Assembly (NCBI GenBank): GCA_019636815.1
Contig: JAHBWT010000029.1
Coordinates: 1-43,450 of the forward strand
Source of the DNA: Nitrospira sp.
GTDB lineage: Bacteria; Nitrospirota; Nitrospiria; Nitrospirales; Nitrospiraceae
Reading direction: 5' to 3'
DNA length: 43,450 bases
The notes below the pieces were generated by a model. It had not been told where the DNA came from, made no database searches, and saw nothing but the letters and a program-made list of their open reading frames with translations. Both the position numbers and the translations under genes were made by a program. Positions within the stretch are counted from its first letter, which is position 1. Each line of letters begins with the position of its first letter. Of the stretch, positions 1 to 43,450 are shown piece by piece.

Positions 1-567
1 CGGCGTGATCACGGGCAAGCCGATGGAGTGGCGGTGCTGGCGGAAGGGTTGATCGAAATTCTCGATCCTCATGATCTGGGCGGCTTGGAGCATATCGAGC
101 GAGACGAGCACGGTCATATACGCATGACGGAAGTGGACGTGGGCGACGTCTTGCGGCGGGAACTGGCGAAGCAGCTTCACGCGCTGGGGCTATCCACGAC
201 CCTTGTGGCGAAGAACGTCGGATATGAGCTCCGTTGCGCCGATCCGATTCCCTACGATATCGAGTACACGCGTGACCTTGGCTATTGCGCCGCGCAGTAT
301 CTGTTGGACGGCGGGACGGCGGCCATGGTCTCGATTCAGAATGGACGGTTCACCCCGATACCGTTCAAGCACATGGTGGATTCCTCAACCGGACGGACCA
401 AGGTCAGGATGGTGGATATCGATTCACAGTCCTATCAGATCGCTCGGCAATACATGATTCGGCTCACGGAGGATGATCTGAACAACCGGGACCTGTTGGG
501 CCGATATGCCGCGTTGAGCGGTCTGTCCGCTGAGGCGTTCAAAGAGCGGTTCAGCGGAGCGCACTGA
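1..567 (+). CDS. Phosphofructokinase family, C-terminal part (PPi-dependent type likely)
   Basis: This is a partial gene whose reading frame is open from base 1; about 188 residues of the C-terminal end are present. It reads through GVAVLAEGL, then GYELRCADPIP, EYTRDLGY, and a basic stretch GRTKVRMVDI. This layout belongs to the long bacterial 6-phosphofructokinases, many of which use pyrophosphate as phosphoryl donor and act reversibly on fructose 6-phosphate in glycolysis. The residues that separate ATP from PPi use lie in the missing N-terminal half, so donor choice cannot be read here. The gene ends 51 bp before a universal stress protein gene on the same strand. A GTG at 28 is an internal codon rather than a start, because the conserved frame runs through it from upstream. 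Confidence 0.75.
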   Translation, partial: RRDHGQADGVAVLAEGLIEILDPHDLGGLEHIERDEHGHIRMTEVDVGDVLRRELAKQLHALGLSTTLVAKNVGYELRCADPIPYDIEYTRDLGYCAAQYLLDGGTAAMVSIQNGRFTPIPFKHMVDSSTGRTKVRMVDIDSQSYQIARQYMIRLTEDDLNNRDLLGRYAALSGLSAEAFKERFSGAH

Positions 568-618
568 ACGCACGAGCTATATTTCGTCGAAGAACGATCC
601 AATAAAAAGGTATCCAAC

Positions 619-1476
619 ATGAAGATTCTGGCGGCGACGGATGGTTCCAAATACGGCAGATGGGCGATTGAATGGTTGGCAGACATGCCGTTTATCGTAC
701 AGCCGGTTGTTCGTATTCTGCATGTGGTCGACGTGGCTAGTGTTCGGGCTCCGTTTATGGTGCAACCGATCATTGCCGGTACGGAGCGCTACGTCCAGTC
801 TGAAGTCACTCGGTTGGAGAAGGCAGCCAAGGGCGCGAAAGAAGAGTCTGTCGCCTTGCTGGCCAAGTTAGGCTTGAATGGAGGGGTCACGGTGGAGCGA
901 GGCGCTGTGGCTGGCACCATCATGAAGTATGCGGAGCGCGGAGCGAGTCTTCTCTCGATCGGCTCTCGCGGGCTGGATGCTTTAGATCGCTTCATGCTGG
1001 GCAGTGTCTCCAATCATGCCATCCACCACGCGCCTTGTTCTGTCCTGGTGGTGAAAGAACGTCCTCGGCCTGTCCGACGCATCGTTCTTGCGATCGACGG
1101 GTCAGCCGCGTCCGATAAGGCGCTTCGGTTTCTCATGCGCCAAATTAATCCGACACCCGATGGTCCGGATCGCGCACCGATGCTGGTCACCGTGGTGCAC
1201 GCGATGCCGTATTTGAAGTATCCAGAGGTGAAAGAGGCCGGAAAACGGTTGATGCAGCGATACGGAGATAAGCTTGCGAGATCAGGCTTCCAGATTCGGG
1301 AGGCCCTGAGGCTTGGAAAACCGGCCGACGAAATTCTGAGCGTGGCGAAACGGGAGAAGGCGGATCTGATTGTGACCGGAGCCAAGGGACTCGGCGCGAT
1401 CCGCCGCGTACTGCTCGGCAGCGTGTCCACCCGCGTCGTTCAACATGCCCATTGCGGGGTACTCGTGGTTCGCTGA
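619..1476 (+). CDS. Universal stress protein, tandem UspA domains
   Basis: 285 residues forming two UspA domains in tandem (about 1-145 and 150-285). Each ends with the nucleotide-binding loop of the family: GSRGLDALDRFMLGSVS in the first and GAKGLGAIRRVLLGSVS in the second, followed by H-C-SVLVV or H-C-GVLVV. Both domains keep the G-x2-G-x9-G-S/T pattern of ATP-binding Usp proteins. The expected role is cytoplasmic, in stress or energy-limitation response, but the partner is unknown. The start has an AAAGG element about 8 nt upstream. No terminator is evident before the following regulator gene. Confidence 0.9.
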   Translation: MKILAATDGSKYGRWAIEWLADMPFIVQPVVRILHVVDVASVRAPFMVQPIIAGTERYVQSEVTRLEKAAKGAKEESVALLAKLGLNGGVTVERGAVAGTIMKYAERGASLLSIGSRGLDALDRFMLGSVSNHAIHHAPCSVLVVKERPRPVRRIVLAIDGSAASDKALRFLMRQINPTPDGPDRAPMLVTVVHAMPYLKYPEVKEAGKRLMQRYGDKLARSGFQIREALRLGKPADEILSVAKREKADLIVTGAKGLGAIRRVLLGSVSTRVVQHAHCGVLVVR

Positions 1477-1513
1477 TCGCCGAACCAAGAGAATAATGAC
1501 CCAATAGATGGGG

Positions 1514-1543
1514 TTGACGGGAAAGACTAAAGCACAATAGACT
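1514..1543 (+). promoter_or_regulatory. Candidate sigma70-type promoter of the marR gene
   Basis: TTGACG (1514-1519) is followed after 18 nt by TAGACT (1538-1543), 43 nt before the likely ATG of the MarR regulator. The -35 box matches 5 of 6 and the -10 box 4 of 6 of the consensus. Assigned by eye only. Confidence 0.35.
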
Positions 1544-1586
1544 ACCCCCTCGCCGAATGAACATGCATGAGGGAGAGGAGGGTTGT

Positions 1587-2264
1587 ATGTCAGCGCTACC
1601 GAAGGTCGACCAGGACTCGCTCCCTGATCGTTTGGTGACAGGGCTTTCAAAAATAGGTTTGGCGATGAAGAGCCGAACCTGGAGACGAAAGGGACGACAA
1701 GGTATCGGTCCATTGCAAATCCAGGTGCTGACGTTCCTCCGGTCTCGGCCGAACCATTCGGCGACCGTTTCAACGATTGCTCGGGAACTCTCCGTCAAGC
1801 TGCCCACCGCCTCTGAAGTCATCCGAACGCTTGAGCAAAAACGGTTAGTCCGTCGGCGACGCCGCGAAGTCGACAACCGCGTCGTGACCGTGCACCTCAC
1901 CTCACTGGGGGCCAAAGCGGGTCACGTGGAAAACCGATGGCCTGAAATTCTGGCGTCGGCGACCGAGAATCTGTCGACCCAAGAACAGGTCGCCCTCCTG
2001 ACGGCGCTTGTGAAGCTGATTCGCGCGCTTCAATTGCAAGGAGAAATTCAGGTTGCACGCATGTGCGTGTCCTGCGAACACTTCCGTCCCCATGCTCATG
2101 AGGATTTGCATTCGCCCCACCACTGTGGTTTCTACGACATTGCGTTTGGAGACGAGGCCTTCCGCCTCGATTGTCCGGAATATGTGGAAACGTCCATGGA
2201 GGATCATCCCCAAAGGGTGAATTCTTCTGAGACGGCGAAGGTAGCCCAATCTGCTCTGCTCTGA
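1587..2264 (+). CDS. MarR-family regulator with a Cys/His-rich C-terminal tail
   Basis: The start is placed at the ATG at 1587 because a strong GGAGAGGAGGG element ends 4 nt upstream; this gives 225 residues (an in-frame ATG at 1557 has no such site). Residues about 40-125 form a MarR winged helix: QIQVLTFLRSR, then a recognition helix around LPTASEVIRTLEQK and a basic wing RRRRREVDNR. After the dimerisation helices comes a segment with C-V-S-C-E-H, then H-H-C-G-F, then D-C-P-E. Such a Cys/His set suggests a metal or Fe-S ligand site or a redox switch, giving a regulator that senses metal or redox state rather than a phenolic ligand (inference). It lies between a universal stress gene and convergent lipoprotein genes; no target operator was identified. 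Confidence 0.8.
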   Translation: MSALPKVDQDSLPDRLVTGLSKIGLAMKSRTWRRKGRQGIGPLQIQVLTFLRSRPNHSATVSTIARELSVKLPTASEVIRTLEQKRLVRRRRREVDNRVVTVHLTSLGAKAGHVENRWPEILASATENLSTQEQVALLTALVKLIRALQLQGEIQVARMCVSCEHFRPHAHEDLHSPHHCGFYDIAFGDEAFRLDCPEYVETSMEDHPQRVNSSETAKVAQSALL

Positions 2265-2277
2265 TCGCGGGGAACAG

Positions 2278-2835
2278 TTATCGTCCTGGTTCCTTGGTTT
2301 GTTTCATATAGAGCAATCGGTCCTCCTCAATCCTTCCCGTTAAGTCTTCCAAGGCCAACCGTAGCGCAGTTTCAATAGGAACACGATCGGAATCCGTCAC
2401 CCACCGTACTGACGAACCCGCCACCGTGTATTCAACATGATATGAGTTGATAGGCTGTTCCGCTTCACTCATCTCCCCTTGTAGGACGATCCGGTAATGA
2501 TAGAGACCTCGTAGGGAGGTGAGGGACAGTTTAGTGGCCACGCGAAGCGTGACGTCACCTGGCTCACTTGAAACCGATGCAAAGGTGCCGCGTTGTTGCA
2601 GGTAGCCCAGGATTGCCTGGTTGAGATCGGACTGCGACCATTTCAGCAGCGTGATGCCCGGCCGATGGTCGGCGCCTTCCAGTGAGGGAGCGCTCACGAT
2701 GAGCTGAAGGTCTCGGGGAATGCCGGCGGATGAAGACTCGCTCGGAAGCGGTGTCACATGAATTCTGTGGACACAGCTTGCGCACGTTACCCATAGTGAG
2801 AGCAGCGCAATGATGGTCTGGGTCGGGAACGGCAT
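2278..2835 (-). CDS. Exported protein of unknown function
   Basis: 185 residues with a hydrophobic N-terminal segment (TIIALLSLWVT) ending at CASC, so the product is exported and could be a lipoprotein, although the lipobox is imperfect. The mature part is a mixed alpha/beta domain with alternating hydrophobic strands (LQLIVSAP, VTLRVATKLSLTSL, YHYRIVLQGEM, YHVEYTVAG). This resembles small envelope lipoproteins in general, but I cannot assign a family. It is convergent with the marR gene (13 bp between stop codons) and lies downstream of a second lipoprotein gene on the same strand, with which it may be cotranscribed. Confidence 0.65.
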   Translation of the reverse strand: MPFPTQTIIALLSLWVTCASCVHRIHVTPLPSESSSAGIPRDLQLIVSAPSLEGADHRPGITLLKWSQSDLNQAILGYLQQRGTFASVSSEPGDVTLRVATKLSLTSLRGLYHYRIVLQGEMSEAEQPINSYHVEYTVAGSSVRWVTDSDRVPIETALRLALEDLTGRIEEDRLLYMKQTKEPGR

Positions 2836-2883
2836 ATGCAGTTGACTAAAGGGGGAATAGCCTCATTGGACCGCCGTCTCAGA

Positions 2884-3378
2884 TCAAGGAGTCAGACTCG
2901 GACTCGGAACGGGCTCTGAGGCAATCTCCACGTCGTTCAACGCTCGCATGGCCTGTTCTCGGTACACACGCTCTGTCGGATCCGTATATGTATCAATCAC
3001 ACGTCGATAGGATGCGCGAGCCTTCTCCGGTTGCTGCTTGATCGTGAAATATTGTCCCAGGGCGATCCAGTTTTGGGCGGCCGTTTCTCTGGCGGTTTTC
3101 ATCAGGGCGAACTCCCGCTCGGCCTGTGTCGTCCCTTGTCCGTGGCTTCGTTTCAAGACCGTTTCAGCCATGTGATCGGCCATGACTTCAATTTGCTCGT
3201 TCTCGTGAACCGCGGCACCCACTCGATTGTTCTTGAGGTGACCGTAGAAGTCTTCGACGTGAGTCTTGATGACGTCGACTCGGCGCTCATAGGAGTCTTG
3301 CGCGCAACCGGACAGGGTCAACAGGAGCAGCGCGGTGACACAGGCTATTCGGGAAGAGAAGGACTGTGGCGCGATCAT
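2884..3378 (-). CDS. Small lipoprotein with TPR-like helices
   Basis: 164 residues. The N-terminus is a lipoprotein signal: basic residues, VTALLLLTLSGC with a clear LSGC lipobox (Cys about position 26). The rest is predicted helical, with a stretch resembling a single tetratricopeptide unit near WIALGQYFTIKQQPEKARAS, and the tail ends in a Pro/Ser-rich segment. It is therefore probably anchored in an envelope membrane as a scaffold or assembly protein (inference). It is transcribed ahead of the exported protein at 2278-2835, 48 bp away. Confidence 0.7.
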   Translation of the reverse strand: MIAPQSFSSRIACVTALLLLTLSGCAQDSYERRVDVIKTHVEDFYGHLKNNRVGAAVHENEQIEVMADHMAETVLKRSHGQGTTQAEREFALMKTARETAAQNWIALGQYFTIKQQPEKARASYRRVIDTYTDPTERVYREQAMRALNDVEIASEPVPSPSLTP

Positions 3379-3518
3379 CGTGGACCCTCATGGGTGAACG
3401 TCTAAGGAGGTCTCGAACCAGTGGAGTCTAACACATGGCCTTCCACGCAAACACTACCCCAATCGGTGGGGAGTTGGGATGCCGTTCTCCCTGTTGAACG
3501 TATGCGAAGAGAAGCCCC

Positions 3519-3548
3519 TTGAACCTCTTACGATGGCTGCGCTATCTT
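3519..3548 (+). promoter_or_regulatory. Candidate promoter upstream of rubrerythrin gene
   Basis: TTGAAC (3519-3524) and TATCTT (3543-3548) are separated by 18 nt and lie about 80 nt before the rubrerythrin start. The rest of the interval 3379-3627 holds no recognisable gene. Confidence 0.35.
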
Positions 3549-3627
3549 AATACCCGGTTTCCAGGCGACGAAGATTCTTGCGGAAGTCAGTAAAGGGTGG
3601 GCCTTCGAATAAGGAGGAGGGGTGATT

Positions 3628-4053
3628 ATGGGAAAGAGCTTAAAAGGGACCAAGAGTCACGACAATCTGAAGCATGCGTTTGCGGGAGAATCTCAAGCCA
3701 ACCGTCGGTATCTGTATTTCGCTCGCCGAGCGGATATCGAAGGTTATCCTGACGTCGGTGGACTCTTCCGAGATACCTCGGAGGCAGAGACCGGCCATGC
3801 CTTCGGCCATCTGGACTTCTTGAAAGAAGTCGGGGATCCAGCCACCGGTGTGCCCATGGGCAACACGGATGCGAACCTCAAGTCCGCGATCGAGGGCGAA
3901 ACGTACGAATACACGCAGATGTATCCAGGAATGGCGAAGACCGCGCGAGACGAGGGGTTTCCCGAGTTGGCCGAATGGTTTGAAACGTTGGCGAAAGCCG
4001 AACGATCCCACGCCAACCGGTTTCAAAAGGGGTTGGATAGTCTGAAGGCCTGA
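3628..4053 (+). CDS. Rubrerythrin-family diiron protein without rubredoxin domain
   Basis: 141 residues from the ATG at 3628, preceded at 7 nt by AAGGAGGAGG; a GTG two codons earlier is less well placed. The sequence is a ferritin-like four-helix bundle with the rubrerythrin diiron ligands in GES-x-A-N-R-R-Y, S-E-A-E-T-G-H, E-G-E-T-Y-E and K-A-E-R-S-H. The C-terminal CxxC rubredoxin domain of classical rubrerythrin is absent, so electrons must come from a partner. The family reduces hydrogen peroxide. It is followed by an Fe-S protein and a DUF3501 protein, a neighbourhood I know from other bacteria, suggesting the three work together. Confidence 0.88.
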
Positions 4054-4154
4054 CGGCCTGGGTATCGGCGCGCGTTCAGCGGTCAGTTTTCGGCGACGTG
4101 GCGTAAATCCGTCGGCGAAGGCTGGCCGCTGATCATTTTTTGGAAAAAGGAACG

Positions 4155-5429
4155 ATGAAAGGTCTCAGTCTCATTCAACCGGTCGACGCCAAGCAGTTGG
4201 AGAAAGAAACCCTGCGGATTTACGAGGTCTGCGACGGTTGCCGGCGCTGCTTCAATCTGTGCCCCTCGTTCAACACCCTGCTGGATCGTATTGACGTGTA
4301 CGAGGGTGATGTGACCAAGCTGACCCCGGCCGATCATCATCAGGTCGTCGACGAATGCTACTATTGCAAGCTCTGTTTCAACCATTGCCCGTATACTCCA
4401 CCGCATCACTATGAAATCGATTTTCCCCATTTGATGGTGGCCTGGAAGAAGCGTCTCGCCGCAGAGCGCGGCGTCCGGTGGAGAGATCGTCTGTTAGTCA
4501 TGACTGATACAATCGGGCGACTGGCGAGCGCGACCGCCTCGATCACGAACACATTGTTGGGTAACCGGCTGGTGCGCCGTGTCCTTGAACGGGTCATGGG
4601 GATTCATCAAGACCGCCGTCTGCTGCACTTCTCTCGAGAGACGTTTCCCCGTTGGTTCGGCCGTCGAGCGAAGCCGATAACAGCCGATCCTCCTGTCCGC
4701 AAGGTCGCCCTGTTTTCCAGCTGCCTCGTGAACTTTCAGGCGACGGATGTCGGCAAGGCGGCGGTGCAAGTGCTGGAGAAGAACGGCGTGCAGGTCGTGG
4801 TGCCGGAGCAGCGCTGTTGCGGGATGCCGAGTTTCGATATCGGTGATACGCAAGCGATTCAACAAGCCGCGCGAAGTAATGTCGCGTCATTGCATCCGTG
4901 GGTGCTCGAGGGCTACGATGTCGTGGTTCCGACCGCCAGTTGCAGCTTGATGTTGAAACGCGAATATCCGGAGCTTCAGCGCGATGAGCAGACCAAACAG
5001 ATCGCCGAACGGACCTTCGATATCTGCGAATATCTCATGGGGATGAAAAAGACCGGCCATCTGGCGACCGATTTCACTATGAAGCCCGGGCGCGTCGCGT
5101 ATCAGATTCCCTGCCATTTGAGGGATCAGAATATCGGGTTTAAGTCGAAGGAACTTATGGAGTGCGCCGGCGCGCAAGTCGAGGTCATCGAGCAGTGCTC
5201 CGGGCATGATGGCGCCTGGTCGGCCAAAACGGAATTTTTCCCGCTGTCGATGAAAATTGCCGGGAAGGCCGTCCGTGCGATAGCACAAGCCCACCCCGAC
5301 CTTGTCGCTTCGGATTGCCCGCTGGCCGGATTGCAGCTGGATCAGGCCGGGGCGTCGGCGCGCGCGCCGGGTACGACCGTGCTCCATCCGATACAGATAG
5401 TCCGCAATGCCTATGGGTTATCCGCATAG
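4155..5429 (+). CDS. Fe-S oxidoreductase with ferredoxin and two CCG domains (GlpC/HdrB-like)
   Basis: About 424 residues, start set at the ATG at 4155 just after AAAAAGGA; a TTG at 4140 is possible. The N-terminal part carries two 4Fe-4S ferredoxin motifs: C-D-G-C-R-R-C-F-N-L-C-P and C-Y-Y-C-K-L-C-F-N-H-C-P. The C-terminal half has two cysteine-rich CCG domains, seen as FSSCLVNF...RCCGMPSFD and PCHLRDQ...CSGHDGAWS. This matches the GlpC/HdrB-like family, which passes electrons between flavin or thiol partners. In the second CCG block the usual CCG reads C-S-G. As a neighbour of a rubrerythrin lacking rubredoxin, it is a plausible electron donor (inference). Confidence 0.85.
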   Translation: MKGLSLIQPVDAKQLEKETLRIYEVCDGCRRCFNLCPSFNTLLDRIDVYEGDVTKLTPADHHQVVDECYYCKLCFNHCPYTPPHHYEIDFPHLMVAWKKRLAAERGVRWRDRLLVMTDTIGRLASATASITNTLLGNRLVRRVLERVMGIHQDRRLLHFSRETFPRWFGRRAKPITADPPVRKVALFSSCLVNFQATDVGKAAVQVLEKNGVQVVVPEQRCCGMPSFDIGDTQAIQQAARSNVASLHPWVLEGYDVVVPTASCSLMLKREYPELQRDEQTKQIAERTFDICEYLMGMKKTGHLATDFTMKPGRVAYQIPCHLRDQNIGFKSKELMECAGAQVEVIEQCSGHDGAWSAKTEFFPLSMKIAGKAVRAIAQAHPDLVASDCPLAGLQLDQAGASARAPGTTVLHPIQIVRNAYGLSA

Positions 5430-5487
5430 CGGTGAACGCCAAGTGTCCGGCGACATCTGTGCGTACCGAAGCATGTGAGGAAGTTCG

Positions 5488-6084
5488 ATGAAGGCACTTA
5501 CGGCAGACGATCTCATCTCGATTGAAGAATATGATCGGAGACGCGAGTCGTTTCGGGCGGGCATCATCGCGCTGAAGCAGCGGCGCCGAATTGCCGTTGG
5601 TCCCTTGATTACCGTGGTATTCGAAAACCGGGAAACGCTCCGGTTTCAGATCCAGGAAATGATCAGAGCGGAGCGCATCGTCGATCCGGCTAAGATTCAG
5701 GATGAGTTGGAAGTGTATAATGCGCTGCTGCCGGATCCTGGCGAATTGAGCGCGACGCTCTTGATTGAAATCGCCGACGAGGCGGACGTCAAAGAGAAAC
5801 TCGATCAATTCATGGGCCTGGATCGCGGCGACAAGGTCGCGATTATAGCCGGCGGCGAAACGGTCTTCGGAGAATTCGAAGGCGGTCGGAGCCACGAGAC
5901 GAAGATCAGCGCGGTTCATTTCGTGCGGTTTCGACCGACGGCGGCGATGAAGCAGGCGTTTGCGGACCTTACTCGACCGGTGACGATTCGAGTGGCCCAC
6001 GGTGGGTATCGGCATGAGGTTTCTGCCCCAGGTACAATGAGGGAAGAGTGGCTTGCCGACTTGCAAGGCGACACCCAGCCGTAA
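5488..6084 (+). CDS. DUF3501 family protein
   Basis: 198 residues beginning MKALTADDLISIEEYDRRR, which matches the start of DUF3501 proteins. The body contains TVVFENRETLRFQIQEM and a helix with ELEVYNALLPDPGELSATL, both typical of the family. No catalytic residue set is known for it, and no membrane or export signal is visible. It lies 58 bp after the CCG-domain Fe-S gene on the same strand and completes the rubrerythrin / Fe-S / DUF3501 set. A role in peroxide or redox defence is inferred from that conserved neighbourhood only. Confidence 0.8.
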   Translation: MKALTADDLISIEEYDRRRESFRAGIIALKQRRRIAVGPLITVVFENRETLRFQIQEMIRAERIVDPAKIQDELEVYNALLPDPGELSATLLIEIADEADVKEKLDQFMGLDRGDKVAIIAGGETVFGEFEGGRSHETKISAVHFVRFRPTAAMKQAFADLTRPVTIRVAHGGYRHEVSAPGTMREEWLADLQGDTQP

Positions 6085-6137
6085 CCGCTGGAGGCTGATC
6101 GAGTCATTCAGTACTCAGACGTCAGCACGTGAGGATT

Positions 6138-6899
6138 ATGCCCACTGTTCGGTTGACCAAGCGCATCGAGTTCGCCGCCGCGCATCGCTATATGCGGCCG
6201 GAGTGGGATGAAGCCAAGAATCGTGCGGCATTCGGCCGCTGCTACAACCCCCCCGCTCACGGACATAACTATCTGTTGGAACTGACCGTCTCCGGCGAAA
6301 TCGATCCGAAGACCGGCATGGTCGTCAATCTGTTCGATCTCAAGCGGGTGCTCCTCGATGTGATCGAAGAATTCGACCACAAGAACTTGAACCTCGACAT
6401 GCCCTATTTCAAAGACCGAATCCCCACATCGGAGAATTTTGCGCATGTGCTGTGGGCAAAGTTGGCCGTGCAACAGGATATCGGAACCCTGCATACCCTT
6501 CGGTTGTGCGAGGATGAAGATCTGTATGCCGAGGTCACCGCTGCAGACGGTCGGGAGACCGCCGCCGTCACCAAACGGTACATGTTCAACGCTGCCCAAA
6601 AGGACCATCAAGGACGAGATTGGGATTGTTTTGTGACGGTGCGCGGACGGATCGATCCGACGACGGGCATGGTGACCGATATTGGGGCATTGGATCGGCT
6701 GGTGCAGGGCAGAATCATCAAAAAATTCGACCGGCAGGATCTGTCGCTCGTTCTGAACCGCCAGGATGTGACCGGAGAAGATTTGGCTCAGGCCATTTGG
6801 CAGGAACTCGCGTCACGTATCACACAGGGCACCTTGACCAACATCCGGCTGGTTCCCTCCCGCGATCTGACGTACGAAGCGTCGGGCTCGCTCCAGTAA
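6138..6899 (+). CDS. Duplicated-domain 6-pyruvoyl-tetrahydropterin synthase / QueD-like protein
   Basis: 253 residues from the ATG at 6138 (a GTG at 6129 is an alternative). Residues 1-125 form a complete PTPS/QueD domain with zinc-ligand histidines in AAAHRYM and AHGHNY, a Cys in GRCYNPP, and the downstream FDHKNLN and TSENFA motifs. Residues about 130-253 are a second copy of the fold (VTVRGRIDPTTGMVTDIGAL, FDRQDLS, TGEDLAQAIW) with the metal-binding histidines gone. QueD makes 6-carboxytetrahydropterin for queuosine and other 7-deazapurines. The second half may be structural or bind a ligand without catalysis. Not in an obvious queuosine operon. Confidence 0.85.
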   Translation: MPTVRLTKRIEFAAAHRYMRPEWDEAKNRAAFGRCYNPPAHGHNYLLELTVSGEIDPKTGMVVNLFDLKRVLLDVIEEFDHKNLNLDMPYFKDRIPTSENFAHVLWAKLAVQQDIGTLHTLRLCEDEDLYAEVTAADGRETAAVTKRYMFNAAQKDHQGRDWDCFVTVRGRIDPTTGMVTDIGALDRLVQGRIIKKFDRQDLSLVLNRQDVTGEDLAQAIWQELASRITQGTLTNIRLVPSRDLTYEASGSLQ

Positions 6900-7122
6900 G
6901 CAGATCTCAGCCAACGAAACCGCCCATAATCACCGGCCGGTTTCGAATCCATCGGACCTTCTCCCGGACATCTCGATAGACCATCCTCACCCAAGATGGG
7001 CGCCATCTGCGGCGCGATCACCGTCGCAGTAGGAGGCCTCTGGACCAAAAACTAGGAGCTTTCCCAGCTCTGCTGGCCTCTCCGTGCAGGTACAGTACGT
7101 TATCATGAGCCAAGGAGGCATT

Positions 7123-7554
7123 ATGATTTCGACTTCAAAAGTTGGTCGAGTGTTGTCAGGTGGACTTCTGTTGTTTCTGGGACTATTCGGTATGCCACAG
7201 GTTGGTGCTGTCGCGTCGGCATCCGATTCAGCATTCGACAAGGCGATAGGAAGCCCATGCGACGTACCACCTGGGCAGAATGCTATGCGGGCCGAGGAAG
7301 CGGCTGAGACGTCGGGAACCCGTATGATTTCCGGGGAAGTGATACGCGTGGAGGGCGCGAATTATTTTGTAAAAGATAAGAGCGGGAAAGAAATACGCTT
7401 GCGGACCGATCAGAGGACGGGGAAACCTGAAATTGGCCAGGGCGATCACATTTCAGCGAACGTGGACGAGCAGAACCATGCCCTGTGGATTCGATCGAAC
7501 AAAATGACGGATCGTCGAACCGAGCACGCCTCGGTTGACTGCAACCCGAATTAA
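7123..7554 (+). CDS. Small exported protein of unknown function
   Basis: 143 residues from the ATG at 7123, chosen because AAGGAGG lies 5 nt upstream. The N-terminus is a Sec signal peptide (basic start, SGGLLLFLGLFG, cleavage near AVASA). The mature domain reads as a short beta barrel: ISGEVIRVEGANYFVKDKSG followed by KEIRLRTD, GDHISANVD and HALWIRS. This repeats the 'modify a value, carry a salt or charge' style of OB-like periplasmic proteins, but I assign no function. The 223 bp before the gene (6900-7122) hold nothing I recognise. Its stop codon coincides with the end of the transposase remnant on the other strand. Confidence 0.7.
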   Translation: MISTSKVGRVLSGGLLLFLGLFGMPQVGAVASASDSAFDKAIGSPCDVPPGQNAMRAEEAAETSGTRMISGEVIRVEGANYFVKDKSGKEIRLRTDQRTGKPEIGQGDHISANVDEQNHALWIRSNKMTDRRTEHASVDCNPN

Positions 7555-7812
7555 ACGGGAAGACGTTCTCCAGGCACGCTATCGATAAATGTTTGCCTCG
7601 GCGCCTTGCCGTAGCACCGGCGGTCGTAACGGGAGTGCTGCGCACTGTACTTCTGCAGCCGGACATCCAAGTCGGCTTTGGAGTTCTTTCAAGATCCGAT
7701 GGATTTTCTTCCGGAACACCTCGATAGAACTCGTTCAACATCGTCTTGTGATCGTACAACTTCGCAAATCGACCTTGCTGCAGGTATTGGGGTTAAGGTC
7801 GTTCGCGCCGGC
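7551..7812 (-). pseudogene. Decayed C-terminal end of an integrase-core (DDE) transposase, IS3/IS481-like
   Basis: Reading the minus strand through three frames gives, in order, KLYDHKTMLNEFYRG, then FRKKIHRILKELQ, then ADLDVRLQKYS, RRCYGKAPRQTFIDS and a stop. This is the order of the last 70 or so residues of IS3/IS481-type transposases, where the intact family reads E-R-F-H-K-T-x-L-N-E-F-Y, F-R-K-K-I-Y, L-Q-x-D-L-D-x-W-L, Y-N-x-E-R-x-H and C-Y-G-K-T-P-x-Q-T-F-L-D. At least two frameshifts and substitutions (for example R-H lost around SAQHSRYD) make it non-functional. No matching inverted repeats were found. It marks the left edge of the restriction/Argonaute island. Confidence 0.6.
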
Positions 7813-8121
7813 CTGACCACCATCGAATCTGCTGTCCCTCCTGTCGCCAAGTAACCCACGCTCGCACTTCGGCGAAGCCGGTCGCTTCTGGAACCGGCAG
7901 AAGAGCGTTGACCGGTATCGTGAGTGTCCCCCGTCTCTGGCCCGATCCACAAAACAGACCGGATAAAACCAGCCTTAGCCCTCGGGCCCCGCTCAGCACG
8001 TACCACTCAGAACTTGGTGTTTTTTCAAGAGGAAGCGTGCTTCTTCCAGGGAAAAAGGGTAAGCTGCGGCGAAAACACTGGTATGTTATTGGGTTCGGAA
8101 TCGGAAAGGGACCATTGATGG
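7813..8121. other. Intergenic region upstream of hsdM
   Basis: No convincing gene. The minus strand has a 68-codon open stretch (7793-7999) whose end resembles real protein (AEVRAWVTWRQEGQ), possibly another gene remnant, but it has no recognisable family. The promoter of the hsd operon should lie here; I could not settle on one. Confidence 0.4.
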
Positions 8122-9691
8122 ATGTCGCCTAAAGGGAAGGCTGGATTGAGAACGCCCACGGCCGCCAATGTCGGCTATGAGGCCGAGCTGTGGCAGATGG
8201 CCGACGCGTTGCGCGGCAGCATGGATGCGGCCGAGTACAAGCACGTGGTCTTGGGACTCATTTTTCTCAAATACATTTCCGATGCCTTCGAGGAACAGCA
8301 CGTCAATCTGGAGCAGGAACGAAAGCAGGGAGCGGACCCAGAAGATCCGGACGAATACCGGGCGCTCAATATCTTCTGGGTGCCGCCAGAAGCCCGCTGG
8401 TCCCACCTGAAGGCCCAAGCCAAGCAGCCCACCATCGGCCAGCTCGTGGACGACGCGATGGCCGGCATCGAACGCGACAATCCATCGCTGAAAGGCGTCC
8501 TCCCAAAGGAATATGCACGCCCCGCCCTTGATAAGACCCGCCTCGGCCAGCTCATCGACCTCATCACCAACATCAAAATTGGGGACAAGGAAAGCCGATC
8601 GAAAGACGTACTCGGTCGGGTCTATGAGTATTTTCTGTCCCAATTCGCCAGCGCGGAGGGCAAGAAAGGCGGGGAATTCTACACGCCGCGGTGCGTGGTA
8701 CGGCTGCTGGTCGAGATGTTGGAGCCGTACAAAGGCCGCGTCTACGACCCTTGCTGCGGCTCATCCGGCATGTTCGTACAGTCAGTGGAGTTCATCCGGG
8801 CGCACGCTCAGGGCAATGGCAACGGCGGGAAGGCCAAGGCCGACATCTCCATCTATGGGCAGGAGTCCAACTACACGACCTGGCGTCTCGCGAAGATGAA
8901 TCTTGCCATCCGCGGCATCGACGGTCAGATCGCACACGGCGACACCTTTCATAACGATCGTCATCCCGACCTCAAAGCCGATTATATTCTCGCCAATCCT
9001 CCGTTCAACGTGAGCGACTGGCGCGGCGAGCTGTTGCGGGACGATAAGCGGTGGAAGTTCGGTGCGCCACCGGCAGGCAACGCCAACTTCGCCTGGGTTC
9101 AGCACATGATCCACCACCTCGCGCCGACTGGGGTTACTGGGTTCGTTCTTGCGAATGGTTCTATGTCCTCGAACCAATCAAATGAGGGCGAGATCCGGAA
9201 GAACATTATCGAAGCCGACCTCGTCGATTGCATGATTGCGCTACCCGGCCAGCTCTTCTATTCGACCCAGATTCCTGCCTGCCTCTGGTTCTTGGCTCGT
9301 GATAAACGAAACAGCAAGTTCCGCGACCGCCGCGGCCACGTGCTCTTCATCGACGTTCGCAAACTCGGCCGCATGGTGGACCGCACCCACCGCGAACTGA
9401 CGAATGAGGAAGTCACGCGCATTGCCAACACGTACCATGCCTGGCGTGGCGAGAAAGATGCCGGCAAGTACGAAGATATTCCCGGTTTCTGCAAGAGCGC
9501 CACGCTGGACGACATCCGCAAGCATGGCCATGTGCTCACGCCCGGTCGCTATGTCGGCACCGAGGCAGTCGCGGACGACGGTGAGCCTTTTGAAGACAAA
9601 ATGAAGCGGCTGACGAAAACGCTACGCGAGCAACAGACCAAAGCTGCCAAGTTGGATGTCGCGATTACTGCCAACCTGAAGGAGTTGGGGT

Positions 9692-9702
<11 letters not shown>
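8122..9702 (+). CDS. hsdM: Type I restriction-modification DNA methyltransferase subunit HsdM
   Basis: 526 residues, the usual length of HsdM. The N-terminal HsdM_N helical domain covers about residues 15-150 ([20 protein letters not shown]). The N6-adenine methyltransferase domain has GGEFYTPR, the SAM-binding motif [10 protein letters not shown] (209-218) and the catalytic NPPF at 292-295. With HsdS it methylates adenine in a bipartite target; with HsdR it forms the restriction complex. The ATG at 8122 has only a weak upstream GGGA element. It overlaps hsdS by 11 nt, so the two are translationally coupled. hsdR, normally adjacent, is separated from this pair by 3.7 kb of Argonaute and nuclease genes. 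Confidence 0.95.
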
Positions 9703-11596
<1,894 letters not shown>

Positions 11597-11640
11597 GTAC
11601 AGCCTTGGAAATTTTCCTGGTCGGCGTCATATCGCGTTTC

Positions 11641-11671
11641 TGTCCAATCTATAGCCTTACTATATTGGACA
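11641..11671 (+). promoter_or_regulatory. Inverted repeat / hairpin in the leader of the Argonaute gene
   Basis: TGTCCAAT (11641-11648) is perfectly repeated in inverse as ATTGGACA (11664-11671). Inside it, ATAG (11651-11654) pairs with CTAT (11660-11663), leaving a two-base bulge and a five-base loop, a 12-bp stem in all. No T-run follows, so it is unlikely to be a simple terminator. It lies 33 nt before the Argonaute ATG and could be an operator, an attenuator or a processing site. Confidence 0.5.
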
Positions 11672-11704
11672 TGCAGGATCTGAAAATCTTGCCAAGGTGA
11701 TCTA

Positions 11705-14008
11705 ATGGGTTCACGACATCTGCTGAATCTGGCACCGGTTGAGTTTGAGGATTGTGAAATTGCTGTCGGTGTCTTTGAATATCAAGACAGGGAGCAACTA
11801 AAGAAACTCCGTGAGTCATTTGGTGCTACGCATCTGCTACGCCGTGATGGTGAAAGCAAGATCTTAGCTGTACCACTTCACAGAGATGCCCAGCCAATAG
11901 GTGACCAGACAGAGAAGGTCCAACTGTCAGGACATTTGGGTCTATGTGCTGCGTTAATCCGACACGCTCTTCTTAATCACCTCCATGTAGGTAATGGACA
12001 AATTATTCACCGCGATCCGATCGAGTTCGTCTCACATTACCCGGAGGATGATCTGTTAGCTTCGTCCATGCCTGGTGGAGCATCGAATTCACTTGGTGTG
12101 TCACTGAAGTGTCTGTATGAAGTAGTCGTTAGGGTTATTCATTTGGACCGACAGGCTCCTATTATTGGGCTTGCGTTGAATCTGCGTACAAGAAGGTCGA
12201 TCGATAAGTCATCTGAAACGCTCATTCTGGAAGGGTTTGGCCTTTCCAATCGTTATGTAGGGCAGTTTATATCGGATGTAGGCTCAAGAGTTTCGCCTCG
12301 GTTCGAGCTTCTTGGGTGGGTTATCGAAATTGGAAACGGAAAACTCATTCTCGATGACACACGGCCTGGCGTGACGGAAGTCGATACTGCCAAAGCCTTC
12401 CTGGAACCTCGACGAGAGCACTTTGATGCATACCTGCTCCATTCCCTTAAGGAACGTGCATCACAAGTTATTCAACTGCTTGGCGGTAAACTTGCTGCGG
12501 TTCGAAATGGTCCTGCTCTACTACAGAAGCTCCAACGCTTTCTCGATCGTCTAAGGGGAGCGCGGCTAGAGATACTACCCGGACTACCTTTCAAAATTGA
12601 ACCCTTTCTCTGCGAACAGTCTGGGGGACGTTTCCCACAGCTTCACGAGACGGCCAAGCCAGTATACATATTTGATCCTGCCGGCAGACGAACCGATACA
12701 TGGCATGACAGAGGGCTGAATCAATATGGGCCGTACACTGCTCAAACTTTTACTCCCACACGTCCTCGTGTCTGCGTGATTTGCCAGGCATCTAAGAAGG
12801 GGCAGGTCGAAGAGTTTTTTCACAAGTTGTTTCACGGCGTCAGAGTGCCTGGAGATAATAGAAAACCTTTCGAGAAGGGGTTCCTTCGAAAGTATGGGCT
12901 AGAGGATGTGGCAACGGAATTTTTTGTAGCGGAAAGAGCCGATGCCTCTTCGTATCAACGAGCAGTACGAGAGGCTATAGCACAACAGTCTCAGCGAAGC
13001 ATCAAGTGGGACTTGGCATTGGTCCAGATTGATGAGCGTTTTCATGCTTTGTATGGAGAAGACAATCCTTACTTGCTAACTAAGGCTGCGTTTCTCACTC
13101 AGCAAATTCCGGTTCAGGAATTCGAAATTGAGACCGCTCAACTTCCAGACAGACAGATCGGCTATGTGCTTAACAACATTGCTCTGGCAACGTACGCAAA
13201 ATTAGGCGGAGTACCGTGGTTGATTAAGGCTAATCCCACCATCTCGCATGAGCTAGTGGTAGGTCTAGGAAGTGCACATGTTGGTCAGGGACGCTTGGGT
13301 GACAGGGAGAGGGTTGTTGGCATTACCACCGTATTTTCAGGAGACGGCAACTATTGGCTTGCCAACTTGTCTCAGGCCGTTCCGATGAATGATTACCCAG
13401 AAGCAGTCCTAGATTCTCTAAGGGCGGTTATTAGGAGAGTCAGACGTGACATGAATTGGCAGCCGCGCGATCACGTGCGCCTAGTTTTTCATGCATTCAA
13501 ACCGTTGAAGGACGCCGAGGCTTATGCGGTCAAGACTCTCACAAACGAACTAAATGACTATGATATGGAATTTGCCTTCCTGCATGTTGTTCGGGATCAT
13601 CCCTATGTGCTTTTCGACCAACAACAGCGAGGTATTTGGGACTACCAAACACGGTCCAATAAAGGTGTTCTTGCACCAATTCGCGGACGCTTTTTCAGAC
13701 TTTCAGATCACGAAACGCTCATGACGCTCACTGGTGGACGAGAGGTTAAGCGGCCGCAAGATGGCATGCCTAGGCCAGTTCTCTTGCGTCTTCATCGCGC
13801 ATCAACGTTTCACGATACCACCTACCTTGCTCGCCAAGTTTTCACCTTTTCATGTCACTCTTGGCGTAGTTTTTTCCCAGCCCCCATGCCTGTCACCATC
13901 CTGTACTCCGAACTGATTGCTAAATTACTAGGGCATTTGGCTCCAATTCCAAGATGGAATCCAGACGTTATGCTGGGACGTATTGGAACGACCAGGTGGT
14001 TCCTGTGA
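11705..14008 (+). CDS. Long-B prokaryotic Argonaute, catalytically inactive, RsAgo type
   Basis: 767 residues, start at ATG 11705 with AAGGTGA 5 nt upstream. The C-terminal half is a MID-PIWI unit: GLNQYGPY, then PRVCVICQASKKGQVEEFF (MID start), NNIALATYAKLGGVPWL, VGITTVFSGDGNYWL and a terminal T-R-W-F-L, the order seen in RsAgo from Rhodobacter sphaeroides. The first PIWI catalytic Asp is Gly522 (VVGLG), the second is lost in VFHAFKPLK, and the last position is Glu in LYSELIAKLL, so slicing is not expected. The N-terminal 350 residues fit N, L1 and a reduced PAZ region. RsAgo-like proteins bind RNA-guided DNA targets and depend on a partner nuclease, encoded next to it here. GC is visibly lower than in hsdM and hsdR. 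Confidence 0.9.
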   Translation: MGSRHLLNLAPVEFEDCEIAVGVFEYQDREQLKKLRESFGATHLLRRDGESKILAVPLHRDAQPIGDQTEKVQLSGHLGLCAALIRHALLNHLHVGNGQIIHRDPIEFVSHYPEDDLLASSMPGGASNSLGVSLKCLYEVVVRVIHLDRQAPIIGLALNLRTRRSIDKSSETLILEGFGLSNRYVGQFISDVGSRVSPRFELLGWVIEIGNGKLILDDTRPGVTEVDTAKAFLEPRREHFDAYLLHSLKERASQVIQLLGGKLAAVRNGPALLQKLQRFLDRLRGARLEILPGLPFKIEPFLCEQSGGRFPQLHETAKPVYIFDPAGRRTDTWHDRGLNQYGPYTAQTFTPTRPRVCVICQASKKGQVEEFFHKLFHGVRVPGDNRKPFEKGFLRKYGLEDVATEFFVAERADASSYQRAVREAIAQQSQRSIKWDLALVQIDERFHALYGEDNPYLLTKAAFLTQQIPVQEFEIETAQLPDRQIGYVLNNIALATYAKLGGVPWLIKANPTISHELVVGLGSAHVGQGRLGDRERVVGITTVFSGDGNYWLANLSQAVPMNDYPEAVLDSLRAVIRRVRRDMNWQPRDHVRLVFHAFKPLKDAEAYAVKTLTNELNDYDMEFAFLHVVRDHPYVLFDQQQRGIWDYQTRSNKGVLAPIRGRFFRLSDHETLMTLTGGREVKRPQDGMPRPVLLRLHRASTFHDTTYLARQVFTFSCHSWRSFFPAPMPVTILYSELIAKLLGHLAPIPRWNPDVMLGRIGTTRWFL

Positions 14009-15249
14009 GTGTTCCAGGAGAGGTTCTTCTTGCAGACGCGGCTGCAGCGATTCGGCGTCAGCTAAGCGCATTAGCAGGCAGTAATGGACTCGATGAGGCT
14101 TTTGTAGCCTGGTTGATTCCCGGTAACCACATGGGACTGACCCTTTTAGGTCCTGCGACTGTAGCAGCCAATCGAGTTGGAGCGGAAAGAACGTACAAGG
14201 ATGTTGCAATACTAGGGTTCGCTTCAGGATCGGGCTCATTAGAGCCCATCAATACTAAGATTCTTAAGGCTCTTATTGATGGCTTGAAATGGGTGATCGG
14301 TCGCGAGCCTTTTCTCCAAGGACTGCCGACTGGTGCATGTACTGACGCGGTTGCTTTACTTGGGATAGCTATTGGTGCCAGTAGCTGTGATGAGCAGATA
14401 CGAAGAGCAATCGCGGAGTGGATGGGGAGGTTTGTACATACATCTTGTGACATGCGAGGAGTGAGTAATTGTGAGAAGTGTCTCTTTGCAACTGCGCAAC
14501 GGTGTGTCTCATTTAAACCGGATATCTCAATACCCTTGGATAGCACTGTTGCAGATGTTCGTGTGGCTCTCCGGGGAAAAAACCTCTTGGAAGTAGAAAA
14601 CAACACACAAATCGCTCAGGATGAGATAGATGCGTTGAAACTTATGAAAAGCGTTGAGGCTGAAAGCATCCCTATGACTCATGCAGGACTTCGGCTAGCG
14701 GCCTTCGAATGGATAAAGCGGTTGGCGCCAGCCGTTACTCTTGGTCGTCCGACGGTTCGGGAAGTCGCTGATCTTCTCCGAAAGGTACCAGGAGGACTCC
14801 GGCTTTGGACATGGGAGAGTGAGCCACGGACATCCGGGCGCGCTGCTAGTGCTAGGAGATGGCATATTGATAACGAATACCACGTACAGAATCTATTGTG
14901 GTTCCTGTTGGCCCCAATCTTTCCTGATCTTCGGAACGAGGAGTACACAGCCTCTGTAGGCCAGGTTCGGCCACGAGTCGACTTAGTGGTTCCCTCATTG
15001 CAGCTAATTGTTGAGGTTAAGTTCGTTCGCGCTGGTAAGCCGTTCTCCGATGTGATCAGAGAGGTCGCGGAGGATGCCAGCCTCTATCTAACCCAGAGCA
15101 CTTCCTACATAGGCATCATCCCTTTCGTCTGGGACGACTCACGTCGCACGGAAGAACATGGGGTTCTCATCAGAGGCCTCTGCGAAATTAAAGGAATCCT
15201 CGATGCAGTGGTAATCCCTCGACCCGGCTCAATGGGCGAGGAGAGATAA
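14005..15249 (+). CDS. PD-(D/E)XK nuclease with four-cysteine cluster, partner of the Argonaute
   Basis: 414 residues if it starts at the GTG at 14005, which has AGGTGG about 6 nt upstream and overlaps the Argonaute stop as GTGA; an ATG at 13954 would add 17 residues inside the Argonaute gene. The C-terminal third is a PD-(D/E)XK nuclease core: Glu291 (NEYHVQNLLW), Asp326 (RPRVDLVV) and E337-V-K339 (LIVEVKFV). Residues 148-167 hold cysteines 148, 156, 159 and 167 (C-x7-C-x2-C-x7-C), a likely zinc site. The first 290 residues are otherwise unassigned. As with RsAgo and other inactive long Argonautes, it is inferred to be the DNA-cutting effector triggered by guide-directed target recognition. 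Confidence 0.85.
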   Translation: MSVPGEVLLADAAAAIRRQLSALAGSNGLDEAFVAWLIPGNHMGLTLLGPATVAANRVGAERTYKDVAILGFASGSGSLEPINTKILKALIDGLKWVIGREPFLQGLPTGACTDAVALLGIAIGASSCDEQIRRAIAEWMGRFVHTSCDMRGVSNCEKCLFATAQRCVSFKPDISIPLDSTVADVRVALRGKNLLEVENNTQIAQDEIDALKLMKSVEAESIPMTHAGLRLAAFEWIKRLAPAVTLGRPTVREVADLLRKVPGGLRLWTWESEPRTSGRAASARRWHIDNEYHVQNLLWFLLAPIFPDLRNEEYTASVGQVRPRVDLVVPSLQLIVEVKFVRAGKPFSDVIREVAEDASLYLTQSTSYIGIIPFVWDDSRRTEEHGVLIRGLCEIKGILDAVVIPRPGSMGEER

Positions 15250-15280
15250 CTATTTTTCTCCGTGACAGGGTGCAGAATCG

Positions 15281-18200
15281 GTGGGGGAATTGGAATCATC
15301 TCGGTTCACCGAATCCATCGTCGAAGATGCCGCCCTCTCCTGGCTGCAAAACCTTGGCTATGTAGTTAAACATGGCTCAGCCATTGCACCCGGTGAACTG
15401 GCGGCGGAGCGCACGAGCTACGGGCAGGTCATCCTCGAAGATCGGCTGCACCAAGCACTAGTCCGTTTGAATCCCACCCTGTCCACCGAGGCCCTCGACG
15501 ACGCCTTTCGTAAGCTGATCCGCCCTGAAGGTCCCACCCTCGATACTCGAAACCGTGCCGTGCACCGAATGCTGGTGGACGGCATCACTGTCGAATACCG
15601 GAGACCGGACGGATCGATTGCCGGGGCGCAGGTTCAGGTCATCGATTTCGAAAGACCGGACAACAACGATTGGCTGGCCGTCAATCAATTCAGCGTCGCT
15701 GAGAACAAGCACAATCGCCGGCCGGACATCGTACTCTTTCTGAACGGCTTGCCGCTGGCGGTGATCGAACTGAAGAACGCCGCTGAGGAAAACGCCACGA
15801 TCTGGACGGCATTTCAGCAGCTCCAGACTTATCAGCACGAACTGCCGTCACTCTTCTCCTACAATAGCATGATGGTGATCTCCGATGGAGTCGAGGCTCG
15901 TATCGGCACGCTTGGCGCCGGACGTGAATGGTTCAAGCCCTGGCGGACGATCTCCGGTGAGGGACTGGCCGATACCCGTATCCCTGAGCTCCAAGTGATC
16001 ATCGAAGGTGTGTTCGAAAAACAGCGTTTTCTGAATCTGCTTCGGCATTTTCTTGTCTTTGAAGATTCGGGTGGCGGGGTGCTGATCAAGAAGATGGCCG
16101 GCTATCACCAATTCCATGCGGTCAATATCGCGCTTGAGGAGACGTTGCGCGCGACAAAAACGGATTCCGTGGTCGCGGCAGATAGTGTCGGCCGGTATGA
16201 GTCGCACCGGCGCACCGGTGGTGAGCTTGGTGATCGGCGGGTCGGCGTCGTCTGGCATACCCAGGGTTCCGGCAAGAGCCTCACCATGGCTTTTTATGCA
16301 GGGGGGGTGATTCGCGAGCTCGCAATGAACAATCCCACGCTCGTGATTCTCACCGATCGCAATGATTTGGATGACCAGCTCTTCGGAACCTTTTCTCGCT
16401 GCCAGGATCTCCTCCGCCAGCCGCCGGTCCAGGCCGAGAGTCGGGCGGATCTCCGTGCCAAGCTTCAAGTGGAGGCGGGCGGCGTGGTGTTTACGACGAT
16501 CCAGAAGTTCCTTCCGGAAGAAAAAGGTGATCGCCATCCCGTCCTCTCCGACCGGCGCAATATCGTCGTCATTGCCGATGAAGCGCATCGCAGCCAATAC
16601 GATTTCATCGACGGGTTCGCCCGTCACATGCGCGATGCGCTACCCAATGCCTCCTTCATTGGGTTTACCGGCACACCGATTGAGCTGACGGATAAGAACA
16701 CGCGGGCCGTCTTCGGTGACTACATCAGCGTCTACGACATCCAGCGAGCGGTGGAGGACGGGGCGACGGTTCCTATCTATTACGAAAGCCGGTTGGCGAA
16801 GCTCGACCTGGACGACAAGGAACGGCCAAAAATCGATCCCGAGTTCGATGAAGTGACTGAAGGCGAAGAAGTCGAACGAAAGGAAAAGCTGAAGACGAAG
16901 TGGGCGCAGCTCGAAGCCATTGTCGGTTCCAACAAGCGGCTCAAGCTGGTGGCCCAGGACATCGTGAGCCACTTCGAGCGCCGCCTTGAGACGATGGAAG
17001 GCAAGGCGATGATCGTCTGCATGAGCCGCCGTATCTGCGTAGAGCTGTATCGGGAAATCGCGGCGCTGCGCCCGTCATGGCATCATGACCAGGACGAGCA
17101 AGGCGGCATGAAGGTGGTGATGACCGGGTCGGCGACCGATCCCGTGGACTGGCAACCGCACATACGCAACAAGCCGAGACGGGAGGCGTTGGCCAACCGT
17201 TTCCGCGATGCGAAGGACCCGCTGCGTCTCGTGCTCGTGCGCGACATGTGGCTGACCGGCTTCGATTGTCCGAGTCTTCATACCATGTACGTGGACAAGC
17301 CGATGCGTGGCCATGGGCTCATGCAGGCGATCGCTCGGGTCAATCGCGTCTTTCGGGATAAGCCTGGTGGCTTGGTGGTGGATTACCTGGGACTCGCGCA
17401 TGAGTTGAAGCAAGCTCTTGCCACGTACACCGAGAGCGGCGGAACCGGTGAGACGGCGATCGACCAGGAAAAGGCTGTGGCGGCCATGTTGGAGAAGTAC
17501 GAGATCTGCTGTGGCCTCTTTCATGGATTCGATTGGTCCAAGTGGGTCGCAGGCTCTCCGGCGGAACGGGTAAGCCTGTTGCCGGCTGCGCAGGAACATA
17601 TCTTAGCTCAACAGGCGCGTGACCGGTTTCTGGTCGCGGTCCGTGACCTGTCGCACGCCTTTGCACTGGCGGTTCCTCACGAACGGGCTCTTCGCATTCG
17701 CGACGACGTGGCGTTCTTCCAGACGGTGCGCGCCGTGCTGATCAAACGGGCGCCTGCTGAGGCGAAAACGCAAGAGGAACTGGATCTCGCCATTCGACAG
17801 ATCGTGTCACGGGCTGTTGCGCCTGAAGGCGTAGTGGACATTTTTGCAGCGGCAGGACTCAAGAAGCCGGACATTTCGATCTTGTCAGAGGATTTCTTGG
17901 CGGAGGTCCGTGAGATGCCTCAGCGCCATCTGGCCGTCGAATTGTTGCGAAAACTGCTCAACGGCGAGATTAAGACCCGGTCGAGAAAGAACGTGGTACA
18001 GAGCCGGTCGTTTGCCGACATGCTCGAACAGTCTATCCGGCGGTATCAGAATCGGTCGATCGAGGCTGCTCAGGTGATCGAAGAGATGATCGGTCTCGCC
18101 AAGGAGATGAGGCGCGCTCACGAACGAGGAGCGGCTCTGAGTCTGAGCGAGGAGGAATTGGCCTTCTACGATGCGTTGGAGACCAATGACAGCGCGGTGA

Positions 18201-18427
18201 AGGTCCTTGGCGACGATACGTTGCGGACAATTGCCAGAGAAGTTGCCGAGGCGGTCCGAAAGAACGTCACCATCGATTGGACCATGCGGGAGAACGTCCG
18301 CGCTCAGCTCCGCGTGATCGTCAAGCGCATCCTTCGGAAGCACGGCTATCCTCCGGACAAGCAGGAGAAGGCAACGCAGACCGTACTGGAACAGGCGGAG
18401 GTGTTGTGTGCTGACGTCGCCGCGTGA
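15281..18427 (+). CDS. hsdR: Type I restriction endonuclease/translocase subunit HsdR
   Basis: 1048 residues, full length. The N-terminal nuclease has Asp149 (RPDIVLF) and E163-L-K165 (AVIELKNA), the PD-(D/E)XK core of HsdR. The SF2 translocase follows with Walker A in HTQGSGKSL (about 326-333), the DEAH box at 433-436 (ADEAHRS), GFTGTPIE, and helicase motifs through [15 protein letters not shown] and [10 protein letters not shown]. It translocates and cleaves unmodified DNA in complex with HsdM2S. A GTG start at 15281 has CAGGG about 10 nt upstream. It follows the Argonaute-associated nuclease by 31 bp and is the last gene of the operon. Intact, so the restriction complex should be functional. 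Confidence 0.95.
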
Positions 18428-18600
18428 AAATGGAACCTCGTGCCGTCAACTATTTTGAGGTAGGTTCTAGCCTGAAACATCTGCGGCGACGGTCGACCAT
18501 GGCCATAGTCCGCAATAGCCGATAAGACAATGCCAAGCGCCGTCACCAAACTGATGGCGATGGAAAGACCTTCTCTCGATCGGACATAGCGTTTGATCAT
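18346..18600 (-). CDS. Possible small membrane protein, 3' end cut by hsdR
   Basis: 84 codons from an ATG at 18600 with GGAG 8 nt upstream. The first 45 residues contain one hydrophobic segment ([19 protein letters not shown]) of membrane-anchor type. From about 18427 downward the frame is the antisense of the hsdR 3' end, so the last third is unlikely to be the original C-terminus. It looks like a gene truncated at the island edge. Confidence 0.35.
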
Positions 18601-18670
18601 TGGCGCTTCTCCATCGAACGTTCATTCCCCGTATCACTGGCTTGATTTAGCCCGATACCCCACCCCTTGC

Positions 18671-18859
18671 CTAGTGGCAGATCTCACTAGGGCTCGGTTG
18701 TGCCGACACCAATGGTTGGTTTGCAGACGGCTGCGCCACGATCGCTGCCAAGCGCCGAACGGACTCCGAAAACCCGAGAAACTCGTCTCGGGTTAGGTGG
18801 AGCGTGACCGCACCGCAAGTCAGATGCAGTTTTCCGCATCCGCATAACACCAGCTTCAT
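18671..18859 (-). CDS. Small Cys-rich protein
   Basis: 62 residues from the ATG at 18859, which has AAGGAGA about 6 nt upstream; longer in-frame starts lack such a site. The sequence begins MKLVLCGCGKLHLTCGAVTL and continues HLTRDEFLGFSESVRRLA. The C-G-C-G-x2-H-x2-C pattern suggests a small metal-binding fold, and the following helix looks like a regulator or adaptor. I recall similar short proteins in other bacteria but know no function. It is next to another small zinc-ribbon gene on the same strand, 64 bp upstream of it. Confidence 0.55.
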   Translation of the reverse strand: MKLVLCGCGKLHLTCGAVTLHLTRDEFLGFSESVRRLAAIVAQPSANQPLVSAQPSPSEICH

Positions 18860-18922
18860 CGGACTCTCCTTACCGAATGTCTTATTCATATGAGTCATCC
18901 TTTCCATCGAGCGATAATTGAA

Positions 18923-19099
18923 TTATCCTCGGAGCTGATAGGTACCCGATTTGGACAAGCGCACGGCCCGACCCCGGAGTACGACGATTTCCTCGCGATA
19001 CCATCCGCAATTGATGCATCTCCAACGCCTTGCTTGATAATAATCCGAGGCTCGCTCACCAATGATATAGCCTCCGCATCGTCTACAATTTGATGTCAT
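18923..19099 (-). CDS. Small zinc-ribbon protein
   Basis: 58 residues from the ATG at 19099 with GGAGG 5 nt upstream. Two CxxC knuckles, C-R-R-C-G-G near the start and C-I-N-C-G after 18 residues, form a classical zinc ribbon, followed by a short basic tail. A longer version starting at 19234 would add a signal-peptide-like stretch, but it begins inside a terminator hairpin, so I prefer the short form. Possible nucleic-acid or protein adaptor; no specific function is known. Confidence 0.55.
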   Translation of the reverse strand: MTSNCRRCGGYIIGERASDYYQARRWRCINCGWYREEIVVLRGRAVRLSKSGTYQLRG

Positions 19100-19208
19100 G
19101 TTGCCTCCGTCGTTATTCGTGTTGCCGATCGTCTTCCGTTGTGAGATCCATCCCTTCTCTTTGGCATTGCTCCATGTCGGACTCAAACTGAATGCGATGA
19201 CGCACAAT

Positions 19209-19240
19209 AAAAAACCCAAGGCATCCTTCGACACCTTGGG
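19209..19240 (-). terminator. Rho-independent terminator
   Basis: On the minus strand CCCAAGG (19240-19234) pairs with CCTTGGG (19221-19215) and is followed by six T (19214-19209). It lies about 236 bp after the stop of the tandem exported-protein genes, so it can end their transcript. Confidence 0.7.
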
Positions 19241-19475
19241 CTCCGGTCTGCAACGACCTCTGGCCTCATCGCATGCGCGAACTAGAAGTTGATATGCATT
19301 CTCAATATCATTTATGGGAGAGCCCTGTCAACTTCTCGGGCGCCAGTTCGCATTAAATTTTCCTTATCACCCCCCGACCGTATTGATCAGCAACGACTGA
19401 TGTAACTCGTAGATGAACGACACCGTGTACCCGCCCCATTCGCGGTCCTTGGTCAACACCGTTCCCATACCCTGG
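19241..19475. other. Intergenic with small inverted repeat
   Basis: No gene seen. TGATAT (19290-19295) and ATATCA (19305-19310) form a 6-bp inverted repeat with a 9-bp spacer, of the kind bound by small dimeric repressors; there is no further support. Confidence 0.25.
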
Positions 19476-19928
19476 TTACTTGTGTCGCTGTTGCTTTCCC
19501 TCTGTGCCTCCAGATTGGCTCTTGGTCTGGCGTGGAGTGAAGCGGGCGGCGTGGGCATCCTGCTCCGGCAGCCTGAGGAAGATGATGATTCCGGTGTCCG
19601 GGTTGATCGTAAACGTTCCCGTCCCTTTGAGCGTATGCTCACCGGACGGTTCCAACTCGATCTCAGTGCGGGCTTTCTCAGTTCCATGCTGGATGGTGGC
19701 CTTGGCCTTCGCCCCGTCAGTGGAAATGGCGTTGTCAGAATGATCTCTCACGTACAGGGTCAGTTCTCCGTCCGTGGCGACCAGCTCGAGGTGATATGGC
19801 CCGGCAGCGAGCGCTTGTCCGCCGTGGAGGGCCGTGACGGGGCCGGAGTCCTTCGCCTTATGGGCGTCGACCGGCACTGCCCCGAGGAGTAATGCGCATA
19901 GAGCGATATAACCCGGCAGATGTTTCAT
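19476..19928 (-). CDS. Exported protein, tandem paralogue 2
   Basis: 150 residues with a Sec signal peptide (GYIALCALLLGAVPVDA). The mature part reads LHGGQALAAGPYHLELV, then LTLYVRDHSDNAIS, and TFTINPDTGIIIFLRLP, ending in a Lys/Gln/His tail. It is a clear paralogue of the gene upstream (19983-20471), sharing HGGQ-x4-GPYH-x-E-L-V, L-T-x-Y-V-x-D-H and D-A/G-x-A-A-R-F. The beta-rich pattern resembles periplasmic metal- or copper-linked accessory proteins, with conserved His in each motif. Periplasmic metal handling is an inference only. A terminator follows 236 bp downstream. Confidence 0.65.
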   Translation of the reverse strand: MKHLPGYIALCALLLGAVPVDAHKAKDSGPVTALHGGQALAAGPYHLELVATDGELTLYVRDHSDNAISTDGAKAKATIQHGTEKARTEIELEPSGEHTLKGTGTFTINPDTGIIIFLRLPEQDAHAARFTPRQTKSQSGGTEGKQQRHK

Positions 19929-19982
19929 GATCGGTCCTCCCAGAAAGCGGGTTTCATCTCATTGCAGGGCTGATGTTGAACA

Positions 19983-20471
19983 TCAATGTTTCGGTGGATG
20001 GTGGTGATGGTGATGCTCACCGCCATCGGCTTTTGATGGATCCTCCTGAGGCCTCTCGCTCGGGTCGGGTTTGGGCTTGAGCGGCATGAAACGGGCGGCG
20101 TACCCGTCTTGATTCGGCAACTTCATGAACACAATCACGACGGTGCTCGGTGTCAGTGAAAAATTGCCGGAGCCCCCGAGGATATTGCTTCCGACCGGAT
20201 GCAAGTTCACCTGCGTCTTGGTTGATCCGTTCTCGATGTTGGCCTTCGCCAAGCCGCCGTCGACGCTGATGGGGTTGTCCGCGTGGTCCGTGACATACAC
20301 CGTCAGATTTCCGCCCTTGGCGACCAGTTCCATATGATAGGGCCCGGTCATGCGCAATTGCCCGCCATGGGGTGCCTTAACGGATTCGAAGTACTCGTCG
20401 GTATGCGCCCCCGCAGGCAACGCCGAAGCCAGGAGAGCACTGACTACCAGGCAAGGAACCAGCTTGTTCAT
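19983..20471 (-). CDS. Exported protein with natural histidine-rich tail, tandem paralogue 1
   Basis: 162 residues with a signal peptide (VVSALLASALPAGAHT). The core reads PHGGQLRMTGPYHMELV, LTVYVTDHADNPIS and FSLTPSTVVIVFMKLP, matching its downstream paralogue motif by motif. The tail is unusual: GGEHHHHHHPPKH, six histidines in a row among nine in total, a likely binder of nickel, zinc or copper. It is the first gene of the pair (54 bp gap) on the minus strand, and both are probably cotranscribed. Function unknown; a periplasmic metal buffer is a reasonable hypothesis. Confidence 0.65.
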   Translation of the reverse strand: MNKLVPCLVVSALLASALPAGAHTDEYFESVKAPHGGQLRMTGPYHMELVAKGGNLTVYVTDHADNPISVDGGLAKANIENGSTKTQVNLHPVGSNILGGSGNFSLTPSTVVIVFMKLPNQDGYAARFMPLKPKPDPSERPQEDPSKADGGEHHHHHHPPKH

Positions 20472-20571
20472 TCTCGACTCGCCTCCTCACTCGCGCGTCA
20501 CATCGCGCGATCGCTCTTGGTGATGAAAAGGTTTCTTCAGGGTACGTGCTCGGCGTGTGGCATCAGCCCTA

Positions 20572-20901
20572 CTAAAGCAGGTGATCTGAAATCAGTGCGA
20601 CGAGTTCGGCCGGCTCAACGACTCCTTCGCGCGTCAGCACTAACTTACCATGCGCGAAGAAATGAGTGGTGGGATACGTCTCAAATGTGTGGGTCTTCTT
20701 GATTTCTCGACAGCGACCGGGCACATGCATTTTAGCCTTGCCGACCTTTAGGTCGGGGAACTTCGCAGCCACCTCTTCGAGTATCGGGTCGTAGACCTTG
20801 CATGGTTCGCACGTGGCGAGGCCATAGGCCACCACCGCGGCGTGTGCGTGGGTGAACTCCTGATAGTTGGCATCACTGACGTCTTCGACGATTCCGCTCA
20901 T
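20572..20901 (-). CDS. Thioredoxin-fold protein (CEPC active site)
   Basis: 109 residues with the thioredoxin fold order: VVAYGLATCEPCKVYDPIL carries the active-site C-E-P-C, followed by a strand with KVGKAKMHVPGRC and a cis-Pro loop YPTTHFF and FAHGKLV. An additional Cys at RCREIKK is outside the active site. There is no signal peptide, so the product is cytoplasmic. It lies between the exported paralogues and a peroxiredoxin gene on the same strand and could reduce that peroxiredoxin (inference). Confidence 0.75.
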   Translation of the reverse strand: MSGIVEDVSDANYQEFTHAHAAVVAYGLATCEPCKVYDPILEEVAAKFPDLKVGKAKMHVPGRCREIKKTHTFETYPTTHFFAHGKLVLTREGVVEPAELVALISDHLL

Positions 20902-20970
20902 ATGGATGCTGAGGACTGAGCTCCGGAGCGACTCAGTCCTCAGCCCTCGTTGTTCAGTCCTGCTGTATCG

Positions 20971-21441
20971 TTAGTTCAGCTTCGAGAGCGCATCGAGAAT
21001 CTCTTTATCCTCGCGCGCCGTCTTGATCTCCTGCACCTTCGCGTAGGCGACTTTGCCGTTCTTATCGACGATGACCGTCGCGCGCTTGGAGCAGTTCAGC
21101 GGCTCGAAATAGAGGCCGTAGGACTTCGCGGTGGTCCGGTGCACGTCAGACAGCAGGCGGTGTTTCAGGTCCAGAGAGTCCGCCCAGGCCTTGTGAGAAA
21201 AGAAGCTGTCGCAGCTGATGCCGAACAGCTCGGCATTCGCGGACTGAAACTTGGGGAAGTCATCCGTTAAACACTTGTTTTCACCCTGGCAGACAGGGCT
21301 CCAATCCAGGGGATAGAAGCAAAGCACGACATTCTTCTGGCCTTTGTAGTCGCTCAGCTTCACATCTTTCTGGTCTTGATCCTTCAGATTGAAGTCCGGT
21401 GCTGTATCGCCCACCTTGATTTCCGGTGCTACGTCGCTCAT
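20971..21441 (-). CDS. Peroxiredoxin (AhpC/TSA family)
   Basis: 156 residues from the ATG at 21441, which has AGGAGG about 6 nt upstream; a GTG just before is less likely. The peroxidatic site is [13 protein letters not shown], in which the usual T-x2-C reads S-P-V-C, so the Cys is kept. A second Cys in LFGISCDS and another in LNCSKRAT may resolve or be structural. It uses thiol reduction to remove hydrogen peroxide or organic hydroperoxide. The thioredoxin-like gene just downstream is a likely electron donor. Confidence 0.85.
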
Positions 21442-21614
21442 CACAAACCTCCTTATAAAACTGTATGGGTGATTGCTGTACTGAGGTCTCGAATGGGAAG
21501 GACCCCACGGTCTATGGCACTTAAACTTTGTACTCCGTGGTTTAAAAGCTTGTCAACAGCCTGGACGGCCTGACGCACGACGCGGAGTGGTAACATGTTG
21601 GAGAGTATAAGAAA

Positions 21615-22367
21615 TCACGAATTTTTCAGCTCTCGGAATGTCAACATCCGTCCGGCAGGTGCGGCAGTCCGATAGTTGCTGATGCGGAGGGTGCGACCAA
21701 GCTGAGGGAGATCGAGCGAGGTTCCGACTTTCGGAGAATGTCCTACCCGCAGCAATTCGCCGGCGGACACCGACAGAACTTCCTTCGCGGTGCCGTCGGA
21801 GAGTCCCTTACTCGTGAATACTTCAATCTCGTCCAGTCCGAACTTGCTCAGCCCCAGCGAATACGACCATACTCGGCCGTCCTGTGAAGTGTCGTCATGA
21901 ACGATCGACAGGTGGTCGTCCAGGACAAAACTCGCGAGTGCGCGTGGCTGCCAGTCCGACGGATTGATGTACGCCTGGGTGATGACATCGTACGCCGTAC
22001 CTTGCGACAGCAGGGTCAAGCATCGGGCCAGCCTGGCTGCAAGCAGGACCGTATCGGGCGTATCCCGCGGTGAGGCCAGAGAGGGGGCGACCGCGCCCAT
22101 CAGGTCGTGTTCCCAGGCCAGCTGTTTCATGACTTCAGCGACATGACTCATCGGCAGTGGCATCACCACATGGGCCGACCAGGGACCATGTGTGGCTTGC
22201 CAGGATTCGGCCGAACCTTCTTCGTGGCGGATGACCAGAGGGCCTCCGTACTCGCGGTCATAGAGCGCTTTCACCTCGTCGGTCGCGGGAGCGGTGCCTC
22301 GATAGCCGACAAAGTAGAGAGGTGGGCGCTTGGCGGACGGCTTGGGGGATTTTTTTCGAATCCTCAT
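21615..22367 (-). CDS. Protein of unknown function
   Basis: 250 residues from the ATG at 22367 (a start at 22418 would overlap typA). It opens with a basic segment, then FVGYRGTAPATDEVKALYD, and contains an all-alpha/beta body with HGPWSAHVVMPLP, TAYDVITQAYINPSDWQ and GLSKFGLDEIEVF. No export signal or known motif is visible. It directly follows typA (16 bp) on the minus strand and may be cotranscribed. I do not recognise the family. Confidence 0.6.
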   Translation of the reverse strand: MRIRKKSPKPSAKRPPLYFVGYRGTAPATDEVKALYDREYGGPLVIRHEEGSAESWQATHGPWSAHVVMPLPMSHVAEVMKQLAWEHDLMGAVAPSLASPRDTPDTVLLAARLARCLTLLSQGTAYDVITQAYINPSDWQPRALASFVLDDHLSIVHDDTSQDGRVWSYSLGLSKFGLDEIEVFTSKGLSDGTAKEVLSVSAGELLRVGHSPKVGTSLDLPQLGRTLRISNYRTAAPAGRMLTFRELKNS

Positions 22368-22383
22368 GCGGAGCGTTCCGGAA

Positions 22384-24240
22384 TCATTTCCCGGCCTTCC
22401 GCGCCTTGCGTCGGTCATCCGGATTCAACAGGCGCTTTCGCAGGCGTAGGTTCTGCGGAGTGATCTCGACCAGCTCATCTGCGCCGATGTATTCCAACGC
22501 GAATTCAAGCGTCATGTCCCGGGGAGGTGTCAGCACCAACGCTTCGTCGGAACCGGATGCGCGCATGTTGGTGAGATGCTTTTCTTTGCACACGTTCACG
22601 TCGAGGTCTTCATCCCGGCTATTTTGACCCACCACCATTCCTCGGTACACGTCCACTCCCGGGCCGATGAACATGGTGCCGCGCTCCTGAGTCATGAAGA
22701 TGGCGTATCCCGTGCTGAGACCGTCTTCATGAGCGACCAAGGAACCGTGCGGGGCCACGATCAGGTCCCGCTCCTCGGCCGGTTCATAGGCCGCAAAAAC
22801 ATGGTGCATAATGACGGTTCCACGGGTCTTTGCCAGCAACACGTTCTTCAATCCCATGATGCCGCGTGTGGGAATGTGGTATTCCAAATGCATTTCACTG
22901 GTGCCGACATCTGAATGAATCAACCGCATGTGGCGCATTTCACCCCGGCGTTTGCCGATTTCCTCGATGACTGCGCCCTGATAGGTCTCCGGCACCTGGA
23001 TGGTCAACTCCTCGTATGGTTCCAGGACGGCGCCGCCCTCACGATGAAGAATGACCTCCGGTTGCGAGACTTGAAGCTCGTACCCTTCTCGTCGCATCTG
23101 TTCGATCAACACGGCGAGATGGAGTTCGCCTCGGCCCGCCACGAGGAAGCGGTCGGCGCTATCCGTCTCACTGACACGCAGCGACACGTTCGTCTCCAAT
23201 TCTTTGAAGAGCCGCTCTCGCAAGTGGCGTGACGTGAGAAACTTCCCTTCCCGCCCGGCGAAGGGGCTGTTGTTGACGGAAAACGTCATCTGAACGGTCG
23301 GCTCATCGATCGAGACGCGCGGGAGCGCAACCGGCCTCTCGGCATCGGCGATGGTATCGCCGATACTGACTTCATCGAGGCCCGCTACGGCGACGATTTC
23401 GCCGGCTTCCGCGCGCTCCGTATCCGTTCGCTCGAGGCCGGCGTAGACGGCCAAATCCGAGACCTTGCCGGGGATCTGCGCCCCGTCCTTCCCAAGCACC
23501 ACCACGTTCTGGCGCCGGGCGATCGATCCGGATTGGATCTTGCCGATGCCCATCTTGCCTTTATAAGGGTCTTGAGCCAGAGCCAAGACCAGAATTTGGA
23601 GCGGAGCGTCGGCGTGAATGGCCGGGGCGGGGATCTTCTCCAGCACGACGTCGAGCAGCGGAGCGATCTCGCTGCCAGGCTTGTTGATGTCGAGCGTTGC
23701 AATGCCTTTGATCGCAGACGTGTACACGATGGGGAAATCGAGTTGTTCGTCGGTCGCTCCCAGGTGAACGAAGAGGTCGAAGGTGCGGTTGACCACATCG
23801 TCGACCACGGCGTCCGGTCGATCGATTTTGTTGACGACGACGATGGCTCTGTGGCCGAGCGAGAGGGCCTTGCGCAACACGAAGGTCGTCTGCGGCATCG
23901 GGCCTTCCTTGGCGTCGATCAGCAGCAACACGCCGTCTACCATCCGGAGCGTCCGTTCGACTTCACCGCCGAAATCGGCATGGCCGGGAGTGTCGACGAT
24001 ATTGATTTTTACGCCGCTGTAGATGACGCTGGCGTTTTTGGCTCGGATCGTGATCCCTCGTTCGCGCTCCTGGTCCATCGAATCCAAGATGCGTTCACCC
24101 ATATCGTCGATCTTGCGATGGACATGAGTCTGGCGGAGCAATGCATCGACCAAGGTCGTCTTGCCGTGATCAACGTGGGCGATGATCGCGATGTTGCGAA
24201 TATCGCTTCGGCGGTCGTGAGGAGCGCGGACGGTAGTCAT
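22384..24240 (-). CDS. typA: Ribosome-associated GTPase TypA/BipA
   Basis: 618 residues from the ATG at 24240, the length of TypA. G1 is [16 protein letters not shown]3 is [15 protein letters not shown] and G4 is VNKIDRPDA, followed by EF-G-like domains with [19 protein letters not shown]-type blocks and a basic C-terminus. TypA acts on the ribosome, aiding 50S assembly and translation under stress or cold. The upstream region is unusual: a minus-strand terminator 25 nt before the ATG and a structured RNA candidate further up, suggesting controlled readthrough or a separate small RNA. Confidence 0.95.
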
Positions 24241-24264
24241 GGTGAAGATGTTTCCTATGACGAC

Positions 24265-24294
24265 AAAAAAAAGACGCCTCCTTCGTAAGGCGTC
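24265..24294 (-). terminator. Rho-independent terminator just upstream of typA
   Basis: On the minus strand GACGCCT (24294-24288) pairs with AGGCGTC (24279-24273) around an 8-nt loop and is followed by eight T (24272-24265). It ends 25 nt before the typA ATG, so transcripts from further upstream would stop in the typA leader. Confidence 0.75.
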
Positions 24295-24365
24295 GTGAGC
24301 AGTATACCCGAACTTCGGCACCTCAAACAAGCGAAGGGTGGTACCTGTCAACCCACTTTAGAAAC

Positions 24366-24470
24366 GTCCGGTTTATATGTGATGGGCTTCACCGCCAGTA
24401 GATCTCGTGGCGGCAGAGCCCGTTTTCGCCACGGGTGCGCCTTCGCCTGGGTGAGCTACACCAACCGGAC
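24366..24470 (-). ncRNA. Structured RNA candidate in the typA/PBP intergenic region
   Basis: The 105-nt segment is closed by an 8-bp perfect stem (GTCCGGTT at 24366-24373 with AACCGGAC at 24463-24470). Read on the minus strand it holds further hairpins: GGTG-TAGCT-CACC, CCCGT-GGCGAAA-ACGGG and GCCGCCA... TGGCGG. The 5' part (7-bp acceptor-like stem, GTGTAGCTCA, a 7-nt loop) recalls a tRNA, but there is no T-arm sequence, so it is not a normal tRNA. The strand is set by the minus-strand terminator 72 nt further on. It may be a small RNA or a cis-acting leader; a decayed tRNA is also possible. Confidence 0.4.
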
Positions 24471-24575
24471 ATATGATGTGCTAGTTACAACGATCAGCGT
24501 CTTGCTTGAGTTTTCGGAAAACGCATTGTAAGGTTTTGCGTACCTCAGACTCGCGTCTACAGGACTCCATACACG

Positions 24576-26984
24576 ATGCCGAGAGACGATCGATTTGTCG
24601 AGATGATTCAAAAGCGGTCAGGCCGCCGCCTGAGCCGCTGGCAAGTCGTGTTGATCGGGCTGGTGGCCGTCACCATTGTCGGCTCCACGACCGCCGTGGG
24701 GGTCGTGTGGCATTTTGCCCAGGACCTTCCCTCGCTCGACTTGCTCCAGAACTACCAACCCAGCTTGGTCACCAACGTGTACTCGGACGACGGCCAGTCC
24801 ATCGGCCAGTTCTTCATCGAACGTCGCATCCTGACGCCACTGGCTGAAATTCCCAAGACACTGACGCAGGCGGTGATCGCCACGGAAGACGCGCGATTTT
24901 TTGAGCACCCCGGATTGGACTACATCGGGATGTTACGGGCGGCGTGGACCAATATTCGGCACGGCGGCAGGAAGGTGGAAGGCGCCAGCACGATCACGCA
25001 ACAGTTGGCGCGGTCGCTGTTTCTGTCGTCGGAGCGCTCCTATGAGCGAAAAATTCGCGAGCTCATCTTGGCCTACAAGATGGAGGCCGTATCGGGTAAA
25101 GAGCAGATTCTCGAAACCTATCTCAACCAGATCTACTTCGGCCAAGGGGCCTATGGAGTCGGATCGGCCGCGCACTCCTATTTTGGGAAAAGCGTCAGAG
25201 ATCTGACCCTTGCTGAATCCGCCTTCTTGGGGGGACTGCCGAAATCTCCCAGCCGATTTTCACCATTTACCGCGTATGAGCTGGCGAAGAAACGACAAGA
25301 GCATGTGTTGAGTCGAATGGAGGAGGTCGGGTTTATCACGCCGGCGGAACGGGAAGCGGCTGCGCATGAGAAGCTGAATTTCCACCGGCCTGGCAGCGAG
25401 CATCTCGCCCCGTATTTTGTTGAATATATCCGTCAATTACTTGTGGCGAAATATGGGGAATCGATGGTGTACAAGGGCGGACTCCAGATCTATACGACGT
25501 TGAACGTCGAGATGCAGAAAGCGGCGGAAACCGCGTTTCTGAATGGAGTCCGTGACCTGGACAAACGTGAAGGCTGGAGAGGGCCTCGCCGTACCGTCGA
25601 CTTGGCGACGTTCCAACCATCGGAACTGGCATCGACGGATCAGTCGTTGAAACCGGGGAGTTTGGGGGAAGGGGTTGTCCTGAAGGTCGCCAAAGATCAC
25701 TATGTGGTTCAAGTCGGTGCATTCGCTGCAAAGTTGGCGTTTGACGATATGGCATGGGCGAAACGGATGCTCAAAGGATCGGATCCAGGGGTGGACTTCG
25801 TCGTCAACCAGAACGTGAAACAGATCCTGAAGCCGGGAGATGTCATCGAAATTGGGATCAAGAAGATGACGAAAGAGGGAGTCCAGCTCACCCTGGAGCA
25901 GACGCCGATCGTCGAGGGGGGCTTGATTGCGATCGACCCAATGGTCGGTGCGATACGCGCGATGGTGGGCGGGTATGATTTTTCGCGCAGTGAGTATAAT
26001 CGTGCCGTCCAAGCCCATCGACAGCCCGGATCCGCGTTTAAACCCCTCATCTACGCCACCGCGATGAGCCAGGGGTTAAGTCCCGCCACGCAGATCCTTG
26101 ACGCCCCGGTGGTGTATGAGCAAGAAGAGGAAGACAAGGTCTGGAAGCCTGAGAACTATGGACGGAGATTTCACGGCATGGTGAGTCTCCGCGATGCGCT
26201 GGCGCAGTCGCACAATCTGGCGACGGTTCGGTTGTTGGACAAGGTGGGGGTCAAGAACGTGATCGAATTCTCACGAACGGTCGGAGTCACAAGTCCGCTC
26301 CCTGCCGATCTATCTCTTGGTCTAGGTTCCTCCTCGATCGGCTTGATGGAATTGACCTCCGTGTACGGTGTGTTTTTGAATCAGGGGATCCGGGTGGAAC
26401 CTTACGCCATCAAGTCGGTCAAGGACAGCGCCGGGAAGACTCTGGAGACGGTCGAACCAGAACCTCGTGACGTCATTACGAAAGAAACCGCGTATCTGAT
26501 CACCAACATGATGGAAGATGTCGTGCAGAAAGGAACGGGACAGGCGGCAAAGGCTCTGGGGCGTCCAATCGCCGGAAAGACCGGCACGACCAACGACTAC
26601 CTCAATGCCTGGTTTATTGGAGGCGCACCGAACTTGGTGACCGGCGTCTATGTCGGGTTCGATGACCGTCGTTCCCTCGGTGTGAGTGAAGCAGGAGCTC
26701 GGGCGGCCTTACCGATCTGGATGGCTTTTATGAAAGGAGCGCTCAAGCAACTTCCTGTCGTCCCGTTCGAAATTCCGGATGGCGTGACGTTTGTCAAGAT
26801 TGATTCCTCGACAGGCCTTCTGGAGTCGGAGCAAGAGGGAGAAGGTCAACAGGGAACGGTGGAGCTTTTTTCAAAAGGCAGTGAGCCTACCCAGGCAGCT
26901 CAGCGCCGACTGGATCCCACCGATTTTTACAAGATGGATCAGATCCCCGAGAGACAGCCAACGGTGGAGGAGGATTTGGACTAG
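24576..26984 (+). CDS. mrcA: Class A penicillin-binding protein 1A (bifunctional transglycosylase/transpeptidase)
   Basis: 802 residues, PBP1A size. A single N-terminal anchor (VVLIGLVAVTIVGST) is followed by a GT51 transglycosylase domain, with catalytic Glu104 in ATEDARFFEHPG and GASTITQQLARSLF. An OB-like insert lies around residues 330-440. The transpeptidase domain has Ser486 in the S-x2-K motif (S-A-F-K489), the S-H-N motif (545-547) and K668-T-G. It polymerises and cross-links peptidoglycan outside the cytoplasmic membrane. Its 3' end is convergent with iscX, 6 bp away. AGGA upstream of the start is about 10 nt off. Confidence 0.95.
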   Translation: MPRDDRFVEMIQKRSGRRLSRWQVVLIGLVAVTIVGSTTAVGVVWHFAQDLPSLDLLQNYQPSLVTNVYSDDGQSIGQFFIERRILTPLAEIPKTLTQAVIATEDARFFEHPGLDYIGMLRAAWTNIRHGGRKVEGASTITQQLARSLFLSSERSYERKIRELILAYKMEAVSGKEQILETYLNQIYFGQGAYGVGSAAHSYFGKSVRDLTLAESAFLGGLPKSPSRFSPFTAYELAKKRQEHVLSRMEEVGFITPAEREAAAHEKLNFHRPGSEHLAPYFVEYIRQLLVAKYGESMVYKGGLQIYTTLNVEMQKAAETAFLNGVRDLDKREGWRGPRRTVDLATFQPSELASTDQSLKPGSLGEGVVLKVAKDHYVVQVGAFAAKLAFDDMAWAKRMLKGSDPGVDFVVNQNVKQILKPGDVIEIGIKKMTKEGVQLTLEQTPIVEGGLIAIDPMVGAIRAMVGGYDFSRSEYNRAVQAHRQPGSAFKPLIYATAMSQGLSPATQILDAPVVYEQEEEDKVWKPENYGRRFHGMVSLRDALAQSHNLATVRLLDKVGVKNVIEFSRTVGVTSPLPADLSLGLGSSSIGLMELTSVYGVFLNQGIRVEPYAIKSVKDSAGKTLETVEPEPRDVITKETAYLITNMMEDVVQKGTGQAAKALGRPIAGKTGTTNDYLNAWFIGGAPNLVTGVYVGFDDRRSLGVSEAGARAALPIWMAFMKGALKQLPVVPFEIPDGVTFVKIDSSTGLLESEQEGEGQQGTVELFSKGSEPTQAAQRRLDPTDFYKMDQIPERQPTVEEDLD

Positions 26985-26990
26985 CCCCGG

Positions 26991-27203
26991 CTACGATTTC
27001 GAATCCTGATACTCCTCGTGCCACGCCATTTGAATCGTTTCTAGGATTTTCTCGTTCGACTTCTTCGGATCATCCTTGAAGTCAGGTAGTGCCACGATCC
27101 AGGCATGCATGTCTGTGAAGCGCACGGCCAGCGGATCCGTTTCAGGGTGCTCTTCGACCAATCGCATGGCGATGTCTTCCGCGTCTTGCCATTTCAGCTC
27201 CAT
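26991..27203 (-). CDS. iscX: Fe-S assembly adaptor IscX
   Basis: 70 residues of the IscX (YfhJ) type: LKWQDAEDIA, VRFTDMHAW and KSNEKILETIQ are the family hallmarks. IscX binds IscS and modulates cluster assembly, possibly as an iron-dependent regulator. It is the last gene of the isc cluster and follows hscA. The ATG at 27203 has GGGGA just upstream. Confidence 0.9.
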   Translation of the reverse strand: MELKWQDAEDIAMRLVEEHPETDPLAVRFTDMHAWIVALPDFKDDPKKSNEKILETIQMAWHEEYQDSKS

Positions 27204-27271
27204 GGTTTCCCCATCTTTTACCGGTTACGATGCGTATGGTGTTGCCTGCAGAGTTCTCTCATCCTTCCTTC

Positions 27272-29089
27272 CTACACGTCGGAGACTTTCCTCCCGTGCA
27301 GGCCTTTTTTGAGCGAATCATCCAGCATCACGATGTTCAAGTGCTTCGCGGCCTGTTCAAGCTCTGCCATGCGCGCGCGGATGGCACGGGAATCGCTGCC
27401 GTTGTGCGCGGCGGATAGCTGAGCGAGTGCCGTGCGAATCCCATCGACCTCCTCTGTCGGTATCAAATGTCCCGCCTCGGCGAGAGATTTCTCGGTTGTC
27501 TTTATCAATGCCTCGGCGTCCAATCGAGCTTCGATCAACTTCCGTGCGCTGATGTCCTCTGTCGCGAATTTGAACGAATCTTCGATCATCCGCTCCACTT
27601 CCGTGTCGGATAACCCATAAGAGGGCCTGACTTCGATCGACTGGCTTTTCCCGGTTCGCATATCCTTGGCCGTCACGTTCAAAATCCCATTGGCGTCGAT
27701 CAAGAACGTCACCTCGATACGAGGCACCCCCGCCGGGAGCGGCGGCACTTTGAGGCGAAATCGCGCCAGGCTCCGGTTGTCTTTGACGAGCTCGCGTTCG
27801 CCTTGCAGGATATGGATATCGACGCCGGTTTGGCCATCGACGTAGGTCGTGAACATTTCCTTGGCGCTCGCCGGAATGGTCGTGTTCCGGCGGATCAGGC
27901 TGCTCATGACTCCGCCCATCGTTTCAATGCCAAGCGACAGGGGAGTCACATCCAACAGCAGCATGTCCGTGGTCCCACCGCCCAGAATATCGGCCTGCAC
28001 CGCCGCACCGAGCGCGACCACTTCGTCCGGGTTCAAGTGACAATGTGGCGCCTTCCCGAACAGCGCCTCCACGCGCTGCCGAACCAATGGCATGCGGGTT
28101 GAGCCGCCGACTAAGACGACTTCGTCGATATCCTCTGGCGTAAGCCCGGCGTCTTTCAGTGCCATACGACAGGGAGCCAGCGTGCGTTCGATGACGGGCA
28201 TGACCAACGATTCAAGTTGATCCCGCGTCAGCTCTCCGGTGAAGCATCCTTTGTCTTCTGGTAAATCGAGCGAGACTTCCGTTTTTAGCTCGTCGGACAG
28301 CCGGATTTTGGCCCGCTCAGCTTCCAATCGGACCGCCTGCATGTGGTCGGGGTAATTGGCGATATCAATGCCGCGCCGTTCTCGGATTTCCGCCACGAAC
28401 AGATCGACTAACACACGATCGAGATCGTCTCCGCCCAAATGTGTGTCGCCGTTGGTCGCCAGCACTTCGAAGATGCCGTCCTTCAGTTTCAAGATCGAGA
28501 TATCGAACGTCCCGCCGCCAAGATCATAGACCGCGATCGTGCCCTGCGTTTTTTTTTGAAGTCCATACGCGAGCGAGGCGGCGGTCGGTTCATTGATGAT
28601 CCGCAGGACTTCCAGCCCCGCGATCAATCCCGCATCTTTTGTGGCCTGTCGCTGGCTGTCGTTGAAGTAGGCAGGAACGGTGATGACGGCTTTTGTAATG
28701 CTTTCGCCGAGGTGGGCCTCAGCACGCAGCTTCAATTCCTTGAGGATCATGGCGGAGATCTGCGGCGGCGAATAGTTCTTGGCGCCGAGCCGGATTCGGA
28801 TCACACCTCCTGTTTCAGTGAGGTTATAAGGGAAATAGGCCAATTCGCTTTCGACATCCGCCAGTCCCCTTCCCATGAACCGTTTCACGGAGTAGACGGT
28901 ACGCTCAGGATTTCGCGTTAAATGCTCCTTCGCGGGATCTCCGACGATCAAACCATTGTCCGTCAAGGCGACGACTGAAGACACCATCGTCCGATCGTGG
29001 CGATCCGGAACCACGCAGGGCTGGCCGTCCTTCATGTAGGCAATCAGAGAGTTGGTCGTACCGAGGTCGATGCCGACTATGCGTGCCAT
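27272..29089 (-). CDS. hscA: Fe-S cluster chaperone HscA (Hsp70 family)
   Basis: 605 residues. ATPase motifs are intact: GIDLGTTNSLIAYM, AVYDLGGGTFDISIL and VVLVGGSTRMPLV, followed by a substrate-binding domain and a helical lid. HscA binds the LPPVK motif of IscU (present in this operon) and uses ATP to promote cluster transfer. It lies between hscB and iscX in the normal isc order. The hscB gene ends 25 bp upstream. Confidence 0.95.
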   Translation of the reverse strand: MARIVGIDLGTTNSLIAYMKDGQPCVVPDRHDRTMVSSVVALTDNGLIVGDPAKEHLTRNPERTVYSVKRFMGRGLADVESELAYFPYNLTETGGVIRIRLGAKNYSPPQISAMILKELKLRAEAHLGESITKAVITVPAYFNDSQRQATKDAGLIAGLEVLRIINEPTAASLAYGLQKKTQGTIAVYDLGGGTFDISILKLKDGIFEVLATNGDTHLGGDDLDRVLVDLFVAEIRERRGIDIANYPDHMQAVRLEAERAKIRLSDELKTEVSLDLPEDKGCFTGELTRDQLESLVMPVIERTLAPCRMALKDAGLTPEDIDEVVLVGGSTRMPLVRQRVEALFGKAPHCHLNPDEVVALGAAVQADILGGGTTDMLLLDVTPLSLGIETMGGVMSSLIRRNTTIPASAKEMFTTYVDGQTGVDIHILQGERELVKDNRSLARFRLKVPPLPAGVPRIEVTFLIDANGILNVTAKDMRTGKSQSIEVRPSYGLSDTEVERMIEDSFKFATEDISARKLIEARLDAEALIKTTEKSLAEAGHLIPTEEVDGIRTALAQLSAAHNGSDSRAIRARMAELEQAAKHLNIVMLDDSLKKGLHGRKVSDV

Positions 29090-29114
29090 ATCAAAGATGT
29101 TGAATTGGGTGTCA

Positions 29115-29837
29115 TCAGCCGATCGTTGCCGCCAGATCGTTGACGATGTTGTTGATATAGGTCCGGTGCGACAGTAAATCGCGCATCTGTTTCAGGATTC
29201 GATCCCGTTCCGCCCTTGTTTGGCTCGTGGCCTCTCCTCTGTCCTGCAATTGATCCCAGTCCGTAAAGAGCCGCCGAAGTTGCGACTCCATCTCTTCTCG
29301 ACGCCGTTCCAACGTCTGTTGCTCCGTCTGGAGCGACGCGCGAAGCCGACGGCCTTGGTCTGACTCACGATCCGAAGCCCGGTACTGTTCCAAGGTATCT
29401 TGTAACTCCAGGATTTCCTCGAAGAGATCGGCGGGAGGGGACGTTCGGATCTCCTTGACCGACCCGGCTTCAAGCGCCAGCAGGTATTCCGCCCGTTGGA
29501 TGGGATCACGAAGCGTCCGGTAAGCCGTATTGAGCACGGCGGCGTTGCCGAGGCTGATCGTTTGCTCCGTCGGACTCTTGGCTTGATAAAAATCAGGATG
29601 AAAAGCCCGGCTCAATTCGTAGAATTTGGCCTCCAGCTTTTTGGGATCCAACGTGAGCCGCCGTGGAAACCCGAGGCAGGTGAAGTAGTCGGTATCCTTC
29701 GATACCGGCTGGACCTTCACACATCGTTCGCAGAAGTATTCCCCCGACATCTCGGATTGACAATGCCAGCACATGCTCCGGGCCATCTGCAGCTGGTGGC
29801 GAGTCTCGGGACGGGTAGACGGTTGATCGTTAGCCAT
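29115..29837 (-). CDS. hscB: Co-chaperone HscB with N-terminal zinc motif
   Basis: 240 residues. The N-terminus holds two CxxC pairs (C-W-H-C and C-E-R-C about 13 residues apart), a zinc-binding extension found in the eukaryotic HSC20 type and in some bacteria. The J domain follows with the HPD signature in RAFHPDFYQ, then the helical IscU-binding domain. It stimulates HscA ATPase and delivers IscU. The stop is 25 bp before hscA. Confidence 0.9.
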   Translation of the reverse strand: MANDQPSTRPETRHQLQMARSMCWHCQSEMSGEYFCERCVKVQPVSKDTDYFTCLGFPRRLTLDPKKLEAKFYELSRAFHPDFYQAKSPTEQTISLGNAAVLNTAYRTLRDPIQRAEYLLALEAGSVKEIRTSPPADLFEEILELQDTLEQYRASDRESDQGRRLRASLQTEQQTLERRREEMESQLRRLFTDWDQLQDRGEATSQTRAERDRILKQMRDLLSHRTYINNIVNDLAATIG

Positions 29838-29893
29838 AAAAAATAACCGGCATGACGTGCGCCATGCTTGGTCGGGTACTCCTCCGTTTCGAA

Positions 29894-30250
29894 TCAGGCG
29901 GAGAACGATTCTCCGCAGCCGCAGGTCTTGTTGGCGTTCGGATTGAGAAACTTGAAGTTTCCGCCAATCAGGTCCTTTTGGTAATCCAATTGCGTGCCTT
30001 GGAGATAGATCGCGCTCTTGGCGTCGACGATCACTTTCACGTCGTCGATCTCGTAGACTTGATCGTACTGCCCGATCTTGTCATCGAAGTTGATCGTGTA
30101 GCTCAAGCCGGAACAGCCTCCTCCCTTCACCCCAAGGCGTAGCCCGCCTTCTTCGATCCCTTGTACATTGATCAGCCGCTTGACTTCCTTCAACGCCGCG
30201 TCGGTCAGTGAGATGATCGGAGTCTGAGTTTCAACGTTGGTTGTGTCCAT
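29894..30250 (-). CDS. iscA: A-type Fe-S carrier IscA
   Basis: 118 residues. The three conserved cysteines are present: GGGCSGLSY and CGCGESF at the C-terminus. It acts as an iron or cluster carrier between IscU and target proteins. Cotranscribed with iscU (21 bp gap) and hscB. Confidence 0.92.
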   Translation of the reverse strand: MDTTNVETQTPIISLTDAALKEVKRLINVQGIEEGGLRLGVKGGGCSGLSYTINFDDKIGQYDQVYEIDDVKVIVDAKSAIYLQGTQLDYQKDLIGGNFKFLNPNANKTCGCGESFSA

Positions 30251-30271
30251 GGGAAACCCCCTTCGTAAGCG

Positions 30272-30670
30272 TTACTTGGTGTCAACCGGCCGGGCGTCGG
30301 TCTTCTTCTGATAGTCGGTCAAGGCCGCCTTGATGGCATCTTCCGCGAGGACGGAACAGTGAATTTTCACCGGTGGAAGATTCAGCTCTTGAACGATGTC
30401 CGTATTCTTGATCTTCTGGGCTTCCTCAATCGTCTTCCCTTTGAGCCATTCGGTGGCCAGACTGGAACTGGCGATGGCCGAACCGCAGCCGAACGTCTTG
30501 AACTTGGCATCGACGATCGTATCTTCCTGCACTTTGATCTGGAGCTTCATGACGTCGCCGCATTCCGGCGCTCCCACCATCCCGGTGCCGACACCTTCCT
30601 CGTCCTTCTTAAAGCTCCCCATATTACGGGGGTTGTTAAAATGATCGACGACTTTGTCGCTATATGCCAT
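30272..30670 (-). CDS. iscU: Fe-S cluster scaffold IscU
   Basis: 132 residues from the ATG at 30670, with GGAGG 5 nt upstream. Cluster-ligand cysteines lie in PECGDVMKL, TFGCGSAIASS and PPVKIHCSVLAEDA, and the HscA-binding LPPVK motif precedes the last. It receives sulfur from IscS and assembles [2Fe-2S] clusters. Fits the canonical isc order. Confidence 0.93.
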   Translation of the reverse strand: MAYSDKVVDHFNNPRNMGSFKKDEEGVGTGMVGAPECGDVMKLQIKVQEDTIVDAKFKTFGCGSAIASSSLATEWLKGKTIEEAQKIKNTDIVQELNLPPVKIHCSVLAEDAIKAALTDYQKKTDARPVDTK

Positions 30671-30706
30671 GGTGTCCTCCAAAATGTACGGTAGTAAGTA
30701 TCCTCG

Positions 30707-31924
30707 TTAGTGCGCCGCCCACTGCACGGACTTCAAATCCACGCCTTCTTTTGCCATTTCATAGAGCGGAGACATTTCTCGCAACTTGGTCACGATCTCA
30801 ATAACCTTTTTAATCGTGTAGTCAATCTCTTCGTCGGTGTTGAAGCGGCCCAAGCCGAAGCGGATTGACGAGTGAGCGAGCTCCGTTCCGACACCGAGGG
30901 CTCGCAATACATACGAAGGCTCCAAGGTGGCCGACGTGCAAGCCGATCCGGATGACAGGGCGATGTCTTTCATCCCCATGAGCAAGGACTCACCTTCGAC
31001 ATAGGCAAACGAAATGTTGAGGTTCCCCGGCAAGCGGTTCGTCGGATGGCCGTTGAGATAGCTTTCTTCAAGGGCGGCCGTAATGTCGGTCTGGAGGCGG
31101 TCACGCATCTTGCTCAGCCGTGCCGATTCCGTTGCCATCTCCTGTTCGCAGAGTTCACATGCCTTTCCAAATCCAACGATCAATGGGACCGGCAAGGTGC
31201 CGGAACGCATGCCACGTTCATGCCCCCCCCCGTCCATCTGGGCCGCGATCCGAACTCGAGGATTTCTCTTTCGAACGTAGAGCGCTCCGACTCCCTTGGG
31301 ACCGTAGATTTTGTGGGCCGAGAACGACATCAGATCGATACCCATGGCCTGGACATCGACCGGTATTTTCCCGACGCCCTGGGTCGCGTCGCAATGAAAG
31401 AGGATGCCTTTCGCTTTCGCGATCTTTCCGATTTCCTGGATGGGATTGATGGTGCCGATTTCGTTGTTGGCCAGCATGACCGAGATCAAGATCGTCTTAT
31501 CGGTGATGGCAGCCTCCACATCCTGCGGATTCACCATGCCGTATTTATCGACCGGCAGATAGGTCGCGGTCGCCAGCCCTTTGGCTTCAAGGGACTTGGC
31601 CGTATCAAGCACGGCTCGATGTTCCGTGGACGACGTAATGATGTGGGTGCCTTTCTCTTTGTACATCTCCAAGACGCCCTTGAGCGCCAGGTTATCCGAT
31701 TCGGTGGCACCGCTGGTGAAGACGATTTCTTTCGAGTCGGCCTTGATGAGTTTCGCAATCTGTTTTCTGGCTTGCTCCACCGCTTCTTCTGCGGCCCAAC
31801 CAAAGGCGTGGTTGCGACTGGCGGCGTTCCCGAACTTCTCTACGAAATACGGCAGCATGGACTCGAGTACTCGCGGATCCATGGGAGTGGTGGAATGATT
31901 GTCGAGGAAAATAGGAAGCTTCAT
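30707..31924 (-). CDS. iscS: Cysteine desulfurase IscS
   Basis: 405 residues from the ATG at 31924, which overlaps the iscR stop codon as ATGA. The PLP lysine is in [12 protein letters not shown] and the catalytic Cys in [13 protein letters not shown]. Other fold-I PLP signatures ([23 protein letters not shown]) are intact. It mobilises sulfur from cysteine for Fe-S assembly and tRNA thiolation. Cotranscribed with and translationally coupled to iscR. Confidence 0.95.
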
Positions 31925-32394
31925 CGTTCGACTCCTTGTGTCGAGGGAGATTGAATCGTAATCAAGGGTGTGCCACCCAGCATGTCTCCCAACGTCATGT
32001 TGTTCAGTAACTGATAGATACTGTCCTGAATTTTCAGGAGCGGCGTGCGAATGTTGCAGTGTTCGCGCTGCATACAGAATTCGCCCTCTTTCTCGTGCGA
32101 ACAATCAGTGAGGGCAAGCGGCCCTTCAATACTCTCGAGAATTTGCGCAATGGTGATTTGCCTGGCGCTCCGTGCCAGTAGATAGCCTCCCTTGGGGCCG
32201 TTGTGGCTTTCGATGAAGCCGTTTTTCGAGAGAACCTGGAGAACCTTTGCCAACAATTCCAACGGGATGTTGTATTCTTCCGCGATCTCTTTTGTATTCA
32301 CCACGCGGCCGGGAGTGATATCGCCGAACTGGACCGATGCAATATGTTGTAAGGCCATGAGTGCGTAGTCAGATTTTTTAGAAATCTTCAACAT
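31921..32394 (-). CDS. iscR: Rrf2-family Fe-S regulator IscR
   Basis: 157 residues. An N-terminal winged helix ([12 protein letters not shown], then EIAEEYNIP and [10 protein letters not shown]) is followed by the cluster-binding Cys98, Cys107 and Cys113 (C-x8-C-x5-C), the arrangement of IscR. It senses [2Fe-2S] status and represses the isc operon. A palindrome just upstream is a good candidate for its site. Confidence 0.92.
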
Positions 32395-32399
32395 TCTTA

Positions 32400-32429
32400 T
32401 TGCCGATCAATCTGATCGGAGACTATAAT
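32400..32429 (+). promoter_or_regulatory. Promoter of the ferredoxin gene
   Basis: TTGCCG (32400-32405) and a consensus TATAAT (32424-32429) are 18 nt apart, about 100 nt before the ferredoxin start. The -10 box lies in the centre of the palindrome at 32414-32440. Confidence 0.55.
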
Positions 32430-32440
32430 GATCTCCGATC
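32414..32440. promoter_or_regulatory. Palindromic operator between iscR and fdx, likely IscR site
   Basis: GATCGGAGA (32414-32422) and TCTCCGATC (32432-32440) form a 9-bp inverted repeat with a 9-bp AT-rich centre, of the size of IscR type-1 sites. A further copy of TCTCCGAT lies at 32473-32480, next to the -35 box of the isc promoter. Binding would block the ferredoxin -10 element and the start of the isc transcript. Confidence 0.6.
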
Positions 32441-32455
32441 TAAATGGTCGGATAA

Positions 32456-32485
32456 AGAATAGCATGCAGATTTCTCCGATGTCAA
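32456..32485 (-). promoter_or_regulatory. Promoter of the isc operon
   Basis: On the minus strand TTGACA (32485-32480) and TATTCT (32461-32456) are separated by 18 nt, giving a start near 32449, about 55 nt before the iscR ATG. The palindromic operator is just downstream of the start. Confidence 0.6.
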
Positions 32486-32530
32486 CACGGGAGAGAAGTC
32501 AAACGGCACCGTAGGAAAGGAATTGGAACC

Positions 32531-32947
32531 ATGGGTGGGATCAACCCTTACATTGAAAAGACGGACTATGAGCTTCCGAAAGTATCTTATACCCTCACGT
32601 TTATACAACCGAACGGAGATTCGACCACCGTCACCGTCGATCCGGAGAAGCTTCCCTATGGAGAGACAGGGCTCCCCGGAAGCATTCTGGACATTGCGAT
32701 GGGGCATGGGGTGGATCTGGAACATGTGTGTGGCGGGGTCTGTGCCTGTTCCACGTGTCACGTCATTGTGAAGCAGGGGCTGGACACCTGCAACGAGGGC
32801 ACGGACGATGAGTACGATCAGTTGGATGAAGCGCCCATGACGACGCTTCAGTCACGTTTAGGATGCCAATGTGTGCCTAATGGAACGAAGGATGTCGTCG
32901 TCGAGATCCCAGCCGTCAACAAGAATCTTGTGAGAGAGGGGCACTGA
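32531..32947 (+). CDS. fdx: [2Fe-2S] ferredoxin, ISC/adrenodoxin type
   Basis: 138 residues. Cluster ligands are Cys67, Cys73, Cys76 and Cys112 (C-x5-C-x2-C-x35-C), the spacing of Fdx/adrenodoxin ferredoxins. An N-terminal extension of about 18 residues precedes the fold. It supplies electrons for Fe-S assembly. Unusually for isc, the gene is divergent from the operon, across a shared regulatory palindrome. Confidence 0.92.
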   Translation: MGGINPYIEKTDYELPKVSYTLTFIQPNGDSTTVTVDPEKLPYGETGLPGSILDIAMGHGVDLEHVCGGVCACSTCHVIVKQGLDTCNEGTDDEYDQLDEAPMTTLQSRLGCQCVPNGTKDVVVEIPAVNKNLVREGH

Positions 32948-33042
32948 GACGACCTCGCTCGTCGTCGCCTCGTTCGTCAACCGTTATGGAATGATAAATG
33001 ATAGGCGAGAAGAATCAGACGATGATATCTCCCGAATAGTCT

Positions 33043-33747
33043 TCAGTCGTACGTCTCGACCTTGACTTCCTTTCGATCGTATCCTTGTTCCATGAGATAT
33101 GCACGTAACGGACGCACAAAAGCCTTCGTTCCGCACAGTAAGGGCATTACCTTCGGTTGCTCCTTGAGCAACGACGTGAGCATCGGTAACGTTTTCTCCA
33201 CTGCTTCCACCTCGCCGTTCTGAGCGATCAGGGAAAGGTAACGGAATGAAGCATGCTGCATGGCCAACGTGAGCCATTCCTGATGGAACAGGGCCTCATC
33301 TACGTTCGGGGCCACCGCAATCAGGAGGATCGGAGTTTGGATATTGGAAAAAAACACCTGCTTGAGGATGCATCGCATCGGCACAAGGCCTGTATAGCGA
33401 GCAATCAGTATGAGTTCCCGGTCAAGGGTTTGAGGCAGAACAAAATGCCCATAGGGGCCCGAGAGTAAGAGTTCATCCCCCGACTTCAGTTGGAAGAGAT
33501 AACTGGAGCCAAGCCCACCGGGAACACGATCGAAGACGAGCGTCAGCTCTCCATTAGGCGAAGCAGGGTCGGCCATGGAGTATGCGCGATTGAGCGGTGG
33601 CTTCGGTCCCACCGGTAACTTGAGCGAGACCCATTGTCCTGGTTGGAACGAGATCTTGGTTGTTTGGGGTTTGACCACAAGCCGGCGGACGTGAGGTGTG
33701 AGATCGGTCACTGAAAGCACCGTGGCCGGTTGTGTAGGCTCCGCCAT
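33043..33747 (-). CDS. FNR-type oxidoreductase, FAD- and NAD(P)-binding domains
   Basis: 234 residues. The FAD domain has PGQWVSLKLP and the R-x-Y-S motif in NRAYSMADP, and GPYGHFVLP. The NAD(P) part starts LILIARYTGLVPM, where the normal G-G-x-G reads R-Y-T-G, so nucleotide binding may be weakened. It ends L-C-G-T-K with the C-terminal tail of the family. There is no iron-sulfur domain of its own, so the convergent [2Fe-2S] ferredoxin (stops 95 bp apart) may be its partner (inference). Confidence 0.8.
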   Translation of the reverse strand: MAEPTQPATVLSVTDLTPHVRRLVVKPQTTKISFQPGQWVSLKLPVGPKPPLNRAYSMADPASPNGELTLVFDRVPGGLGSSYLFQLKSGDELLLSGPYGHFVLPQTLDRELILIARYTGLVPMRCILKQVFFSNIQTPILLIAVAPNVDEALFHQEWLTLAMQHASFRYLSLIAQNGEVEAVEKTLPMLTSLLKEQPKVMPLLCGTKAFVRPLRAYLMEQGYDRKEVKVETYD

Positions 33748-33876
33748 GAAGACCTCTTCGCATTCTCTTAGCAGAAGCTGTCAGGAGATGAAAGCACCGG
33801 TGCGATGTGCAAGGATTTTCGCGGCGTGGTATAGATGTCGACGTCGATTACCTGATGGGGAAGGGGCTATATTTGT

Positions 33877-35292
33877 ATGAGCCAAGTCCGTGTCCGATTC
33901 GCTCCCAGTCCGACGGGATTTCTCCACATCGGTGGAGTGCGCACGGCTCTGTTCAATTGGCTTTTTGCGCGTCAGCAACAGGGCATCTTCATCCTGCGCA
34001 TCGAGGATACCGACCAGAGTCGCTCGACGGGTGAATCGATTCAGGCCATCATCGAGGGTATGAAATGGGTCGGCCTTGATTGGGATGAAGGCCCGTTTCG
34101 CCAAACTGAAAGGATGGACCTGTATCGCCAACATGCCATGAAGTTGTTCGAGACCGGGCATGCGTACTGGTGCGTGTGTAAGGCCGAAGAGTTGGAGGCT
34201 CGTCGAAAGGAAGCGGAAGCCAAAGGCCTCTCGCCTCGGTATGACGGCCGCTGTCGAAACGTGGGGTTCGCGAACCCTACGGGAGATGCTGCGCTTCGGT
34301 TCAAGGCCCCGCTAGAGGGGCAGATCGTCGTGGACGATCTCATCAAAGGCAGGATCACCTTCGATAACAGTGCGGCCGATGATCTCATTATTCTCCGATC
34401 CAACGGATATCCGACGTACAACTTTTCGGTCGTGGTCGACGATGCTCTGATGCGCATTACGCATGTGGTGCGGGGAGACGACCATTTGACCAACACGCCA
34501 CGGCAAATTCCGATCTTCGACGCGCTGGGATTTCCCGTCCCGCAGTTCGGCCATTTGCCGATGATTCTCGGCTCGGATAAGGCGCGGCTTTCCAAGCGTC
34601 ATGGTGCGACCTCAATCATGGCCTACAAGGACATGGGGTACCTCCCCGATGCCATGGTCAATTATCTGGTCCGACTCGGCTGGTCGCACGGGGATCAAGA
34701 ACTCTTTACCCGGCGGGAGCTGGTCGAAAAATTTTCCTGGAAGAATGTGCAATCTTCGGCAGCGGTCTTTAATCCTGACAAACTGCTCTGGATCAACGCC
34801 GAATACATCAAATCCAGCTCACCGTCCGAGGTCGCGGAAGCCTTGGTGCCGTTGCTGAACGCGGCGGGATTGCAGGAACAGGTCAGAGCAGTCTCGAAAG
34901 AGTGGCTGGCCCAGGTAGTCGTGCTGGTGAGAGAACGGACCAAGACGTTGGTCGACATGGTGGAGTGGGTGAAGCCTTATTTTGGGCAAGAGGCAACATT
35001 CGAGGTGGAGGCAACCAAGAAATTTCTCACACCAACGACTGCTCCGTTGCTGCAGAAGCTGCTCACGCGCTTCGAGGCGTTTCCCAGCTTTTCTAAACAG
35101 GCTTGGGAAGAGAGTTTTAAGGAGCTCGTCGAGGAAGAAGGTATCAAGATGGGCGCGTTGGCGCAGCCCGTCCGTGTTGCGTTGACCGGGCGAACGGCAA
35201 GTCCGGGGCTCTTCGAGGTGATGGAAGTCTTGGGGCGTGACCGGACTCTCTTTCGCCTCAGAAAAGGGATCGAACGGGCCTCCGCGGGATAA
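33877..35292 (+). CDS. gltX: Glutamyl-tRNA synthetase
   Basis: 471 residues. Class I signatures: HIGGVRTALFNWLFAR (HIGH-type) and ARLSKRHGATS (KMSKS-type). A zinc-binding segment is not obvious. It charges tRNA-Glu. Two tRNA-Gln genes follow 72 bp downstream, and a separate GlnRS gene exists at 37137-38840, so misacylation of tRNA-Gln by this enzyme is not required here. Confidence 0.95.
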   Translation: MSQVRVRFAPSPTGFLHIGGVRTALFNWLFARQQQGIFILRIEDTDQSRSTGESIQAIIEGMKWVGLDWDEGPFRQTERMDLYRQHAMKLFETGHAYWCVCKAEELEARRKEAEAKGLSPRYDGRCRNVGFANPTGDAALRFKAPLEGQIVVDDLIKGRITFDNSAADDLIILRSNGYPTYNFSVVVDDALMRITHVVRGDDHLTNTPRQIPIFDALGFPVPQFGHLPMILGSDKARLSKRHGATSIMAYKDMGYLPDAMVNYLVRLGWSHGDQELFTRRELVEKFSWKNVQSSAAVFNPDKLLWINAEYIKSSSPSEVAEALVPLLNAAGLQEQVRAVSKEWLAQVVVLVRERTKTLVDMVEWVKPYFGQEATFEVEATKKFLTPTTAPLLQKLLTRFEAFPSFSKQAWEESFKELVEEEGIKMGALAQPVRVALTGRTASPGLFEVMEVLGRDRTLFRLRKGIERASAG

Positions 35293-35323
35293 AGTGGTTC
35301 TTCCAGCCAAACCCGCGTCGATC

Positions 35324-35350
35324 TTGACGGAATTGCGATTGATATATTAC
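35324..35350 (+). promoter_or_regulatory. Candidate promoter of the tRNA-Gln pair
   Basis: TTGACG (35324-35329) and TATTAC (35345-35350) with 15-nt spacing, 14 nt before the first tRNA. The short spacer lowers confidence. Confidence 0.35.
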
Positions 35351-35363
35351 TGTGAACCCCGGT

Positions 35364-35437
35364 TGGGGGATCGTCTAGCGGTAGGACGTCAGTCTCTGGA
35401 TCTGACTACCTAGGTTCGATTCCTAGTCCCCCAGCCA
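35364..35437 (+). tRNA. tRNA-Gln (CTG anticodon)
   Basis: 74 nt with encoded CCA. Acceptor stem TGGGGGA/TCCCCCA, D arm GTCTAGCGGTAGGAC, anticodon loop CTCTGGA (anticodon CTG), T arm CTAGGTTCGATTCCTAG. The anticodon stem has a T-T mismatch at its loop end. It is nearly identical to the second copy outside the anticodon arm. Confidence 0.93.
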
Positions 35438-35470
35438 ATTATACTTTCGAAGTCGCATCTCATACCGCGC

Positions 35471-35544
35471 TGGGGGATCGTCTAGCGGTAGGACGCCGGC
35501 CTTTGGAGCCGGCTACCTAGGTTCGATTCCTAGTCCCCCAGCCA
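35471..35544 (+). tRNA. tRNA-Gln (TTG anticodon)
   Basis: 74 nt with encoded CCA; same acceptor, D and T arms as the upstream copy. The anticodon arm is CCGGC-CTTTGGA-GCCGG, giving anticodon TTG. Duplication with a changed anticodon arm is the simplest origin of the pair. Confidence 0.93.
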
Positions 35545-35577
35545 CTTTCTCCCCAGAGAGATGAGTTTCTCATCTGT

Positions 35578-36621
35578 TCACTTCAGCGATGCCATGTCGA
35601 TCACGAACCGATAGCGCACATCACTTCGAATCACCCGTTCATAAGCTTCGTTGACCTGCTGAATGGGGATCAGCTCGATATCTGACTCGATCCGGTGCTG
35701 TGCACAGAAGTCGAGCATTTCCTGCGTTTCCTTGATCCCGCCGATGAGAGAGCCGGCGAGGCGGCGTCGCTTGAAGATGAGCGAGAACGCCTGGACCGGA
35801 GTCGGTTTTTCAGGTGCGCCGACAAGGATCATGGTGCCGTCGGTTTTGAGGAGGTTCAAATAGGTATTGTAATCATGGGGAGCTGAAACGGTGTCGAGGA
35901 TATAGTCAAAGTACCCTTGCAATTTTGTCAAAGTCTGAGGATTGGACGTGACGGCAAAGTTGGCGGCGCCCAATCTCTTCGCGTCTTCCCGCTTTTTCTC
36001 CGATGCACTGAGGACTGTCACCTCGGTTCCCATCGCTTTGGCGATCTTCACCGCCATGTGACCGAGTCCACCGAGGCCAACGACGGCCAGTTTGTGATAG
36101 CGACCGACACCCCACTGCCGCAGAGGGGAGTAAGTCGTAATGCCCGCACAGAGGAGCGGCGCGGCTCCAGCCAATGAGAGGGTTGTGGGAATCCGAAAAA
36201 CGTAGTGCTCATCCACAACGATCTGGCTTGAGTAGCCGCCCCGAGTGATCCGGCCTTCTTTATCCTGACCGCTATAGGTCCAGAGTGTCCCCCCGTCGCA
36301 ATACTGTTCAAGACCTTCGCGGCAGGCTGTACAGGTTCGGCAGGAATCGACAAAGCAGCCGACGCCGGCCCGATCGTCGACTTTGAAGGCCGTGACCGCG
36401 GTACCCACTTGTGCGACGGTTCCGACGATCTCATGCCCGGGTACCATTGGAAACAGGGCGATGCCCCATTCATCACGAGTTTGGTGGATATCCGAGTGAC
36501 AGATGCCGCAATGCGAAATGGTGATCAGGACATCGTGTGGACCGACATCGCGCCGTTCAAACGAAAAGGGCTGCAACTTTTCCTTGACGGCTATCGCCGC
36601 ATAGCCTTTGGTCGGGAGCAT
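35578..36621 (-). CDS. Zinc-dependent alcohol dehydrogenase (cinnamyl-type, YahK-like)
   Basis: 347 residues of the medium-chain dehydrogenase superfamily. The catalytic zinc site is in CGICHSDIHQ and PGHEIVGTV; the structural zinc Cys set is in CFVDSCRTCTACREGLEQYC. The coenzyme motif is VVGLGGLGHMAVKIAKAMG. The family reduces aldehydes with NADPH. It is transcribed on the minus strand, on its own, between the tRNA-Gln pair and yacG. No operator was seen. Confidence 0.9.
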   Translation of the reverse strand: MLPTKGYAAIAVKEKLQPFSFERRDVGPHDVLITISHCGICHSDIHQTRDEWGIALFPMVPGHEIVGTVAQVGTAVTAFKVDDRAGVGCFVDSCRTCTACREGLEQYCDGGTLWTYSGQDKEGRITRGGYSSQIVVDEHYVFRIPTTLSLAGAAPLLCAGITTYSPLRQWGVGRYHKLAVVGLGGLGHMAVKIAKAMGTEVTVLSASEKKREDAKRLGAANFAVTSNPQTLTKLQGYFDYILDTVSAPHDYNTYLNLLKTDGTMILVGAPEKPTPVQAFSLIFKRRRLAGSLIGGIKETQEMLDFCAQHRIESDIELIPIQQVNEAYERVIRSDVRYRFVIDMASLK

Positions 36622-36795
36622 AGGAGGTCTCCTTCCTATAACGCGGATGAAATCTGGAAATTAGCAAGTTTGCCTCGACTTGCCAACGGCAAATGTGTGG
36701 GTCTCTGTCGATGAGAATGCGGACCACTCGCTCGAAGCTGTCGTCGAGTTTCAATCGCGAAGGGAAAGCGCTAGCGCTATCGATTCGTGAATTGC

Positions 36796-37023
36796 TCAGT
36801 GAGACGATGAGTCGTCGGCAGCTTCTTCTCTCTCTTCGTTGTCTTGCTCGCCCGGAGCGAGCGACTCTCGCATGCCTGTCTCGGCTGTGAGCGGCAGACC
36901 CGGAATACGGTATTGCTCGGCGGCCCAGGTTCCCAAATCGGTGACCTGACAACGCTCGCAACAGAATGGACGCCAGGGGTTTCCTTCCCAAGTCGTAGGT
37001 CGGTGGCACAGAGGACACGTCAT
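36796..37023 (-). CDS. yacG: DNA gyrase inhibitor YacG-type zinc protein
   Basis: 75 residues with the YacG zinc finger: C-P-L-C near the start, W-x4-W-R-P-F-C and C-x3-C, followed by DLGTWAAEQYRIPG. The C-terminus is a long acidic tail. The family binds zinc and inhibits gyrase B. Monocistronic here. Confidence 0.85.
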   Translation of the reverse strand: MTCPLCHRPTTWEGNPWRPFCCERCQVTDLGTWAAEQYRIPGLPLTAETGMRESLAPGEQDNEEREEAADDSSSH

Positions 37024-37136
37024 GGAGATAGTGTAGCCTTGTGGCCGGATGAAGAAAAGCCGTGGCGAGGTCGGTCAGTCATGAGGAACCGATCGCGGTC
37101 TGGCCAGACGGAGCGGCCGCTACACCTCAGCAATCA

Positions 37137-38840
37137 TCAGTGCCGGGGCGCCCGCTGCGTTTTCTCAACCCTGGCCCACGCATCCTTGAGCGGCACGGTT
37201 CGGTTGAAAAGGAGAGCCGTTGGCGATGAATCAGGATCGACGCAAAAGTATCCTTGCCGCTCGAACTGAAAGCGGGAACCAGGTGTGGCGGAACAGAGGC
37301 TTGGCTCGACCAAACACCCACTGAGGGTTTCAAGAGACTGAGGGTTGAGGGCCTGAGTCCAGTCATCATCCGGTTGGTTTCTGGACTCGTCGGTGAACAG
37401 AAGCGGGTGGTAGAGACGGACAGTGCTTTTGAGCGCGTGGGAAGCCGACACCCAGTGGACGGTGGCCTTTACTTTGCGCTGTTCTTGTGCGGATCCGCTT
37501 TTCGTTTCAGGATCGTACGTACAATGCAGCTCGGTGACCGTCCCGGTCTGAGGGTCCTTCGTCACGCTCACGCATTTAATTATGTATCCATAGCGGAGCC
37601 GAACTTCACGACCGGGCGCGAGGCGATAAAACTGTTTCGGTGGATCCTCCCGGAAATCGTCGTGCTCGATGTAGAGGGTCCGTGAGAATGGAATCTTCCG
37701 AGTGCCGGCGGCGGTATCTTCAGGGTTATTCACGGCGTCGAGTTCTTCAACGACGCCGTCCGGATAGTTATCGATCACGACCTTCAATGGTCGGAGAACC
37801 GCCATGACGCGCGGCGATCGTTTGTTCAAATCTTCCCGGATGAAGTGTTCGAACAGCTGCATCTCGACGATGGCATCGCGCTTGGCGACCCCGATGTGGT
37901 CGCAAAATGCGCGAATGGCGTCCGGTGTCACGCCTCGGCGACGAAGGCCCTTGATGGTTGGAAGGCGAGGGTCGTCCCAGCCCGCTACCAGTTTCTTAGA
38001 GACCAATTCAAGCAGCCTACGCTTGCTCATGACGGTGGAGGTGAGGTTGAGTCTCGCGAATTCGATTTGTTGCGGGCGATAGGGGGCCTCGGTCTCTGCC
38101 ACAACCCAATCGTACAACGGTCGATGATCCTCAAATTCCAACGTGCAGAGAGAATGGGTGATGCTTTCGATGGCATCGGAGAGGGGGTGTGCGAAATCAT
38201 ACGAGGGATAGATGCACCAAGTGGCTCCCGTTCGGTAATGGGCTGCGTGCCGAATGCGGTAGAGGATGGGATCTCGCAGGTTGATGTTCGGAGATCCCAT
38301 ATCGATGACTGCTCGTAAAACGTGCGTGCCATCGGCAAACTCTCCGGCCCGCATACGTGCAAACAGATCCAGGTTTTCGTCGACAGGCCGACTTCGAAAG
38401 GGGCTGTTGCGACCAGGCTCCGTCAGCGTGCCGCGGTACTCGCGAATGAGGTCGGACGAGAGACTGTCGACATAAGCCTTGCCTTTCTTGATCAGGACCA
38501 CGGCGAAGGCGTACAGCTGCTCGAAGTAATCCGAGGCATAGAACATCTTCCCCTTCCAATCAAACCCCAGCCATCGGATGTCTTCCTGAATGGCCTGGAC
38601 ATATTCAGGGTCCTCGGTGGTGGGATTAGTATCGTCGAACCGCAGATGACAGGCTCCGTCCGGTGTTTCGTCGGCGATTCCAAAATTCAGTACCATGGAT
38701 TTGGCATGTCCGATGTGGAGGTACCCGTTGGGTTCGGGCGGAAATCGTGTGGTGACACGGCCACCGTGTTTGCCGGCCGCACGGTCAGCGTTGACGATAT
38801 CTCGAATAAAATTCGATGAGGTTGTGGATTCGGAAGCCAT
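37137..38840 (-). CDS. glnS: Glutaminyl-tRNA synthetase
   Basis: 567 residues from the ATG at 38840. Signatures include [15 protein letters not shown] (HIGH-type), [11 protein letters not shown] (KMSKS-type) and the anticodon-binding beta-barrel C-terminal domain. It charges tRNA-Gln directly, in agreement with the tRNA-Gln pair 1.6 kb away. No Shine-Dalgarno site is obvious, and longer starts are possible. Confidence 0.94.
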
Positions 38841-38940
38841 TGGGAAGTTTTCTGCAACGAACCACGTCCGGTCGGGCGGACCGGCGAAGAACACAAGGAA
38901 GTTCTACCATAGTCTGGGTGATGGGAGGAATGGGGGATCT

Positions 38941-39366
38941 CTATGCCGATGGTGCGGCGGTAGAAGGGCGCGTCGGGGGCATGACGCTGAAATCCTTTTG
39001 CGCGATGAGACGACCTTCCATTCGGAGCCGGAATTCATATCGACCCGGTGCGGGAAAGATCAACAGGGGGACATTAATCCCGAAGTCCGCAATCTGGAGG
39101 CGATCGCCGATTTCAATGTTCGGAAGCGTGGCTCGACAGACGAGTTGCTCCGAGTTGAGGTAGATCAAATCGATATCGAAATGATAGAGGCCCTCCGCGT
39201 CGGTTAAGCAGAAGTAGAGGCCCATCTGCTGATGCTGAAAGGGAAATGAGGGCGCCTGCAGATGGGTGAAAATTCCGATCAGACTTTTCTTTTTCGTCAA
39301 ACTGTCTTCGATCACCTGGTCGCAGACGAGAAACGCCTGTACCGTAGGTTTTGGAATGTCGGTCAT
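38941..39366 (-). CDS. DUF6941 family protein
   Basis: 141 residues. The opening QAFLVCDQVIED and KKKSLIGIFTHL are characteristic of DUF6941; the body is a beta sandwich with LPNIEIGDRLQIADFGI and PGRYEFRLRMEG, ending in a Pro/Ala-rich tail. No function is known. Divergence from other genes is unremarkable; it is upstream of glnS on the same strand (100 bp). Confidence 0.7.
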   Translation of the reverse strand: MTDIPKPTVQAFLVCDQVIEDSLTKKKSLIGIFTHLQAPSFPFQHQQMGLYFCLTDAEGLYHFDIDLIYLNSEQLVCRATLPNIEIGDRLQIADFGINVPLLIFPAPGRYEFRLRMEGRLIAQKDFSVMPPTRPSTAAPSA

Positions 39367-39529
39367 GTCTCTATTCTAGGGGTAACGAATGGGAACGGCC
39401 ACACCGTTCTCGTTTTTCGCGGAAGCGAAGAGATGACTGTGGGGCCCTCAGGGCCACTCATGCGCCTGAGCTGAATCCATCACGGCCCCTGAAATGGGCT
39501 CACGCATCTTCGCCGGGCGGTGAATCCGC

Positions 39530-40063
39530 TCAACCTAAGATGACTGGCCCACTGCGGCTCTCGACGATGTCTCCAAACAGCGTTCTTCCGGAACCGATCC
39601 GACAGTAGTGAGGGGTGATTTCCACCTGGATTCCCCTGTGTGAGTAGAACTTCCCGTACAAGAGAGAGGCTTTGTGCGCTGATGTCATGGCGGCAGTCAG
39701 AACGATACCACCGGACTGCAGATCCGTTAAACGAACCGATGGACCATCGACCGACGAAAGGCTGGGCTCGATGTGCACTTCGACGGCAAAACGATTCCCC
39801 TCGTTGAGGGTGAGAGCATTACGGCGCAGATGCGCAATGCGGGCTCCGTGTATGTCATACAGATCGAGGGTGATGAGAAACAGCCCGTGCTCACGGTTTG
39901 TCTCGATGACGAGTTGTTCTTTCCCATGAATCTTGACGACCCCGTTGGTGTTCCGAAAGATGTTGGATCCGATGCACAGCTCGAGGCCCGGTCTGGTAAG
40001 GGGGCCCCCCACTACAGCGGGACTTAAGGGACCGGTCCCGCGAGACACCGCCGGTTCATCCAT
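39530..40063 (-). CDS. Hypothetical protein
   Basis: 177 residues rich in beta strands (ELCIGSNIFRN, VKIHGKEQLVIET, LFLITLDLYDIHGARIAHL, VEVHIEPSL). No signal peptide, membrane segment or known motif. The C-terminal part, with YCRIGSGRTLFGD, could be a ligand-binding fold. I do not recognise it. Stands alone on the minus strand; the 252 bp upstream of it contain no other gene than the start of the tRNA-Glu promoter region. Confidence 0.5.
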   Translation of the reverse strand: MDEPAVSRGTGPLSPAVVGGPLTRPGLELCIGSNIFRNTNGVVKIHGKEQLVIETNREHGLFLITLDLYDIHGARIAHLRRNALTLNEGNRFAVEVHIEPSLSSVDGPSVRLTDLQSGGIVLTAAMTSAHKASLLYGKFYSHRGIQVEITPHYCRIGSGRTLFGDIVESRSGPVILG

Positions 40064-40315
40064 TCAAGACCTTCGGATCTCGGTTTTCATTCGGCTGTCC
40101 GGAGTTGGTGCAAAACATAGGCGGCACCGTGATAAATTCTTTGAAGGCTAGGCGTTCTGATTCTTCCTGTCAAGATCAACCGCGGCAGAGATAGCAAGTA
40201 ATTTGGCCCCCTGCAAACGGCCTGGCTGATAAGGTGCCAATGCGGACTCATCCGGTGGCTGGCGCTTCGTTGCAAACCGAAAACCGCTTATGCTACGGTC
40301 CAACTCGCACTGGAT

Positions 40316-40393
40316 GGTCCCATCGTCTAGCCTGGCCTAGGACGGAGCCCTCTCAAGGCTTAAACACGGGTTCGAATCCCGTTGGGACCACCA
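40316..40393 (+). tRNA. tRNA-Glu (CTC anticodon)
   Basis: 78 nt with encoded CCA. Acceptor GGTCCCA/TGGGACC, D arm TCGTCTAGCCTGGCCTAGGACG, anticodon loop CTCTCAA (CTC), T arm CGGGTTCGAATCCCG. A tyrosine recombinase gene ends 4 bp beyond it, so the 3' half is a likely integration site. Confidence 0.93.
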
Positions 40394-40397
40394 CCAC

Positions 40398-41297
40398 TTA
40401 CGCGCTCCCCGCAAATTCCCGTGACACCGGCGTGACACGCGTTTCTGTGGATAACTCCGACAGCGTCACCTCAGCCCTGCGCTGCTCTAGCACTTGGATA
40501 CCCGCGCGCAGATGACTGGGCGCCAGATGCGCGTAGCGGAGCGTCATCTTGATATCGCGATGTCCCGCCAGCGCCGCCACTTCCGGCAGCGGCCGCCCGG
40601 CTTGCACCAACCGGCTGATAAACGTATGCCGGAGCGTGTGCAGGCTGACTTCGGTTAACTGGGCCTGTTTGGCGACGCGGATCACCGCCATGCCCACTTG
40701 ATCCACCCCGAACGGTCGTCCATCCGGCTGCGTGAACACGTGCGGCGTCGACTCGTGCCGCACCTGGCGTCGGATGATGGTCTCTGCCCTGGTGGTCAAA
40801 GGAATCATGACCGTCGCCTTCTTGGCCTTCACGTGCTGGCGGGGGACGAGCAGCACCGTCCCTTGTTCGTGCAGCCAGCCCCACTGGAGCCCTACGAGGT
40901 TGCCCCGGCGCAAGCCGGTGTCGAGGCCCACCCAGATGATCTCGCGCAGCCAGGGGGCTGCCACGGCGACCAACCGCGCTTCTTCGTCATCGGTGAGCCA
41001 GCGGAGCCGCTCCTCGCCTTCCTGATTGAGCGGGATGCCGCGAAAGGGTGTTGTGGACACCCAATCCCACCGCAGGGCTCGCGTATAGGCGGATTTGAGG
41101 ATCCCGAGTTCCTTACTCACGGTGGCCAATGTCACGTCCTCTAATCGCTCCGACAGATAATCCTCGAGCATCTTGCTGGTCAACTGATCCAGTTGGATCG
41201 TGCCCCAGCGTTTCCGGAATCGCCCGATCACGAAGCGGTCCCGCTGTTGCGAGGCCAGCGACTTCCGCGGCGTGACTTTCGCCAGGTATTCGGTCAA
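40398..41297 (-). CDS. Tyrosine recombinase (site-specific integrase)
   Basis: 299 residues if started at a TTG at 41297. The core-binding domain is followed by the catalytic set: Arg in TGLRRGNLVGL, His-x2-Arg in HTLRHTFISRL, His in AGHRDIKMT, and the nucleophile Tyr in LRYAHL. The frame stays open upstream to 41468 with no ATG, GTG or TTG that has a ribosome site, so the N-terminal arm-binding domain looks lost. It ends 4 bp from the tRNA-Glu CCA, the position expected of a tRNA-targeting integrase. Confidence 0.9.
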   Translation of the reverse strand: MTEYLAKVTPRKSLASQQRDRFVIGRFRKRWGTIQLDQLTSKMLEDYLSERLEDVTLATVSKELGILKSAYTRALRWDWVSTTPFRGIPLNQEGEERLRWLTDDEEARLVAVAAPWLREIIWVGLDTGLRRGNLVGLQWGWLHEQGTVLLVPRQHVKAKKATVMIPLTTRAETIIRRQVRHESTPHVFTQPDGRPFGVDQVGMAVIRVAKQAQLTEVSLHTLRHTFISRLVQAGRPLPEVAALAGHRDIKMTLRYAHLAPSHLRAGIQVLEQRRAEVTLSELSTETRVTPVSREFAGSA

Positions 41298-41442
41298 GAG
41301 TTCTTGGACCGTGTGCTGCGGCTTGGGGGCTGGGATGCCCAGCCCCCGCTCCCGAGCCAGCTTGACTTGTGATTCTGGAATTCCCTGCCTATGAAACCTC
41401 CGTACTACTCTATTAGCTAAAACGGTAAAGGCGTTAGGTCCG

Positions 41443-42303
41443 ATGCTCTTACCGCGATTGACTGCTATTCAGGTCAAACTAATTTGTGCCGTGGTGCTTG
41501 CGATGCACTGTGGGCAAGCAGCGGCGCATCCATTTGACGAATCTGAGGTCGTAAATCTTTCAGGAAAAGTGAAGAGGATCGTGACAGATCCTGGTAATGG
41601 CCTCGTAGTTACCTATAATTTCGATCAAGATCTCCGTTTGACTGAGGCAAGGTTTCAACTCGCAAAACAGAACCAAGATCCTTCTTGGCTGCGGATCATG
41701 AAATTCGATTACCAAGGAGGCCTCAAGCTTAGCGCCCTATTATCTCACCCAGATGGATTCGCGCTTCGTACCGCATACGCGTACAACGATAATAGGCAGT
41801 GTACGGCAGAAGGCACGACTTACAATGACGGAACCTTTTACGAAGCCATTCTGCGTCAATACGATGAAACCAATAATAAGACGGACGAATTGGAGTTCAC
41901 ATTACAACGGGGCCTAATCGGTATGCGGCGATACGAAGGAGGCACTCTTTTGAGCGAGTGGCAGCCTGGTTTCTCGGGGCTCCAAATCAGAAAGCGGGAA
42001 CGGAATGAAGACACGGGTCGTTGGAGTGAAGTCCTGTATTACGATTCAATGGGTTCGGATGAAAGTATTGACGCCCACAGATGGTCAATTAAGCTATATG
42101 ACGCGCAACGCAATGTTACCACGCTACTAAGTTTTTCTCGCAAGGGCACAATTATCTTCTTGTTACAACATCATTATGAGTACGACAACATGGGGAATTG
42201 GGTAGTGAAGGAGTCGCAGCAGAGCTTTCCTCAGGTGGGAGGAAAACCAATTCGTTTTCGCTCGACGCGTGAGATTACGTATTTTGATAAGAGTGCCGAC
42301 TGA
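41443..42303 (+). CDS. Secreted protein with YD-repeat-like strands
   Basis: 286 residues with a Sec signal peptide (basic start, LICAVVLAMHC, cleavage near QAAAHP). The rest is built of repeated beta hairpins with Tyr-Asp turns (VVTYNFDQDLRLTEAR, MKFDYQGGLKLSA, ILRQYDETNNKTDELE, HYEYDNMGNWVVKE), the pattern of RHS/YD-type sequences. It has no toxin domain and ends with the repeat. Sits within the island behind the integrase. Role unknown. Confidence 0.6.
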   Translation: MLLPRLTAIQVKLICAVVLAMHCGQAAAHPFDESEVVNLSGKVKRIVTDPGNGLVVTYNFDQDLRLTEARFQLAKQNQDPSWLRIMKFDYQGGLKLSALLSHPDGFALRTAYAYNDNRQCTAEGTTYNDGTFYEAILRQYDETNNKTDELEFTLQRGLIGMRRYEGGTLLSEWQPGFSGLQIRKRERNEDTGRWSEVLYYDSMGSDESIDAHRWSIKLYDAQRNVTTLLSFSRKGTIIFLLQHHYEYDNMGNWVVKESQQSFPQVGGKPIRFRSTREITYFDKSAD

Positions 42304-42594
42304 TTGGGAAAACCCGGTGGTGTGGAGTGCTAGAGGCATCAATAACAACAGTGGATTTTGACAAGTGCTCGCTATTGCAACGGTTTCTCCAATTTAGCTG
42401 CAATACCAGCGTGTTAGGGCCTTCTATTAATTCTATGCATTTCCATCCTATTCCTCTCTTCCTGCAAATTCTTGTCACAAATTTGCCACATCTGAGGAAT
42501 CATCATTCTGACTGTAGACAGATGGTGTCCTCAACGGGATTTTCTAAATGGGGAAGCGATCCCCTAACATTCCAAATTGACGTCATCGCTCTAG

Positions 42595-42708
42595 CAGCAT
42601 AGCGACTTCGTAAGCTCGACCTACGGCCCGCTGATTAAGAGTCCCGCCGACCATCTGCCGCAGGACATTCAACAAGAGGAATCATCAGCAAAACGTGAGG
42701 ATTCGTGA
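42595..42708 (+). pseudogene. Start-less copy of the small gene at 43303-43422
   Basis: From 42619 the plus strand reads TYGPLIKSPADHLPQD and stops at 42706-42708. This matches TFNPLIKSSAESLPED of the intact small gene. The frame has no start codon with a ribosome site before its upstream stop, so it looks like a decayed or truncated copy. Confidence 0.55.
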
Positions 42709-42747
42709 TGGCTCAGCTCATCATGGATCATGGCCTGTCAGGGTGTT

Positions 42748-42767
42748 TTAGCACCACGTTAGCACCA
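42748..42767. repeat. 9-bp tandem repeat TTAGCACCA
   Basis: TTAGCACCA occurs at 42748-42756 and 42759-42767, period 11. Possibly a recombination or protein-binding site; nothing further supports a role. Confidence 0.35.
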
Positions 42768-42790
42768 AAGCGTGGAGCATGTCTTTTTTC

Positions 42791-43252
42791 TTATCCCCTC
42801 TCCCAGTCGTCAACTTTTTTGAATCCTTTCTCCAGCAAGATGCTAACAATCTTACTCAAGTTGCCCTTTGTGTTGGCATAGAAAGTTATGTATTCGTCGT
42901 GGTCAGCATATATAGCGAAACGCTTGGGAGAGGGAATAAATAAGAAGTCGATCCAGTCGGCTAGGGTAGCACACAAAAGGGTTTCAACTTCTTGTTGGCC
43001 CTCTGCTTTCAAGGAAACACCGTGAGTGATCCGCTCCGATACAGATTGTTTGGCGAGAAATGCATTCAGTGTTTTTGGTTCAAAAACATAGTCATCGATC
43101 GTTACACAGCCGCTCTCGATTGGTTGATGAACCGAGAAGAAGACAGAAACAAAGCGCTCTAAATCATTGAGAGGTGTTTCAAAAGTTGTCTGAAAAGGCC
43201 AAGGATTGCGTCGGAACTGGCTCAAGGCTTTTGAATCATTAGAAGCTTCCAC
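42791..43252 (-). CDS. Hypothetical protein
   Basis: 153 residues of mixed alpha/beta sequence, with no signal peptide. Segments such as LNDLERFVSVFFS, GCVTIDDYVFEPKTLNAFL and FIPSPKRFAIYADHDEYITFYANTKG suggest a soluble two-layer fold. Such sizes are common for immunity proteins or uncharacterised island proteins, but I assign no function. Confidence 0.55.
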   Translation of the reverse strand: MEASNDSKALSQFRRNPWPFQTTFETPLNDLERFVSVFFSVHQPIESGCVTIDDYVFEPKTLNAFLAKQSVSERITHGVSLKAEGQQEVETLLCATLADWIDFLFIPSPKRFAIYADHDEYITFYANTKGNLSKIVSILLEKGFKKVDDWERG

Positions 43253-43302
43253 GTGACAAGTTTAGCACGGACCGATCTACGCTACGGTCTGAGGTGGAAT
43301 GC

Positions 43303-43422
43303 ATGGACGGACCCAAAACGACCTTCAACCCGCTTATTAAGAGTTCCGCCGAGAGCCTACCTGAGGACCGCCAGAATACCCAAGACAAAGAATTGCCATT
43401 GGTTAGCGAGGATGAAGCATGA
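43303..43422 (+). CDS. Very small protein, first of a coupled pair
   Basis: 39 residues from the ATG at 43303, which has GAGGTGG about 6 nt upstream. It reads MDGPKTTFNPLIKSSAES and ends with an acidic tail (LVSEDEA). Its stop overlaps the ATG of the next gene (ATGA), so the two are translationally coupled. A related but start-less copy lies 0.7 kb upstream. Such a short acidic first gene could be an antitoxin, a leader peptide or a peptide precursor; nothing here decides. Confidence 0.55.
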   Translation: MDGPKTTFNPLIKSSAESLPEDRQNTQDKELPLVSEDEA

Positions 43423-43450
43423 AAGTACCCCCATCCTCGTTGGCTTGGTT
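43419..43450 (+). CDS. Start of a gene cut by the window edge
   Basis: Ten complete codons, MKVPPSSLAW, from an ATG overlapping the preceding stop. Too short to identify. Confidence 0.45.
   Translation, partial: MKVPPSSLAW

What the first reader, a model, noticed from the sequence alone, without database searches (positions are those of the whole stretch)
24265..24470. Structured RNA and terminator ahead of typA
On the minus strand a 105-nt segment closed by an 8-bp perfect stem is followed by a strong terminator that ends 25 nt before the typA ATG. This is the layout of a regulated leader or of an independent small RNA. The tRNA-like start without a T-arm is unusual.
Basis: partly seen in the sequence, partly recalled or inferred. 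Interest (0 to 1): 0.55.

Follow-up and report, generated by a model that had tools for sequence, protein, structure and literature searches.

The report
typA start-site terminator beside transposon remnant
The "structured RNA" is a decayed fragment of a jumping gene, but the terminator next to it is a real stop-signal-like hairpin that Nitrospira and close kin keep at the very start of the message for the ribosome-assembly GTPase TypA, where it probably limits how much of that message is completed.

Summary
The letters are as reported, but they form two unrelated things. (A) The 105-nt stem-closed segment (24470-24366, minus) is the middle of a ~144-bp internally deleted IS1202/ISNCY-family insertion sequence. 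The closing stem is the inner part of its terminal inverted repeats, and the interior is the last ~25 codons of the transposase. It matches full-length copies in sister genomes (E to 1.2e-17) and was not seen upstream of typA in relatives. It is not a tRNA, riboswitch or sRNA. (B) The terminator (24294-24265) is a different, conserved element. A promoter (CTTG-20/21 nt-TATAnT) is followed after about 4-10 nt by a hairpin with an invariant CGCC/GGCG core, then usually a 5-9-nt U-tract, then the typA ribosome-binding site. Its covariance model hits 108 of 110 genomes of the family once each; the two misses have no detected typA. Flanking pairs covary (48 two-sided cells against 12.4 shuffled). 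Predicted +1 lies at or within about 4 nt of the hairpin, leaving no room for an aptamer or antiterminator. Best reading: a minimal start-site attenuator of typA, unlisted in Rfam, regulator unknown. Attenuation itself is inferred; no transcript data were available.

The parts
24346..24489 (-). Internally deleted remnant of an IS1202/ISNCY-family insertion sequence, outer ends TGT...ACA
   Evidence: Matches full-length copies in same-genus genomes over the transposase 3' end and right end (E 1.2e-17, 80% over query 27-122); transposase of a full copy hits NF033594 ISNCY at 402.6 bits, cut-off 250; alignments of both ends
24463..24489 (-). Decayed left terminal inverted repeat of the insertion sequence; its inner 10 nt are the 5' arm of the reported stem
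   Evidence: Alignment with the left end of L009; 0 of 2000 shuffles score as high
24375..24455 (-). Last ~25 codons of the transposase gene, reading frame slipped near the stop codon; contains the internal pairings that the fold shows
   Evidence: Reads AHPWRKRALPPRDLLAVKPIT (my reading) against THPWRKRTLPPRELLAAGPIT-stop in L006; DNA alignments
24346..24374 (-). Right terminal inverted repeat of the insertion sequence; its inner part is the 3' arm of the reported stem
   Evidence: Shared wholly or in part with the 22 loci printed
24325..24330 (-). -35 element of the typA promoter (TTGTTT), 18 nt before the -10
   Evidence: CTTG stands 20 or 21 nt before the -10 in 124 of 125 leaders
24301..24306 (-). 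-10 element of the typA promoter (TATACT)
   Evidence: TATAnT at this place in 72 of 74 same-genus typA upstream regions and 55 of 55 further leaders
24273..24294 (-). Start-site hairpin GACGCCTT-acgaag-GAGGCGTC, predicted +1 at about 24294
   Evidence: Invariant core and covarying flanking pairs; family-wide model hits
24265..24272 (-). U-tract (T8) directly after the stem, completing an intrinsic-terminator signature
   Evidence: At least 7 T in 55 of 72 genus leaders and 55 of 55 further leaders
24250..24256 (-). Probable ribosome-binding site AGGAAAC
   Evidence: Sequence; AAGGAA at a like place in many relatives
22384..24240 (-). typA (bipA) gene, 618 codons, the gene downstream of the hairpin
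   Evidence: Relatives in 76 of 79 same-genus genomes

Best explanation
Two things lie side by side. Upstream is a dead, internally deleted IS1202/ISNCY-family insertion sequence whose terminal repeats make the reported stem; it is not part of the typA leader because it lies upstream of the typA promoter. Downstream is a minimal transcription attenuator of typA. RNA polymerase starts at, or within about 4 nt of, the 5' base of a GC-rich hairpin, makes the hairpin and a U-tract within its first ~30 nt, and at that point either releases a ~30-nt RNA or goes on into typA. Since the leader holds nothing but the hairpin, the U-tract and the ribosome-binding site, the choice cannot be made by an aptamer or a competing antiterminator; it must be fixed by the sequence or set by something acting in trans on the nascent hairpin or on polymerase (a cold-shock protein is a candidate). 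Shown: conservation, position, covariation of the stem, rarity of the layout in the sampled DNA. Inferred: the start site, that it terminates, and that termination is regulated.
For: Promoter and hairpin, in that order, in 72 of 74 examined same-genus regions by the automated search, of which one (G060) has a broken core stem, and in 55 of 55 further leaders. Model R1 hits 108 of 110 family genomes, one hit each, in 14 of 15 genera; among 54 genomes of other genera, 53 hits lie 16-311 nt upstream of typA on the same contig and strand and the 54th (G270) sits in a split assembly; the two family misses have no detected typA. Core CG, GC, CG pairs are invariant in 106 of 106 distinct rows while flanking pairs change in step: 48 two-sided cells against 12.4 shuffled, covariation 0.258 against 0.133, 0 of 500 shuffles as high, at most 0.107 when slid. 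Many flanking pairs are G-U, which suits RNA and not a DNA palindrome. Spacing from the -10 varies (3-10 nt) but the U-tract usually abuts the stem, as a terminator needs. Where the neighbour is divergent (27 genomes; no upstream gene on that strand to terminate) the T-run is longest (mean 7.9) against 6.2 for a co-directional neighbour (23). Only 20 comparable terminator-like sites in 689 kb, and the two abutting a -10 are the typA ones.
Against: No RNA-seq or end mapping was available; the start site is predicted from the -10 alone. The U-tract is 5 or fewer T in 13 of 72 genus leaders and nearly gone in G034, G058 and G039, while the hairpin stays, which a pure terminator role does not explain. 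An invariant core, rather than covarying GC pairs, hints at sequence recognition beyond termination. The neighbour comparison is confounded by shared ancestry. The model was built from the genus and its E-values are rough.
Confidence: 0.58

Rival explanations
1. 5'-terminal stabiliser: the hairpin caps the typA mRNA so that pyrophosphohydrolase and RNase E cannot get at the 5' end, giving a long-lived message; the U-tract is a single-stranded spacer or ribosome landing site and does not terminate.
For: Predicted +1 lies 0-4 nt from the stem; structured 5' ends stabilise mRNAs in E. coli, RppH and RNase E both needing single-stranded 5' termini (PMC3997798 passages); the genome encodes an RNase E/G; the hairpin is kept where the U-tract is lost.
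Against: Does not predict 7-9 U directly abutting the stem in most leaders, nor an invariant core; the number of unpaired 5' nt is not conserved.
Confidence: 0.2
2. Terminator or insulator for transcripts arriving from upstream, which typA's own polymerase passes because the site is too close to the promoter.
For: Terminator-like site between two genes; 23 genomes have a co-directional response-regulator gene upstream.
Against: 27 genomes have a divergent neighbour and carry the longest T-runs; the site lies downstream of the typA promoter.
Confidence: 0.1
3. DNA operator: the inverted repeat at +1 is a repressor site.
For: Palindrome at the start site with an invariant core.
Against: G-U cells (for example U-G in 50 and G-U in 29 of 106 rows at the two pairs flanking the core) break DNA symmetry but not RNA pairing; the one-sided U-tract is unexplained.
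Confidence: 0.07
4. The 105-nt segment is itself a functional structured RNA or degenerate tRNA.
For: 8-10 bp closing stem and z -2.61.
Against: Explained along its length as an insertion-sequence remnant; no Rfam or ARAGORN match; not seen upstream of typA in relatives.
Confidence: 0.02

Closest known systems
Intrinsic (Rho-independent) terminators used as leader attenuators
   Same: GC-rich hairpin directly followed by a U-tract between promoter and gene
   Different: Hairpin begins at or next to the predicted +1; no room for an alternative antiterminator, leader peptide or aptamer; no Rfam family matches
Terminators of the E. coli metY-rpsO operon read through with CspA-family proteins (PMC12562117 passages)
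   Same: Ribosome and translation genes downstream of terminators; the window genome encodes one cold-shock-domain protein; BipA matters for E. coli growth and 50S maturation at low temperature (PMC8313970 passages)
   Different: A link to typA in Nitrospira is conjecture; one terminator at the start site rather than several between genes
5'-terminal stem-loops that stabilise mRNA (ompA/papA type; PMC3997798 passages; ompA recalled)
   Same: Hairpin within 0-4 nt of the predicted 5' end
   Different: U-tract abuts the stem; unpaired 5' length varies
IS1202 family (ISNCY) insertion sequences (PMC10132070 abstract and section 18)
   Same: Outer ends TGT/ACA, related terminal repeats with an extra inner repeat near the right end, ~430-440-aa transposase, 16-nt target duplication in a sister copy (L009)
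   Different: Window copy lacks most of the transposase and has no visible target duplication

Membership tests
IS1202/ISNCY insertion sequences | Transposase of the family in the full-length element | tested here: met
   Two full copies in sister genomes hit NF033594.2 over its cut-off, 402.6 and 405.7 bits; none detected in the window's own genome
IS1202/ISNCY insertion sequences | Related terminal repeats with TGT and ACA outer ends | tested here: met
   Window ends align with L009 (left), and with L009, L027 and L006 (right); left end 0 of 2000 shuffles; family description from PMC10132070
IS1202/ISNCY insertion sequences | Target-site duplication | tested here: inconclusive
   16-nt duplication read by eye around L009; none seen around the window remnant; PMC10132070 section 18 describes long, short and absent duplications
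Intrinsic terminator | GC-rich stem directly followed by a U-tract | tested here: met
Intrinsic terminator | Causes transcript release | not testable with these tools
   No transcript data or assay
Riboswitch or leader-peptide attenuator | Aptamer, leader ORF or alternative antiterminator between +1 and the terminator | tested here: not met
   Only 3-10 nt between the -10 and the stem
Any Rfam family | Match at the gathering score | tested here: not met
   Window: three tRNAs elsewhere only; stretch: one chance hit, E 5.1; 20 sampled relatives' leaders: none
tRNA | tRNA gene model match | tested here: not met
   ARAGORN and Rfam tRNA find none at this place

The most novel reading that the evidence does not exclude
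A family-wide minimal attenuator in which the terminator is the first thing transcribed: its 5' arm starts at or near +1, so read-through is set by start-site choice or by a trans-acting factor that reads the invariant CGCC/GGCG hairpin, and it tunes the ribosome-assembly GTPase TypA, perhaps in the cold, in Nitrospira.
Probability: 0.3. Interest if true: 0.65.

Novelty: new variant of a known kind. Interest (0 to 1): 0.48.

Why it matters
If the hairpin terminates, it is among the smallest attenuators one can imagine and shows control of a ribosome-assembly GTPase in a nitrifier lineage whose gene regulation is little known; searches of the held library listed no paper on it. It also shows how a transposon end beside a true leader can pass for a structured RNA.

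Tried and rejected
Rejected: tRNA or Rfam RNA; independent small RNA made of segment plus terminator (different origins, promoter between them); integron attC site, considered when repeats with a conserved 3' end appeared and dropped once the transposase reading frame was seen; terminator of the upstream gene; leader as coding sequence: a 655-codon frame runs through it in the window, but many relatives have open frames of only 623-625 codons, little more than the 618-residue query. Model hits outside the family (G341, G105, G306; E 0.5-0.93) are not near typA or lack a detected typA, and are taken as chance. Rows dropped: G020, G042 and G070 have no detected typA; G011 and G074 upstream regions were not fetched for the comparison; G027 has no -10 in the expected place and G033 is cut at the contig end. 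G060 was fitted with a false 4-bp stem because one core pair is broken. Alignment A1 holds 63 of the 72 genus leaders, and A2 adds 46 of the 47 distinct further leaders (G033 left out). In some searches identical rows count once. One search gave a wrong reference for G060, which I replaced by L087 before aligning.

Full report
What was claimed. A 105-nt segment closed by an 8-bp stem, then a strong terminator 25 nt before typA, read as a leader or small RNA. Both features are in the sequence at the stated places. Folding is only moderately unusual (z -2.61 and -1.93).

The 105-nt segment. A DNA search of 79 same-genus genomes gave matches in 25, but to different parts of the query. Query 27-122 (the segment) matched places in G075, G027, G059, G013, G016 and G018 that are not the typA places of those genomes (best E 1.2e-17; compare); a shorter stretch (about 105-138, the right terminal repeat) matched many more; query about 136-211 (promoter and terminator) matched typA upstream regions without the segment (G074, G001, G022, G032, G062). 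Around the first set lies an insertion sequence: a transposase of about 430-440 aa hitting NCBIfam ISNCY (402.6 and 405.7 bits, cut-off 250), outer ends TGT...ACA, and in L009 a 16-nt duplication at both ends (read by eye). These fit the IS1202 family as described in PMC10132070 (abstract and section 18 read). The window segment reads AHPWRKRALPPRDLLAVKPIT, against THPWRKRTLPPRELLAAGPIT-stop in L006, followed by the right terminal repeat; upstream of it is a decayed left repeat (0 of 2000 shuffles as good). The reported stem is the inner part of the two repeats facing each other; the tRNA-like start is the junction of left repeat and transposase remnant. No ISNCY transposase gene was detected in the window's own genome. 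By eye, close relatives G053 and G051 keep the PBP1A-typA neighbourhood with about 28 nt where the remnant sits.

The terminator. TypA was found in 76 of 79 same-genus genomes; 73 upstream regions were fetched and compared with the window. In 72 of these 74, TATAnT stands 45-110 nt before the aligned typA start, followed 3-10 nt later by a hairpin (4-10 by the expected stem; G060 has a broken core) and then usually a U-tract. CTTG precedes the -10 by 20 or 21 nt in 124 of 125 leaders. A covariance model from 63 leaders was run over 395 genomes of the phylum: 111 had a match at E <= 1, namely 108 of 110 genomes of the window's family (54 of its genus, by construction in part, and 54 of other genera) and three weak ones outside. 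Of the 54 in other genera, 53 lie just upstream of typA and one in a split assembly. The two family genomes without a match have no detected typA. Of 13 genomes outside the family that were also searched for typA, nine had it at 51-55% identity, and none has a model match near it.

RNA or DNA. Over 106 distinct rows, the core pairs CG, GC, CG never change and the next CG pair stays paired in 105; the pairs around them change together (48 two-sided cells against 12.4 shuffled; score 0.258 against 0.133; at most 0.107 when slid). The number of pairs with a two-sided change (4) is not itself beyond the shuffles (160 of 500). G-U pairs are frequent, which favours pairing in RNA. Relatedness inflates such scores, so the slid control is the fairer one.

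Is the layout unusual? A strict scan for hairpin plus T-run found 8 sites in 289 kb (the window plus stretches of its genome, both strands) and 12 in 400 kb of G001; only the two typA sites have a -10-like hexamer just before the stem. In the own genome the CGCC..GGCG+T6 pattern occurs at typA and one other place.

How it may work. The -10 (recalled rule: start about 6-9 nt downstream) puts +1 at the stem's first base or up to about 4 nt before it. Everything a terminator needs is then made in the first ~30 nt, with no room for a sensor. The T-run is longest in genomes with a divergent neighbour (27; mean 7.9) and shorter with a co-directional one (23; mean 6.2), so it is hardly there to stop upstream transcripts; ancestry confounds this. 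Against a pure terminator: 13 of 72 genus leaders have 5 or fewer T and keep the hairpin. A 5'-end stabiliser is therefore the chief rival (PMC3997798 passages; RNase E/G present). Cold-shock-protein antitermination is a testable guess: CspA-family proteins act as antiterminators at metY-rpsO (PMC12562117 passages), BipA is needed for E. coli growth and 50S maturation at suboptimal temperature (PMC8313970 abstract and passages), and the genome has one cold-shock-domain gene. None of this was tested in Nitrospira.

Identity and prior reports. Named relatives are Nitrospira (N. moscoviensis, Ca. N. defluvii, N. lenta and many MAGs). That Nitrospira are nitrifiers is recalled. No Rfam family matches the window stretch or 20 sampled relatives. 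Paper searches listed nothing on a typA leader in Nitrospira; only listings were seen in those, and most subscription journals are not in the library.

Verdict. The structured RNA is a transposon remnant (about 0.97). The terminator is a real, conserved, typA-specific start-site hairpin (about 0.95); that it attenuates typA is the best explanation (0.58).

Noticed in passing
G034, G058 and G039 leaders (L063, L064, L104): The U-tract is nearly lost while the hairpin is kept, a natural test of what the hairpin does without termination.
   Followed up: partly
L133 (G027 upstream of typA): The promoter and the 5' arm of the hairpin are replaced by other sequence; only the 3' end gcgtcttttttg and the ribosome-binding site remain. 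Possibly a rearrangement or an assembly fault.
   Followed up: no
L174 (G382): About 120 nt of foreign-looking sequence sits between the hairpin and typA.
   Followed up: no
L019, L020, L023, L030, L031, L007 (contig ends): ISNCY ends lie at contig ends in several MAGs, so this insertion sequence is probably multicopy there and breaks assemblies.
   Followed up: no
L214, L217: These stretches hold runs of N inside typA (assembly gaps or masking).
   Followed up: no
window 35364-35437, 35471-35544 and 40316-40393, plus strand: Two tandem tRNA-Gln genes (anticodons CTG and TTG) and a tRNA-Glu (CTC).
   Followed up: no
stretches of G000 and G001: Canonical hairpin-plus-T terminators are rare by a strict scan (20 in 689 kb), which may mean heavy use of Rho or of weaker terminators in Nitrospira.
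   Followed up: partly
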